Source of the DNA: an uncultured Pelagibacteraceae bacterium
GTDB lineage: Bacteria; Pseudomonadota; Alphaproteobacteria; Pelagibacterales; Pelagibacteraceae
Reading direction: 5' to 3'
DNA: 64,000 nt
Assembly: GCA_902538885.1 (NCBI GenBank)
Contig: CACBGU010000004.1
Coordinates: 1 to 64,000, forward strand
Both the position numbers and the translations under genes were made by a program. Each line of letters starts with the position of its first letter. Positions within the stretch are counted from its first letter, which is position 1. Below the pieces are notes generated by a model. That model had not been told where the DNA came from and searched no databases. It worked only from the letters and a program-made list of their open reading frames with translations. This document shows positions 1-64,000 of this stretch, in pieces.

Positions 1-358
1 CACACTTTTCGTTTATTTGTTCCAGGCTCAAATTAATCTTAAAAAATTAAAACCATTCATGATTGGATTTATATTCTTTTTCTTTTTATCACCTGTGCTT
101 TACGCTTATGTTTCAATTTCAAAAGACGATAAGAGAACTGATTATCCGGGTAAAGAAATTGCAATAAAAACTCAATATGCCTGGGAACAACAATTCGACT
201 CTAAAATAAATGTAGTATTGGGAGATGAATGGAATGCTGGAAATCTTTCTTATCATTTAAAATCTAGACCAGTTTGGGAAGGTTTTGTTGAAAGAGAAAA
301 ACTTGATCAATTGAAAGATTATATGTGTCTTGATAGTATTTGCGTAGGATCAAGATAG
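1..358 (+). CDS. C-terminal fragment of a membrane protein, possibly a PMT/ArnT-type glycosyltransferase (truncated at left edge)
   Basis: Frame is open to the window edge (TLFVYLFQAQINLKK...); hydrophobic segment then soluble tail; adjacent to a GT2 gene. Confidence 0.5.
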   Translation, partial: TLFVYLFQAQINLKKLKPFMIGFIFFFFLSPVLYAYVSISKDDKRTDYPGKEIAIKTQYAWEQQFDSKINVVLGDEWNAGNLSYHLKSRPVWEGFVEREKLDQLKDYMCLDSICVGSR

Positions 359-1228
359 ATGAAATATGTAATTTTAATTCCAATTTATAACGACAGAGAG
401 TCTTTAAAAATACTGATTGAGAATATTAATATTGAAATTAAAGATTTGGATCATGAGATATCTTTAGTTGTGATAAATGATGCTTCTTCTCAACAGATTA
501 TTGATAATTATCCAAATATTGAGAATATCAATTCAATTGAGATAGTTAATATGAAAGAGAACAGGGGTCATGCAAGATGTATAGCATCTGGCTTGAAATA
601 TATCTTTGAAAAAAAAGAATTTGATTTTGTAATTCCTATGGATGGTGATGGTGAAGATAGACCAGAAGAAATCAAAAATTTTATTGAACTTTCTAAACAA
701 TCTGATGAAAAATCTTTAGTAGGCGAAAGAGTAAAAAGATCTGAGGGTTTAATTTTTAAAACTTGTTATCAATTTCATAAATTTTTAACCTTAGCATTTA
801 CGGGACAATCAATTAAATTTGGTAATTTTACGTGTTTATCAAAAACAACGGTAAAAAAAATGTTAGATGAAAAAGCTACCTGGAATAGTTTTTCTGGATC
901 TTTAAAAAAAATAGAGAAAGATTTAATAAGCATGCCCTCCATTAGAGGTAAAAGGTATTTTGGTCCATCTCAGATGAGTTTTTTTAATTTATTAAAGCAT
1001 TCTCTTTCAATTATTAGTGTGTTTAGAAAAACTGTTTTAATTAGATCAGCTTTATTTATTATTTTTTATATATTACTGATCAAAAGCTATGCATCAGTAA
1101 TTACTTCATTACCATTAGTTTTGTTATTGATAATGATTTATTCAATTTCTAGTTTAGCTTTAAGAGAAAATATTGAAGAATTTAATAATTCCTTAACAAA
1201 TATTCACGATATTGATAAAATAAAATAG
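359..1228 (+). CDS. Glycosyltransferase family 2 (DPM1-like)
   Basis: N-terminal ILIPIYNDRESL, PMDGDGEDRPEEI motif, C-terminal TM segments. Confidence 0.8.
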   Translation: MKYVILIPIYNDRESLKILIENINIEIKDLDHEISLVVINDASSQQIIDNYPNIENINSIEIVNMKENRGHARCIASGLKYIFEKKEFDFVIPMDGDGEDRPEEIKNFIELSKQSDEKSLVGERVKRSEGLIFKTCYQFHKFLTLAFTGQSIKFGNFTCLSKTTVKKMLDEKATWNSFSGSLKKIEKDLISMPSIRGKRYFGPSQMSFFNLLKHSLSIISVFRKTVLIRSALFIIFYILLIKSYASVITSLPLVLLLIMIYSISSLALRENIEEFNNSLTNIHDIDKIK

Positions 1229-1231
1229 TTT

Positions 1232-2677
1232 ATGAAAAACTTTTTTAGAAAAGTTGCATTTGGCTTAAAGCCTGATGAAAAAGCTCCTTCTGATCCATTA
1301 GTTTGGGCTCAAAAACAGGTCGAGTCAATTCCCGAATTTAATTGGAAGGGGAAACATATCTATTCTGAAAAAGAAATGAGAAAGTATTGGATAACGCAAA
1401 GGGTTGAAGAAAATACCACATTAAGAAAAAAATATAAAAATGATCCAGAAGGTTTTAGGAGAGCTGAACGTAAATTAGAGGCTGATACTGGAAAAAAACT
1501 TTGGCCTGCTAACGAACTGTGCATCAGACACGCAGAAGGTATAAGAAGCGACCATCCAGTTTTAGCTAAGCTTTGGTATTTTTGGGGAAATCATTTTACG
1601 ATAAGTGACACACAAACATTAGGCTCATATTCTACTGGAGCTTATCAGAGAGATTTTATTAGAGCCAATATGGATAAAAATTTTGAAACTATGGCAACTG
1701 AAGCAACTCTAGCTTGGCCAATGATTATGCATCTTGATAATAAAGAAAATGTGGGCCCTAAGTCCGAAAGTGCAAAGCAAGAATGGAGAAGAAGAGAAAA
1801 AAGACCGGCAACACTAAATGAAAATCACGCAAGAGAATTAATGGAGCTTCACACAATTTCTCCAAAAGCAGGTTATACGCAAGAAGATGTCATAGAGTTA
1901 GCAAAAATTATGACTGGATGGAGACCTAAGTGGAGTAAATCAAAAGATAATGGAAGTGATGTGAGATTTGATCCAGAAAGGCACGAACCTGGTAAAAAAA
2001 TAGTTTTAGGAAAAGAATATAAAAAAGGAAGAAAAGCTATAAAGCTAGCTATTAAGGATTTAGTTAACCATCCTTCTTGTAGAGAGTTTATCGCAACAAA
2101 GCTTTGTAGATATTTAATTACAGATGAGCCAACGCCTCAAATGATTGCGCCAGTTATAAAAGCGTGGGAACAATCAGATGGATTTTTACCAGAAGTTCAC
2201 AAGGCCGCAATTAAAGTTGCTTTTGAATACAATGACAAATATCGAAAATTTCAAAATCCAGAAAATTGGTGGCTTACAACGATAAATATGTCAGGATCAA
2301 CATACTCATATCCAACTAAAGAGAAGGAAATTGATAGTCTCCCACTAGGAATTAAACCTTTCGGACAAATCAGTTGGCAAGGTTGGTTTTTAGAGGATTT
2401 AGGTTGTCATCCTTATAGACAAAAACAACCTAATGGATTTTCAGATCTTGAAAAAGATTGGCTATCAACAGAATTAATCATAAGAAGAATAATGTTTGCT
2501 AAAACTGCTTTCCATAAATTCAACACACAAGATATGTTAGATGACAATATTCATGAAAAAATAATTCGTAATAACTTTGATAACCCAGATAAAATTTTAA
2601 AAATTGTATCAAAAGCAAAGACTAACGAGGAAAAACATATATTATTATTTAACTTACCGGAGGTATTAAAAGCATGA
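1232..2677 (+). CDS. DUF1800 family protein
   Basis: NENHARELMELHTI and YTQEDVIELAKIMTGWR motifs typical of DUF1800; paired with a DUF1501 gene. Confidence 0.85.
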   Translation: MKNFFRKVAFGLKPDEKAPSDPLVWAQKQVESIPEFNWKGKHIYSEKEMRKYWITQRVEENTTLRKKYKNDPEGFRRAERKLEADTGKKLWPANELCIRHAEGIRSDHPVLAKLWYFWGNHFTISDTQTLGSYSTGAYQRDFIRANMDKNFETMATEATLAWPMIMHLDNKENVGPKSESAKQEWRRREKRPATLNENHARELMELHTISPKAGYTQEDVIELAKIMTGWRPKWSKSKDNGSDVRFDPERHEPGKKIVLGKEYKKGRKAIKLAIKDLVNHPSCREFIATKLCRYLITDEPTPQMIAPVIKAWEQSDGFLPEVHKAAIKVAFEYNDKYRKFQNPENWWLTTINMSGSTYSYPTKEKEIDSLPLGIKPFGQISWQGWFLEDLGCHPYRQKQPNGFSDLEKDWLSTELIIRRIMFAKTAFHKFNTQDMLDDNIHEKIIRNNFDNPDKILKIVSKAKTNEEKHILLFNLPEVLKA

Positions 2678-3834
2678 AGATATCAAGAAGAGATTTTTTA
2701 AAAGGAACTGCAACTTCTTTGTTTTTAGCTGGATTTAATTTTCCGGTTTTAGCCTCAACTTCTAAAAAGAAAAACTTAATAGTTATAATGCTTAGAGGAG
2801 GAATGGACGGTCTTTGTGCCGTTCCCGTTATAGGAGACAAAAGTTTTGAAAAAATCAGAAAAGGTATTTTAATTGAAAATCCTATGAAACTTGATACTGA
2901 CTTTGCTTTGCATCCTAAGTTAAAGGGATTTAGTGAATGTTGGCATGACAATACGGGTGCCATTGTTCATGCAACAAGCATTCCATACACAGCTCGATCA
3001 CATTTTGAAGGACAAAATTTAATGGAGTCAGGTGGAAGAGTTCCTTATCAAGAAAAAACAGGATGGCTTGGACGGGGAATGAAACTTGCTAACCTTAAGG
3101 GCGAAGGTTTGGCTTTATCTTTACCAATGCCATTATTATTAAGAGGTGTTCCTAAAAATGACAATTATTTTCCAGCTGATGGAAGACTTCCAAGAGAAGA
3201 AACGCTTGAGCTTTTAAAATCAGTTTACGCAGATAGTTCAGAAGAAGAATTATTAGACATGATGAATTTTATTAAAAAGCGTAAAAATGAAGAGATGGGC
3301 ACTGGCGCAAGTTACAATAAAAGAAATAATAAAAATCTTGCAATGAAAGCAGGACAACTTATGTCAAATCCAAATGGCCCAAGAGTTGCAGTGTTCGAAG
3401 TGAATGGTTTTGATACTCATGCAGCACAAGGCGGAATTAATGGTACGCATACAAGATGTTTAGTTGAGATGGATACGATTATTCAAAATTTAAAAATATC
3501 TCGAACAACTTATGCAAATTCAATTATCTTAACTGTTACAGAATTTGGCAGAACAATTAAGAAAAATGGTGGAAATGGAACAGAGCACGGTTACGGAACT
3601 GCAGTATTTTTAGCCGGAGGTTTAGTGAAAAAAAGCCAAGTTCATACTGATTGGCCAGGTTTAAAACGAAAAGAACTTTTTGATGGTAGAGATTTAAATG
3701 CTACGATTGATGCACGATCTGTTTATGCATCTGCTATGTCCACAGTATTTGATCTAGATTTTAAAAGAATTCAAAAAGAAGTTTTCTTTGGAGACAAATT
3801 ACAAAATTTATCAGATAAACTATTTAAAGCTTAA
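2674..3834 (+). CDS. DUF1501 family protein with Tat signal
   Basis: SRRDFLKG twin-arginine motif; VIMLRGGMDGL and TEFGRTIKKNGGNGTEHGYG; overlaps the upstream gene by 4 nt. Confidence 0.85.
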   Translation: MKISRRDFLKGTATSLFLAGFNFPVLASTSKKKNLIVIMLRGGMDGLCAVPVIGDKSFEKIRKGILIENPMKLDTDFALHPKLKGFSECWHDNTGAIVHATSIPYTARSHFEGQNLMESGGRVPYQEKTGWLGRGMKLANLKGEGLALSLPMPLLLRGVPKNDNYFPADGRLPREETLELLKSVYADSSEEELLDMMNFIKKRKNEEMGTGASYNKRNNKNLAMKAGQLMSNPNGPRVAVFEVNGFDTHAAQGGINGTHTRCLVEMDTIIQNLKISRTTYANSIILTVTEFGRTIKKNGGNGTEHGYGTAVFLAGGLVKKSQVHTDWPGLKRKELFDGRDLNATIDARSVYASAMSTVFDLDFKRIQKEVFFGDKLQNLSDKLFKA

Positions 3835-3837
3835 TTC

Positions 3838-5271
3838 ATGAAAAAACTCATGCTTATTATTTTTAGCTTTGTATTTTTGTCCAGCAACGTACTTGCAAAT
3901 GATAAATATCTTAACGAGTTTAACAAGTGGTTATTAGACAATGGTCATACTAAGTATGTAAGTATTGAACAAAAAGCAGGATGCAAAAAATTAATTCAAA
4001 AACATGGTTTAAAAGTACCAAAGGTCGGTCTTGTTGATGAACCAAAGGTTAAAACTAACGAGTGGTTCTGGCTTGAATGTCATAAACCTCAAATTACAAA
4101 TAATCTAAAAATCAAATTTTTTAAAAAAAAAGATGGTAAAATTCGTGACTCAATTCCATGGAATGCAAAAAAAATTAATGATGACACTTTATTATATTAT
4201 GGATTTGTAAGAAGTAAAAAAGCAGATTTGATGGGTGGAAAATGGTTAACGGAGCCTTCATCAAATCCATATGAATTTGAATTCGATTTACGTGAGGATA
4301 AAAAAGTAGACAAAGAGCTCAAGAAATCAGCTATGATGAGTTATCTATTATTTGAAAATGGTAAAATAACAGTAGACAAGAAAAGTCCCGAAGATCGATT
4401 TGGTATTCTATTAAATGAAGATGCTAAACTTTTTTCATCATCAGTCGGCAAAACAATTGTATCGTATGTTTTAGGAAATGCAGTCTGCGAAGGGTATATT
4501 GATGGAGTAAATTCTAAAATCGACGATTGGCCACTAATAAAAAATACGCTTTATGATGGCCAAAAAATAATCGATGTGATCAATATGTCTGCTGGAGATC
4601 AAGAATATATAAATGTTAATGAGAGAGTTAAAAAAACTGGAAAAACAGCAGGCAATTATACAATTAAATATCTTATGGAAGAAGTTTTTAAAAATTCTAC
4701 AAAAAAGAAACAAAAATGGAATTATAGTGGATTACCTCCACATTTGATAAATAACTATATATGGTTCAAGTCTAATGGAGATTATCAAAAAATATTAGAT
4801 AAAACTTTTAAAGAAAAAGCTAAAATTAAACATAGTGTTCAATTTAGAACAAAGGATAATGAAAAAAATTATGAAGATAGAATTGCAACTTATGAAGATG
4901 GAATATTGGATAGTCATTTTTGGGCTACAAGATATGATTATTTAAGAATTGCAAAAGCAATGTTAGATGATTGGCAAAATGATACTTGTGTTGGAAAATA
5001 TCTTAAAACAGTTTTTAATAATAGAGTGAATAAAAATTACCAAGGAAATGTGGATAATAATAGTAATTGGTTCAACCCTAAACAGTATGCAGGCTTTTTT
5101 CACACAGGATATACAGGAATGAAAGACAGAGCTGTAATGGGTATGGATGGAAATGGTGGTCAATCAATAATGATTGATTTTGATCGTGGACGGATAATTG
5201 TAATAAAGTCGATACACAATAATTATAATTGGAAAAAAATGGCACATTCTGTAATTAAAAAAGGTAAATAA
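3838..5271 (+). CDS. Exported serine hydrolase, beta-lactamase class C-like
   Basis: Signal peptide; SSSVGKTIVSYVLG (SxxK-like) and C-terminal HTGYTG segment. Confidence 0.65.
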   Translation: MKKLMLIIFSFVFLSSNVLANDKYLNEFNKWLLDNGHTKYVSIEQKAGCKKLIQKHGLKVPKVGLVDEPKVKTNEWFWLECHKPQITNNLKIKFFKKKDGKIRDSIPWNAKKINDDTLLYYGFVRSKKADLMGGKWLTEPSSNPYEFEFDLREDKKVDKELKKSAMMSYLLFENGKITVDKKSPEDRFGILLNEDAKLFSSSVGKTIVSYVLGNAVCEGYIDGVNSKIDDWPLIKNTLYDGQKIIDVINMSAGDQEYINVNERVKKTGKTAGNYTIKYLMEEVFKNSTKKKQKWNYSGLPPHLINNYIWFKSNGDYQKILDKTFKEKAKIKHSVQFRTKDNEKNYEDRIATYEDGILDSHFWATRYDYLRIAKAMLDDWQNDTCVGKYLKTVFNNRVNKNYQGNVDNNSNWFNPKQYAGFFHTGYTGMKDRAVMGMDGNGGQSIMIDFDRGRIIVIKSIHNNYNWKKMAHSVIKKGK

Positions 5272-5272
5272 A

Positions 5273-6559
5273 TTAAGCCCTAATCGTTGGTAAACAAAAG
5301 AAATCAGCGGTATCTATTTTAGAAGAATATTGCCTTCTCATATTCCATTTTTTATGAACTCCAGCACTTGCAACACTTAAAGTAGATCTTCCATATCGAT
5401 GATTGGTATTATCAATTGATCTCATTAAGCTATTTATTTTTTCATCTTTTTCAGACGTAAATAAATTTGTTTTATCACTTGCATTCGATAATCCTGTTAG
5501 CATCACGCCTGCTTTTTGATAACGGTAACCATTTTTAAAAATACTTTCCAAAATTGAAACTGCTGTCTTAACTGTTTCAATACTGTTGTTTGTTGCAATT
5601 GGAAAATCAACAGTCTTTGCATTTGAATAGTAACCAAAGTTCCTTTGAAAAGGACTGGTTCTAACAAATACAGTAATTGCTTTTGCAACTAAAGACTCTG
5701 ATCTAATTTTTTCAGATGCATTTAAACAATAATTTGCAACTGCTTCTTTTAACTCTTGGAAAGTTTCAATTCTTTTTCCAAATGATCTTGAAACCACACA
5801 GCTCTTTCTTTTTGTTGTAGTTGTCTCCAAACCTATGCAAGAAATTCCTCTAAGCTCCATTGCAGTTCTTGAACTTAGAACGTTTGATGATTTTTTGATC
5901 CAGGTGTTAGACTTATTTTTTAATTGTTTAGCATTATAAATTCCATGCTTTTGATAAAACTTAGTTAGTTGTCTTCCAACACCCCAGACATCATTAATTT
6001 CAACTTTTTCTAAAATAGGATCTAAGTTTTCAATTCCGATTAAACTTGTCACCCCTGATTGTTTTTTCTTAGCAATGTGGTTTGCAACTTTACTTAAAGT
6101 TTTTGTATTTGCTATTCCAATACTGGTTGGAATTCCTGTCCATTGTAAAACTGTTTCTCTAATTTCTTTTCCAACTTTTTCTACTTCACTGTCAGGAAAG
6201 TTTGATAGATCCAAAAAAGCTTCATCAATGGAGTAAACTTCTATTTCTGAATTAAATCTTTTAAGAGTTCGCATCACTCTTCTTGATAAATCTCCGTATA
6301 AAGAATAATTAGATGAGAAAACTTCAACTTTATTTTTAAGAATAATATCTTTTGCTTTAAAATAGGGTTCACCCATTTTAATTCCTAAAGCTTTTGCTTC
6401 ATTTGATCTTGAAATGATACAGCCATCATTATTAGATAAAACAACAACAGGCTTTCTTCTTATTTTTGGATTGAACAATCTTTCACATGAGACGTAAAAA
6501 GAATTACAATCAATTAATGCTATTTTTTTAGTATGTTGAATGGATGACATAAGTAACAA
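5273..6559 (-). CDS. umuC: Y-family DNA polymerase V catalytic subunit UmuC
   Basis: [43 protein letters not shown]. Confidence 0.92.
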
Positions 6560-6953
6560 CCCCCCAAATAAAAATATCTTGTTCTTCGTTAATTAAAATT
6601 CTGTCAGAAAACTCTTTAGATCCAGAAGTTAAAAATTTTTTATCTCGTTCTTGAACTAAAGTTTTAACCACAAGCTCATCATGAACATTTGCAATCACCG
6701 TTGAAAAGTTTTTTGGTTTTAAACTTTTATCGACAACTAATAAATCACCATCATTAATCCCAACATCGACCATGGATTTACCTTGAACTCTAATGATAAA
6801 AGTTGCTGGAACATTTCTTATTAAATGCATGTTCAGATCTATATCTTCTTCGATATAATCAGTAGCGGGGGAAGGAAAACCAGCGCCTGCTTTATGTAGA
6901 TAATAAGGGATTGTTAGTTTCATGTTCTTGTTTTGTTCTACTTTATAAACCAT
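6528..6953 (-). CDS. umuD: UmuD-like S24 peptidase
   Basis: [20 protein letters not shown] cleavage region, [14 protein letters not shown] Ser motif, VVKTL Lys motif; overlaps umuC. Confidence 0.9.
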
Positions 6954-6995
6954 TTATACAATACACTCAAGAGGTTGTATTTTGAGTCCGTAATT

Positions 6996-7010
6996 GAATC
7001 AAAAGTGAAT
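6996..7010. promoter_or_regulatory. Candidate LexA-type operator, GAAT-N7-GAAT
   Basis: GAATcaaaagtGAAT upstream of umuD; one mismatch per half-site from alphaproteobacterial GAAC-N7-GAAC. Confidence 0.3.
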
Positions 7011-7110
7011 CAAAACGTGAACATCGAAACTACATTTTGTATGCTTGTGGATAACTTCAACCACTAGTAGTTTAAGTTGGTTATTAAGTTATATAAATTT
7101 TATTTTGATT

Positions 7111-7494
7111 ATGAATATTTTAGATTTTGTGATGGTTGGTTCTGATGATCATGAAAAATCAGGTGATTTTTATGATGCTGTATTTGAACCTTTGAAATTA
7201 AAAAGAGTTTTGAAAACACAAAAATATCTTGGTTACGCTCATTCAAGTGATTCAGAGAAAGTTCAATTTTATGTAACACATCCTGTAAATGGAAAAAATG
7301 CAACGTTTGGGAATGGAACCCAAATCACTTTATTAGCAGATAATAAAGAAGCAGTTGAAAAATTTTATGAGATTGCAATTTCTAAAGGAGCAACAGATGA
7401 GGGGGCCCCAGGAGTTAGAAAAGATGGAAATTATTACGGGTATATTCGTGATTTAGATGGAAATAAGATTGCAGCAAAAAGTGTTTTAAAATAG
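7111..7494 (+). CDS. VOC/glyoxalase family protein (start likely 7111, not 7045)
   Basis: MNILDFVMVGSDDHEKSGDFYDAVFEPL ... GYIRDLDGNKI. Confidence 0.8.
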   Translation: MNILDFVMVGSDDHEKSGDFYDAVFEPLKLKRVLKTQKYLGYAHSSDSEKVQFYVTHPVNGKNATFGNGTQITLLADNKEAVEKFYEIAISKGATDEGAPGVRKDGNYYGYIRDLDGNKIAAKSVLK

Positions 7495-7506
7495 AAAAGG
7501 AGATAT

Positions 7507-7872
7507 ATGAAACTAAATTGTCATTGTGGAGCTGTTGAAGCAGAAATTAATGCTACAGTTAACGAATTAGCAAAAATTGTAAGATGTAATTGCTCTATTT
7601 GTAAAAGAAAAAATGCAACAATGGGAATGGTTAAAAATGAAGATTTTAAAGTTACAAAAGGAGAGGATAAATTAACTTTATATAAATATCATACTAAAGT
7701 TGCTAATCATTACTTCTGCAAAGAGTGTGGAATTTATACCCATCACAATCCTAGAAGTGCACCAACTATGACTGGATTTAATATGGGATGTGTAGATGAA
7801 GTTAAAGTAGAAGATTTAAAAGAAATCGCTTTCTTTGATGGTCTGAACCATCCAATGGATCAAGAAAAATAA
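7507..7872 (+). CDS. GFA/CENP-V family (glutathione-dependent formaldehyde-activating enzyme-like)
   Basis: CHCGAVEAEI, CNCSICKRKNA, FCKECGIYTHHNPR zinc ligands; SD AAAGGAGA. Confidence 0.85.
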   Translation: MKLNCHCGAVEAEINATVNELAKIVRCNCSICKRKNATMGMVKNEDFKVTKGEDKLTLYKYHTKVANHYFCKECGIYTHHNPRSAPTMTGFNMGCVDEVKVEDLKEIAFFDGLNHPMDQEK

Positions 7873-7879
7873 AAGTTTA

Positions 7880-8809
7880 ATGCAATCTACTGCTGAGTGT
7901 TTTAAAAAAGTTAAAAGTGATTGTTATAAATTTATAAAATCACAAGAAACTTCAAAAGAAAAATTTAGTAACAAAGACAAGATGTTAAAGTCTTTCTTGA
8001 TACCTGTAAGTTTTTGGATTGCAAAAAAAGCAGATAATAAAAAACCTTATTTTGTTGGATTAGCAGGAGGACAAGGAACGGGTAAAACAACTATCAGCTC
8101 CATAATAAAGATAATATTGGAAAAGTATTTTAAATTGAAAGTATTTAAGATCTCTATTGATGATTTTTATAAAACTAGAAAAGAAAGAATAGCTTTATCA
8201 AAAAAAGTACACCCAATGTTACTAACTAGAGGAGTTCCCGGAACTCATGACATCAATATGATGTTAGATTTCTTTAAAAAATCAAAAAGTAAAAAATTCA
8301 AAAAATTAAAATTACCAAATTTTAATAAGGCAATTGATGATAGATTTCCTAAAAATAAATGGAACACAATTAACAAAAGACCAGAGGTTATTATTTTTGA
8401 AGGATGGTGTGTTGGAGCAAGAGCAGAAAACAATAAGACATTAAAAAAATCAATTAATTCGATGGAAAAAGCTAATGATAGTAAATTAGTTTGGAGAAAA
8501 TACGTAAATCAACAACTAAAAACTAAGTATAAAAAGTTATATTTTCAGTTAAATTGCATGATTTACTTAAAAGCAAAAAACTTTAGTTTATTACAAAAGT
8601 GGAGATTAAAGCAGGAACACAAACTATGGTTAAAAACAAAGAAAAAAGGTGGTCACAAAATAATGAGTAAAGGAGATGTGATTAATTTCATGCAAACTTA
8701 TCAAAGAATTACTCAAAATATGTTCAAAAATATGCCTAAATATGCATCTATAATCTTAAATTTAAACAGTAACCATCAAATTAAAACTGCTGTATATAAA
8801 TCGAAATGA
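7880..8809 (+). CDS. P-loop kinase, D-glycerate 3-kinase-like
   Basis: GLAGGQGTGKTTIS Walker A; SIDDFYKTRKER, RGVPGTHD, FEGWCVGA. Confidence 0.8.
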   Translation: MQSTAECFKKVKSDCYKFIKSQETSKEKFSNKDKMLKSFLIPVSFWIAKKADNKKPYFVGLAGGQGTGKTTISSIIKIILEKYFKLKVFKISIDDFYKTRKERIALSKKVHPMLLTRGVPGTHDINMMLDFFKKSKSKKFKKLKLPNFNKAIDDRFPKNKWNTINKRPEVIIFEGWCVGARAENNKTLKKSINSMEKANDSKLVWRKYVNQQLKTKYKKLYFQLNCMIYLKAKNFSLLQKWRLKQEHKLWLKTKKKGGHKIMSKGDVINFMQTYQRITQNMFKNMPKYASIILNLNSNHQIKTAVYKSK

Positions 8810-10098
8810 AAAAAATATTTATAATAATAATCGCATCAATATTCTATTTTAGTAATGCTTTAGCAGTTACGCTTCTTGATGCGTTAAATCAAACATATAA
8901 AAATAATATTCAATTAAATGCTGAAAGAGAAAATATTAAAGTTTCAGAGGAAGATGTAAATATTGCAAAAGCTGATTATAGACCCTCTATAACTGTAAAA
9001 GGATCAAAAAATATTGAAGAAACAAATAAACTTACAAATCAAAGTGGGGGTAATGCAAGTGTAACTGATGTAGATCCATTCACTACTTCAATTAAATTAG
9101 AACAAACTTTGTTAGATTTTGGTAGAGGTTTAACTCTTGAAAAAAATATAACTGCTTTAGATTTAGCAAAAGCTCAATTAGTTAAAAAAGAACAGGATAT
9201 TTTACATAAAGCAATTGACGCATTCACAAACTTAATTCTTGCTAGAGAAACGCTAGATATTAACGCTAAAAATTTAAATCTTTTAATCAGACAAGTTGAA
9301 AATGATAAAATTAGAAGAGACAGAGGTCAAATTACAAATACTGATTTGGCACAATCGGAGTCATCTCTTGCAGGTGCCCAAGCACAATTTGCTAAAGCAA
9401 AAAGTGACTTATTAATCAGTAAACTAAATTATGAGAATATAATTGGTAAAATTAGTGATCCAAATCAATTACAAAAAAATTCAAATGCGATAGTTAGTAT
9501 TCCAAGTACTTTAGACGAGGCAATTAATCTTTCAAAACAAAGTAATCCTGATATTCAAATAGCAAAATTTGATTTAGCTAAAGCAGAGAAAGAACTAGCA
9601 ATTTCAGAGTCAGATTTGAAGCCAACTGCTTCTTTATCTTTAGAAAGATCTTATACAGAAGACCTTAGTTCAACTTATGATGAGAGAGAAAAAGATATTT
9701 TAAAAGCAGAAATTAGTTGGCCTTTTTATTCAGGTGGAAAAAAGAGATCAACTATTAATAAAAATTCAAATTTAACTACAAGAAAAAGATTATTGTTGGA
9801 TGATGCTGTAAGAACAAATGAAACAAATGTTGCAAGCGCTTGGTCTAGTCTAGAATCTTCTGAAAGCTTTTTAAATTCTGTTAGGGTTCAAGTAAATGCA
9901 GCTGAAATAGCTAATGAGGGAATAACAGCAGAATACGAAAGAGGATCTAGAACTACTTTAGATGTTATCCAATCAAACTCTTTATTACTTTCTGCTCAAA
10001 TTTCTTTAGCAAATTCTGAGAAAAACTATCTAATGGCCCAATATAATCTGCTCAAAGCAGTAGGCCTGCTTAATAGCCAATATCTAAAACTTAAGTAA
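8806..10098 (+). CDS. tolC: TolC family outer-membrane efflux protein
   Basis: Signal peptide; TLLDALNQTYKNN start, YERGSRTTLDVIQSNSLLLSAQISLANSEKNY. Confidence 0.88.
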   Translation: MKKIFIIIIASIFYFSNALAVTLLDALNQTYKNNIQLNAERENIKVSEEDVNIAKADYRPSITVKGSKNIEETNKLTNQSGGNASVTDVDPFTTSIKLEQTLLDFGRGLTLEKNITALDLAKAQLVKKEQDILHKAIDAFTNLILARETLDINAKNLNLLIRQVENDKIRRDRGQITNTDLAQSESSLAGAQAQFAKAKSDLLISKLNYENIIGKISDPNQLQKNSNAIVSIPSTLDEAINLSKQSNPDIQIAKFDLAKAEKELAISESDLKPTASLSLERSYTEDLSSTYDEREKDILKAEISWPFYSGGKKRSTINKNSNLTTRKRLLLDDAVRTNETNVASAWSSLESSESFLNSVRVQVNAAEIANEGITAEYERGSRTTLDVIQSNSLLLSAQISLANSEKNYLMAQYNLLKAVGLLNSQYLKLK

Positions 10099-10141
10099 TT
10101 ATTTGATTTTTAGGAGCAAAAAATAAATATATTGCTAATGA

Positions 10142-10156
10142 GAACAAAATGTGTAC
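10142..10156. promoter_or_regulatory. Candidate LexA-type operator upstream of recA, GAAC-N7-GTAC
   Basis: GAACaaaatgtGTAC about 50 nt upstream of the recA ATG; one mismatch from GAAC-N7-GAAC. Confidence 0.3.
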
Positions 10157-10205
10157 ATTTATTTCATGATTCGAGTGTTAAAAAATTTAAAAAAAGAGGC
10201 AAAAA

Positions 10206-11360
10206 ATGACGAAAAATAACCTAAAAGTAGTTAAATCTACTAAAGATCAAGAAATGGATGTTAAAGAAAAGAACAAAGCGTTAGACGCTGCGATAGCTCA
10301 AATTACAGATAATTTTGGAAAAGGCTCTGTAATGAAGCTGGGTGAAAAGAGAGCGATGGATATCGAGTCTGTTTCAACAGGTTCTTTAAGTCTTGACTTA
10401 GCTTTAGGTATTGGTGGATTACCAAAAGGAAGAATTATTGAAGTTTACGGACCAGAGTCATCTGGAAAAACAACGCTAGCATTACAAGTTGTTGCTGAAG
10501 CTCAAAAATCTGGTGGAATTTGTGCATTCGTTGATGCAGAACACGCATTAGATCCAGTTTATGCAAAAAAATTAGGTGTAAATACTGAAGAACTTTTAAT
10601 TTCACAGCCAGATACAGGTGAACAAGCATTAGAAATCGCTGATACACTAGTAAAATCAGGCTCTATTTCAGTAATTGTTATCGACTCTGTTGCAGCTTTA
10701 ACTCCAAAAGCTGAAATTGAAGGCGAGATGGGAGATCATCATGTTGGGCTTCAATCAAGATTAATGAGTCAGGCTTTAAGAAAATTAACAGGTTCAATTT
10801 CAAATACAAATACAATGATGATTTTTATTAACCAAATCAGAATGAAAATTGGAGTTATGTTTGGAAGTCCAGAGACAACATCAGGTGGTAATGCACTTAA
10901 GTTTTACTCATCTGTGAGAATGGATATTAGAAGAATTGGTGCTATCAAAGATAAAGATGAAATTATTGGTAACTCTACAAGAGTGAAGGTAGTTAAGAAT
11001 AAAGTAGCACCCCCATTTAAAGTTGTTGAATTTGACTTGATGTATGGAAGAGGAATTAGCAAGATGGGTGAATTAGTCGATCTTGGTTCTAAAGCAGATA
11101 TAATTGAAAAATCAGGTGCATGGTATGCTTACAAAGGTGAGAAGATTGGTCAAGGTAGAGAGAATGCTAAGACTTATCTAGCTCAAAATCCTAAAGTTGC
11201 TGCAGAAATTGAAATGGCAATTAGAGAAAAAGCAGGTGTGATTTCTAAGAAAATAGAAGGAAATCCAATCGATCCTGAAAAATTGGAAAAAGAAAAGAAA
11301 GTAGCTGAAAAAGAAGAAGCTGATAAAGCAGAAGCTACTCCTCCATCTAAAAAGAATTAA
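10206..11360 (+). CDS. recA: Recombinase RecA
   Basis: [63 protein letters not shown]. Confidence 0.98.
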
Positions 11361-11380
11361 TAGGTCATCTTTATTAATAA

Positions 11381-11407
11381 AAGGCGCTTAATTTAAGCGC
11401 CTTTTTT
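11381..11407 (+). terminator. Rho-independent terminator downstream of recA
   Basis: GGCGCTTAA-TTAAGCGCC hairpin followed by T6. Confidence 0.85.
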
Positions 11408-11453
11408 CCCTTCGATATCTAGACATAGAATAAAAAAGCTGTATTTTAAAAAT

Positions 11454-14120
11454 ATGGCAGACAAAACACTCAATGAAATAAGAAATACTTTCTTAAAGTA
11501 TTTTGAAAAGAACGATCACAAGATAGTAGAATCTAGTAATTTGGTTCCAAACAATGATCCTACATTGATGTTTGCCAACTCTGGAATGGTTCAGTTTAAG
11601 AATGTTTTCACAGGATTAGAAAAAAGAGATTATGTAAGAGCAACTACATCACAAAAATGTGTAAGGGCAGGTGGTAAGCATAACGATTTAGAGAATGTTG
11701 GTTACACACCAAGACACCATACATTTTTTGAAATGTTGGGAAACTTTTCTTTTGGTGATTACTTCAAAGAACAAGCAATCCATTATGCATGGAACTTAAT
11801 TACAAAAGATTTTGGAATAGATAAAAATAAACTTTATGTAACTGTATTTCATGAAGATGATGAGGCCTTTAATTTTTGGAAGAAAATAGCGGGTTTTAGC
11901 GATGATAGAATAATTAGAATTGCTACATCAGATAATTTTTGGTCAATGGGTGAGACAGGTCCTTGTGGACCGTGCTCTGAAATATTCTTTGATCATGGTG
12001 ATCATTTACCTGGAGGATTACCAGGCTCTAAAGATGAAGATGGAGATAGGTTTATAGAAATTTGGAACTTAGTATTCATGCAATTTGAACAAGTTACAAA
12101 AGATAAAAGAATAAATCTTCCAAAACCATCTGTTGATACTGGAATGGGACTTGAGAGAATTGCTGCTTTACTACAAGGCACTCATGATAATTATGAAACA
12201 GATCATTTTAAAAAAATAATTAACTCAGCATCTGAAATTGTAAAAGTTAAATCAGATAAATTTAATCTTTCAAGTTTTAGAGTTATAGCTGATCACTTAA
12301 GAGCAAGTTCATTTTTAATTGCTGAAGGAGTATTGCCATCTAATGAAGGAAGAGGGTATGTGCTTCGAAGAATTATGAGAAGAGGTATGAGACATTCTCA
12401 TTTATTAGGAGCTAAGGATCCAGTATTTTCAAAATTGTTTGATACCCTATTAAATGAAATGTCAGGAAATTATCCTGAACTAAAAAGAGCAGAATCTTTA
12501 ATTAAAGAAACTTTAAAGATGGAAGAAGAAAAATTTTTAGTTCTTTTAGATAGAGGAATTAAAATTTTAAATGATGAAATTTCTAAAATAGATAAAGTTT
12601 TACCAGGTGACATTGCCTTTAAACTTTATGAAACTTATGGTTTTCCAATTGATCTTACAGAAGATATTCTAAAATCGAAATCTTTAGAATTTGATAAAGA
12701 AAGATTTGGTGAGCTGATGAGAGAGAGTATTGAGCTTGCAAGAAAAAATTGGAAAGGATCTGGAGATAGTGCAGTCGAGCAAGTTTGGTATGGAGTTAAA
12801 GAAAAACATGGAGCTACAGAATTTTTAGGATATGAAAATGATCAAGCACAAGGAGTGATAAAATCACTTCTTAAAAACCACAAAGAGGTTGATACTTTAA
12901 ATGCTGGAGATGAAGGTATCATTGTTGTTAACCAAACCCCATTTTATGCTGAATCTGGAGGTCAAGTAGGGGATACAGGATTGATCTCTAAGGATGAATT
13001 TGAATTTGAAGTAACCGATGTTCAAAAAAAATTGGGAGATTTATTTGTTCATTACGGAAAAGTTAAAAAAGGCTCAATAAAGCTTGAACAAGATGTTGAA
13101 ATGAAAATCAATATTGAGAAAAGAAATGATACAAGAGCTTATCATTCAGCAACTCATTTATTACACGAATCTCTAAGACGAGTATTAGGTCCGCACGTTA
13201 CTCAAAAAGGATCTCTTGTTGAGCCAGAAAGGTTAAGATTTGATTTTAGCCATATGAAGCCAATTTCAGATGATGAGATGGTAAAAATAGAAAGTCATGT
13301 AAATGATATGATTTCTAAACAATCAGATGTAACTACAAGAATAATGACACCTAAAGAGGCAGTTGATAATGGAGCTTTAGCACTATTTGGTGAAAAATAT
13401 GGAGACGAAGTAAGAGTGTTATCAATGGGAGATGAAGGAGAAAAATATTTTTCAACTGAATTATGCGGTGGAACCCATGTAAAAAATACTGGTGATATTG
13501 GTAAATTTAAGATTATTAGCCAATCCTCAATTGCTGCAGGAGTTAGAAGAGTAGAGGCTTTAAGAGATAAGCAACTAGAGGACTACCTTAAAAATAAAGA
13601 GAAAATGTTAAATTTATCATCTGAAAAAGATGATGAACAAATTAATGAATTGAGCAAACAAATTTCAGCACTTGGTGGAAAGCCTAATTTAGATGAAACT
13701 GATAAAAAAGTTTTAATAAAAAATTTAAACAAACAGTTAGAAACATTATCTGTTAATTCAATATTACAAGATCAATCCAAAAATAAAGTTAACGATCAAG
13801 ATATTAATGGGGTGAAAGTAAGGTTTCAAAATGTTGAAGATCTTCCACCTAAAGAATTAAGAAAACTTGTAGACAAAGGTAAAAAAGAATTGAGTGAAGG
13901 TATTGTAATAGTTTTTGCAAGTAAAGATGACAAAGTTGGTATAGCTGTAGGTGTCACAGAAAAACTAACTGAAAAATTTGATGCTGTAAAATTTGTAAAA
14001 GCAGGTTCAGAAGTAATCGGTGGCAAAGGAGGCGGTGGAAGAAAAGACTTTGCTCAAGCTGGTGGTCAAGATCAATCCAAAATCAATGATGCTTTTGAAA
14101 AAATAAAATCTTTAATTTAA
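11454..14120 (+). CDS. alaS: Alanyl-tRNA synthetase
   Basis: [57 protein letters not shown]. Confidence 0.97.
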
Positions 14121-15326
14121 TTTCTTTTTAAGATTACCATCAATTTCATCTAAAAACTGATTGGTAGTTAAAAACTTACTGTTCGGTCCAACAAGAATTG
14201 CTAAATCTTTTGTCATAGATCCACTTTCAACACATTCAATACAAACTTTTTCTAAAGTTTGTGCAAATTTGATTAGTTCTTCATTACCATCTAATTTACC
14301 TCTATGAGCCAATCCTCTAGTCCAAGCAAAAATTGATGCGATAGGGTTGGTTGAAGTTTCTTTTCCTTGTTGATGCATTCTATAATGTCTAGTTACTGTT
14401 CCGTGAGCAGCTTCTGCTTCCATTACTTTTCCATCTGGAGTTAATAATGTACTTGTCATTAATCCTAAAGATCCATAACCTTGTGCCATAGTATCTGATT
14501 GCACATCTCCATCATAATTTTTGCAAGCCCAAATATATTTTCCACTCCACTTCATTGCACATGCAACCATGTCATCAATTAGTCTGTGTTCGTAAGTTAA
14601 ATTATTTTTTTCAAATTCACTTTTATATTCTTTGTCAAAAATTTCTTGGAAAATATCTTTAAATCTTCCATCATATTGTTTTAGAATTGTATTTTTAGTA
14701 GACATATAAACAGGCCATTTTTTAATTAACCCGTAACTGAAACAAGATCTTGCAAAGTCTTCAATAGACTTATCTAAATTGTACATTGATAAAGCCACAC
14801 CAGGACCTGTAAAATTAAATACTTCATATTTAATTTCATCTTTCCCATCTTCTGATGTCCACTTCACTTCCATTTTTCCTTTTCCAGGAACTTTAAAATC
14901 TGTTGCTCTATATTGATCGCCAAATGCATGTCTTCCAATAATCACTGGATCGGTCCAAGAGGGAACAAGTTTTGGAATATTTTTACAAATAATTGGTTCT
15001 CTAAATACTGTTCCTCCAATAATATTTCTTATGGTTCCGTTTGGAGATCTCCACATTTTTTTTAGATCAAATTCTTCTACTCTCGCTTCATCAGGGGTAA
15101 TTGTTGCACACTTTATTCCAACACCAATTTTTTTAATAGCGTTCGCAGAGTCGATCGTAATCTGATCACCAGTATTATCTCTGCTTTTCATGCCTAAATC
15201 GTAATATTCAATACCAAGATCTAAATATGGGAGGATTAGTTTGTTTTTAATAAACTCCCATATAATACGAGTCATTTCATCGCCATCCAGCTCTGCAACT
15301 GGGTTTTTTACCTTGATTTTGCTCAT
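14112..15326 (-). CDS. icd: NADP-dependent isocitrate dehydrogenase
   Basis: [64 protein letters not shown]. Confidence 0.96.
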
Positions 15327-15402
15327 TAAATAAAAATTATCTTATTAATTGAATTTGATCGTTTTATATACATATTAATCGAAAATTAGCAAATAGAAGA
15401 AT

Positions 15403-16050
15403 ATGTTTAGTAAGATATTTCCAAAGATTCACACAGAAGGATACAAGTTTATAGTCATAGCTGTATTCATAACTATCATTTTACTAATTATTAATAATTT
15501 TTTAGGATTAATAGGAATATTGCTGACTGTTTGGGTTTATTATTTTTTTAGAGATCCAGAAAGAACAATTATAGGAGATGATAGTTACCTAGTAAGCCCT
15601 GCAGATGGAGAAGTGATTAAAGTTGAAGAGGTAGATGGTCCAAAAGAACTTGGACTAGAAAATAAAAAATTTAAAAAAATAAGTATTTTTATGAATGTCT
15701 TTGATTGTCATGTTAACAGAACACCATGCTCAGGTATTGTTGAAGATATTTTATATAAACCAGGAAAGTTTTTAAATGCATCTTTAGATAAAGCAAGCGA
15801 AGACAACGAGAGAAATTATTATAAAATTAAAGATAAGCATGGGAATGATATTGTAGTCGTTCAAATCGCAGGATTAGTTGCAAGAAGAATAGTGTGCGAA
15901 ACAAATAAAAATCAGGAATTAAATCAAGGTGATAGAATTGGGATGATTAGATTTGGTAGTAGAGCAGACGTTTATTATGAAAATTATGAACCACTAGTTA
16001 AAGTTGGTCAAACAGCAATTTCAGGAGAGACACTGCTGGCTAAAAATTAA
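15403..16050 (+). CDS. psd: Phosphatidylserine decarboxylase
   Basis: FFRDPERTI, VSPADGEV, FMNVFDCHVNRTPCSG, RFGSRADVY (GS cleavage site). Confidence 0.94.
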   Translation: MFSKIFPKIHTEGYKFIVIAVFITIILLIINNFLGLIGILLTVWVYYFFRDPERTIIGDDSYLVSPADGEVIKVEEVDGPKELGLENKKFKKISIFMNVFDCHVNRTPCSGIVEDILYKPGKFLNASLDKASEDNERNYYKIKDKHGNDIVVVQIAGLVARRIVCETNKNQELNQGDRIGMIRFGSRADVYYENYEPLVKVGQTAISGETLLAKN

Positions 16051-16053
16051 TTT

Positions 16054-16863
16054 ATGGAACAGCCAAAAAACAATTTAAAAATTGTTACAGATAAAAAAAC
16101 TAACGCAAGAGTGATTTTACCTAACATGCTAACTCTTATTGGAGTTTGTATAGGTTTGTCATCAATAAGATTTGCATTAGATGGAAAATTTGAATTTGCA
16201 ATTATTGCAATTATGTTTGCTGCTCTTATAGATGGATTAGATGGAAGAATAGCAAGATTAATTAAAGGGACATCAAAAGTTGGTAAAGAGCTAGATTCTT
16301 TAACAGACATGATAAGTTTTGGAGTAGCCCCAGCATTTATTATGTATTTCTGGAAACTAAATACATTAGGAAGATTTGGTTGGTTGCTATGTTTAATATA
16401 TGTAATTTGTGTTGCATTGCGTTTAGCTCGTTTCAACGTAAATACAGGTCAAGCACCTTCTTGGAGAGATAATTTTTTTGAAGGAGTTCCATCACCTGCA
16501 GGAGGTATTTTAGTTCTAACTCCATTAATTTTTAGTCTTACAAGCTTCGATTTTATAAATATAAATTATGACATTGTTGTTCCAGTTTTTTTTATTGCAA
16601 CATCTCTATTATTGATCAGTAAATTTCCAAGTTATTCATTTAAAAAAATCGTAATTCAAAGAAAAGCAACCATTTTTCTTTTATTTGGAATAGTTTTATT
16701 TTTTGGATTACTTTTAATATATCCATTTAACGTTATATCTATTAGTGCAATTATATACTTAGGTATGCTTCCAATTAGTTTTTTTCATTATCAAAAATTA
16801 AAAAAACAAAACGAAGATCAGAATTATAAAGATGAAGATGATGATCTTGAAGATATTTTGTGA
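16054..16863 (+). CDS. pssA: CDP-diacylglycerol-serine O-phosphatidyltransferase
   Basis: DGLDGRIARLIKGTSKVGKELDSLTDMISFG CDP-alcohol phosphotransferase motif; next to psd. Confidence 0.94.
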   Translation: MEQPKNNLKIVTDKKTNARVILPNMLTLIGVCIGLSSIRFALDGKFEFAIIAIMFAALIDGLDGRIARLIKGTSKVGKELDSLTDMISFGVAPAFIMYFWKLNTLGRFGWLLCLIYVICVALRLARFNVNTGQAPSWRDNFFEGVPSPAGGILVLTPLIFSLTSFDFININYDIVVPVFFIATSLLLISKFPSYSFKKIVIQRKATIFLLFGIVLFFGLLLIYPFNVISISAIIYLGMLPISFFHYQKLKKQNEDQNYKDEDDDLEDIL

Positions 16864-17774
16864 TGAAAAAAAATGTTATTGTATCATTAGCTGATTCAAA
16901 TTATTTCCCTTTATTAAATGAGTTAATAGATTCTATAAAAAGATTTAAAGAGAGCTCTGAAGTTGCAATATGTATTTTGGATGCTGGTCTATCAGAGGAT
17001 CAAAAGACTGAATTATCATTAAAAGTAGATGAAATAAAATCAGCAGAGTGGGATATAAAAGTTCCAGATAGTAAGATTAAAGGGCGTGAATGGTTGAAGA
17101 GTCAAGTATCCAGGGCCTTTTTACCCAAATATTTTCCAAGCTATGAAAAATATTTATGGATTGATTGTGATGCTTGGGTCAATGATTGGCAATCAGTTGT
17201 GCTTTATTTTAAAGCGTGTGAGAATGGTAAATTAGGAATTACACAAACTATTGGACCAGGTTACAAGATTACATCTAGAGTAAATTGGGTTTTTGGAAAA
17301 CTAGCAATTATTAAATCTCAAAATTTTAAACACGCAATAAAATCCAATATTAGTTTAGAAAAAGCTAGAAAGTTAGCCTTTGCTCCTCATATTAATATTG
17401 GTGTTTTTTCATTAGAAAAAAATTCAATGTGTTGGAATTCATGGCAGGAAAACTTAAAGCAAACACTTAAAGGCGGAGAAATATTTGGCTCTGAACAATT
17501 AGCGATGAATATGTCTGTTTATGTTGATAACGTCGAAACTGAATTTCTTCCTTTAAACTGTAATTGGATTACTAGTAATCTTTTGCCGAAGTTTGATGAG
17601 GATAAAGATACATGGGTAGAGCCTTATTTACCTAACTATAAAATTGGAATCATGCATTTAGCGGCTGGTATCTGGAAAGATAACGAAGATATGAGATTAA
17701 ACAAGAATATTAAAATAGATATTCAAACTCTTACAGGTAAAATTTTAAATAAAAGTTTAAGATTTAATAATTAA
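16860..17774 (+). CDS. Putative glycosyltransferase (GT8-like)
   Basis: YLWIDCDAWVND DxD-type motif; C-terminal IMHLAAG. Confidence 0.5.
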   Translation: MMKKNVIVSLADSNYFPLLNELIDSIKRFKESSEVAICILDAGLSEDQKTELSLKVDEIKSAEWDIKVPDSKIKGREWLKSQVSRAFLPKYFPSYEKYLWIDCDAWVNDWQSVVLYFKACENGKLGITQTIGPGYKITSRVNWVFGKLAIIKSQNFKHAIKSNISLEKARKLAFAPHINIGVFSLEKNSMCWNSWQENLKQTLKGGEIFGSEQLAMNMSVYVDNVETEFLPLNCNWITSNLLPKFDEDKDTWVEPYLPNYKIGIMHLAAGIWKDNEDMRLNKNIKIDIQTLTGKILNKSLRFNN

Positions 17775-18386
17775 TTGAAAAAAAATAAAATTTCCAAGAA
17801 CTGGGTTAATAAGCAGCGCAGGGATATCTATGTAAGACAATCTAAAGTAGATGGGTATCGCGCCAGATCAGCTTACAAATTAATTGAAATTGATGAAAAA
17901 TTTAAAATTTTTAAAGGTGGATTATCAGTAATTGATATTGGTGCAGCTCCAGGAAGCTGGTCACAATATGCTCTCAAAACAGCTAAAAGTGGAAAATTGA
18001 TATCTATAGACTTAAAAAAAATGGAACCCATAGGTAATAGTGTTCAAATCCAAGGAGATTTTACTGAAGAAAAAACTCAAGAAGTAATTAAAAAACATAT
18101 AAATGGCAAAGTTGATGTCGTAATGTCAGACATGGCCGTAGATACAACTGGTATTAAAAATATTGATTCAATACAAACTGGAGAGCTGTGTAAAGAGGCA
18201 ATGTTTTTTGCAAAAGATTTAATGAAAGAAAATGGATATTTTATTTCAAAAATTTTTATGGGAGGAACATTTAACGAAATCGTCGCAGAGGGAAAAAAAT
18301 ATTTTAAAGAAGTTAAGGTTTTTAAACCAAAATCAAGCAGAAAAGATTCAAAAGAAAGTTTTATAATTTGTAGAAAAATCCGATAG
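17775..18386 (+). CDS. rlmE: 23S rRNA 2'-O-ribose methyltransferase RlmE/FtsJ (TTG start)
   Basis: YRARSAYKLIEID, VIDIGAAPGSWSQYA, VVMSDMAVDTTG. Confidence 0.93.
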   Translation: MKKNKISKNWVNKQRRDIYVRQSKVDGYRARSAYKLIEIDEKFKIFKGGLSVIDIGAAPGSWSQYALKTAKSGKLISIDLKKMEPIGNSVQIQGDFTEEKTQEVIKKHINGKVDVVMSDMAVDTTGIKNIDSIQTGELCKEAMFFAKDLMKENGYFISKIFMGGTFNEIVAEGKKYFKEVKVFKPKSSRKDSKESFIICRKIR

Positions 18387-18423
18387 AGACTTTTAATTTA
18401 AAAGGAATCGTATATAAAAGATT

Positions 18424-19500
18424 ATGGTTCCTATAAAAGAAGCACTTACCTTTGATGATGTTACATTAGCTCCAAAGTATTCAGAAATATTACCTTCTGA
18501 TGCAGACACTACTGTATCTTTAACAAAGCATTTGAAACTTAAAATTCCACTTTTATCATCTGCAATGGATACTGTCACTGAGAGTAGAATGGCAATAGCT
18601 ATAGCTAAAGCTGGAGGTATTGGAGTAATTCATAGAAACCTTGATATAAAAAAACAACTATCAGAGATAAAAAAAGTAAAAAAACAAAAATTAATTGTTG
18701 GAGCAGCTGTAGGTGCAGCACCAAATGAATTTACCAGAGCTAAAGAAATAATTAAAGAAGGTGTAGATTTAATCGTAGTAGACACAGCACATGGCCATAC
18801 AAAGAAAGTTGCCGAAATAATTAAATATATAAAAAAAATAAAAACTAACAAAATTGCTTTGTGCGCAGGAAATATTGCAACACCAGAAGCTGCAAAATTC
18901 CTAATAAAGTTAGGAGTAGATATAATTAAAATTGGTATAGGTCCAGGTTCTATTTGTACAACAAGACTGGTTGCTGGAATAGGAGTTCCTCAATTAAGCG
19001 CAATTTTAGCTGTAAGAAGTGGTTTAAAAAACAAAAATGTTAAAATAATTTCAGATGGTGGAATAAAATATTCTGGTGATTTAGCAAAAGCTTTTGCTGC
19101 AGGAGCAGATGCTGTAATGATCGGTTCGTTATTTGCAGGTACAAACGAAACTCCAGGGAAATTAATTAAAAAAAATGGACAGCTTTTCAAGAGCTTTAGA
19201 GGAATGGGTTCTGTTGGAGCTATGAATAAAGGGTCAGCCGATAGATACTTTCAAAAAAAACAAAAAGACTCCTCAAAATATGTGCCTGAAGGTGTTGAAG
19301 GTTTTGTAAAATATAAAGGAGATGTTGGGAGTATTATTTATAAATTAATTGGTGGATTGAAATCTTCTATGGGCTATCTTGGATCAAAAACAATCATTAA
19401 ATTAAGAAATAAACCACAATTTGTGAAAATTACAAAAGCTGGATTTTATGAAAGTATGGTTCATAATGTAGATGTGGTAAAAAACGATAGTAAATATTAA
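18424..19500 (+). CDS. guaB: IMP dehydrogenase lacking the CBS (Bateman) insert
   Basis: [47 protein letters not shown]; only 358 aa. Confidence 0.93.
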
Positions 19501-19940
19501 TGAATAAATTTTTAAAATTAATAGGATTAATACTTTTAACAGCTTCTTTTAACAGCACGTCTTTTAGTAAAGAAAATTTTTTTAATGAAGCTTTAGAACT
19601 GTTTAAAAAAGAAAAATATGAAGATGCGCGTTTTCTATTTGAGAGAAATATTGTTTTTAATCCAAAAGATGCAAACTCATATTTATATTTAGCAAAAATT
19701 TATAACCAAGAAGAAAATCAAAGAAAAGAAGAATACAATTTAGAAACAACACTTTTAATTGAGCCAGACAATGAAGAAGCTTTATTAATGTTAATGAAAA
19801 TTGCTTTAGAAAAATCTAATTATGAAAAAGTCAAAGATCTTTCAGATAAGTTTGTAAAAGTTTGTAAAAATTTATGTGATGAAAACAAAGATATTCAAGA
19901 GTCATTAAAAAATATAGAACCTGAAAATAATGAGTCTTGA
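19500..19940 (+). CDS. Exported TPR-repeat protein
   Basis: Signal peptide; [38 protein letters not shown] repeats. Confidence 0.7.
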
Positions 19941-21492
19941 TCAAAATCTTAATAAAATCTTAATAATAGATTTTGGTTCACAATTTACTCAATTAATTGC
20001 AAGAAGAGTAAGAGAATTAGGTGTGTTTTCAGAAATAGTTAGTCACAAAAAAATCAAACTAAAAGACATAAATAACAGTATTAAAGGAATAGTATTATCT
20101 GGCGGTCCATTAAATGTTTATCAAATAAATAAATATTCATTTGATAAAAAAATTTTACAACTTGATGTACCAGTTCTTGGAATATGTTTTGGTCATCAAA
20201 TTTTATCAAAACTTAATGGCGGAAGGGTAAAACAATCTAAACATAGAGAATTTGGTTTAGCTAATGTTTATAAAAAGAATAACAGTATTTTAACAACTAA
20301 TTTTTTTGGAAACAAAAAATCCAAACAAGTTTGGATGAGCCATGCTGATCAAGTTTCAAAATTGCCTAAGAATTTTAAAGTTGTAGCATCAAGCACTAAT
20401 TCAAAATTTGCAATTGTTGAAAATAAAATAAAAAAATATTATGGCGTACAATTTCACCCAGAGGTAACTCATACCGAGAATGGAAGGAAATTAATAAGTA
20501 ATTTCATTTTTTTAATTTGTAAAATCAAAGAAAATTGGTCTTCTAAGGATCAAAAAAATCAGCTTGTTAAAGATGTTAGAAAACAAGTTGGAAACAATAA
20601 AGTTATTTGCGCTTTATCAGGAGGTGTAGATAGTAGTGTAGTTGCTCAATTACTTAATAAAGCTATTGGTAAAAAACTTTATTGTATTTTTGTAAACACA
20701 GGCCTTTTAAGAAAAAATGAAGAAGTACAGGTAGTTCAAACTTTTAAGAAGCGTTTAAAAATGAATTTAATTTATGTAAATGCTGAAAAGGAATTCTTAA
20801 AAAAATTAAAAAATGTTTCTGATCCAGAAAAAAAAAGAAAAATAATTGGTAATTTATTTATCAAAATATTTGAGCGATACGCTAAGAAAATTAAAAATGT
20901 TAAATTTTTAGCTCAGGGCACTCTTTATCCAGACTTGATTGAAAGTAAATCAGTTACTGGAAGTCAAACTTCTAAAATTAAATCACATCATAATGTTGGT
21001 GGCTTACCAAAAAAAATGAATTTAAAATTAGTAGAACCACTAAAATTCTTATTTAAGGATGAGGTAAGAAAATTAGGATTAGAGTTAAATTTAAGTAAAG
21101 AAATTATTTCAAGACATCCTTTTCCTGGACCAGGTTTAGCTATTCGAATGCCAGGCATTATAACTAATGAAAAAATTAAAATTTTAAAAGAAGCTGATTA
21201 TTACTTTATTCAAGCTTTAAAAGATCAAGGTCTTTATCATAAGATTTGGCAAGCTTATGCAGCATTACTTCCAGTAAAAACAGTGGGTGTTATGGGAGAT
21301 AATCGAACCTATGAATATTTATGTTTATTAAGAGCAATTACTTCTGAAGATGGAATGACAGCGGACTATTATGAGTTTAAAAAGTCTTTTATGCAAACTA
21401 TATCAAATAAAATAGTTAACAGCATAAGGGGTATAAACAGAGTAGTGTATGATGTTACTTCTAAACCACCTAGCACTATTGAATTAGAGTAG
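19930..21492 (+). CDS. guaA: GMP synthase (glutamine-hydrolysing)
   Basis: [61 protein letters not shown]. Confidence 0.97.
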
Positions 21493-21514
21493 TTTTTAAT
21501 TATAAATTAACATT

Positions 21515-21934
21515 ATGAAATATTTACACACAATGATTAGAGTTAAAGACGTGGATGAGTCTTTAAGATTTTTCTGCGAAGGGCTTGGTTTAAAAGAAAC
21601 TAGAAGAATGGAAAATGAAAAAGGAAGATTTACATTAATTTTTCTTGCAGCACCAAATGATGAAAAAGCAGAAATAGAATTAACATATAATTGGGATGGT
21701 GATGAGCTTGGAGAAGGTTCAAGAAATTTTGGTCATCTTGCCTATAGAGTAGATAACATTTATGAAACTTGTCAAAGATTAATGGACATGGGCTACACGA
21801 TTAATAGACCTCCAAGAGATGGTCATATGGCTTTTGTTAGATCACCAGACAAAATCTCAATTGAAATACTTCAAGAAGGAAATTTAGAACCCAAAGAGCC
21901 TTGGGCCTCAATGGAGAATACTGGTATCTGGTAA
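21515..21934 (+). CDS. gloA: Lactoylglutathione lyase (glyoxalase I)
   Basis: HTMIRVKDVDESLRFFCEGLGLKE, FGHLAYRVDNIY. Confidence 0.88.
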   Translation: MKYLHTMIRVKDVDESLRFFCEGLGLKETRRMENEKGRFTLIFLAAPNDEKAEIELTYNWDGDELGEGSRNFGHLAYRVDNIYETCQRLMDMGYTINRPPRDGHMAFVRSPDKISIEILQEGNLEPKEPWASMENTGIW

Positions 21935-21944
21935 TATTTTTCTA

Positions 21945-22346
21945 ATGTGGATTGCTAAGTTTAACAAACCATACAAGGAAAAAATTAAAAAATTAACTTT
22001 TAATTTTGCAGATATTAAGAAAGGTGAAACGATGCTAGTTTCATCTCCAAGTTCAATAGCAAAATATATTCATAAAATTCCTAAAGGTAAAAAAAAGACA
22101 GTTATTGAAATGAGAGAAGCTTTAGCCAAAAAAGCCAAAGCTAACAAAACGTGCCCAGTATCTACAGGGATTTTTTTAAGAATTGCTATAGAGGCATCAT
22201 TAGAGGAACAAATTAAAAAAAAAACTAAAAAACCAAAACTTCCTTTTTGGAGAATTATTGACGAAAAATCTCCTATTGCAAAGAAACTATCTATATCTAA
22301 AAAGCTTCTGAAAGCTTATAAGAACCAAGAATTTATAAATGAGTAA
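21945..22346 (+). CDS. Conserved hypothetical protein (weak MGMT-like resemblance in the C-terminus)
   Basis: Intact ORF between gloA and panB; TCPVSTGIFLRIAIE and LPFWRIIDEKSPIAKKLS. Confidence 0.6.
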   Translation: MWIAKFNKPYKEKIKKLTFNFADIKKGETMLVSSPSSIAKYIHKIPKGKKKTVIEMREALAKKAKANKTCPVSTGIFLRIAIEASLEEQIKKKTKKPKLPFWRIIDEKSPIAKKLSISKKLLKAYKNQEFINE

Positions 22347-23109
22347 AATTAAAAAATTTATTGCAAAAAAAAATAAGTCAAAAATAGTTAGTCTAACTGC
22401 CTATTCAAAAAATATTGCTTCTATATTGGATAATTATTGTGATTTAATTTTAGTAGGAGACTCCCTTGGTTCGGTTTTATACAATTATAAATCTACAAGA
22501 GAAGTAAATTTGAGCACTATGATTGAACACTCTAAAAGTGTGAGAATGGGTATAAAAAAAAGTTTAATGATTGTTGATATGCCACATAACACTTATCGAA
22601 CTCCTAAAGAGGCAGTGAAAAATGCAAAACTAATAATGAAAAAAACAAAGTGTGACGGTGTAAAATTAGAAGGTGGAAAAAAAATTTATGAAATAATCAA
22701 ATCTTTAGTTAAAAATAAAATTCCGGTCATGGGCCATCTTGGGTTGCTTCCTCAGTCAGATAAAACTTTCAAATTTAAAGGAAAAAAAAAGTTAGAGAGA
22801 AACAACATTATAAGAGACTCACAATTGTTAGAAAAAGCTGGAGTGTTTTCAATTGTTTTAGAATGTGTTGAAACTTCTTTAGCTAAGCTCGTCACACAAA
22901 ATTTAAAGATACCAACAATAGGGATTGGAGCTTCTAAATATTGTGATGGTCAAATATTAGTTTTTGATGATTTAATTGGCTTAAATCCAACGAATTATAA
23001 GTTTGTAAAAAAATATGCCAATATAAGAAATAATATTTCTAAAGCTGTTTCAAATTATTCAAAAGAAGTAAGAAAAATTAAATTTCCTAATAAAAAAAAT
23101 TCTTTTTAA
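22339..23109 (+). CDS. panB: 3-methyl-2-oxobutanoate hydroxymethyltransferase
   Basis: VSLTAYSKNIASILD, LVGDSLGSVLY, VKLEGG, MGHLGLLPQS, TIGIGASKYCDGQ. Confidence 0.92.
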   Translation: MSKIKKFIAKKNKSKIVSLTAYSKNIASILDNYCDLILVGDSLGSVLYNYKSTREVNLSTMIEHSKSVRMGIKKSLMIVDMPHNTYRTPKEAVKNAKLIMKKTKCDGVKLEGGKKIYEIIKSLVKNKIPVMGHLGLLPQSDKTFKFKGKKKLERNNIIRDSQLLEKAGVFSIVLECVETSLAKLVTQNLKIPTIGIGASKYCDGQILVFDDLIGLNPTNYKFVKKYANIRNNISKAVSNYSKEVRKIKFPNKKNSF

Positions 23110-23721
23110 TTAAAAGTATTTTTTAAATTCTTCATTAATATTTAATATTTCAAGATCAACCAATCCACCTATTACCAATTGTAGACCAACAATTAAGATA
23201 AATACTAATCCGATATAAGCTATCCAAATATGTCTTTGTATATAATTAGCCATATATGTCGCTAAAGCACCAGTTAAAACAACTGATAACATCAGTCCAA
23301 ATATCATAAATCCAAAATATCCTTTTGCTGCCGCAACTACACCAATGACATTATCAAAACTAATCATGATATCTGCAAATAATACTTTTCCAATGCTGCT
23401 AATGTATGAAGGCTCTTTTCCTTTTTTAGTAGTAGGTTTTACTTTTTTAATGTCTAGTAAATCTTTCCTTAAATCATTTACAATCCAAATTAATAATAAA
23501 CCACCTAAAATTTTTATAAAATAAAATTCAAATAAAAAAGTCGCAAAAATTGCAAAAAAGATTTTAAATACAAATGCTCCAATTACACCCCAAAGAATTA
23601 TTTGTTTTCTATTTTTTGGAACAAAATTTGAAGCTATAGATCCGACTATAACCGCGTTATCTGCCGTTAATATAATTGTGATAAAAATTATATTGGTTAA
23701 AATTATGAGCTCTTCAATCAA
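23110..23721 (-). CDS. TerC family integral membrane protein (YjbE-like)
   Basis: LTADNAVIVGSIASNF and MISFDNVIGVVAAAKG paired DN motifs in TM helices. Confidence 0.85.
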   Translation of the reverse strand: MIEELIILTNIIFITIILTADNAVIVGSIASNFVPKNRKQIILWGVIGAFVFKIFFAIFATFLFEFYFIKILGGLLLIWIVNDLRKDLLDIKKVKPTTKKGKEPSYISSIGKVLFADIMISFDNVIGVVAAAKGYFGFMIFGLMLSVVLTGALATYMANYIQRHIWIAYIGLVFILIVGLQLVIGGLVDLEILNINEEFKKYF

Positions 23722-23832
23722 GATAACATTATAATAGTATAATCTGACAATTTTTCAATGAGACCATAAAGATAATTTTATTGATTTAATCTCTGAGAGA
23801 TAATTAAATGTTTATTTTAAAAAGGAGGATAG

Positions 23833-24804
23833 ATGAAATTATTTAAATTGTTTATATCTATAGTTACTTCAGTATTGTTATTTGCAAACGTTTCTTTAGC
23901 TGAAAAATGGGATATGGCACTGGCTTATGGTGCTGGAAACTTTCATTCTGCTAATGCAACAGAATTTGCAAAGAATGTAACTGAAAAAAGTGGTGGAAAA
24001 CTTACAATCGTTACCCATCCAGGTGGCTCATTATTTAAAGGTGGTGAAATTTTCAGAGCTGTAAGAACAGGTCAAGCACCTATTGGTGAAAGATTTATGT
24101 CTGCTCTTGGAAAAGAAGATCCTTTATATGAAATTGACTCATTACCTTTCTTAGCAACTACTTATGATGATGCTATGAAATTATATGAAGCTTCAAAGCC
24201 ATATATTGTTAAGAGTCTTGACGAAAAAGGATTGGTATTTCTTTATGCAGTACCATGGCCTGCTCAAGGACTTTACAGTAAAAAGCAAATTAAAAAAGTT
24301 GGTGATCTAAATGGATTAAAATTTAGAGCATACAACTCTGCAACAATTAGAATTGCGGAGTTAACAGGAATGGCGCCAACTAAAATTGAAGCAGCTGAAA
24401 TTAGCCAAGCATTTTCTACAGGTGCCGTTGAAAGTATGATTACTTCTCCTACAACTGGAAAAAATAGCAAGATTTGGGAAAATGGTGTTAAATATTTTTA
24501 TGATATAGCAGCATGGTTTCCAAAAAATATGATCATAGCTAATAAAGCCGCTTGGAATAAACTTGATAAAGCAACTCAAGATCTTGTCATGAACCAAGCA
24601 GCAATTGCTGAAGAAAAGGGTTGGGAATTATCTAAACAAGGTAATACTGGAGACAAGAAAGCTTTAGCAGATGCTGGAATGGAAGTAGGCGAAGTTAATT
24701 CAGCTTTGAAAAAACATTTTGAAAAAGTTGGAGCAACAATGTCTGAAGAATGGAAAGCAAAAGCTGGAGACAGAGGTGCTGCAGTTTTATCAGCTTACAA
24801 ATAA
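23833..24804 (+). CDS. dctP: TRAP transporter substrate-binding protein
   Basis: Signal peptide; LKFRAYNSATIRIAELTGMAPTKIEAAEISQAFSTGAVESMITS; SD AAAGGAGG. Confidence 0.9.
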   Translation: MKLFKLFISIVTSVLLFANVSLAEKWDMALAYGAGNFHSANATEFAKNVTEKSGGKLTIVTHPGGSLFKGGEIFRAVRTGQAPIGERFMSALGKEDPLYEIDSLPFLATTYDDAMKLYEASKPYIVKSLDEKGLVFLYAVPWPAQGLYSKKQIKKVGDLNGLKFRAYNSATIRIAELTGMAPTKIEAAEISQAFSTGAVESMITSPTTGKNSKIWENGVKYFYDIAAWFPKNMIIANKAAWNKLDKATQDLVMNQAAIAEEKGWELSKQGNTGDKKALADAGMEVGEVNSALKKHFEKVGATMSEEWKAKAGDRGAAVLSAYK

Positions 24805-24811
24805 ATAGTCT

Positions 24812-24848
24812 TAAAAAAAAGGCCAACTTGTAGTAGGTTGGCCTTTTT
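24812..24848 (+). terminator. Terminator/attenuator between dctP and dctQ
   Basis: AAGGCCAAC-ttgtagta-GTTGGCCTTTTT hairpin with U-tract. Confidence 0.8.
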
Positions 24849-24853
24849 ACTAA

Positions 24854-25342
24854 ATGTTTCAATCAATAAATAATAATTTAAATAAACTTTATAAATTTTC
24901 AGGATATTTAGCTGCTTTTTTTTTAATACTTGTTGCAGTTTTTATTTTAATTGGAATTTCCTCAAGGATTTTTGGTTTTTACATTAGGGGTTTAGCTGAG
25001 TACTCAGGTTATTGCATGGCTGCAGCCTCTTTTTATGCGCTAGCATTTACATTTGTTGAGGGTGGTCATATTCGAATTACTCTTTTTTTAGAAAAAGCTT
25101 CCTCATCTTATAAAAGATTTTTAGAAATATGGTGTCTGATCGTAGCAACAATTTTTTCAGGCTATTTGTCTTTTTACTTATGGAAAATGTTATTAATCTC
25201 CTATGATTTTCAAGAGAGAAGTGAAGGTGCAGATGAGATCTTAATATGGATTCCTCAAACTAGTGTTGCTATCGGATCTTTAATTCTTTTTATAGCTGTT
25301 TTACATAAATTTATTTTAACAATTTTAGGTAAGAATGACTGA
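24854..25342 (+). CDS. dctQ: TRAP transporter small permease
   Basis: Four TM segments, position between DctP and DctM. Confidence 0.85.
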   Translation: MFQSINNNLNKLYKFSGYLAAFFLILVAVFILIGISSRIFGFYIRGLAEYSGYCMAAASFYALAFTFVEGGHIRITLFLEKASSSYKRFLEIWCLIVATIFSGYLSFYLWKMLLISYDFQERSEGADEILIWIPQTSVAIGSLILFIAVLHKFILTILGKND

Positions 25343-26645
25343 AATATTCCTCATTATATTTTTCATAAGCGTACTTTTATTTTTTCTTGGATCTGGCATC
25401 TGGGTAGCAATAAGCATGATAGGAGTTTCAACAATTGGGATGATGTTATTTACTTCAAGACCAGTTGGGGATGCCATGGCAACTACGATATGGGGAACCT
25501 CATCATCATGGACATTAACAGCTTTACCATTGTTTGTTTGGATGGGTGAAATATTATTTAGGACCAAGTTATCTGAAAATTTATTTGCTGGACTATCACC
25601 ATGGATGCAAAAATTACCTGGTGGATTAATTCATGTAAATGTTGTTGGTTGTGCACTTTTTGCTGCAATTTCTGGTTCTTCTGCTGCAACCGTTGCAACA
25701 GTAGGTAAGATGTCTATCCCAGAACTAAGAAAAAGAAAATATCCAGAAAAAATTTTGTTAGGCAGTCTAGCAGGTTCGGGAACTTTAGGACTTCTTATCC
25801 CTCCTTCAATAATTTTAATAATTTATGGAGTAACTGTTCAAGAGTCTATAGCAAAACTATTTATTGCAGGAATTATTCCAGGGATAATGATTGCACTTAT
25901 ATTTATGTCTTACGTGATGATCTGGTCTTTAATAAATAAAAAAAGCATGCCAAAATATGTAGAAAATTTTTCCTTTCTAGAAAAAATAAGAAAATCAAAA
26001 CAATTATTACCAGTAATTATTTTAATATCAGCTGTGATTGGATCAATATACACTGGAGTAGCAACAGCAACTGAGGCTGCTTCTTTAGGTGTAGTAGGGG
26101 CTTTAATTTTATCTTACTTTCAAAAGAGCTTAACCATTGAAACATTTAAACAATCATTGTTAGGAGCAACTAAAACATCTTGTATGATTGCTTTTATTTT
26201 AGCTGGCTCTACATTTTTATCATTAGCAATGGGATTTACGGGTCTTCCAAGAAATCTAGCTATCTGGATACAAAATATGGAGTTATCACCTTATGTATTA
26301 ATTTTTGTATTAATGATTTTTTATATTATTCTTGGAATGTTTCTTGATGGAATTTCAGCAGTAGTATTAACAATGGCAATCATTGAACCAATGATAAGAC
26401 AGGCTGGTTTTGACATGATTTGGTTTGGAATATTTTTAGTTATTGTAGTTGAGATGGCTCAAATCACACCACCTGTAGGATTTAATTTATTTGTCTTACA
26501 AGGAATGGCAAATAGAGATATGGGATTTATTGCAAGAAGTGCTTTTCCATTATTTTTATTAATGATACTTGCAGTAATACTTGTTGTTATTTTCCCTGAA
26601 ATTGCATTATGGATGCCTCAACAAATGGTTCAAAATATAAATTAA
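25335..26645 (+). CDS. dctM: TRAP transporter large permease
   Basis: LPLFVWMGEILFRT, SGSSAATVATVGKMSIPEL, GTLGLLIPPSIILIIYG, GMFLDGISAVVL. Confidence 0.92.
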   Translation: MTEIFLIIFFISVLLFFLGSGIWVAISMIGVSTIGMMLFTSRPVGDAMATTIWGTSSSWTLTALPLFVWMGEILFRTKLSENLFAGLSPWMQKLPGGLIHVNVVGCALFAAISGSSAATVATVGKMSIPELRKRKYPEKILLGSLAGSGTLGLLIPPSIILIIYGVTVQESIAKLFIAGIIPGIMIALIFMSYVMIWSLINKKSMPKYVENFSFLEKIRKSKQLLPVIILISAVIGSIYTGVATATEAASLGVVGALILSYFQKSLTIETFKQSLLGATKTSCMIAFILAGSTFLSLAMGFTGLPRNLAIWIQNMELSPYVLIFVLMIFYIILGMFLDGISAVVLTMAIIEPMIRQAGFDMIWFGIFLVIVVEMAQITPPVGFNLFVLQGMANRDMGFIARSAFPLFLLMILAVILVVIFPEIALWMPQQMVQNIN

Positions 26646-27127
26646 TATTTTGATTGTTTTGTTCCATCAATAATTTCTTTTAACTCCGTATACTCTTCGC
26701 AATTACAACTTTCTAATACTTTTAATCTTTCTTTAGCTAAATCTAATCTATTTGTGACAACATATAATTCACCCAAATATTCATTTATACCAACGTGGTT
26801 TGGATCAATTTCTAAACCTAAAAGATAATACTTTTCTCCATTTTCAAAATCTCCAAGTTTCCTAGTTGTAAAACCAAGATAGTTTAAAGTATCTGCTTGG
26901 AGTGGTTTTTTTTTGTTTGATTTGATTAATAAGGCCTGAGCTTTTTCATATCTTTTATTGGCTTTTTCTGTTTTTCCTTTTTTTTCATATTTCTTAGCTG
27001 CTTTAATTAAAGTAACAGCCTGAGTGTAATCTGATTTTACTTTACTAGTACTGTCTGATCCTGCAGAATACGAATTTGTAGACAGTAAAACTAAAAACAA
27101 AAGTGAATAAAAAGTTTTTTTGATCAT
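26642..27127 (-). CDS. Exported TPR-repeat protein
   Basis: Signal peptide; KANKRYEKAQALLIKSNKKKPLQADTLNYLGFTTRKLGDFENGEKYYLLGLEIDPNHVGINEYLGELY. Confidence 0.75.
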   Translation of the reverse strand: MIKKTFYSLLFLVLLSTNSYSAGSDSTSKVKSDYTQAVTLIKAAKKYEKKGKTEKANKRYEKAQALLIKSNKKKPLQADTLNYLGFTTRKLGDFENGEKYYLLGLEIDPNHVGINEYLGELYVVTNRLDLAKERLKVLESCNCEEYTELKEIIDGTKQSKY

Positions 27128-27897
27128 ATAAATTTTTTCATTTGGTTAAGTGGTTTTAATTGCAGCCCATTTTTTATTAAATTTTCTCTAATCGATTTTG
27201 CAGTTGACAATGAACTTTCATTATCTCCATGTATGCATACAGAGTCTATTTCACAAGGTATCTGCTTTCCACTGTGACAATTAAGTGACTGATTTTTAAC
27301 CATATTTAATACGTGTTTTTTAGCTTCTTCTGGATCAGTAATAAGAGCGTGTGGTTTTTTTCTAGAAACTAAATTGCCATCATCCTCATAATTTCTATCT
27401 GCAAAAATTTCACAAGCTATTTGCATGTTTAGTTTTTTGGCTGCTTCTTCCATTTTAGACCCTGTAGGAACCAAATAAATTAAATCTTTACTAATGTCGT
27501 TTATAGCTTTTGCTAAAGTAGTAGCTAAATCTATATCCTCACAAGCCATATTATTTAAAGCGCCGTGTGGTTTTATGTGAGTAACATTCTCTCCATGATC
27601 TTGAGCAATTTTTTGAAGAATTTCATATTGATCAATAATTAACTGCCTTACCTCATTAGGTGGAAGATTCATTCTTTGCCTTCCAAAATTTTCAGGGTCA
27701 TTAAATGACGGATGCGCTCCAATACTAACACCATTTTTTTTTGAAATTTGAACTACTTGATTCATCGACTCATCATCACCTGCATGATAACCGCATGCGA
27801 CATTTGCAGAATTAACTATTTCTAGTAAATCTGGATCGTGTTTATTTGAATGATGTTTTGATTTTTCACCTAAATCGCAATTTATATTAATTTCCAT
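27124..27897 (-). CDS. pxpA: 5-oxoprolinase subunit PxpA (LamB/YcsF family); start likely 27897
   Basis: MEININCDLGE, ANVACGYHAGDDESM, GAHPSFND, THIKPHGALNN. Confidence 0.9.
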   Translation of the reverse strand: MEININCDLGEKSKHHSNKHDPDLLEIVNSANVACGYHAGDDESMNQVVQISKKNGVSIGAHPSFNDPENFGRQRMNLPPNEVRQLIIDQYEILQKIAQDHGENVTHIKPHGALNNMACEDIDLATTLAKAINDISKDLIYLVPTGSKMEEAAKKLNMQIACEIFADRNYEDDGNLVSRKKPHALITDPEEAKKHVLNMVKNQSLNCHSGKQIPCEIDSVCIHGDNESSLSTAKSIRENLIKNGLQLKPLNQMKKFI

Positions 27898-27924
27898 AGT
27901 CTCTAATGTTAAGTATAACATGAC

Positions 27925-28602
27925 ATGATAAAAAATATATCAAATCTTGGTGACGCAGCTTTGTACTGTGATTTTGGTAATGAAGTAAATAAATCAATTA
28001 ATTCACAAGTAATAAAATATTTTAAAACTATTAAAGAAAAAAAATTTGAAGGGATAAATAATTTAACACCTTCTTATAATAAACTAATTATTTCTTATGA
28101 TCTAAAAAAAACAAATTTTAAAGAAGTAAAAAATTATGTTGAAAACATTAATGCTCAAGACTCAAAAGATATAAATTCAAAAAAATTAGAAATACCAGTT
28201 TGTTGTCATGAAAATTTTTCAATGGACATTAAAAGATTAGAAGAAATATTAAAATTAAGTAGAGAAAAAATTTTAGAAAATTTTTTAAATAAGGAATATT
28301 TTTGTTACATGACAGGGTTTATTGCAGGCATGCCTTTTCTTGGTGACCTAGATGAGAATATGAGAGCTCAACGTTTGGAAACTCCAAGAGTAAAAGTACC
28401 TAAAGGATCTGTTGCATTAACTGAACAATTTGCAAACATTTATACATTTGAAAGCCCAGGTGGATGGAATATTTTAGGAAACACACCTTTGGATGTCTTT
28501 GATAGTTCTAAAGAAGATAAACCAAATCTAATTAACCCAGGAGATACAGTAATTTTCAAGGAAATTACTTTAGATCAGTATAAAAATTATAATGAGCAAT
28601 AA
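27925..28602 (+). CDS. pxpB: 5-oxoprolinase subunit PxpB (KipI family)
   Basis: LGDAALYCDFG, CYMTGFIAGMPFLGDLDENMRAQRLETPRVKVPKGSVALTEQ, YTFESPGGWNILGNTP. Confidence 0.9.
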   Translation: MIKNISNLGDAALYCDFGNEVNKSINSQVIKYFKTIKEKKFEGINNLTPSYNKLIISYDLKKTNFKEVKNYVENINAQDSKDINSKKLEIPVCCHENFSMDIKRLEEILKLSREKILENFLNKEYFCYMTGFIAGMPFLGDLDENMRAQRLETPRVKVPKGSVALTEQFANIYTFESPGGWNILGNTPLDVFDSSKEDKPNLINPGDTVIFKEITLDQYKNYNEQ

Positions 28603-29536
28603 TTATTTAGATATAATTAGACCTGGGATTAACACTACCTTTCAAGATAAAGGTAGGGATCATCTTTATCATATTGGCATACCATTTAGTGGTGCTATGG
28701 ATAATCGAAATTATCTTATAGCTAATAAACTTGTTAATAATAATTTAGACTCTGCAGTGATAGAGTTTGCTTATCAAGGTCCTCATATAAAATATTCAGG
28801 AGAAAAAGTTAATTGTGCCATCACTGGGGATGTAATTTTTTCAATTAAAAAAAAAGATACTGAAATTGAGGGCAAATGTTACGAAAGTTATCAAATTGAA
28901 AATGGAGATGAGATAAATATCATATCTACAAATAAATCAGTTTATGGATATTTAGCATTAGGTGTAGAGTTCGATTTAAAATTTCAATGGAACAGTTGTT
29001 CTATAAATACGAAAGCAAATATTGGATCTAATGATGGAAAAAAATTAGATGCAGGACAAAGAATTAATTTAAAAAAAATAAATTCAAACAAGGATATTAA
29101 AAAAACTAATTACATTAATACCAAAATAGAAAACATAAGGGTGATCAAAGGCACTAATTTTGATTACTTTTCTGAAGAAGGTAAAAAAATATTTTATGAA
29201 AAGGAATTCATAGTATCTAAACTTTCAGACAGAATGGGTATGAGACTAGAGGGGCCTAAAATTGATAATATTGTGAATACCAACATAAAATCAGAGGGTT
29301 TGATTAAAGGTGTAATCCAAGTACCGGCAGACGGAAATCCAATTATAATGCTTTCAGATCATGGTACTATTGGCGGCTATCCAAAAATTGGAGTTGTGGC
29401 TAGTGTCGATTATGACCGATTAGTACAGATGTCTCCTGGTTCAAAAATAAAATTTAAAGAGATTAATTTATCTGATGCAGAGACTTTATTTAAGTTATAT
29501 GAAATGGAAACTCAAAATTTAATATCACAAATTTAA
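28592..29536 (+). CDS. pxpC: 5-oxoprolinase subunit PxpC (KipA family)
   Basis: IIRPGINTTFQDKGR, SGAMDNRNYLIANKLVNN, SDRMGMRLEGP, ADGNPIIMLSDHGTIGGYPKIG. Confidence 0.9.
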   Translation: MSNNYLDIIRPGINTTFQDKGRDHLYHIGIPFSGAMDNRNYLIANKLVNNNLDSAVIEFAYQGPHIKYSGEKVNCAITGDVIFSIKKKDTEIEGKCYESYQIENGDEINIISTNKSVYGYLALGVEFDLKFQWNSCSINTKANIGSNDGKKLDAGQRINLKKINSNKDIKKTNYINTKIENIRVIKGTNFDYFSEEGKKIFYEKEFIVSKLSDRMGMRLEGPKIDNIVNTNIKSEGLIKGVIQVPADGNPIIMLSDHGTIGGYPKIGVVASVDYDRLVQMSPGSKIKFKEINLSDAETLFKLYEMETQNLISQI

Positions 29537-30408
29537 TGAATTTTTTATCAAAAATACCAGGCCCTTTTTTAGTTTTTTTAGGAGCTTGTGCATTAAGTTT
29601 TGGAGGTTTAATTGTTAAGTCTTTTGACGGATCTACACTTTGGCAAATATTATTTTGGAGATCACTTTTTTTTATTGGAGTAATTACAATTTTTTTAATC
29701 TTTACTTACAAAGGAAAAATTTTCAGTGCTCTTTATAAATCTGGAATTCCAGGTTTATTCGGAGGTATAATTTTATCCATTGGATTTGCTAGCTATGTAT
29801 TTGCTATGTACGAAACAACAGTAGCTAATGCAAACTTTATAATTCAAACTCAAGCTTTATTTTTAGCAATTTTTGGTTATGTGTTTTTAAAAGAAAAAAT
29901 TTCAAAAATTACATTAACTTGTATTATTACAGCAGTACTCGGCATCATTTTAATGTTAGGAAGCTCACTAACACCAGGTCAAATGATTGGAAACTTAGTT
30001 GCATTTATTATGCCGATATCGTTTGCGATCTTAATTTTAATTGTCAGAAAATATCCAAAAGTAGACATGATACCTTTACAATTGGTTGCTGGAATTTTTG
30101 CAACACTAATAGGTTTGTTTATGTCACCGAGTATTTTGGTTTCAACAAATGATATTTTTTTAGGTTTTATTGCAGGATTTTTTCAAGTTGGACTTGGATT
30201 TATACTTATAACAATTGGAGCAAGATCAACTCCTTCAGCATTTGTTGGAATCATTATGTTAACTGAAGCTGTTTTAGGACCCATGTGGGCATGGATGTTT
30301 GCAAACGAAAACCCGCCACTTACTGTACTTTTTGGGGGAGCCATAGTTATAACAGCAGTAGTTATACAGTTTTTGTCTCCATTACTTGTTAAAAAACTAG
30401 CCAAATAA
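29536..30408 (+). CDS. EamA/DMT family transporter
   Basis: About ten TM helices, duplicated EamA-like halves. Confidence 0.85.
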   Translation: MNFLSKIPGPFLVFLGACALSFGGLIVKSFDGSTLWQILFWRSLFFIGVITIFLIFTYKGKIFSALYKSGIPGLFGGIILSIGFASYVFAMYETTVANANFIIQTQALFLAIFGYVFLKEKISKITLTCIITAVLGIILMLGSSLTPGQMIGNLVAFIMPISFAILILIVRKYPKVDMIPLQLVAGIFATLIGLFMSPSILVSTNDIFLGFIAGFFQVGLGFILITIGARSTPSAFVGIIMLTEAVLGPMWAWMFANENPPLTVLFGGAIVITAVVIQFLSPLLVKKLAK

Positions 30409-30445
30409 ATTTCACATAAACATTCTAAATGTGTTATAAATTTAT

Positions 30446-30604
30446 ATACGGGAGAGACTACTTTTGTAGCGCCGAAGGAGCAACCACCCCGGAAACTCTC
30501 AGGCAAAAGGACCGTACATATTAACTCTGGAAAGAGAATTATTCTCGCCGACGGAGCAAATCTCTCAGGCACCAAGACAGAGGGGGCAAAAAAGAGTTAA
30601 TATG
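30446..30604 (+). ncRNA. Tandem glycine riboswitch upstream of gcvT
   Basis: Aptamer 1: GGGAGAGAC...GCGCCGAAGGAGCAA...CTCTCAGGCAAAAGGACCG. Aptamer 2: CTCTGGAAAGAG...CGCCGACGGAGCAAA...CTCTCAGGCACCAAGACAGAGGGGG. Directly upstream of gcvT. Confidence 0.93.
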
Positions 30605-31705
30605 GAAATAAAAAAAACATCACTTAATAAACTTCATCAAAGTAACAACGCGAAGTTTGTTGAATTTGCTGGGTATGAAATGCCTATTCAGTATAGCAAA
30701 GGTATTATTGAAGAGCATAAATTCACAAGATCCCACTCCGGAATATTTGATGTATCACATATGGGTCAGTTATTCATATATGGCGATGAAACTTTAACAG
30801 ATGAATTAGAAAAAATTTTTCCATTAGATTTAAAAAATCTAAAACAAAACTGCTCTAAGTATAGCTTTTTAATGAATGAGGATGCGGGAATTTATGATGA
30901 TTTAATCATCACCAAAATAGAGGAAGGGTATTTAATTATCTTAAATGCTGCATGCAAAGATAAAGATTTTGAGATTTTATCTAATTTACTAGGTTCGAAA
31001 TTTAAAATGAATTTAGATAACAATAGATCTTTGATAGCAATTCAAGGACCCAAGTCTGTTGAAATTTTAAACTCAATTATCAGTGGTGTAGATCAACTTA
31101 ATTTTATGACAGGAAATTGGTTCGATTCTGATAATCAAAAATTATTTGTTACAAGATCAGGTTATACAGGGGAAGATGGATTTGAAATTTCAATATCTAA
31201 CGATAAAGCCGAAAAATTTGTTGAAAATTTAATAGAAAAGGGAGCACAACTTATAGGACTTGGGGCAAGAGATACCTTGAGATTGGAAGCTGGATTGTGT
31301 TTATATGGTCACGAATTAGATATTAATAAAACACCAGTTGAGGCAAACCTTAGATGGGCAATCTCAAAATCTAGATTATCAAATGGAGGTTTTATTGGAT
31401 CAAAAAAAATTATGAACCAAATGCAAGATGGAGCAAGCCAAATAAGAGTTGGGATTAAACCCGAAGGTAGATTGATTGCTAGAGAAAAAACTAAAATATT
31501 TGATGATACAGATACACAAATCGGTGAGATAACTAGTGGCACATTTGGACCAAGTGTAAATGGTCCTATAGCGATGGGTTATGTTAATAAAGAGTTTTCA
31601 AAAGTTGATACTAAAATTTTGCTTGAGGTAAGAGGGAAAAAACATCCAGCAAATGTTTGTGCATTACCATTTTATAAAAAAAATTATGTGAAAGGAGTAT
31701 ATTAA
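30602..31705 (+). CDS. gcvT: Glycine cleavage system T protein
   Basis: [66 protein letters not shown]. Confidence 0.95.
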
Positions 31706-32085
31706 TGAGTGAAGTAAAATTTTCAAAAGAACATGAGTGGATTACTTTAGAGGGAGATGTAGCCACAATAGGAATTACAAAACATGCAACAGAAATGCTC
31801 GGCGACATCGTTTTTGCAGAACTTCCTGAAAAAGGATCTAATGTTGAAAAAGATGGTACTGCAGGAGTAGTAGAATCTACGAAAGCTGCTAGTGATGTTT
31901 ATACTCCAGTTAGTGGTGAAGTAGTAGATACTAATCAAGCTATTGTAGATGATCCATCTAAAATTAATGAAGATCCAGAGGGTTCAGCATGGTTTTTTAA
32001 ACTTAAAATGAAAGATCAATCTGAAATGGATAGTCTTATGAATAAAGAAGAATACGATAAATTTGCAAAGGAGAGTGCTAGCTAA
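31705..32085 (+). CDS. gcvH: Glycine cleavage system H protein
   Basis: [38 protein letters not shown] lipoyl Lys. Confidence 0.95.
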
Positions 32086-34955
32086 TGTTACATAATTCTC
32101 AAAAAGATTTTTTAAAAAGGCACATTGGACCTTCAAATGAAGATCAAAATAAAATGCTTAAGGAGCTTAATTACAAATCACTTGATGATTTAATCAAAAG
32201 TACAGTTCCAGAAAAAATCCAATTGAAAGATGAATTAAATATTGGTGAATCTAACTCAGAATATGAAGCATTAAGAAAATTAAAAGCGATTTCGAAAAAA
32301 AATCAAATTTACTCTAACTTTATAGGGATGGGTTATTATGGCACTTATACGCCGTATGTAATTCTAAGAAATATTTTAGAAAATCCAGGTTGGTACACTT
32401 CTTATACACCTTATCAACCCGAGGTAGCTCAAGGAAGATTGGAAATGCTGCTTAATTTCCAACAAATGATAGTTGATTTTACAGGAATGGATATTGCAAA
32501 TGCATCTTTATTAGATGAAGGAACAGCAGCTGCAGAAGCAATGGGATTAAGTCATAGATTAAATAAAAAAGATAGTAATTTAGTTTTTGTCTCAGAAAAT
32601 TGTCACCCACAAACAATTGATGTAATCCAAACAAGAGCAGAACCAATGGGATTAAAAGTACTTGTTGGAAATGAAGATGAAGTATTAGATCAATTAAAGG
32701 AAGATTTAGTTTGTGGTATATTACAATATCCGGGAACTTTAGGAGATATAAAAGATCCTAGTGAAGCAATTAGTAAAATTCATAAAAAAAATGGTAAAGC
32801 AATATTAGCTTGTGATTTATTAGCACTTGCTAAATTAAAAACCCCAAGAGAACTAGGAGCAGACATTGCTGTAGGAAGTTCTCAAAGATTTGGAATTCCA
32901 ATGGGTTATGGTGGACCTCATGCAGCCTTCTTTGCAACTAAAGACGAATATAAAAGATCTATGCCAGGAAGAATAGTGGGAGTCTCTGTTGATAGACATG
33001 GAAACAAAGCTTACAGATTATCATTACAAACTAGGGAGCAACATATAAGAAGAGATAAAGCTACAAGTAATATTTGTACTGCCCAAGCTTTATTAGCAAT
33101 TGTTTCAGCTGCATATGCCATTTACCACGGACCAGATGGAATAAAAACTATTGCTGAGAGAGTTTCTCAATTAGCTAAAAATTTTGCAGATAAATTGAAA
33201 CAATCTGGATATGAAATTTATTCAGATCATTTCTTTGACACAGTTACAATTGTAACAAAAGATAAAACGGATCAAATTTATAAAAATGCTTTAGATCAAA
33301 AGGTAAACATTAGAAGAGTAAATTCTGAAATGTTGGCAGTTTCTTTTGATGAAAAGAAAAATGTTTATAGAGTAAATCAATTGTTGAAAATTTTTAATGC
33401 AGCTGAATCAATTAAAAAAGAAGACCCAACAGTAAGTTTACCTAATTTACCAAAAAATTTATTAAGAACTTCAAAATATTTAGAGCACCCAGTTTTTAAT
33501 TCTTATCATTCAGAAACTGAGATGCTTAGATATTTAAAAAAGTTAGAAGATAAAGATATAGCTTTAAATAGAACTATGATTGCACTTGGTTCATGTACTA
33601 TGAAATTAAACGCTACTGCAGAAATGATACCTATTTCGTGGAGAGAATTAGCAGAGCCTCATCCATTTGTACCTATTGAGCAGATGGAAGGATATAGAGA
33701 TTTATTCACTGATCTTAAAAATTGGCTAAGATCAATTACAGGTTTTTCTGGTGTTTCGCTTCAACCAAATGCAGGCGCCCAAGGCGAATATGCAGGATTA
33801 ATGGTTATTAGAAAATATCATTTAGATAGAGGAGAAGAAAATAGAAACATATGTTTAATACCTAGCTCAGCACATGGAACTAATCCTGCTAGCGCACAAA
33901 TGGTAGGAATGAAAGTTGTCGTTGTTGATTGTGACAAAGAAGGAAATGTTGATTTTGAGGATTTAAAGAAAAAAGCAGAAATGCATTCTGAAAATCTTGG
34001 AGCATTAATGGTTACTTATCCGTCTACTCACGGAGTATTTGAGGAAAAAATTACAGATATATGTGAGTTAATTCATAAACACGGTGGCCAAGTTTATATG
34101 GATGGTGCAAATTTAAATGCGCTTGTTGGTATAGCAAGACCTGGAAATTTTGGTCCAGATGTTTGTCACATAAATTTACACAAAACATTCTGTATTCCAC
34201 ATGGTGGTGGAGGACCAGGAATGGGACCAATTGCATGTAAAAGACATTTACAAGTTTATTTGCCTAATCATCCTGTTGTTAAGGACTGTGGACCTGCTAC
34301 AGGAATAGGAGCAGTTTCAGCAGCACCTTGGGGAAGTTCAAGTATTTTATCAATTTCCTGGATGTATATTAAAATGATGGGTTCTGAAGGTTTAAAATTA
34401 GCTACTCAAATTGCAATACTAAATGCAAACTATATAGCTCATAGACTTAAAGATCATTACCCAATTCTTTATAAAGGTTCAAACGGTAATGTAGCCCATG
34501 AATGTATTATTGATATTCGATCAATTAAAACTGAAACAGGGATTACCGAAGAAGACATAGCTAAAAGATTGATCGATTATGGTTTTCATGCACCAACAAT
34601 GTCATGGCCAGTAGCAGGCACAATGATGATTGAACCAACTGAAAGTGAAAGCTTGTCTGAACTAGATAGATTTTGTGATACTTTGATTAATATTAAATCA
34701 GAAATAGATATGATCAAATCAGGAAAATTTGATAAAGTTGATAATCCAATTAAAAATGCACCTCATACAGATATTGAATTAGCTTCAGATGAATGGAATC
34801 ATAAATATTCAAGAGAGCAAGCTGCGTATCCTGCAAAATTCTTAAAAGCAAATAAATTTTGGCCTCCGGTTGCAAGGGTTGATAACGTATACGGAGATAA
34901 AAATATTTTTTGTACTTGTCCAAGTATGGATGAGTTTAAAGAAGATGCAGCATAA
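32085..34955 (+). CDS. gcvP: Glycine dehydrogenase (decarboxylating), single-chain P protein
   Basis: FIGMGYYGTYTPYVILRNILENPGWYTSYTPYQPEVAQGRLE; DVCHINLHKTFCIPHGGGGPGMGPI PLP Lys motif. Confidence 0.97.
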   Translation: MLHNSQKDFLKRHIGPSNEDQNKMLKELNYKSLDDLIKSTVPEKIQLKDELNIGESNSEYEALRKLKAISKKNQIYSNFIGMGYYGTYTPYVILRNILENPGWYTSYTPYQPEVAQGRLEMLLNFQQMIVDFTGMDIANASLLDEGTAAAEAMGLSHRLNKKDSNLVFVSENCHPQTIDVIQTRAEPMGLKVLVGNEDEVLDQLKEDLVCGILQYPGTLGDIKDPSEAISKIHKKNGKAILACDLLALAKLKTPRELGADIAVGSSQRFGIPMGYGGPHAAFFATKDEYKRSMPGRIVGVSVDRHGNKAYRLSLQTREQHIRRDKATSNICTAQALLAIVSAAYAIYHGPDGIKTIAERVSQLAKNFADKLKQSGYEIYSDHFFDTVTIVTKDKTDQIYKNALDQKVNIRRVNSEMLAVSFDEKKNVYRVNQLLKIFNAAESIKKEDPTVSLPNLPKNLLRTSKYLEHPVFNSYHSETEMLRYLKKLEDKDIALNRTMIALGSCTMKLNATAEMIPISWRELAEPHPFVPIEQMEGYRDLFTDLKNWLRSITGFSGVSLQPNAGAQGEYAGLMVIRKYHLDRGEENRNICLIPSSAHGTNPASAQMVGMKVVVVDCDKEGNVDFEDLKKKAEMHSENLGALMVTYPSTHGVFEEKITDICELIHKHGGQVYMDGANLNALVGIARPGNFGPDVCHINLHKTFCIPHGGGGPGMGPIACKRHLQVYLPNHPVVKDCGPATGIGAVSAAPWGSSSILSISWMYIKMMGSEGLKLATQIAILNANYIAHRLKDHYPILYKGSNGNVAHECIIDIRSIKTETGITEEDIAKRLIDYGFHAPTMSWPVAGTMMIEPTESESLSELDRFCDTLINIKSEIDMIKSGKFDKVDNPIKNAPHTDIELASDEWNHKYSREQAAYPAKFLKANKFWPPVARVDNVYGDKNIFCTCPSMDEFKEDAA

Positions 34956-34961
34956 TAATTA

Positions 34962-36200
34962 ATGAAAATTGCTGTTGTTGGTTCAGGTATTTCCGGATTA
35001 AGTGCTGCTTATTATTTATCTAAAAAACATCATGTAGATCTTTTTGAGCGAGAAGATCATTTTGGTGGACACTCTCATACAATAGATATTTTTTTTGATG
35101 AAAAAAAAGTTTCAGTAGATATTGGTTTCATTGTTTTTAATTTTCAAACTTATCCAAATTTAATTAATTTTTTTAAGGAAAATGATATTCAAATTGAAAA
35201 AAGTAATATGTCTTTTTCAGTTTCAGTAGATAATACAAACTTTGAATATTGCGGAAAAGGATTGAGTGGAATTTTCTCTAATAAATCAAATTTGTTTAAC
35301 ACAGAATTCTTAAAAATGTTTTTTGATATCATTAAATTTTATAAAAAAAGTGATCAAGTACATGTATCAAATGATAAAATTACTTTAGGTGAATATTTAA
35401 AAATAAATAAACTATCAAAAACATTTGTTGATTATCATATAATACCAATGGTATCTGCAATTTGGTCTATGCCTCCTTATGAAGCGAGTGAGATGCCAAT
35501 TAGTTTCTTTCTTAGATTTTTCCAAAATCATGGATTGTTTAAATTGAAAAATAGACCGCAGTGGTACACAGTAACCAATAGAAGCAGAACTTATGTTAGT
35601 AAAATACTTTCTCAAATAAGTGGTGAACACTACAAAAATTACAAAGTTACAAGAGTTAAAAGAAAATCATCTGGATTAGACCTATACTATGGCGGAGAAA
35701 GCGAATTTTTTGATTATGATAAAGTAGTTTTAGCAACACATGCTGATGAAGCCTTAAAGTTAATTGAAAATCCAACTGAGAATGAGAGAAATATTCTTTC
35801 GAATTTTAGTTACAAAGAAAATATAGCTTACATACATACAGATCAGCGGGCCATGCCAAAAAATAAAAAAGCTTGGTCTTCTTGGAATTCATCAATAGAT
35901 GACAAGAATTTAGAGAAAAATTCAATAACCTACTGGTTAAATTTATTACAAAATTTAAAGTGTGATGAAAATATTTTCTTAACACTAAATCCTTACTTCG
36001 ATATTGATGAGAAAAAAATATTGAGAAAAGTAAAATTTACACATCCATATTACGATCAAAAAGCGTTAGATGCTCAATCAGAGCTTATTAAAATACAAAA
36101 TCAAAAAGATTTACTTTTTTGTGGCAGTTATTTTGGTTACGGATTTCATGAAGATGGAATAAAATCATCTATTGAAATGCTGAAAAACCTTAATGATTAG
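34962..36200 (+). CDS. FAD-dependent amine oxidase/desaturase-like protein
   Basis: KIAVVGSGISGLSAAYYLSKKHHVDLFEREDHFGGHSHTI. Confidence 0.85.
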   Translation: MKIAVVGSGISGLSAAYYLSKKHHVDLFEREDHFGGHSHTIDIFFDEKKVSVDIGFIVFNFQTYPNLINFFKENDIQIEKSNMSFSVSVDNTNFEYCGKGLSGIFSNKSNLFNTEFLKMFFDIIKFYKKSDQVHVSNDKITLGEYLKINKLSKTFVDYHIIPMVSAIWSMPPYEASEMPISFFLRFFQNHGLFKLKNRPQWYTVTNRSRTYVSKILSQISGEHYKNYKVTRVKRKSSGLDLYYGGESEFFDYDKVVLATHADEALKLIENPTENERNILSNFSYKENIAYIHTDQRAMPKNKKAWSSWNSSIDDKNLEKNSITYWLNLLQNLKCDENIFLTLNPYFDIDEKKILRKVKFTHPYYDQKALDAQSELIKIQNQKDLLFCGSYFGYGFHEDGIKSSIEMLKNLND

Positions 36201-36957
36201 TTCTTGTATATATAATGGAAATGTAATCCATAAGAGATTTAAGCCAAAAGAACATTTTTTTAAATATAAAGTATTTTCATTATTTATAGATCTATCAGAG
36301 CTAAATGAGCTTAATGATAAATTAAAATTTTTTTCATTAAATAAATTTAATCTTATTAGTTTTTATGAGAAAGATCATGGTGATCGTGATGGGACATCTC
36401 TTTTTGAATGGGTAAAAAAAAATCTAATTAATAACGAAATCAGTGCAGAGAATATAAAAGTTAAACTTTTATGCTATCCAAGAATATTTGGTTATGTTTT
36501 TAATCCACTAAGTATTTTTTTTGTATATGATAGAAATGATAATTTAATTTCTATTTTATATGAAGTTAAGAATACATTTGGTGAGCAACACACATATGTC
36601 TTTAAAGTAGAGGGACAAAATAAATTAATTCAAAATAATTGCTCAAAGAAATTTCATGTTTCACCATTTATTGAAATGGATTGTAATTATTTTTTTAGGA
36701 TATTAAATCCAGAGCAGAAGTTATCAGTTGTGATTGATCAATATGATCAAGAAGGAAAAATTCTTTTTGCATCTCAAGATGGTGAAAGATCTGATTTGAC
36801 AAGTAAAAACTTAATGAATTCTTATCTTAAACACCCTTTAATGACATTTAAAATTATCTCTGCGATACATTTTGAAGCGTTTAAATTGTGGATTAAAGGA
36901 ATTAAATTTATAAAGAAAAAATTTAAAATTAAAAATAATATAACAGTAGAAAATTAA
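36193..36957 (+). CDS. DUF1365 family protein
   Basis: IYNGNVIHKRFKPKEHFFKYKVFSLFIDL; YPRIFGYVFNPLSIFF; FHVSPFIEMDCNYFF. Confidence 0.88.
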   Translation: MISSCIYNGNVIHKRFKPKEHFFKYKVFSLFIDLSELNELNDKLKFFSLNKFNLISFYEKDHGDRDGTSLFEWVKKNLINNEISAENIKVKLLCYPRIFGYVFNPLSIFFVYDRNDNLISILYEVKNTFGEQHTYVFKVEGQNKLIQNNCSKKFHVSPFIEMDCNYFFRILNPEQKLSVVIDQYDQEGKILFASQDGERSDLTSKNLMNSYLKHPLMTFKIISAIHFEAFKLWIKGIKFIKKKFKIKNNITVEN

Positions 36958-38135
36958 TGTTTTTAAATAACACTGCAGATAAATTAGTTTTTAAATTTCT
37001 TAATAAAATAAGTTATGGTTATCTAGAGCTCACTACACATGATGGAAAAGTTTTAAAGTTTGGAAATCCAAATGAAAAATTGCATGCAAATATTTTAATC
37101 AAAAAACCAGATTTTAATTATAATTTAATTAGAGGCGGCAGTATTGGATTTGCTGAGAGCTACATGAGAGGTGAATTTGAAACTGATAATTTATCAAATT
37201 TAATTGAATTAACTGCAAGAAATATAGAAGTCATATATAAATTTTCTGGCCTTCTTGATTTTCCTATAATTAATTTTGTAAAAAATAAAATAATTAAAAA
37301 TACAAAAAGTAGAAGCAAAGAAAATATTGCTAAACACTATGATCTTGGAAATGACTTTTTTTCTCTTTGGTTAGATGACACCCTTACTTACTCTAGTGCT
37401 ATATTTGATGATAAATCAAAAAATCTTTCTGATGCTCAAAATAACAAATATCAAAAATTAATTGATTTAATTAAACCAAATAATGGCGACAAAGTTTTAG
37501 AAATAGGATGTGGTTGGGGAGGTTTTGCTGAATACTTAGGTAAAAAATATGATGTTAAACTTGACTGTATCACAATATCAAAAAAACAATTTGAATACGC
37601 AAAAGAAAGAATTTTTAATTGTGGTTTAAACGAAAAAGTGAATATTGAAATAAAAGATTACAGAGATCTTAAAGGCAAATATAATTCAATTGCCTCTATA
37701 GAGATGATTGAGGCAGTTGGTCAAAATTATTTAGAGGGTTATTTTAAAACTATTAAAACCAACTTATCTGATGGTGGTAAAGCAGCTATTCAAGCAATTA
37801 CTATCGATGATAGGTTGTTTGACAGATACAAAAACAAACAAGATTTTATTCAAAAATATATTTTTCCTGGTGGTTTTTTACCAAATAAAAATAGCATTAA
37901 TCGTTATGTTTCTGATAATGGTTTAAATATAAATTCATATATTTCTTATGCTGACCATTATGCAAATACATTGGCTATATGGAGAAATGAGTTTTTAAAA
38001 AAATGGGATTTAATAAAAAATCAAGGTTTTGACTTAACATTTAAAAGAATGTGGGAGTTTTACCTTTCTTATTGTGAAGCTGGATTTAAGTCAAAAAATA
38101 TTGATCTGATACAATTTTCAATGCAAAACAAATAA
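36957..38135 (+). CDS. Cyclopropane-fatty-acyl-phospholipid synthase family methyltransferase
   Basis: KENIAKHYDLGNDFFSLWLDDTLTYSSAIF; KVLEIGCGWGGFAEYLG; FIQKYIFPGGFLP. Confidence 0.92.
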   Translation: MFLNNTADKLVFKFLNKISYGYLELTTHDGKVLKFGNPNEKLHANILIKKPDFNYNLIRGGSIGFAESYMRGEFETDNLSNLIELTARNIEVIYKFSGLLDFPIINFVKNKIIKNTKSRSKENIAKHYDLGNDFFSLWLDDTLTYSSAIFDDKSKNLSDAQNNKYQKLIDLIKPNNGDKVLEIGCGWGGFAEYLGKKYDVKLDCITISKKQFEYAKERIFNCGLNEKVNIEIKDYRDLKGKYNSIASIEMIEAVGQNYLEGYFKTIKTNLSDGGKAAIQAITIDDRLFDRYKNKQDFIQKYIFPGGFLPNKNSINRYVSDNGLNINSYISYADHYANTLAIWRNEFLKKWDLIKNQGFDLTFKRMWEFYLSYCEAGFKSKNIDLIQFSMQNK

Positions 38136-38152
38136 AAATAATGGAGATATTT

Positions 38153-38701
38153 ATGCGACATATAAAAATAATTAAGTCAATTTCATTGATAATTTCATTA
38201 TTCTTAATTACAAGTTGCTCAAATAATAGCGCTATGAAACCAGAAGACTTTAAAAACAAAGAACCAAGATTAATTATTGAGGAATACTTATCTGGAAATG
38301 TTAAGGCTTGGGGCGTTCTGCAAAATAGATCAGGAAAAGTTACAAGACAATTTTCTGCAGATTTAAATGGAACCTGGGATGGAAAGCAATTAATTCTTAA
38401 AGAAAAATTTAATTGGGATGATGGTGAAGTTCAAGACCGAGAATGGACAATAAATAAAATTGATGAGCATAATTACGAAGGAACAGCAGGAGATGTTGTA
38501 GGTAAAGCAATAGGATATTCGTACGGACCAGCGTTTAAATTTGAATATGTTTTATTAGTTCCTGTTAAAGGTAAAGAATTAAAAATAACTTTCGATGATT
38601 GGATTTTTAAACAAGATGATAGAGTTGCAATTAATAGAGCAACAATGACTAAATTTGGTTTTAAAGTAGCTGAATTGACAGTTGTATTTGTAAAAGATTA
38701 A
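38153..38701 (+). CDS. DUF3833 family lipoprotein (start likely 38153)
   Basis: LFLITSCSNN lipobox; FFxxxxVKAWGVLQNRSGKVTRQF-like pattern of DUF3833. Confidence 0.75.
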   Translation: MRHIKIIKSISLIISLFLITSCSNNSAMKPEDFKNKEPRLIIEEYLSGNVKAWGVLQNRSGKVTRQFSADLNGTWDGKQLILKEKFNWDDGEVQDREWTINKIDEHNYEGTAGDVVGKAIGYSYGPAFKFEYVLLVPVKGKELKITFDDWIFKQDDRVAINRATMTKFGFKVAELTVVFVKD

Positions 38702-39460
38702 CTATTTTTTTTGATATTTCGTTAGTTTTCCAACTAAACCAAAATAAATTTTACTCGGTAAAAAACTCAATAGTTTTAATGTAATTGTAAGTGATTTTGG
38801 AAAATGTATTTCAAATATATTTTTGTTAACTAAACCTTCATAAATTTGATCTGCAGCATACTCAGGAGTTTTTAAAAAAGGCATTTTAAAATCATTTTTA
38901 TCTGTCATTGGTGTTTTAATAAATCCAGGAGATACTAAACAAACACGTACATTGTACCTTTTAAAATCAAAGTACAAACTTTCAGCTAAGTTATTTAATG
39001 CCGATTTAGATGGTCCATAGCCAGTTGAATTAGGTAACCCCCTATATCCTGCAATTGACGAAACAATAGTAATTATACCTTTTTTTTTATCTCTAAAGTA
39101 TTGTTCAACTGCTTTAATACTATTTACAGTTCCAAAAAAATTTACTTTAAAGACATCTTCCATTTGTTCTACATCAATATCTTTCTCTTTTTTAGGATCC
39201 CATGTTCCAGTTGAAAAAAAACAAATATCTATATTTTCATATTTGTTTTTAATATCGTTAAATACATCTTTGCACTTTTCTTTATCTGTTACATCTAAAG
39301 GAAAACTTGATATATTTTCATAAGAATTTGAAAGCTCATTTAGTAATTCAGCTCTTCTTGCAGATATAGCAACGTTCCATCCCTTACTTGCAAACTTAAT
39401 TGCTAAAGCTTTGCCAATCCCTGTACTACCGCCAGTAATCCAAATAGTTTTTTTACTCAT
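38702..39460 (-). CDS. Short-chain dehydrogenase/reductase
   Basis: IWITGGSTGIGKALAIKFA; SSIAGYRGLPNSTGYGPSKSAL. Confidence 0.9.
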   Translation of the reverse strand: MSKKTIWITGGSTGIGKALAIKFASKGWNVAISARRAELLNELSNSYENISSFPLDVTDKEKCKDVFNDIKNKYENIDICFFSTGTWDPKKEKDIDVEQMEDVFKVNFFGTVNSIKAVEQYFRDKKKGIITIVSSIAGYRGLPNSTGYGPSKSALNNLAESLYFDFKRYNVRVCLVSPGFIKTPMTDKNDFKMPFLKTPEYAADQIYEGLVNKNIFEIHFPKSLTITLKLLSFLPSKIYFGLVGKLTKYQKK

Positions 39461-39468
39461 TTTTTGTT

Positions 39469-39951
39469 ATGTATATATCTAGCATGTTTAAAAATAAATT
39501 TTTAACATTTATATTGTTTCTTGCTATTACATTCTCTGCTTCATTAATTGGCGGTTTAGCTACCCTTACATTTAAAGAGCCATGGTACTCATTACTAAAT
39601 AAACCATCATTTAATCCACCAGATTGGATATTCGGACCTGTTTGGACCACCTTGTATACATTAATGACAATTTCAATATGGCTTTATTGGCATACGAAAC
39701 ATAGAGATATAAATACTGTTTATATATATTTTATTCATTTAGCATTTAATACAACTTGGAGTATAGTTTTCTTTGTTTTCCATAATATGGTTTTGGCTCT
39801 TTTAATATTAATCATATTAATTGCATTGATAATCAATCTTATTTTAAAGTTTAAACGCGTCAAGATATTGAGTGCCTACCTAATGATTCCATATTTACTT
39901 TGGTGTAGCTTTGCACTAATTCTAAATACAAGCTTAATTATGTTAAATTAA
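39469..39951 (+). CDS. tspO: TspO/MBR family protein
   Basis: WYSLLNKPSFNPPDWIFGPVWTTLYTLMTISIWLYW. Confidence 0.9.
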   Translation: MYISSMFKNKFLTFILFLAITFSASLIGGLATLTFKEPWYSLLNKPSFNPPDWIFGPVWTTLYTLMTISIWLYWHTKHRDINTVYIYFIHLAFNTTWSIVFFVFHNMVLALLILIILIALIINLILKFKRVKILSAYLMIPYLLWCSFALILNTSLIMLN

Positions 39952-39953
39952 AT

Positions 39954-41057
39954 ATGGATGATGTTGTAGTAATTGGTGGTGGAATAATAGGTGCGGCAAC
40001 TGCTTATTTTTTATCCAAAGAAGGCAGAAAAGTAAAAGTTATTGAAAGAGACCCTACTTATAAAACAGCTTCATTCCCATTATCTCTAGGTGGTTTTAGA
40101 AGACAATTTTTCCAAAAAGAAAATATTTTATTAGGAAAATTTGCAAGAGAATTTATTTTCCAATTACCTGAATTATTAAAAACAGAAAAAAATCCTAATC
40201 CAACAGCTAGCATGGTAACCAATGGATATCTTTTAATGTTTGGTCCTGAACATGCTGAAGAGCAATATAGAGCATTAGAAAATCATAAAGAATGTGATGC
40301 AGGAACAAAAAATATTAAAGGATCAGAATTATCTAAGGTTTTCCCTTATGTGAATAGTGAAGGGATAGAGACAGCAACTTATACGGATAATCAAAGTGAA
40401 GGATGGATTGATCCATTTATGTTTCATAGCGCTCTTAAAAGTAAAGCAATAGATCTTGGAGCAGAATTTATTAAAGGTGAAGTTAAAAGTATTTCTGAAA
40501 TAAATGCTAAAACAATTGTTTCTGCAGCTGGTTGTTGGACAAAGGAATTGTTAGAAGATATTCCTGTTGTTCCTCAAAAGCACACTGTGTTTAGAGTAAA
40601 ATGCCCAACATATATAAAAGAGATGCCACTGAGTGGAGACTTAACAACCGGTGTTTATTGGAGGCCAGAAGGAGGAGAATATTTAGCAGGATCACCTATT
40701 TCTGTATTTGATGCAGATGATTTAGAACCAGCTTGGAATGATTTTGAGGAATTAGTTTGGCCAGCTCTTGCTAAGAGAATACCTGCCTTTGAAGAATTAA
40801 AGTTAACTGGTGGATGGGCAGGTTACTATGATTGTAATAGATTAGATAATAATGCAGTTGTTGGTAAGCATCCAAAATATGAGAATGTTTATATGGCCTC
40901 TGGATTTACAGGCCGAGGATTGATGCAGGCACCTGGCATTGGCAGAGCCTTAACTGAGTTAATTACAACTGGATCTTATCAAACAATTGATATCAGCGAT
41001 TTTGCTGTTGAGAGAGTATTAGGAAAAACAGCTAGACCAGAGCCATATGTTCTTTAA
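39954..41057 (+). CDS. FAD-dependent oxidoreductase (DAO/DadA/sarcosine oxidase-like)
   Basis: DDVVVIGGGIIGAATAYFLSKEGRKVKVIERD; GGWAGYYDCNRLDNNAVVGKHPKYENVYMASGFTGRGLMQAPGIGRALTELI. Confidence 0.88.
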   Translation: MDDVVVIGGGIIGAATAYFLSKEGRKVKVIERDPTYKTASFPLSLGGFRRQFFQKENILLGKFAREFIFQLPELLKTEKNPNPTASMVTNGYLLMFGPEHAEEQYRALENHKECDAGTKNIKGSELSKVFPYVNSEGIETATYTDNQSEGWIDPFMFHSALKSKAIDLGAEFIKGEVKSISEINAKTIVSAAGCWTKELLEDIPVVPQKHTVFRVKCPTYIKEMPLSGDLTTGVYWRPEGGEYLAGSPISVFDADDLEPAWNDFEELVWPALAKRIPAFEELKLTGGWAGYYDCNRLDNNAVVGKHPKYENVYMASGFTGRGLMQAPGIGRALTELITTGSYQTIDISDFAVERVLGKTARPEPYVL

Positions 41058-41069
41058 TAAAATATTTTT

Positions 41070-41774
41070 ATGGAATATCAAATTCTAAACTTATTTCCAT
41101 TATCTGTATATAAATCTAATTTAGGACTAACTCAAAAATATAAAGAAGAACTTATAAAAGAAATTCTCAATATGACAAAAAATTCTTATCAACCAGATTA
41201 TAAGAAAAATAATAATTCTTGGACAGGTGACACACAAGGACATGATGAGCTACATAAAAACAAAAAATTCGATCTATTTTTTATTGAAATATCAAAACAT
41301 GTAAAAAAATATATTGATTATTTTGATATTGATCCAACCAAACTTGACTTTTATTTTCAAAGATCTTGGGCAACTTTATCTGATGGCCAGGAAAATATTA
41401 AACATCATCGACATATGCAGTCGCATTTATCATTTGCTTATTATTTAAAAAAATCATCAACAGATTCAAATATTCAGTTTGTTAATATGGACCATCCAAA
41501 TGAATTTATACCCTCTTTATTTTTGTCAAAAACAGTAAGCTTGTCAAAAATTTTTAAAAATAGAAATGTTAAAAATTCAAGCTTAATAGATTTAAATTGT
41601 TCTGAGGATGATATTATAATTTTCCCATCGAAATCAAGGCATGGTACTCAGCCATTTGTTGAAAATAATAACAGAATATCAATTTCAGCAGATATTTTGC
41701 TTACTGCAAAAGACTCAAAAAATATTGAGCATATGATGCCACCTCTAAATCAGTGGAAAAAATTTAGCAACTAA
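41070..41774 (+). CDS. Putative 2OG-Fe(II) oxygenase
   Basis: SWATLSDGQENIKHHRHMQSHLSFAYYLK and IIIFPSKSRHGTQPFVENNNRISISADI, compatible with an Fe/2OG double-stranded beta-helix. Confidence 0.65.
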   Translation: MEYQILNLFPLSVYKSNLGLTQKYKEELIKEILNMTKNSYQPDYKKNNNSWTGDTQGHDELHKNKKFDLFFIEISKHVKKYIDYFDIDPTKLDFYFQRSWATLSDGQENIKHHRHMQSHLSFAYYLKKSSTDSNIQFVNMDHPNEFIPSLFLSKTVSLSKIFKNRNVKNSSLIDLNCSEDDIIIFPSKSRHGTQPFVENNNRISISADILLTAKDSKNIEHMMPPLNQWKKFSN

Positions 41775-43216
41775 GTACCACAAAAAGTTTGATATTTTTC
41801 ATTGCTCGATGGAGAAGGCTTTTGATATTCTTCAATATTACTCTGATTTTCGTAAGGATTTTTTAAAATAGCTAATAATTTTTTCATCTTATCTAAACTT
41901 CCTTTTTCCGCTTCAGCTAAAGCCTCTTCTACTTTATGATTTCTAGGAATAACTATTGGATTATTTTCTCTCATTAGTTTAATTTGTTTTTCTTTAGTTA
42001 AATTATTTAACTCAGATCTTTTTTTCCAATCATTTTTCCAATCGATAAAATCATTATTTTTGTAAATTTCATCAGAATTGATATCCATTAGATTACAAAA
42101 AGTATTTGTGTAATCTGCTTTATTTTTTTCCATCCAATTAAACAAATCATTAATTAATTTTTTATCATTTTTATCCTCACCAAATAGACCAAGCTTATCT
42201 TTCATCATATTTAACCATTTATCTTCATAAATATTTTGGAAATTATCTATTAAATCTGTTGCTAATTTAATTGCAGTATCTTCATTTTTATCAATTAGAG
42301 GGATTAAACATTCTGCAAATCTTGCTAAATTCCACTTTGTAATTGGTGGTTGATTAGAAAAGGCATATCTTCCAAATTTATCGATTGAGCTAAATACAGT
42401 TTTTGGATCATAATGATCCATAAATGCACAAGGACCATAATCTATTGTTTCACCTGAAATTGCCATGTTGTCAGTGTTCATAACCCCATGAATAAATCCA
42501 ACTCTCATCCAATTGATTACTAGCTTGCATTGTTTTTCCATTACAAGATTTAACAGATCTAATGCTTTTGAATTTGATGTTTTGATTTCTGGATAATGTC
42601 TGTTTATTGTATAGTCGACTAAAGTATTTAAGTTTTCAATTTTTTGAGTTGCAGCTATATATTGAAATGTTCCAACCCGAAGATGACTTGATGCAACTCT
42701 TGTTAATATAGCACCCTGTAATAGATTTTCTCTTACAACTTTTTCTCCTGTTTTAACAACAGCAAGACTTTTAGTAGTTGGAATATTTAATGAATGTATC
42801 GCTTCACTGATAATATATTCTCTAAGCATAGGTCCTAGCGCTGCTCTTCCGTCACCACCTCTAGAAAAAGAAGTTCTTCCTGAACCTTTAAACTGAATGT
42901 CAAAGCGATTATCATTGTTAACTAAATGCTCACCCAATAAAACTGCTCTACCATCTCCCAATATAGTAAAGTGTCCAAATTGATGACCTGCATATGCTTG
43001 TGCAATGGTATTTGTTTCTTCTGGTATAGAGTTTCCAGAAAATATTTCTGCTAATTTTTTTTTGTCTGTTTTTGAAAAATCTAAATTTAAAGTAGATGCT
43101 AGTTCTTCATTTAAAATTACCAATTCAGGATCATGAACAGGAGTCGGTTTAATATTTTCTTTAAAAATATTTGGTAACTTTGAATAGGTATTATCAAAAT
43201 GCCAACCAATGGTCAT
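41771..43216 (-). CDS. selO: SelO/YdiU pseudokinase-type AMPylase
   Basis: IAQAYAGHQFGHFTILGDGRAVLLGEHL; QFKGSGRTSFSRGGDGRAALGPMLREYIISEAIH; GVMNTDNMAISGETIDYGPCAFMD. Confidence 0.95.
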   Translation of the reverse strand: MTIGWHFDNTYSKLPNIFKENIKPTPVHDPELVILNEELASTLNLDFSKTDKKKLAEIFSGNSIPEETNTIAQAYAGHQFGHFTILGDGRAVLLGEHLVNNDNRFDIQFKGSGRTSFSRGGDGRAALGPMLREYIISEAIHSLNIPTTKSLAVVKTGEKVVRENLLQGAILTRVASSHLRVGTFQYIAATQKIENLNTLVDYTINRHYPEIKTSNSKALDLLNLVMEKQCKLVINWMRVGFIHGVMNTDNMAISGETIDYGPCAFMDHYDPKTVFSSIDKFGRYAFSNQPPITKWNLARFAECLIPLIDKNEDTAIKLATDLIDNFQNIYEDKWLNMMKDKLGLFGEDKNDKKLINDLFNWMEKNKADYTNTFCNLMDINSDEIYKNNDFIDWKNDWKKRSELNNLTKEKQIKLMRENNPIVIPRNHKVEEALAEAEKGSLDKMKKLLAILKNPYENQSNIEEYQKPSPSSNEKYQTFCGT

Positions 43217-43221
43217 TTTAA

Positions 43222-45990
43222 TTAACTAACTTCAGCTTGATTTTCTTTTGGTTTAACTTCTGTTTTAAATTGATTAGAGATTTTTTGTACTTCAACAGAA
43301 GATACTTTGTATTCTGCACACATTGTTTCTTCATCTTTACCATGACCTGTAACCATATTAACCATATGTTCTGGGAAATGGAACGTAGTAAACACAATTC
43401 CTTCTTTAACTTTGTCTGTAACCTCAACTTTAAGTGCAACCTCACCTCTACCTGAATAAAGTCTTCCAATATCACCAGTATTTAGATCTCTAAGAGCCGC
43501 ATCTTTAGGATGAATTAATAAAACATCTTCATCAACAATATTTATATTTTTTGTTCTTCTAGTCATTGTTGCTGCATTGTAATGTTGTAAAACTCTACTA
43601 GTTGTTAAAATTAAAGGATAGTCTTTTTGATTAGCTTCTATTTCTGATGATTCTTTCCAATCAAAGTTTTTTAATCTGCCTTTACCTAATTTAAATGTTT
43701 CCGTATGTAAAATTTTTGTATCAGTTCCATCTTCTTGAACTGGCCATTGTAATCCAAATTTTCCAAGTCTCTCTCTAGTAACACCCTTAAAGAAAGGAAC
43801 GATATCAGAAATTTCTGCTAGAACTTGATCTGCATCATAAGTGGGCTGATCAAAACCTAATTTCTGCATCATCTCAGTTACAATTAATCCATCAGGTTTA
43901 GTTCCAGGTAGAGGAGGTACAGCTCTGTTCACTCTTTGAATTCTTCTCTCAGTGTTTGTAAAAGTTCCATCTTTTTCTAAGAAAGTAGTACCTGGCAGAA
44001 CAACAGTCGCTAATTTTGCTGTTTCACTCATAAATATTTCTTGAACGACTAAAAGTTCTAAAGAATTCATAGCTTCAATAACATGAGCACTATTAGGATC
44101 TGTTTGAACAATATCTTCTCCAATGATCCATAAACCTTTTAATTCCTTGTTTATTGCAGCTTCAAACATTTGAGGAATTTTTAATCCTGGCTTAGTTGGG
44201 TGAGTTACTCCATATTTTTCTGTGTAGAATTCTTGATGCTTTTCATCAGCTACAGGAAAATAACCAGCACCTTGGTGTGGTTGACATCCCATATCTGCTG
44301 CACCCTGAACATTGTTTTGACCTCTTAAAGGATTAACCCCGACACCTTTTCGTCCAATGTTTCCAGTAATCATTGCTAGATCTGCAATTAACATTACAGT
44401 TTTAGATCCTTGTTCGTGTTCAGTAACTCCTAAGCCATGGAACTCCATTGAATTTCTTGCAGTAGCATATGCAATTGCTGCTTCTTTAACTAATTGTTTA
44501 TCTACACCAGCTACTTTTGCTAAATGATCAACATCTTGTCTTTCAATTTCTTTTAAGAAATTATCAAAACCTTCAGTTCTATCTCTAACAAAATCTGCAT
44601 TATAAAGTTTTGATTTAATAATAAAGTGCAACATCATATTTAGAACTGCAACATTAGTTCCTGGTCTTAGTTTAATATGATAATCAGCAAGTTTCGCAAG
44701 TTCAGTTGTAACTGGATCAAGCACAATTAATTTTTTACCTTTCATGACTTGCTGTTTTATTTTTGCACCTGTTACAGGATGAGCATTAGTTGGATTAGCT
44801 CCAATTACCAAAAATAAATCTGCATGATAGATATCTTCTGTAGAGTTAGTTGCTGCTCCAGTCCCAAAAGTTTGTTGCATTCCCCAAGCTGTTGGTGAAT
44901 GACAAATTCTTGCACAACAATCTACACTGTTAGTTCCCACAGCCGCTCTAATCATTTTTTGAAAAACATAATTTTCTTCATTCGTACATCTTGCGGAAGA
45001 AATTCCAGCAAAGGCATCTGGACCGTTATCTTTTGTAATTCTGTTAATTTCTTTTTTAATAAAATCATAAGCTTCATCCCAAGAAGCTTCTTCAAACTTT
45101 CCATTTCTTTTAATTAAAGGTGTTTTTAATCTGTCTGGATGATCATAAAAACTAAATGCATATCTTCCTTTAATACAAGTATGACCAGCATTTACCTCTG
45201 TTTGTTTTGGAGTATCTATTGCAACAACTTTATCATCTTTTATTGATGCTTCTAAATTACATCCAACACCACAGTATGAACAAGTTGTTCTAACTTTTTT
45301 ATCTACAGCTACAGATTTAGATTGAAAAACATCTGAGATAGCGTCTGTTGGACATGTATGTGCACATGCTCCACAAGATACACATGAACTATCTCCAAAC
45401 ATCATATCATTATCAGTTGTTATTCTAGATTCAAAACCTCTTCCGCTCATTGTTAGTACAAATGAACCTTGAATTTCATCACAAGCTCTGACACATCTTC
45501 CACAATTAATACAGTTGTCTAAGTTCATTCTCATATAATCATGAGAAGTATCTCTTGGTATACCTTTGTGCTGTTTAGGACTGTTGTATCTGTGATCAGC
45601 AACTCCTAGATCGTTTGCTACTGTTTGTAATTCACAATTATTGTTTACCTCACAAGTATCACATTCCATTGGATGGTCTGTTAAAACTAATTCAACAATA
45701 TTTTTTCTTAGATTTGTTAAAGCTTCATTTGAAGTAAAGATATGTTGGTTTTCAGCAACTGGAGTATGACAAGATGCGACTACTCTTGTTGGACCATCTT
45801 TTTCTAAAGCAACTTCTACAGAGCAAACTCTGCAAGCACCATAAGGAGCAAGGTTTGGATCATCACATAAAGTAGGTACTTTTTTTTCACCCACATAACT
45901 TTTTACAAATTTTAAAATAGATGTGTGTTTAGGACCAATTTCGTATGGTTTTCCATCAATATAAGCAATTTTTCTTTTTTCTGAGCTCAT
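43222..45990 (-). CDS. NAD-type formate dehydrogenase, alpha (molybdopterin) subunit
   Basis: N-terminal 2Fe-2S/4Fe-4S domains (CDTCEVNNNCELQ, CINCGRCVRACDE); CSYCGVGCNLE; active-site region DCCARICHSPTAWGMQQTFGTGA. Confidence 0.93.
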   Translation of the reverse strand: MSSEKRKIAYIDGKPYEIGPKHTSILKFVKSYVGEKKVPTLCDDPNLAPYGACRVCSVEVALEKDGPTRVVASCHTPVAENQHIFTSNEALTNLRKNIVELVLTDHPMECDTCEVNNNCELQTVANDLGVADHRYNSPKQHKGIPRDTSHDYMRMNLDNCINCGRCVRACDEIQGSFVLTMSGRGFESRITTDNDMMFGDSSCVSCGACAHTCPTDAISDVFQSKSVAVDKKVRTTCSYCGVGCNLEASIKDDKVVAIDTPKQTEVNAGHTCIKGRYAFSFYDHPDRLKTPLIKRNGKFEEASWDEAYDFIKKEINRITKDNGPDAFAGISSARCTNEENYVFQKMIRAAVGTNSVDCCARICHSPTAWGMQQTFGTGAATNSTEDIYHADLFLVIGANPTNAHPVTGAKIKQQVMKGKKLIVLDPVTTELAKLADYHIKLRPGTNVAVLNMMLHFIIKSKLYNADFVRDRTEGFDNFLKEIERQDVDHLAKVAGVDKQLVKEAAIAYATARNSMEFHGLGVTEHEQGSKTVMLIADLAMITGNIGRKGVGVNPLRGQNNVQGAADMGCQPHQGAGYFPVADEKHQEFYTEKYGVTHPTKPGLKIPQMFEAAINKELKGLWIIGEDIVQTDPNSAHVIEAMNSLELLVVQEIFMSETAKLATVVLPGTTFLEKDGTFTNTERRIQRVNRAVPPLPGTKPDGLIVTEMMQKLGFDQPTYDADQVLAEISDIVPFFKGVTRERLGKFGLQWPVQEDGTDTKILHTETFKLGKGRLKNFDWKESSEIEANQKDYPLILTTSRVLQHYNAATMTRRTKNINIVDEDVLLIHPKDAALRDLNTGDIGRLYSGRGEVALKVEVTDKVKEGIVFTTFHFPEHMVNMVTGHGKDEETMCAEYKVSSVEVQKISNQFKTEVKPKENQAEVS

Positions 45991-47645
45991 TAATTATCTT
46001 TCACCATATCATTTTTCATTTCATCACCAAAGTATTTTAGGATGTTCTGAATTGGAGTTGGGATTGCTCCACAAAGAGCACATAGACATCCTTTTTGCAT
46101 AGTAACCAACAATTCTTCAAGCAATTTTAAAGGAATTTTAGCTGTTTTCTTCTTAGCTTGGTCAAACATCTCCTTACCTCTGTAAGATCCAAGTCTTCCT
46201 GGGAAACATTTTCCACATGATTCTTCAGCTGAGAATTCAAACAAGTGATGAATGTATTCAGCCATTGGAAAATCTTTTGGAATACTAACTACACTTGCGT
46301 GACCTAACATAAAACCTTTTGCTGTGAATTCTTGAAAATCTAAATTTAAATTTTCTATTTCACTTAAAGGAACAACCCCACCTAATGGACCTCCTATTTG
46401 AAAAGCTTTAACAGGCTCTTTATATCCACCACCAATTTCATTAAATATTTTTTTCATTGGTGTACCCATATCAATTTCATAAACACCTGGGTTGTTAAAG
46501 AAACTATCTAAACAAACTAATTTTGTTCCGGCTGATTTTTTATTTCCAACTGAAGAGAATTTTTCTGATCCATTTAATAAAATTCCAGTTGCAGCAGCCA
46601 ATGTTTCAACATTATTAACTACCGTTGGTTTTTTATATAAGCCTTCTGTTACAGGAAACGGAGGTCTTACGTCAACTTCTGCTCTTCTTCCTTCAATAGA
46701 TGCAATCAAAGCTGTTTCTTCTCCACAAATATAAGCACCTTGTCCAATACAAATTCCAAGATCAAAAGAAAAATTGGTTCCTAAAATATTTTCACCTAGT
46801 AAATTTAATTTTTTAAGTTCATTAATGCAGCCATTTATTGCTTCAATAGATTTAGGATATTCACCTCTAATGTATAAAACTCCTTCATTACTTCCTATTA
46901 CATAACCACAAATCACCATTCCAAAAATAACTTTTAAAGGTTGGTCCTCTAATAAATATCTATCTGAGAAAGCACCAGAGTCGCCCTCATCTGCATTACA
47001 GATAACATATTTTTTATCTCCTTTTGCTTTACTACAGAAATCCCATTTCATTCCTGTTGGAAAACCAGCACCGCCTCTTCCTGTTAAATTTGAATCTAAT
47101 AATGATTTTACTATTTCTTTTTTATCTATTTTTAAAAATTTACTTAATTGCTCTTTGAACTGATCTGTTGAAGATAACTTGTCATCCATTAAAAAACTTG
47201 TTGTTGCATAACTTTTAGAGAAAAACTTATCTTGTTTAATTTCTTCACCTTTAATTATTTGGTCAATTTTTTCTATATCTTTACCAGCATAATTTTCTCC
47301 ATCATAATGGAAAGCATAGTTTTCATAACAATGACCTAAGCAGAACATTTCTCCAACTTTGTCATCACCTAGTTTTTCTTTTAATTTATCTTTTAATTTG
47401 TCTTGAGTGCCTGCGCACATGCATGCACTACCGTTACAAACAAAAGCTTTCTTTTCTCTATGAGAGGGTCTTAAAAACTCATAAAAGGATTCTGCACCAT
47501 GGAGAGTTGAAACACCTAGGTTATGCTTTTTGGCAATTTCTTTAATATCTTGTGGATTATCGCTTAAGGTATTTTCTGAGATTTGCTTAAATAGGTTGTC
47601 TTTTAAGCCTATTCTGCCTGATAAATTACTTATATTTTTTGACAC
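45990..47645 (-). CDS. Formate dehydrogenase beta subunit, NuoE-NuoF fusion
   Basis: NuoE-like HGAESFYEFLR...CNGSACMCAG...CLGHCYENYA; NuoF-like GRGGAGFPTGMKWDFC, ICGEETALIASIEGRR, ESCGKCFPGRLG. Confidence 0.92.
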   Translation of the reverse strand: MSKNISNLSGRIGLKDNLFKQISENTLSDNPQDIKEIAKKHNLGVSTLHGAESFYEFLRPSHREKKAFVCNGSACMCAGTQDKLKDKLKEKLGDDKVGEMFCLGHCYENYAFHYDGENYAGKDIEKIDQIIKGEEIKQDKFFSKSYATTSFLMDDKLSSTDQFKEQLSKFLKIDKKEIVKSLLDSNLTGRGGAGFPTGMKWDFCSKAKGDKKYVICNADEGDSGAFSDRYLLEDQPLKVIFGMVICGYVIGSNEGVLYIRGEYPKSIEAINGCINELKKLNLLGENILGTNFSFDLGICIGQGAYICGEETALIASIEGRRAEVDVRPPFPVTEGLYKKPTVVNNVETLAAATGILLNGSEKFSSVGNKKSAGTKLVCLDSFFNNPGVYEIDMGTPMKKIFNEIGGGYKEPVKAFQIGGPLGGVVPLSEIENLNLDFQEFTAKGFMLGHASVVSIPKDFPMAEYIHHLFEFSAEESCGKCFPGRLGSYRGKEMFDQAKKKTAKIPLKLLEELLVTMQKGCLCALCGAIPTPIQNILKYFGDEMKNDMVKDN

Positions 47646-47663
47646 AAATACCCTTTTATTAAT

Positions 47664-48503
47664 TTAGCCCACAATAACTTTTTTGTTATTTGTGTAAATA
47701 TTAAAACTGTCCCTCTTTACGAAACCAACAAGGGTAATGTCAAATTTATTCGCTAAATCAATAGCTAGACTAGTTGGCGCACCAACTCCTATCATTATAC
47801 CTATATCCGTCATCAAGACCTTTTGAACCAATTCAAAATTTAGTCTGCCTGAGCATGTTATAAATTGGTTTTTCGGATCAATTTGATTGTTCTTTAATGC
47901 ACAACCAATAAGTTTATCTAGAGCATTGTGTCTTCCCACATCCTCTCTGACAGCAACTAATTCTCCATTGCTATTAAAAAGACCACTTGCATGAATTCCA
48001 CCTGTTTTACTGAATTCTGATTGGCCTTCTCTCAATATATTTGGTGATTTAACAATTACCTCTTTTTTGATTTTGGGTTCTGATGAATTTGTTTTATTTT
48101 TTTTAATTATTTCTAGAGCATCAAGAGAAGATTTTCCACATACACCACATGAGGAATTAGTTAAAAATTCTCTTTTTATTTTTGCAATATTTATATTTTT
48201 AGAATTATTTAAAGTTGCTAAAATTTTATTTTGAATATTGTATTGACCAACTTTATCTCCATAACTTTCTATTGAATCAATATCACCAATATTTGTTATA
48301 ATTTGTTCATTATATAAAAATCCTCTTACAAGATCCTCATCATCACCTGGAGTTCTCATTGTTATAGATAAACTTTGATTTATCCACTTATCAGATTCTT
48401 TATATTTCAATGAAATTTCCAATGGTTCTTCAATTGAAATTAAATCATCTATATTTTCAAACTTATTAGATGAATATTTTAAAACTTTGTATTTTGAATT
48501 CAT
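47664..48503 (-). CDS. fdhD: Formate dehydrogenase accessory sulfurtransferase
   Basis: SCGVCGKSS, GGIHASGLFNSNGELVAVREDVGRHNALDKLIG. Confidence 0.93.
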   Translation of the reverse strand: MNSKYKVLKYSSNKFENIDDLISIEEPLEISLKYKESDKWINQSLSITMRTPGDDEDLVRGFLYNEQIITNIGDIDSIESYGDKVGQYNIQNKILATLNNSKNINIAKIKREFLTNSSCGVCGKSSLDALEIIKKNKTNSSEPKIKKEVIVKSPNILREGQSEFSKTGGIHASGLFNSNGELVAVREDVGRHNALDKLIGCALKNNQIDPKNQFITCSGRLNFELVQKVLMTDIGIMIGVGAPTSLAIDLANKFDITLVGFVKRDSFNIYTNNKKVIVG

Positions 48504-48507
48504 AAAT

Positions 48508-48984
48508 CTATTTTAATGGATAGTTCTTTTTTAATAAATATTTGTTAATTATAATTGCTAATAGCAATATAATTATACAACCAAAAATTATTGGATTAAT
48601 TAAATAATCATAAGAGGCACTGCCTATAATAACTATAATTGGATTTCCACCAGCAGGTGGATGGACAATATTAAATAAAATCATTAAAAAAACTCCAGCT
48701 CCAACAGCAATTGCAATACTGATATAAATAGGTAACGGAATATAGTTTACAAAAATTACTCCTATTAAAGCGGTTACCAAATGTCCAAAAAAAACATTCT
48801 TTGGTTGTGCAAATGGGCTTTCGGGAAAACCGAATAGTAAAACCATTGAGGAACCGAATGAAGCTGCAATAAAATATCCTAGTGTAGTTTTATAAGTAAG
48901 GACTGTTAGCACACCAATTGTGAATGCAGAAAAAAAACCTGCAAGTAATGCTTTTTGTAAAATTGGTTTAGTGATTTTAATCAT
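48508..48984 (-). CDS. HPP family membrane protein
   Basis: GSSMVLLFGFPESPFAQPKNVFFGHL; NIVHPPAGGNPIIVIIG. Confidence 0.9.
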   Translation of the reverse strand: MIKITKPILQKALLAGFFSAFTIGVLTVLTYKTTLGYFIAASFGSSMVLLFGFPESPFAQPKNVFFGHLVTALIGVIFVNYIPLPIYISIAIAVGAGVFLMILFNIVHPPAGGNPIIVIIGSASYDYLINPIIFGCIIILLLAIIINKYLLKKNYPLK

Positions 48985-49383
48985 TTAAATTTTTAAAGCT
49001 TTCAAAACAGTCTTCAAAGGTAGCAACAAACATTCTTTACGAGAAAGGTTTTTTTTATCTAAGATTTCTTTAAAATCTTTCCAATGTTTTTCTAAGTTTA
49101 GCTTAACATTTTCGAAAAGTTGTACTCCAGTTGTAATAAAATCTTTAACCTCCTTTATGTTTTTTCCCTTTATTTTTCTTGATAGTAAACTAACAGAGGC
49201 CTGGCAATAAACACACGATTTACATTGATATCCCATGTCTTTTACAACCTCATCTTTAACAATAAGGCTTATTTCCATCTCATCACCACATATTGGATTT
49301 TTGTTTTTTGATTTATGAGTATAGTTTTCAAGAACTTTATTGTTTTCTGTGCGTGAGGCGATTTCTAAAATTCTTAAATCCAT
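48985..49383 (-). CDS. NifU N-terminal/SufU-like iron-sulfur scaffold protein
   Basis: NPICGDEMEISLIVKDEVVKDMGYQCKSCVYCQASVSLLSRKIKGK. Confidence 0.8.
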   Translation of the reverse strand: MDLRILEIASRTENNKVLENYTHKSKNKNPICGDEMEISLIVKDEVVKDMGYQCKSCVYCQASVSLLSRKIKGKNIKEVKDFITTGVQLFENVKLNLEKHWKDFKEILDKKNLSRKECLLLPLKTVLKALKI

Positions 49384-49407
49384 TTAATTTCTTTAATTCA
49401 ACTTTGA

Positions 49408-50034
49408 ATGTTTTATATTTTACAGATGGATCATAACAATATTTTAGGCACTCTGCTAGCTGGCGGTAAGTCACAAAGGTTTGGAGAAGATAAATCCCAA
49501 GTAAAGTTAGCTGGTAAATTGTTAATTGATCATATGTTGACTGAAATTATTGATGAATTTAAGGAACTCTTAATAGTATCAAATAATAAAATTAATTTTC
49601 ATAATTCAGAAAAAATTTCAATAATCGAAGATTTTGAAAAAGGCCTTGGTCCGTTAGGTGGAGTTTTATCAGCTATGAAATGGATAAAAGAAAATCAAAA
49701 AGACTACAAATGGATAGCAACTTTCCCTGTTGATACACCTTTTTTTAAGAGACAAATACTTAAATATTTTATTCAAAACATTAATTTTAATGAAAGTGAA
49801 TTATTTTTCATTAAGTCAAACAACACACGACATAATATATTTGGCTTATGGTCTATTAATTTATTAGATAAGTTAGAGAAGGATTTAAACAATGGAGAAA
49901 GAAAAGTAGAGTTGTGGGCAAATAATACTGGGGTAAAAATAATTAATATGGAGTTTTCAAATAATGATCCTTTCTTTAATATAAATACAAAAGAAGATTT
50001 AAAAAAAGCTGAAGAAATACTCAAAAATGATTAG
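49408..50034 (+). CDS. mobA: Molybdenum cofactor guanylyltransferase
   Basis: GTLLAGGKSQRFGEDKSQVKLAGKLLIDHM; FPVDTPFF. Confidence 0.9.
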   Translation: MFYILQMDHNNILGTLLAGGKSQRFGEDKSQVKLAGKLLIDHMLTEIIDEFKELLIVSNNKINFHNSEKISIIEDFEKGLGPLGGVLSAMKWIKENQKDYKWIATFPVDTPFFKRQILKYFIQNINFNESELFFIKSNNTRHNIFGLWSINLLDKLEKDLNNGERKVELWANNTGVKIINMEFSNNDPFFNINTKEDLKKAEEILKND

Positions 50035-51271
50035 TTACGAAAAATCAAAAACAATTTTAAAAAAAGCCAAAATTAAAATTAAAGACGAAACTATAAAGAG
50101 TATAAATTCTTTAAATAGAGTAGTTTCTACCAATATTTATTCTAATATAAATTATCCAGCAGGAGATAACGCTGCATTTGATGGGTACGCGATTAATTCA
50201 AAAGATACTAATGGATTAAAAAAAAAATTACCAAAAAAATTTAAAATTATTGGATCAATTGCAGCAGGAATGAAACCGCTTAAAAAAAAAATAAAAAAAT
50301 TTGATACTGCTGAAATAATGACTGGAGGAATTATTCCAAAGGGTTTTGATACAATTATTCCTATAGAACAAATAATTTTTGTGCCTAATAAAAAATATAT
50401 TTTAATTGACCAAAAAATAAAAAAATTTAGTCACGTCAGGTTTGCGGGTTCAGATTATAAAAAAGGGGAGGCTGTAATAAAAAAAAATACAATTGTTCAA
50501 CCAAACCATATTTTAGCTTTTAAAAGTTTAGGTATTAAAAAAATTAAAGTAAAAAAAAAGATTAATATATTATTTTTTTCAACTGGAAACGAAATATCAG
50601 ACAAAGATAATATTCCAAATTGGATGGTAAGAAATTCCAACACACACTATATTAAAAACTTAAATCAAAATTTTTTATATAATTTTAAAAGCGGAGGTAT
50701 ATTAAGAGATAATCATCAAAATATTTTTAAACAAAAAATAAATAAATTAATTAAATCTAAAGATGATATTATTATCACGTCAGGTGCTGTATCTGCTGGT
50801 AAGTTTGATTTTATACCTGATGTTGTTAAAAAATTTAAGTTATCAAGCTATTTCAAAAGCGCTGCAATAAGGCCAGGAAAACCAATAATGTTTGCAAAAA
50901 TCAAAGGAAAAGAAAAGGCAATATTCGGACTCCCTGGAAATCCAATTTCCTCTGCTGCATGTTTTAGATTTTTTGTAATTCCATATATTTTAAATGCTTT
51001 AGGATTATCAGAAGAAAAATCAATTAAAGCTATTTTGACAAATGGTTTTGATAAAAAAAAGAATTTCACAAGATTTGTTAAGAGCCAATTAAGCACAACT
51101 AAGAATGGAAAAATAAATGTTGAAATTTTAAAAGGGCAAGAATCTTTTAGAATTAAATCATTTGTAAAATCAAATATTTGGGTTTTGTTACCAGCGGGTA
51201 AATCAAAATTTAAAAAAGGAGATATCGTTGATTGCTTTTTCCCCAACCTTTCAAATCAAAATTTAGTTTAG
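50027..51271 (+). CDS. moeA: Molybdopterin molybdenumtransferase
   Basis: AAFDGYAINS, EIMTGGIIPKGFDTIIPIEQ, TSGAVSAGKFDF, FGLPGNPISSAACFRFF. Confidence 0.92.
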   Translation: MISYEKSKTILKKAKIKIKDETIKSINSLNRVVSTNIYSNINYPAGDNAAFDGYAINSKDTNGLKKKLPKKFKIIGSIAAGMKPLKKKIKKFDTAEIMTGGIIPKGFDTIIPIEQIIFVPNKKYILIDQKIKKFSHVRFAGSDYKKGEAVIKKNTIVQPNHILAFKSLGIKKIKVKKKINILFFSTGNEISDKDNIPNWMVRNSNTHYIKNLNQNFLYNFKSGGILRDNHQNIFKQKINKLIKSKDDIIITSGAVSAGKFDFIPDVVKKFKLSSYFKSAAIRPGKPIMFAKIKGKEKAIFGLPGNPISSAACFRFFVIPYILNALGLSEEKSIKAILTNGFDKKKNFTRFVKSQLSTTKNGKINVEILKGQESFRIKSFVKSNIWVLLPAGKSKFKKGDIVDCFFPNLSNQNLV

Positions 51272-51320
51272 AAACGTATTTTTGTTGTAGAAAATTCTAT
51301 TTACAATTAGATTTCTGAAT

Positions 51321-52226
51321 ATGTTAGAGTTGAGAAATCCAAGAATTGCTATTCCTGTTGTACTTTTTGCTGGTCTCTTGTGGTCATTTGGCCCATTAGT
51401 AGTTCGATACATGGATAATCCGCAATTGGTACCTTGGCAGTACATTTTTGGCAGGGGTTTAACAATTTTCATTTTATTAAATCTTTATTTATTTTTCGAG
51501 GAAGGAAAAAATTTTTACAAAAACTATTATAAAATAGGTTTATCTGGAGTAATTGGTGGATCTGGATTGGGGATCGCTATGATTACATTCATTTATTCAA
51601 TTACAAATACTAGTGCGGCAGTTACTTTGCTTTGTTTAGCAGCAATGCCTTTTTTTACAGCATTATTAGCATTTTTATTTTTAAGAGAAAAAATTTCTCT
51701 CAATGTCTGGATATCAATAATAATTGCAACAGTTGGTATCATTATTATGGCACTTGGAAACACTGGTGAAAAATCATTAATTGGTTTCGTATTTGGTTTA
51801 ACTTCTTCAATTGGTTTCTCAGTTTTTTCTGTAACTCTAAGATGGAGAAAAGAAACACCAAAATTCACAACCGTAGCTTTTGCTGGTTTCTTTTGTTTTG
51901 TTTTTGCAACAATTATGATTTTATTAAAAGACCTAGTTTTCTTTTCATCTAGCTATAACGGAGCTTTATTTTCTTTGCATGGGACACTAGTTTGTTTTGG
52001 TTTAATTTTATATTCAATTGGATCTAAAGCGATACCAGCAGCAGAATTAACTTTATTATCTTTAACTGAAGTTGTAGGTGGAATTTTTTGGGTTTGGTTA
52101 CCATTATTTGGAATTAATGAAGTTCCATCCACCAATACTATAATCGGTGGTTTTTTTCTTTTTGTATCTATATTTTATTACAGTTTAATAATGAGATGGA
52201 ACAAAAGATATATAGCATTAAATTAA
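51321..52226 (+). CDS. EamA/DMT family transporter
   Basis: About ten TM helices; ITNTSAAVTLLCLAAMPFFTALLAFLFLREKIS. Confidence 0.85.
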   Translation: MLELRNPRIAIPVVLFAGLLWSFGPLVVRYMDNPQLVPWQYIFGRGLTIFILLNLYLFFEEGKNFYKNYYKIGLSGVIGGSGLGIAMITFIYSITNTSAAVTLLCLAAMPFFTALLAFLFLREKISLNVWISIIIATVGIIIMALGNTGEKSLIGFVFGLTSSIGFSVFSVTLRWRKETPKFTTVAFAGFFCFVFATIMILLKDLVFFSSSYNGALFSLHGTLVCFGLILYSIGSKAIPAAELTLLSLTEVVGGIFWVWLPLFGINEVPSTNTIIGGFFLFVSIFYYSLIMRWNKRYIALN

Positions 52227-52227
52227 T

Positions 52228-53445
52228 ATGGAACGACCAGATTTCTTTGAACTTAAAAATGGTGAAAAAGTAAAATTACCTTTCTCAGACAAAGAATATA
52301 ATGATCGAGTAAGCAAACTTAGATCAGTGATGGATCAAAATGGTCTTGATATGGTTATCTTAACCTCAATGCATAACGTTGCATATTACACAGGTTTTAT
52401 TTATTGCTCTTTTGGGAGACCTTACGGATGCGTGATCACTCAAAATAAAATCTCAACAATTTCAGCTAACATTGATGCAAGTCAACCATGGCGTAGATCT
52501 CATTGTGATAACGTTATTTATACCGATTGGAAAAGGGATAATTTTTTAAGAGCCATTGTTTCAATTATTGGAAGAGATGAACCTCCAAAAAATATTGGAA
52601 TAGAAAATGATCATGTAACATTAGATATGCGAGAAAAAATAGGATCTATTTTTACTTTCTCTGTGTTTAGTGATGTTTCAAAAGATCTAATGAAACTTAG
52701 AATGATTAAATCTAACGAAGAAATTGAGATCATTAGAAATGGTGCAAGAATTGCAGACATTGGTGGTGAAGAAATAGTTAAAAATATTAGAGAAGATAAT
52801 ACAGAAATTGAAGTAGCAATAGCAGCAAGAGATAGAATGGAAAGAGAGATTGTTAAAAGTTATCCAGGCGCTGAGTACATGGATACTTGGGTATGGTTTC
52901 AATCAGGTATCAATACAGATGGAGCTCACAATCCAAAGACTAATAGAAAATTAGTTAAAGGAGATATTTTATCTTTAAATACTTTTCCAATGATCTCAGG
53001 ATACTACACTGCACTTGAGAGAACTTTATTTTTAGATCATGCCGATGATGCTTCTCTTAAAGCTTGGGAGGCAAATGTTAAAGTGCATAAGCGTGGATTA
53101 GAATTAATTAAACCAGGCGTAAAGTGTTCAGATATTTGTCATGAGCTAAATGAATTATTTGCCGAGCTTGGTTATCTTCAGTATCGAACATTTGGTTACG
53201 GACATTCATTTGGTATGCTTTCACACTTTTATGGAAGAGAAGCTGGTTTAGAATTAAGAGAAGATATTGATACTGTTCTTGAAGAAAATATGGTCGTGTC
53301 GATGGAGCCAATGATAATGATCCCAGAAGGTAATCCTGGCGCAGGCGGATATAGAGAACATGATATTTTGGTGATCGGCAAAGATGGAGCAGATAATATT
53401 ACAAAATTTCCTTTTGGTCCTGAGCATAATATTATAAAAAACTAA
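52228..53445 (+). CDS. Creatinase (creatine amidinohydrolase)-like M24 protein
   Basis: YCSFGRPYGCVIT, SANIDASQPWRRS, DTWVWFQSGINTDGAHNPKTNRKLVKGDILSLNTFPMISGYYTALERTLFLDH, YRTFGYGHSFGMLSHFYGREAGLELREDIDTVLE; closely matches my recall of Pseudomonas creatinase along its length. Confidence 0.88.
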   Translation: MERPDFFELKNGEKVKLPFSDKEYNDRVSKLRSVMDQNGLDMVILTSMHNVAYYTGFIYCSFGRPYGCVITQNKISTISANIDASQPWRRSHCDNVIYTDWKRDNFLRAIVSIIGRDEPPKNIGIENDHVTLDMREKIGSIFTFSVFSDVSKDLMKLRMIKSNEEIEIIRNGARIADIGGEEIVKNIREDNTEIEVAIAARDRMEREIVKSYPGAEYMDTWVWFQSGINTDGAHNPKTNRKLVKGDILSLNTFPMISGYYTALERTLFLDHADDASLKAWEANVKVHKRGLELIKPGVKCSDICHELNELFAELGYLQYRTFGYGHSFGMLSHFYGREAGLELREDIDTVLEENMVVSMEPMIMIPEGNPGAGGYREHDILVIGKDGADNITKFPFGPEHNIIKN

Positions 53446-53450
53446 CCTTT

Positions 53451-54566
53451 ATGAGTGAGAATAAAACTATTGTTAATAGTTGGAACGAGTGGGATCCATT
53501 AAAACATGTAATTGTTGGAAGAGCGGATGGAACTTGTATACCAGCACCAGAGCCTGCATTAGATGCAAAAGTTCCAGAAGACAGCGATATGCGAGGTCAG
53601 TTTGGACCAAGAACAAAAGATACTGTCGATAAAGCAAATGAATTATTAGATAACTTTTCAAACATGCTTGAAAAAAGAGGCATTAAAGTTGATCGACCCA
53701 CACCAATAGATTTTAATCAAAAAACTTCTACACCTGACTGGGAAGCAGAAACCATGTTTGGCTGTATGCCTCCAAGAGATGTTTTGTTAACAGTAGGAAA
53801 CGAAATTTTAGAAGCTACAATGAGTTACCGATGTCGTTGGTTTGAATATTTATGTTACCGACCACTTTTAAAAGATTATTATAATCAAGATCCTAATATG
53901 AGACACGAGTCTGCTCCAAAGCCAAGATTAACAGATGCAGATTATAGAAAAGATTATTTATCAGATAAAATAGGTGTTCAAAAAAGACTAGAGTGGACTG
54001 AAAAAAAATATTTTGTAACTACTGAAGAAGAACCATTATTTGATGCAGCAGATGTATTGAGATTTGGGAAAGACTTGGTTGTACAACATGGATTTACAAC
54101 AAATTTAAAAGGAATTGATTGGCTAAAGAGACATTATAAAGATCACAGAGTTCATGCAGTTAATTTTCCAGGTGATCCTTATCCAATTCACATTGATGCA
54201 ACTTTTACTCCAATTAAAGAAGGTTTAATTATCAATAACCCACAAAGAAGACTTCCTAAGGAACAAAGAAAATTATTTGAAGACAATGGTTGGGAAATTG
54301 TTGATAGTGCACAACCAGCACATAACGAACCACCACCATTATGTTATTCATCAACTTGGCTATCAATGAATGTTTTAGTTTTAGATCCTAAAACTGTATG
54401 TGTGGAAAAAAGTGAAAAATACCAAGCTGAACAATTAGATAAATTAGGAATGGAAGTTATACCAGTAGAACTTAGAGATGCCTATGCTTTTGGTGGAGGT
54501 TTACATTGTTGTACTGCAGATGTTTATCGAGAGGGTGAACTTAAAGATTACTTTCCAAAACAATAA
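53451..54566 (+). CDS. Glycine amidinotransferase-like protein (AGAT family)
   Basis: VNSWNEWDPLKHVIVGRADGTCIPAPEPALDAKVPED; AYAFGGGLHCCTADVYREG (Cys-containing amidinotransferase signature). Confidence 0.85.
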   Translation: MSENKTIVNSWNEWDPLKHVIVGRADGTCIPAPEPALDAKVPEDSDMRGQFGPRTKDTVDKANELLDNFSNMLEKRGIKVDRPTPIDFNQKTSTPDWEAETMFGCMPPRDVLLTVGNEILEATMSYRCRWFEYLCYRPLLKDYYNQDPNMRHESAPKPRLTDADYRKDYLSDKIGVQKRLEWTEKKYFVTTEEEPLFDAADVLRFGKDLVVQHGFTTNLKGIDWLKRHYKDHRVHAVNFPGDPYPIHIDATFTPIKEGLIINNPQRRLPKEQRKLFEDNGWEIVDSAQPAHNEPPPLCYSSTWLSMNVLVLDPKTVCVEKSEKYQAEQLDKLGMEVIPVELRDAYAFGGGLHCCTADVYREGELKDYFPKQ

Positions 54567-54568
54567 TT

Positions 54569-55618
54569 ATGGCAAAAATTAAAATAAAAAGAGAGCGAGT
54601 TAAATTCGCTTCTGATAATGTTGCTGGTGCTTGTCCCGAGGTATTAGATGCAATTTTAAAAGCTAATGAAGGAGATAGTACTCCTTATGGAAATGACCCA
54701 ATATCAAATGAATTACAAGATAAGTTTTCAGAAATATTTGAAAAAGATGTAATTGTTTTTCCAACTGCGTCAGGTACTGCAGCTAATGCTTTAGCATTAT
54801 CTACAATGACACCCTCTTATGGAAACATTTATTGTCATAAGATGTCCCATATAAATACTGATGAATGTGGTGCACCTGAATTTTATACAGGAGGAGGAAA
54901 GCTAGTTCCTTTAAATGGAATAATGGGAAAAATAACTTCAGATGAGTTGGATCAATCGATAAGTGGAAAAGGAATTGTTCATCATACTCAACCTTCATCA
55001 GTTAGCATTACTCAAGTGTGTGAAACAGGTGAGGTTTATCAATTAGATGAAATTAAAAAAATTGCAGAAATTACTCATAAACATAATTTAAATTTACATA
55101 TGGATGGAGCTAGATTTGCAAATGCATTGGTATCTTTAGATGTAACCCCTGCTGAAATGACTTGGAAATCAGGGGTTGATGTATTGTCATTTGGAGCAAC
55201 GAAAAATGGATGTTTAGCTGCTGAAGCAATTATCTTTTTTAAGAAAGATTTAGTAGGAGATATTGCTTTTTTAATGAAAAGAGCAGGGCATTTATTATCT
55301 AAAATGCGATTTGTCTCTGCGCAGTTAGATGCATATATATCAAATGATGTTTGGTTAAGAAATGCAAAGCACGCTAATGCAATGGGAAAAAAATTAAGTG
55401 ATGGATTAAGTAAACATAATGATATTGAAATTGCTTATCCAACAGAAGCAAATGAAGTGTTTGCTAAATTTCCAAGAGAAAAAATAGAACATCTAAATTC
55501 TCAAGGTTACAAAATGAACGAAGAAGAATTGGATGGAAAAGCGGTAAGATTAGTTGCTGCTTGGAATACTAAAGATAGCGATGTTGATGAATTGTTAAAT
55601 ACAATTAAAGCTAACTAG
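54569..55618 (+). CDS. ltaE: Low-specificity threonine aldolase-like PLP enzyme
   Basis: FASDNVAGACPEV, STPYGNDP, LHMDGARFANALVSL, SFGATKNGCLAAEAIIFF. Confidence 0.88.
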   Translation: MAKIKIKRERVKFASDNVAGACPEVLDAILKANEGDSTPYGNDPISNELQDKFSEIFEKDVIVFPTASGTAANALALSTMTPSYGNIYCHKMSHINTDECGAPEFYTGGGKLVPLNGIMGKITSDELDQSISGKGIVHHTQPSSVSITQVCETGEVYQLDEIKKIAEITHKHNLNLHMDGARFANALVSLDVTPAEMTWKSGVDVLSFGATKNGCLAAEAIIFFKKDLVGDIAFLMKRAGHLLSKMRFVSAQLDAYISNDVWLRNAKHANAMGKKLSDGLSKHNDIEIAYPTEANEVFAKFPREKIEHLNSQGYKMNEEELDGKAVRLVAAWNTKDSDVDELLNTIKAN

Positions 55619-55838
55619 GATTTTCTTTTAAAAACTCAATATATTTTATTACCTCGTCGAACTGTTCATCAGGAATATCTTTATAGCTTGCATTGAATTT
55701 GCTTTTTACACAAATAGCAACATGAGCATAAGGGTTTCTTCCTTTAGGGTGATTTGGGTGGTCAGGTAATTGTCCCACCAAATAATCGCCAGCTTCCTGA
55801 ATAATTTTCCAGAGTTTACTTGCGTTTTCTTTGTTCAT
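55611..55838 (-). CDS. Small hypothetical protein
   Basis: Intact 75-aa ORF; NPYAHVAICVKSKFNASYKDIPDEQFDEVIKYIEFL. Confidence 0.65.
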   Translation of the reverse strand: MNKENASKLWKIIQEAGDYLVGQLPDHPNHPKGRNPYAHVAICVKSKFNASYKDIPDEQFDEVIKYIEFLKENPS

Positions 55839-55849
55839 ACAGTTTAGTT

Positions 55850-55978
55850 TTATCTAAAAAATAAACTTTTTCTAATATCTATTATTTCTCTGATTTGTTT
55901 GTGTTTAATAGCACTCCAAGTAACGAATAAAGTGCACAATTGATACAAGCAAATATCTCCTTTTTGATTTTGAGACAA
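55850..55978 (-). CDS. Candidate unannotated small protein, TTG start (about 42 aa, or 32 aa from an internal TTG)
   Basis: Open frame reads (M)SQNQKGDICLYQLCTLFVTWSAIKHKQIREIIDIRKSLFFR*; AGGAG lies 8 nt before an in-frame TTG; absent from the ORF track. Confidence 0.35.
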   Translation of the reverse strand: MSQNQKGDICLYQLCTLFVTWSAIKHKQIREIIDIRKSLFFR

Positions 55979-55996
55979 ATTACTATTTATTTTTAA

Positions 55997-56335
55997 TTAA
56001 AACTTTTTCAAAGTAATCAATCCTGATTTAGGATCAATTATTTTTTCATTTAAAGTTGCAACTTTGCCAACATCAAAACCAGCATCTTCAATTACTTTTT
56101 TAAAGTCATCCTCAGAAAAATTAGGGGTATTCTCAAAGTTTATGAACGCAACTCCTTCTGGCCAGGAAACTTCAACGTTACCTTCTCCTGTTGCGGCTTT
56201 AAGCTCTTTTTCGACTTTGGCTTGGCAGGCCATACAAACCATGCCGTTAACAACGCCTATCATAGCAACTTCAGCTTTAGCTAAATTTTGTATGAATAAA
56301 GTTATAACTAAAATAGTAAAAAATATTTTTTTCAT
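55997..56335 (-). CDS. Exported heavy-metal-associated (HMA/MerP-like) domain protein
   Basis: Signal peptide; GVVNGMVCMACQAKVEKELKAATGEGNVEVSWPEGVAFINF. Confidence 0.8.
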   Translation of the reverse strand: MKKIFFTILVITLFIQNLAKAEVAMIGVVNGMVCMACQAKVEKELKAATGEGNVEVSWPEGVAFINFENTPNFSEDDFKKVIEDAGFDVGKVATLNEKIIDPKSGLITLKKF

Positions 56336-56378
56336 AATTGATAATTTACAATAATCACAAAAATTTATCTTTAAAAGA

Positions 56379-56393
56379 CCCCCATTTTGGGGC
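56379..56393. promoter_or_regulatory. GC-rich near-palindromic motif, site 1 (divergent HMA / pilin region)
   Basis: CCCCCATTTTGGGGC; TGTAAT starts 37 nt right of the centre and TGTAAA (minus strand) 36 nt left. Confidence 0.55.
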
Positions 56394-56463
56394 TTATGAT
56401 TATTTAACTTTTTGGCATTAGTTGTAATTTCTAAGCTTTGTTAACAAATAATTAAGGAGAGAA

Positions 56464-56967
56464 ATGAAAAAATTAAATACAAAAAAAGGTTTCTCATTAA
56501 TTGAATTACTTGTTGTAATTGCAATTATTGGAATACTTTCTGCGGTAGGTATTACTGCTTATTCTGGTTATACTGCGAGTGCAAAAGAGCAAGCTGCTAG
56601 AACGCAGTTTTCTCAAACAGTTAGCATGATTAATGCTGAAATGGCAAAATGTTCTGTTGGTACTGGCGATTTTGCTTGGGGTTCAGGATCACCTTGGGTG
56701 GCTGATACTTGTGCAGCTGCTATCGATGCCGACTCTGATACAAATATAGCTGCATACCTAACAAGCGAAACTAATGGTTTAGGTTATAAAAATCCGTATG
56801 CTCAAGATGAAGCAGCTGCTACTTATGCCAAAGCTGTTGCGAATGCTACAACTGATCCTGATGCTGACGGTAGAATAACTATATTCTGTGCTGCGGCCGG
56901 CGCTTGTACTATTAAACAAGATGTTGGTGATACTGTACTTTCACAAACTATAAATTCAGCAACTTAA
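56464..56967 (+). CDS. Type IV pilin / type II pseudopilin-like prepilin
   Basis: KKGFSLIELLVVIAIIGILSAVGITAY prepilin peptidase motif; C-terminal Cys pair; SD AAGGAGAG. Confidence 0.93.
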   Translation: MKKLNTKKGFSLIELLVVIAIIGILSAVGITAYSGYTASAKEQAARTQFSQTVSMINAEMAKCSVGTGDFAWGSGSPWVADTCAAAIDADSDTNIAAYLTSETNGLGYKNPYAQDEAAATYAKAVANATTDPDADGRITIFCAAAGACTIKQDVGDTVLSQTINSAT

Positions 56968-56980
56968 TATAAATTTTTAA

Positions 56981-57011
56981 TATAGGCGTATAAATGAAAT
57001 TATACGCCTAT
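56981..57011. terminator. Bidirectional terminator-like hairpin between convergent genes
   Basis: ATAGGCGTATAA-atgaaa-TTATACGCCTAT inverted repeat at the pilin/RsbW-like junction. Confidence 0.75.
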
Positions 57012-57430
57012 TTAATCTTTTTTTTCAACATAAGATGATTAGTCCACTTATTTGACTTCAAATACTTAATTTCATCCATTATTTGATTTATAAAGAAAGT
57101 ACCTAAGCCTCCTGGTTTTATATCATTCAGACTTCTAGGTTTAATTTTTTTCTTATTAATCTTAATACCGTTGTCATATAAGTGAATTAGAAATTTTTTA
57201 TTTTTAAATTCTAATTCAATTTTGATGATATTATTTTCATTTTCTTCCTTGTAAGAGTGTTTAATAATATTTGTGACAGCTTCATCAACTGCAAGCTGGA
57301 TATTTTTTATTATTTTTAAGTCTACTTCATAAATTTTGAGAAAATCTTTAATTGTAGCTCTTATTTTTTTAAGATTATTTAATGTTGCTGGATAAGATTT
57401 TTTCATTTGCTCAAGGTACTTAATTTTCAT
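57008..57430 (-). CDS. RsbW-like serine kinase / anti-sigma-type HATPase (true start possibly Met9)
   Basis: DEAVTNIIKHSYK (N box), HLYDNGIKIN (G1), PGGLGTFFINQIMDEIKY (G2). Confidence 0.85.
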   Translation of the reverse strand: MKIKYLEQMKKSYPATLNNLKKIRATIKDFLKIYEVDLKIIKNIQLAVDEAVTNIIKHSYKEENENNIIKIELEFKNKKFLIHLYDNGIKINKKKIKPRSLNDIKPGGLGTFFINQIMDEIKYLKSNKWTNHLMLKKKIK

Positions 57431-57460
57431 GATTATAAAAGAGTTTAAACTTAATGGTTA

Positions 57461-57473
57461 CCCAAAATGGGGC
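57461..57473. promoter_or_regulatory. GC-rich near-palindromic motif, site 2 (divergent RsbW-like / TPR-barrel region)
   Basis: CCCAAAATGGGGC; TATGAT starts 38 nt right of the centre; minus-strand TATAAT starts 29 nt left. Confidence 0.55.
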
Positions 57474-57524
57474 TATTGCATAAATTTTTTTTAGATTTAC
57501 ACGTATGATCAAATTTAAATCATC

Positions 57525-58832
57525 ATGAAAAATATTCAAATTAACAATTTTTACTTATTCGTTTTAATTTTTTTTTTTTATGTAGTTAGCGCCAATTCAC
57601 AAATCTCATTTGAACAAATTTTAAAAAATCCCAATGATTTAAAATTAAACTTAAAATATGCAAAAGAACAGGAAGATTTAGGGAATTTTAAGTCTGTAAT
57701 TTCCACACTTGAAAGATTAACAAGTTTATATCCAGAAAATGTTGATCTCAAAATGTATTATTTGTCTATTTCCTTGAGGATAGATTCTGTTGAGAGAACT
57801 ATACAGATAATTGATGAAATAAAGAACAGTGAACAATTAACAGCAGAAATTAACACTGAGATAGACATTATTTTACAAAATATAAATAACACTGCAAATG
57901 CAAATGAAAACAAATGGAATGGATATATCGATATATCTTTAAACCACACTTATCACACCAATATCAACAATTTATCAGATTCAGGAACTTTTTATGTTAG
58001 TGATTCTATTAGTAATTACGCAACTAACGAAATTGAAAACGATACATTAGAAATACCAAGTATTAGAATTGGTGGTTTTAAAAAACTGAGTGATAATTCA
58101 AATATCAATCTTAATATTGGATTGTCAGATACATATCAAAATAAAGACAAGTCAGAAGAGAAAGATTTAAATTCAGTATTTTTGAACTATAATTATTTTA
58201 AAGATAAAAATTTAATTAGCACAACTTTTAGTTTTAATAAATCTAATTACAGAAACCAAGCTGACATTAATACTATTAATTTTGGAGTAAGAGATAAATA
58301 TTCAATAAATAAAAACCATTTTTTAATTGGTGGGATAAATTATACAAAAAATACTTACAATCAGAACAATACCTTTTCCACAACTAAAGAAAAAAATAAT
58401 TATTTTGTATCTGGTAACATTGGTTATGAGTTTATTTTTTCCAGAAACAAATTTTTATTTGATTATAAAGATGGTGAGTCAAAGGCAATTGCTGATCAGT
58501 ATGGATATAAACAGGAAAAATATTTAATTAGTTATTTTAGATACTTTGATTTTGGAACACTCAATTTGAGCAAATCTTTTACAGAAAATGAATATGCAAT
58601 AGCAGATACATTTGTACTGTCAAATACTGTCCGAGATGATGAATTAGATACAACTTCAATTAGTTTAAATGGAGAATTGGTTAATTTATACTTCTTTAAT
58701 AAATTAAAATTTTTTGAGGATGTTTATTATAATCTTTCTTTTTCAAAAATTGATAGTACATCTAACATCTTAAATTATAATTATGAAAAAGAAATTCATA
58801 ATATAGGTTTAACTAAAAGGATAAACTTTTGA
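57525..58832 (+). CDS. Outer-membrane protein: N-terminal TPR region plus C-terminal beta-barrel (Slam-like architecture)
   Basis: Signal peptide; NPNDLKLNLKYAKEQEDLGNFKSVISTLERLTSLYPENVDLKMYYL helical repeats; alternating beta pattern ending in ...GLTKRINF with C-terminal Phe. Confidence 0.65.
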   Translation: MKNIQINNFYLFVLIFFFYVVSANSQISFEQILKNPNDLKLNLKYAKEQEDLGNFKSVISTLERLTSLYPENVDLKMYYLSISLRIDSVERTIQIIDEIKNSEQLTAEINTEIDIILQNINNTANANENKWNGYIDISLNHTYHTNINNLSDSGTFYVSDSISNYATNEIENDTLEIPSIRIGGFKKLSDNSNINLNIGLSDTYQNKDKSEEKDLNSVFLNYNYFKDKNLISTTFSFNKSNYRNQADINTINFGVRDKYSINKNHFLIGGINYTKNTYNQNNTFSTTKEKNNYFVSGNIGYEFIFSRNKFLFDYKDGESKAIADQYGYKQEKYLISYFRYFDFGTLNLSKSFTENEYAIADTFVLSNTVRDDELDTTSISLNGELVNLYFFNKLKFFEDVYYNLSFSKIDSTSNILNYNYEKEIHNIGLTKRINF

Positions 58833-60325
58833 AAAAAATATTTATAATAATTTTAATTTTACTTTTGCCTAGCAAACTTTTTGCTCAAAAACAGGTAATC
58901 GGTACTGTTACGTTAGCAATTGGAGAGGTTAAAACTAATGATAATAGAATCTTAAGTGCTGGGGATCCAATTTATTTTAACGATACTGTTATTGCAGGAG
59001 ATAATTCAAAATCTCAAATTATATTATTAGATGAAACTGTCATGATGATAGGAGCAGGAACAGAACTGATAATTGATGAATTTGTATTTAACCCTGAAGA
59101 CGTTGAAGGCAAAATTACAACCACAATCAAGCAAGGTAGTATCAAAGTTTTATCAGGTAAAATTAGTGAAACAAACCCTGAAGATTTAGTGGTAAAAACA
59201 CCTGCTGGAACTATTGGAACTAGAGGAACTGAATTTCAAGCGTTAGTGGATGAGGAGGATGGAGATAGTAAAATACTTCTAATTGGGCCCGGCCCAAATA
59301 ACACATTAGGATTAAGACCAGGAGAAGTTGAGGTTTTTAATCAATTTGGCAGCGTTATTTTAGATCAACCTTTTTTATTTACACAATTTACTCAAGATCA
59401 AGCTCCTCAAGAACCTATTATTATTTCAGAACAAGATTTTAACGATTTTGTAAGAATTCTTGAGGCAAGAAATGAAATTTCTGAAGATGAACAAATCCAA
59501 GAAGCTGTTAAAGAAGGACTTCTAATATCTGGAAAAGAAAGTGGTAGTGAATTAGTTGCTGAAGTAATTGATATCGTTTTAAAGAAGGAAGATGGGGGTG
59601 CAACAGCGGAAACTTTATCTGCAGCTTTAGGAGTAAGTGTAGAGGAGTTATTTGGTGAAGAATACAAAGAAGAATTTGAAAGCGAAAGTGAAGCAAATAA
59701 AATTGTAATTGCTAATGGTGAATTTGGTGATGCTGTTGCTATGATTACTAGATACGGTGGAACAGATCAGGGTAATTCTACTTATGCAGATCTTGCCGGT
59801 ATAGCATCAGGAACTTATACTTATCAAGCAACAGGTATTAATGGAGCAGCTGCTACAGGCTCAGGCAGTGGAACTATCGACTCAACTGTAGTGATTGACT
59901 TTGCTGCTAAAACAATTACTCAAACAGTTTCTGGAACAGTTGCTTTAGGATCAGATTCAAGCAGAACTTTTTCAGATATTTCAAAAGAGCATAGTTACAC
60001 AAGTTCATCATCAAATGTTGAAGCTGATCAAAATGTAATTATTGCAAGTAATGGGTCAGCATCTGCTGATAACACTAATTTTGCTGGAACTCCACAAGCA
60101 GCTGACTCTGATAATAAATCAGATTTTGTAGATAGTGGAACTAATTCATATTTTTTAAATAATGAATTTACTTCAAGCAATATTAAGCTTGGGTCAGGAA
60201 TAAATAATGATCCAATTGCATATGCTGGACATATGAATTTAGTTGTTGAAAATATAGACAATACAAACTCAATGGTTAATCAGTTAAGTTTTTCCAGAAC
60301 CGGAATTACACCAAAAAAAGATTAG
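58829..60325 (+). CDS. Exported FecR-domain protein with Gly/Ser/Thr-rich beta-type C-terminus (TTG start)
   Basis: Signal peptide; VKTPAGTIGTRGTEFQALV FecR core; C-terminal SGSGTIDSTVVIDFAAKTITQTVSGTVAL and SSNIKLGSGINNDPIAYAGHMNLVVEN. Confidence 0.8.
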   Translation: MKKIFIIILILLLPSKLFAQKQVIGTVTLAIGEVKTNDNRILSAGDPIYFNDTVIAGDNSKSQIILLDETVMMIGAGTELIIDEFVFNPEDVEGKITTTIKQGSIKVLSGKISETNPEDLVVKTPAGTIGTRGTEFQALVDEEDGDSKILLIGPGPNNTLGLRPGEVEVFNQFGSVILDQPFLFTQFTQDQAPQEPIIISEQDFNDFVRILEARNEISEDEQIQEAVKEGLLISGKESGSELVAEVIDIVLKKEDGGATAETLSAALGVSVEELFGEEYKEEFESESEANKIVIANGEFGDAVAMITRYGGTDQGNSTYADLAGIASGTYTYQATGINGAAATGSGSGTIDSTVVIDFAAKTITQTVSGTVALGSDSSRTFSDISKEHSYTSSSSNVEADQNVIIASNGSASADNTNFAGTPQAADSDNKSDFVDSGTNSYFLNNEFTSSNIKLGSGINNDPIAYAGHMNLVVENIDNTNSMVNQLSFSRTGITPKKD

Positions 60326-60341
60326 ATTTTTATTCTATCTG

Positions 60342-60357
60342 CCCCCCCCATTTTAGG
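60342..60357. promoter_or_regulatory. GC-rich motif, site 3 (upstream of the second FecR gene), degenerate right half
   Basis: CCCCCCCCATTTTAGG; TGTAAT starts 37 nt right of the aligned centre, as at site 1. Confidence 0.45.
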
Positions 60358-60401
60358 TAGTATTATTGAAAACTTCAAACATTTAGATTGTAATATGAGC
60401 C

Positions 60402-61079
60402 ATGTTTAAAAATATTAGTAGAAGACAGTTTTGTAAATGTTGTGGATCAATTTTTCTATCAACTTTTATTGTTAATTTTGCAAAAGCAAATTCAGATAAA
60501 AATCAATTAATGTATGGTAACATTGTTGTTAATGGTAAAAAAATAAATGAAAATTCACAAATTAATTTTGATGATTTAAGTGAAGTGGAGACTAAAAGTG
60601 AATTGGCGTTTATACAAAATAATCAAAATGGTTTTTTAGTTAGACCAAATTCCAAGTTAAAGTTTTTTAAAAATAAAATCCAAGAACTTTTAAAAGGTAG
60701 CGTCCATGGAGTGTTTGGAAAACAATCTTCAGAACTACAAATAAAAACACCTAGAGGAACTATTGGAATAAGAGGAACAGTAACATATATCGAATATGAG
60801 GAGAGTTACGATAGAACTTATGTTTGTAACTGCTATGGAAATACAGTGATTTATAATTCAAAAATGCAAGAATTAAAAAATCTTAATAGCAAGTATCATT
60901 CCCCTGTAGTAATAGATAAAAATCAAACAATAAAAGCATCACCATATGGTATTCCATTGAACCATTATGATGATAATATCAAATCTATTGAAAATAAATT
61001 AGGAAGAAAACCAAGATGGAAATTACCAGAAGGTAAAATGATATTTTTTGCACCTACAAATGAAAAAATAAAAATTTAG
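60402..61079 (+). CDS. FecR-domain protein with Tat-like signal
   Basis: ISRRQFCKCCGSIFLSTF twin-arginine-like N-terminus; IKTPRGTIGIRGTVTYIEYE FecR core; YVCNCYGNTVIY CxC. Confidence 0.8.
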   Translation: MFKNISRRQFCKCCGSIFLSTFIVNFAKANSDKNQLMYGNIVVNGKKINENSQINFDDLSEVETKSELAFIQNNQNGFLVRPNSKLKFFKNKIQELLKGSVHGVFGKQSSELQIKTPRGTIGIRGTVTYIEYEESYDRTYVCNCYGNTVIYNSKMQELKNLNSKYHSPVVIDKNQTIKASPYGIPLNHYDDNIKSIENKLGRKPRWKLPEGKMIFFAPTNEKIKI

Positions 61080-63059
61080 GTGAATAGAAAATTTCTAAGT
61101 TTAATAATCATCAGTATTTTAATTGTAGTTTATAATTTTGAAACCAATATAAAAAAAAGAATTGGATTTATTAACTATGATTATTTTCAAACTTTATTTG
61201 AGGAAAATTTTTCTACTAACAAGATTGTTATTATTGATATTGATGAGACAAGTATTGAGAATATTGGTCAATTTCCTTGGAGGAGAGATGTCTATTCTAA
61301 AATATTAAATAATCTAAATTTAGCAGAAACCTCGGTTATAGCATTTGATATTTTTTTCAGTGAAGAAGATACTCAAAACCCAACAAAAATTTTTCAGGAA
61401 TTTAACTTAAATAGTGAAAACATTTTAAATAGTGATCAATTGTTTTTAGAGTCAATTAATAATAATAATGTAATCTTACCATTAGTAGGTGCCACTAAAG
61501 AGATAAAAAAAAATAAATTTTCCTCTAAAGCTAATATTATTACTAAAGGTGAAAATCCTTTAAACTACTTATATAATTATCAAGGATATATTTCATCTCT
61601 TGATAAATTTAATAATGCTGCAAAAGGCTTAGGCTCAATATCAATTATAGATAGTGAGGATGGTATATTAAGATACGTTCCATTAATTTTAAATATAGAT
61701 GAGAAAATAATTCCCTCTTTATCATTAGAAACAGTTAGACTGCACAATAAAGAAAAAAGCTATCTAATCCAAACAGATCAAAGCGGTATTAAATCAATTC
61801 AAACAAGAACTACAAATTTTAATATAAATGAAAATGGATTAAATTTTGTAAAATTCAAAAAAATTCCTAAAAACACTTACATCTCAGCATCAGATATTTA
61901 TCAAAATAATTTTGATCAAGAAGCATTAAAGGACAAAATAGTTTTGATAGGATCTTCTGCAGAAGGGGTTTTTGATTTAGTAAAGATCCCTACAGGCAAG
62001 ATTGTTCCTGGGGTTCAAGTTCATGCAAATATAATTGAAAATATATTATCTAAAGATTTTTTAAAAATTAATTACTTAACTAAAATTACAGAAAATATTG
62101 TTTTATTAATAAGTTTGCTAGTAGTCTTGATTATAGCTAATTACTTTAAACCAATATATTCAATTTTGAATTATGCTATTTTATTACTACTATTATTTTT
62201 GATAAGTATTTTGTTTTATAAACAAAACTATTTTGTAGAAATTTATAACATTATTCTATTTAACTCATTATTATTTATATATCTCCTATATTCCAGATTT
62301 GTTGAAGAAAATAAATCTTCAATTGAAAATGAGAAAAAACAATTAGTTTTAAAAAAAGAGAGAGAAATTGCCGGAGAGGTACAAAAGAAATTATTTCCAA
62401 CTGAAAAAAATATTGAGAATTTTGTTTATGCAAAAAACATACCAGCAAGAGATGTGTCAGGAGATTATTATGATTATATCAAAGTTTCTGATGATGAAAT
62501 TTATTTTACTTTAGCTGATGTATCTGGCAAAGGTATTAAGGCTGGAATGTTGATGGCTAATGCGTCTTCAGTATTTAAATCTTTTTCAAAACTAAAGTTT
62601 CCAATTAATCAACTTGCTCAAAATATTAATAATCAAGTAAAAGAATCGTCTTATAAAGGCATGTTTATTACAGCAGTAATAGGTAAGTTAAATATAACTT
62701 CTAAGGAGGTTGAATTTGTTAACTTTGGTCATGAAAGCATCATGTGTTTTGAAAAAACATCTAATTCATTTTCTTATATAAAAGCTGAAAAACCGCCTTT
62801 AGGACTTCTGAACATTAAAGATGCAAACACAATAAACACTAATAAATTAAACTTAAATGACAAAAATATATTTATTTACACAGATGGTGTTACCGAAGGC
62901 TACATTGAAGACGAGAAGGAGTTTACTGTTAAAGGGATAGAAGATGAAATATTAAAAAATAAATCTTCTAATATTAAAGAAATTATTGAAATAATTACAA
63001 ATAAGCTAAACAACAGAGAATATCTCAGAGATGATATCACAATGATGGGTTTACAATAA
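61080..63059 (+). CDS. CHASE2 sensor + TM + SpoIIE/PP2C-type serine phosphatase (GTG start)
   Basis: IIDIDETSIENIGQFPWRRDVYSKILNNL...IAFDIFFSEED (CHASE2); three TM helices; EREIAGEVQKKLFP...ARDVSGDYYDYIKVSDDEIYFTLADVSGKGIKAGMLMAN (SpoIIE). Confidence 0.92.
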   Translation: MNRKFLSLIIISILIVVYNFETNIKKRIGFINYDYFQTLFEENFSTNKIVIIDIDETSIENIGQFPWRRDVYSKILNNLNLAETSVIAFDIFFSEEDTQNPTKIFQEFNLNSENILNSDQLFLESINNNNVILPLVGATKEIKKNKFSSKANIITKGENPLNYLYNYQGYISSLDKFNNAAKGLGSISIIDSEDGILRYVPLILNIDEKIIPSLSLETVRLHNKEKSYLIQTDQSGIKSIQTRTTNFNINENGLNFVKFKKIPKNTYISASDIYQNNFDQEALKDKIVLIGSSAEGVFDLVKIPTGKIVPGVQVHANIIENILSKDFLKINYLTKITENIVLLISLLVVLIIANYFKPIYSILNYAILLLLLFLISILFYKQNYFVEIYNIILFNSLLFIYLLYSRFVEENKSSIENEKKQLVLKKEREIAGEVQKKLFPTEKNIENFVYAKNIPARDVSGDYYDYIKVSDDEIYFTLADVSGKGIKAGMLMANASSVFKSFSKLKFPINQLAQNINNQVKESSYKGMFITAVIGKLNITSKEVEFVNFGHESIMCFEKTSNSFSYIKAEKPPLGLLNIKDANTINTNKLNLNDKNIFIYTDGVTEGYIEDEKEFTVKGIEDEILKNKSSNIKEIIEIITNKLNNREYLRDDITMMGLQ

Positions 63060-63255
63060 ATGTATATAGTAAAATTAACCCAGTAATTGTAATAAATAAT
63101 TTTTTTCTAAACAATTTTTTTTCTATTTTCTTTGAGTGCAAATTATTTAGTAGTCTATTGATATCCATTTTTTTTGATTGAGAACTAAAATTTTTATTAA
63201 TAACAATCTCATGCCAATTTTTATTTTTAAGTAAGGATTTTTGTATATTATCCAT
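63037..63255 (-). CDS. Small single-TM protein overlapping the pilT stop
   Basis: C-terminal TM LFRKKLFITITGLILLYTFIV; ATG abuts/overlaps the pilT stop, suggesting translational coupling. Confidence 0.6.
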   Translation of the reverse strand: MDNIQKSLLKNKNWHEIVINKNFSSQSKKMDINRLLNNLHSKKIEKKLFRKKLFITITGLILLYTFIVNPSL

Positions 63256-64000
63256 TATTCCACCAAACCTTTTTGCTGAAGTCCCTCTAGATATTTTTCC
63301 ATCGTAATCATTCCATCTTGTGCCGAGGTTTGGAGAGTTGAGGTGATTTGAGCCATTTTACCCTCTCGAATAAGATTTCTTATTGCTGTAGTTCCCGTCA
63401 TAACCTCAAAACAGCCAATTCTTCCACCACCTTTTTTTTTTAAAAGTTGTTGAGACAAAACCATTCTAATTGATCCAGCTAGCATAGATTGTGCTAATGT
63501 TTTTTGTGAAGGAGGAAAAACGTCTAAAATTCTTGTAACAGTTGATGAGACGTTACTTGCATGCAGAGTACCAAAAACTAAATGACCAGTTTCTGCAGCT
63601 GTTAAGGCAAGAGAAATAGTTTCAAGATCTCTCATTTCTCCTACTAAAATTACATCTGGATCTTGTCTTAATGCCGACTTCAAAGCTCTTGCAAAGCTTC
63701 CAGTATCTTTTCCAACTTCTCTTTGTGAAATAATACTTTTTTTAGATGGATGAACAAATTCGATAGGGTCTTCAATTGTAATAATATTTTCTGCACGATT
63801 AGAATTTATTTGATCAATCATTGCTGCCAAAGAAGTAGATTTACCAGATCCTGTCTGACCTGTGACTAGTACTAATCCATTTTTATGCTTGATAGCGTCC
63901 ATAACAGCAGGAGGTAGACCAAGTTTTTCCATTTGTGGTATCTCGCTAACAATTTTTCTTAGAACCATACTTGGTCCGATAGCAGTATAATATCCGTTTG
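63255..64000 (-). CDS. pilT: Type IV pilus retraction ATPase PilT (N-terminus beyond right edge)
   Basis: GQTGSGKSTSLAAMID Walker A; VGEMRDLETISLALTAAETGHLVFGTLHA; TAIRNLIREGKMAQ (AIRNLIRE PilT motif); frame continues to window end (GYYTAIGPSMVLRKI). Confidence 0.93.
   Translation of the reverse strand, partial: NGYYTAIGPSMVLRKIVSEIPQMEKLGLPPAVMDAIKHKNGLVLVTGQTGSGKSTSLAAMIDQINSNRAENIITIEDPIEFVHPSKKSIISQREVGKDTGSFARALKSALRQDPDVILVGEMRDLETISLALTAAETGHLVFGTLHASNVSSTVTRILDVFPPSQKTLAQSMLAGSIRMVLSQQLLKKKGGGRIGCFEVMTGTTAIRNLIREGKMAQITSTLQTSAQDGMITMEKYLEGLQQKGLVE

Follow-up and report, generated by a model that had tools for sequence, protein, structure and literature searches.

The Hmp partner switch of Nostoc punctiforme consists of the phosphatase HmpU, the STAS protein HmpV and the kinase HmpW, and the STAS protein instead of a sigma factor is thought to constitute its output (PMC6495340, PMC8256260). 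For the RbaV, RbaW and RbaY proteins of Rhodobacter capsulatus, no cognate sigma factor has been identified, and the STAS protein acts as the determinant regulator (PMC3999984). Additionally, a CreB-type regulator, a LysM-FecR protein and a CHASE2 histidine kinase are encoded by the BiofilmReg operon of Burkholderia, which is linked to a biofilm phenotype (PMC5192318), and the ammonium sensor histidine kinase Ks-Amt5 of Kuenenia represents a fusion of an ammonium-transporter fold with a signalling domain (PMC5764959).

The window analysed here, a stretch of 64,000 nucleotides from an uncultured member of the Pelagibacteraceae (SAR11), ends within a type IV pilus locus of about 24-25 kb that extends further on the contig, which reaches 92.5 kb. 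SAR11 bacteria are among the most abundant bacteria of the ocean and are known for possessing few regulators. Attachment of SAR11 cells has not been observed; pilus-like filaments have been seen, pilus and adhesin genes have been noted, and an adhesin gene of coastal SAR11 (Pelagibacteraceae) was reported to lie always beside genes for type IV pili and/or type II secretion (PMC12636525). The main text of that publication contains no occurrence of SpoIIE or FecR, and no paper describing such a system was found in the open-licence literature on partner switching, SpoIIE or CHASE2 in SAR11. The type of switch found in the pilus genes of SAR11 is known, and its arrangement appears to be unreported. 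Based on sequence evidence and genetic linkage, it is proposed with a probability of roughly 0.6 that a sigma-independent partner switch in the type IV pilus locus of SAR11 responds to envelope signals and controls an adhesive pilus. The relevant features are the following.

55997-56335, minus strand: periplasmic heavy-metal-associated (HMA) protein (Pfam HMA 6.4e-06), with a divergent promoter region in common with pilA and the same neighbour in the relative L070
56464-56967, plus strand: PilA-like major-type type IV prepilin (N_methyl 2.1e-08; IV_pilin_GFxxxE above cut-off)
57008-57430, minus strand: RsbW-like serine kinase, HATPase_c_2 (PF13581 1.2e-22)
57525-58832, plus strand: protein with TPR domain and 14-strand outer-membrane beta-barrel (AlphaFold2 model)
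58829-60325, plus strand: FecR-domain exported protein 1, FecR1 (PF04773 2.8e-09; FecR domain 52-149)
60402-61079, plus strand: FecR-domain protein 2, FecR2, with twin-arginine-like N-terminus (PF04773 4.5e-05, barely over the cut-off)
61080-63059, plus strand: CHASE2-SpoIIE protein, a membrane sensor with PPM phosphatase domain (PF05226 1e-49, PF07228 1e-29)
63037-63255, minus strand: 72-aa single-TM open reading frame without family match in Pfam or NCBIfam
63255-64000, continuing to contig position 64247, minus strand: PilT retraction ATPase (TIGR01420 2.3e-106, above cut-off; full length of 330 aa in L018)
80253-80552 of the contig, outside the window: STAS protein, encoded at the distal end of the pilus locus

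All genes named in the original prediction, which had described positions 55997-64000 as a system of its own, are present, from the prepilin, the RsbW-like HATPase and the TPR-barrel protein to the two FecR-domain proteins, the CHASE2-SpoIIE protein, the membrane ORF and PilT. The block was too narrowly drawn, as it covers only the left-hand end of a complete type IV pilus locus. Around and beyond the end of the window, this locus comprises PilT, two HTH proteins, a LysR protein, four minor pilins, MshI/J/K-like proteins, a secretin, PilB, PilC and PilD. The component families of the block are already known, and its first gene, specifying the HMA metal-binding protein, lies outside the gene set that had been listed. 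The small membrane protein had likewise been counted as a member; it is lineage-specific and absent from the closest relative L070, where the CHASE2 and PilT genes are separated by about 60 bp, and the 72-aa ORF probably does not belong to the conserved system. The proposed signalling circuit is more complete than the block alone could show, because the STAS partner is encoded outside the window; control of the pilus is deduced from linkage.

At the sequence level, the partner switch of phosphatase, kinase and STAS protein is complete, and its catalytic residues are intact. The SpoIIE domain is of the PPM type found in RsbU/RsbW/RsbV-type modules, and the metal-binding aspartates of the DVSGD, DVSGKG, YTDG and RDD motifs are invariant in 61 sequences. 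The kinase is a stand-alone serine kinase of the HATPase_c_2 type that possesses an N-box and a G-box, and the N-box Glu/Asn and the GGLG box are invariant (35 sequences); it matches the RsbW model PRK04069 with 2.9e-17, under the equivalog cut-off, and the PDB structures of RsbW (6m36) and SpoIIAB (1til). The single-domain STAS protein, the sole PF01740 match in the window assembly, exceeds the cut-off of TIGR00377, and its DSSG motif with the phosphorylatable serine is invariant in 49 sequences.

A switch in which RsbW holds RpoH or a different sigma factor until the STAS protein frees it, the pilus being one target of an envelope stress response, would fit the following observations: the kinase is closest to RsbW and SpoIIAB in family and solved structure, the STAS protein matches anti-sigma antagonist models, and an RpoH-like sigma factor is present. 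However, the RpoH-like factor is found equally in two genomes in which no RsbW or STAS was detected (G009, G004) and in the sister-family genome G037, the pilus locus yielded no sigma gene, and the complete genome G012 no extra sigma factor; the alphaproteobacterial RbaVW system likewise revealed no cognate sigma factor (PMC3999984). In the ten genomes tested, only RpoD-like and RpoH-like sigma factors were found for this genus, with or without the module. A classical sigma-factor output is therefore unlikely, and the sequestration model is regarded as decidedly improbable. Since only RpoD-like and RpoH-like proteins were found in G000 and in the complete G012, with no cognate alternative sigma factor, the switch is not classed as a canonical sigma-regulating one of the SigB/SigF branch. 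Assignment to the FecI/FecR/FecA iron-signalling systems was also rejected, as no ECF sigma factor was found although the FecR domain is present.

The likeness to the Hmp switch concerns the components, whereas the SAR11 trio is encoded in and around the pilus locus itself, occurs in Alphaproteobacteria and includes a CHASE2 membrane sensor with FecR and TPR-barrel partners. The Rba system resembles it as an alphaproteobacterial partner switch without known cognate sigma factor, but RbaY carries a REC domain in place of CHASE2, which the paper does not mention, and its output is gene transfer agent production and stationary-phase viability, with no link to a pilus seen (PMC3999984). If the proposal is true, a further alphaproteobacterial example of a partner switch without dedicated sigma factor would be added. 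In BiofilmReg, a periplasmic FecR-domain protein also adjoins a CHASE2 sensor with a surface phenotype (PMC5192318), whereas its output consists of a histidine kinase and response regulator instead of SpoIIE, RsbW and STAS, and the operon is devoid of pilus genes.

The DNA motif said to be common to three internal intergenic regions of the block is real. It represents the palindrome CCCAWWWTGGG, which occurs at six promoters of the pilus locus with a spacing of 43-44 nt to six start codons and covers pilus and switch promoters alike. The sites in the window are as follows.

56380-56391: CCCCAAAATGGGG, in the HMA/pilA intergenic region at a distance of 44 nt to the start of the HMA gene, kept at the orthologous place in L070
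57461-57472: CCCAAAATGGGG, in the divergent RsbW/TPR-barrel region, where L070 has CTCAAAATGAG with preserved symmetry
60346-60357: CCTAAAATGGGG, 44 nt ahead of the FecR2 start

A scan of the window at two mismatches detected four sites versus 3.1 expected, which alone is not significant. In the whole 1.0-Mb assembly, six of the 13 distinct sites with at most one mismatch are located inside the locus of about 24 kb, the pattern having been derived from three of these six. A PWM trained on the six locus sites placed its five best matches in L070 in the HMA-PilA, RsbW-TPR, FecR1-FecR2, HTH1-HTH2 and HTH2-LysR intergenic regions, with a probability of about 1e-6 if matches fell randomly. The palindrome is thus beyond chance according to its assembly-wide clustering and the PWM matches in L070. 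It is footprinted in a relative of 67% identity and was not found in the loci of nine other relatives checked. The palindrome is probably bound by an HTH protein encoded in the locus; since neither HTH1 nor HTH2 has a convincing Pfam family match, their role as putative binders is based on co-distribution, a close HTH2 homolog being found only in the window genome and L070. An interpretation of the motif as RpoH -10-type element (CCCCAT) was discarded, as no -35 partner was seen by eye at the usual spacing.

Among 38 SAR11 loci with 9 kb upstream of the CHASE2-SpoIIE gene, a pilus gene was present in 37, the TPR-barrel and FecR genes in 34, and RsbW and STAS in 30. In most SAR11 loci, RsbW adjoins STAS, and both are flanked by pilC and pilA; the TPR-barrel-FecR-CHASE2-SpoIIE genes follow a few kb downstream. 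Accordingly, the co-conservation on which the original prediction depended was found: the TPR-barrel, FecR, CHASE2-SpoIIE, RsbW and pilus genes are kept as a block across SAR11. This applies to only one of the two FecR proteins claimed as members, as FecR2 is lineage-specific and was found among 80 loci searched only in L070. Across 37 genomes of the genus, the presence of SpoIIE, RsbW, STAS and the pilus secretin is correlated (Fisher p 2e-9 to 7e-5, ignoring shared ancestry and genome incompleteness), and the switch is gained or lost along with the pilus genes in SAR11 genomes. A secretin without SpoIIE or STAS is present in G013 and three sister-family genomes.

The same comparison bears on the view that the module serves as a general switch for envelope stress and regulates no pilus, its genes merely lying together with those for pilus and adhesins in an accessory island that is gained or lost as a whole. 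All switch and pilus parts are indeed accessory within the genus, and the contiguity seen in the window is not universal, as the CHASE2-TPR-FecR genes of the complete genome G158 lie about 545 kb from its pilus/STAS/RsbW cluster. Moreover, non-SAR11 Alphaproteobacteria (L137, L191, L192, L193, L198) encode STAS, CHASE2-SpoIIE, FecR and RsbW together, with no pilus genes found nearby; FecR and CHASE2-SpoIIE are therefore tied to RsbW/STAS independently of the pilus, which is thus not the sole possible output. However, most SAR11 lineages have RsbW and STAS within the region of the pilus genes, G158 retains RsbW, STAS and another SpoIIE beside the pilus even though its CHASE2-SpoIIE gene is distant, and the palindrome marks both pilus and switch promoters, so that mere neighbourhood is considered unlikely.

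A single locus with PilB, PilC, secretin, PilD, PilT and prepilins indicates a type IVa-like pilus; PilT exceeds its NCBIfam cut-off, and PilB, PilQ and PilC match strongly yet under the curated cut-offs. A strict MSHA pilus was rejected, since TIGR02519 (MshL) reached 107 bits versus a cut-off of 250, and the locus is MSHA-like in gene order only. Type IV pili serve DNA uptake in many bacteria, and the switch might then be a competence regulator: PilT, secretin and prepilins are type IV pilus parts, and the long lysine-rich tails of the FecR proteins of many relatives could bind DNA. However, a search that recognised ComEC in 10 of 14 controls detected no homolog in the 61 genomes examined, and the loci of relatives contain adhesin-type genes, namely lectin-like domains in minor pilins and autotransporters, the latter reminiscent of the coastal SAR11 adhesin region; for the window genome, the lectin match stays under the curated cut-off. 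A competence pilus was accordingly rejected as very improbable, and an adhesive pilus is favoured.

In the proposed control of this adhesive pilus, the inner-membrane CHASE2-SpoIIE protein would read the state of the periplasm, probably relayed by the neighbouring FecR-domain and TPR-barrel outer-membrane proteins. The active SpoIIE domain would strip phosphate off the DSSG serine of the STAS protein, which the RsbW-like kinase would re-phosphorylate, and the balance of both forms would determine which partner kinase or STAS binds and thereby the expression or activity of the pilus and associated surface proteins. No dedicated sigma factor would be involved in the output; either the STAS protein or the free kinase probably acts on another target, as has been proposed for HmpV of Nostoc and RbaV of Rhodobacter. 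In the sub-lineage of the window, the palindrome at the locus promoters would coordinate transcription. If true, a portion of the SAR11 population would regulate its attachment to surfaces, for which candidate genes are now named.

Many SAR11 relatives additionally encode Amt-SpoIIE fusions with an ammonium-transporter fold; none was detected in the assembled part of the window genome (completeness 74%). The fusion resembles that of Ks-Amt5, with a phosphatase in place of the kinase output, and if the proposal is true, these proteins are likely ammonium-sensing phosphatases. Tentatively, a multi-sensor sigma-independent switch might decide when the supposedly passive SAR11 plankton build the adhesive pilus: CHASE2 would sense the envelope, the ammonium-transporter fusion ammonium and a GAF phosphatase an internal ligand, and these sensor phosphatases, three at most, would converge on a single RsbW and on one or two STAS proteins encoded in the pilus locus.

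FecR1 consists of a signal peptide judged by eye, the FecR domain and a long C-terminal part without recognised fold. Its model has a mean pLDDT of 42, with some confidence for the FecR domain only and values below 50 in the C-terminal part; therefore no claim is made on the fold of the latter, and a by-eye likeness to Slam-substrate barrels was dismissed. In PgaA and Slam, an outer-membrane barrel is known to follow a periplasmic TPR domain, and BcsC shares this architecture with the TPR-barrel protein. The latter matches no Slam family in Pfam or NCBIfam, so that membership in type XI secretion was rejected; it differs from Slam and BcsC in having no significant Pfam/NCBIfam match and 14 strands, with OmpG and CymA as nearest barrels, and its profile had no match among PDB sequences. 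The TPR domain and the 14-strand barrel are visible in the AlphaFold2 model only (pLDDT 82), which comprises helices at 29-127 and 14 long strands at 132-434 and matches OmpG (TMt 0.70-0.76), CymA and BcsC in the PDB.

The contig carrying the window runs past position 64,000 to a total length of 92,487, and its stretch 63000-82999 (locus L018) was used to read beyond the window end. Since the pilus genes continue there, the block at 55997-64000, originally predicted to be an envelope-sensing, surface-export and pilus system, is the left edge of a type IV pilus locus of about 25 kb. The genes named in the original prediction were all found, with two corrections of the block membership: the interval opens with a divergent HMA gene, and the 72-aa membrane ORF lacks a counterpart in L070, the nearest locus found (JADHQW010000074.1; CHASE2-SpoIIE 67% identical), in which only about 60 bp lie between the CHASE2-SpoIIE gene and pilT.

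Genes of the pilus locus
55997-56335, divergent: metal-binding HMA protein
57525-58832 (+): TPR-barrel protein
58829-60325 (+): FecR1
60402-61079 (+): FecR2
61080-63059 (+): CHASE2-SpoIIE
63037-63255: 72-aa membrane ORF
L018: full-length PilT; two small HTH proteins (HTH1, HTH2); LysR regulator; PilX/W/V/FimT-like minor pilins; MshI/J/K-like proteins; secretin; PilB and PilC; prepilin peptidase PilD; coiled-coil membrane protein
contig 80253-80552: single-domain STAS protein

The HMA protein is CopZ/MerP-like, periplasmic and metal-binding, and its gene shares a promoter region with pilA, which it likewise adjoins in L070.

All three parts of a partner switch were identified, namely a SpoIIE-family phosphatase with a CHASE2 sensor, an RsbW-like kinase whose nearest solved structures are RsbW (6m36) and SpoIIAB, and a STAS protein closest to TM1442 (1sbo). 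The SpoIIE and STAS proteins are the sole matches to PF07228 and PF01740, respectively, in the assembly. The catalytic aspartates of SpoIIE (61 sequences), the Glu/Asn and glycine box of the kinase (35 sequences) and the DSSG serine of STAS (49 sequences) are invariant.

Retrieval via the CHASE2-SpoIIE gene yielded 67 SAR11 loci, and the 38 with at least 9 kb upstream of this gene were used for counting. A pilus gene was present in 37 of the 38, TPR-barrel and FecR genes no more than 2.5 kb away in 34, and RsbW, STAS, PilA and PilC in 30 each. Typically, PilB-PilC is followed by RsbW and STAS, which are on the opposite strand, then by PilA-PilA and finally by TPR-barrel-FecR-CHASE2-SpoIIE, with an Amt-SpoIIE gene sometimes preceding the latter group. 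Among 37 genomes of the genus, SpoIIE was carried by 22, the secretin by 18, RsbW by 15 and STAS by 14, and co-occurrence gave Fisher p values, which take no account of shared ancestry or genome incompleteness, of 2.9e-5 (SpoIIE-secretin), 2.1e-5 (SpoIIE-RsbW), 8.7e-8 (secretin-RsbW) and 2.5e-9 (RsbW-STAS). Switch and pilus do not always go together: a secretin but neither SpoIIE nor STAS was found in G013 and in three genomes of the sister family, and G158, a complete genome, has its CHASE2-TPR-FecR genes about 545 kb away from a pilus cluster that retains RsbW, STAS and another SpoIIE. Co-conservation of the block, whose absence was to refute the original prediction, was found across SAR11, and the block belongs to the pilus locus instead of forming a separate system. 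The genes and motif first noted are confirmed and extended, and the proposed circuit controlling surface structures is partly supported.

Full-length CHASE2-SpoIIE proteins occur in a minority of 289 alphaproteobacterial genomes. STAS, CHASE2-SpoIIE, FecR and RsbW genes are clustered in four loci outside SAR11 (L191, L192, L193, L198), and a non-SAR11 alphaproteobacterium (L137:8436-13876) carries a compact set of STAS, metallo-hydrolase, CHASE2-SpoIIE, OmpA, FecR and RsbW genes. No pilus genes were detected near the module within the stretches read of these five loci; the association of FecR and CHASE2-SpoIIE with RsbW/STAS therefore does not depend on pili, and in SAR11 this module was apparently combined with a pilus.

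The canonical output of a partner switch is a dedicated sigma factor. Only RpoD-like and RpoH-like sigma factors were found in the genus among the ten genomes tested, whether the module is present or absent and including the complete genome G012, so that a dedicated sigma factor is unlikely to be the output here. Precedents for another STAS output are the Nostoc HmpUVW switch, which is needed for hormogonium development and motility (PMC6495340, PMC8256260), and Rhodobacter RbaVW (PMC3999984), for both of which a noncanonical output was proposed.

The motif predicted to be shared by three internal intergenic regions of the block is real (CCCAWWWTGGG), and further sites lie elsewhere in the pilus locus.

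Additional palindrome sites
contig 64738: upstream of HTH1
contig 71385: upstream of the divergent FimT/MshI operons
contig 80197: upstream of the divergent coiled-coil/STAS genes

The 1.0-Mb assembly holds 13 distinct sites with at most one mismatch, and six of them, including the three from which the pattern was derived, fall in the pilus locus; the distance to the start codon is 43-44 nt for six genes (HMA, FecR2, HTH1, FimT, coiled-coil gene, STAS). With a matrix trained on sites of the window genome, the five best matches in L070 were all intergenic and included the symmetric variant CTCAAAATGAG; the pattern was absent from nine other relatives' loci checked. Close HTH2 homologues are likewise confined to the window genome and L070, and this co-distribution makes HTH1 or HTH2 the likely binder. 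Moreover, -10-like sequences of the TGTAA or TATAAT type, noted by eye about 11-16 nt before the start codons of six locus genes (window 56335-60402, contig 64693-80253), suggest that these genes may be transcribed without a leader and that the palindrome immediately precedes their promoters.

With respect to pilus type, minor pilins gave lectin-like signals (Lectin_C below the cut-off in the window genome, Laminin_G_3 above it in G012), autotransporters are encoded in relatives' pilus loci, and ComEC was not found in 61 genomes; together, these results favour a pilus for attachment over one for DNA uptake. Large minor pilins with sub-threshold C-type-lectin-like signatures are encoded at L018:3870-5705 (-) and L051:5919-11648 (-), the latter also with a ConA-like lectin domain. 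Autotransporter-type adhesins, recognized by PF03797 and nine PATR repeats, lie within or beside the relatives' pilus locus at L053:3905-6385 (+) and L050:11422-16776 (-).

The model of the TPR-barrel protein (pLDDT 82) has a barrel of 14 long strands besides its TPR domain; the nearest folds are the barrels of OmpG and CymA and that of BcsC, a TPR-barrel exporter, and profile search gave no match to the Slam family. For FecR1, only the FecR domain was modelled with some confidence. In most SAR11, as in the FecR1 orthologues of L079, L075, L084 and some 30 further SAR11 loci, the exported FecR protein has a very long lysine-rich, histone-H1-like C-terminal tail, which window FecR1 lacks. The Amt-SpoIIE gene, found inside the pilus locus at L052:16928-19081 (+) and in many SAR11 loci, encodes a complete ammonium-transporter domain (PF00909, 1.4e-113) fused with a SpoIIE phosphatase (PF07228, 4.8e-34), and the deduced protein is likely an ammonium-sensing phosphatase.
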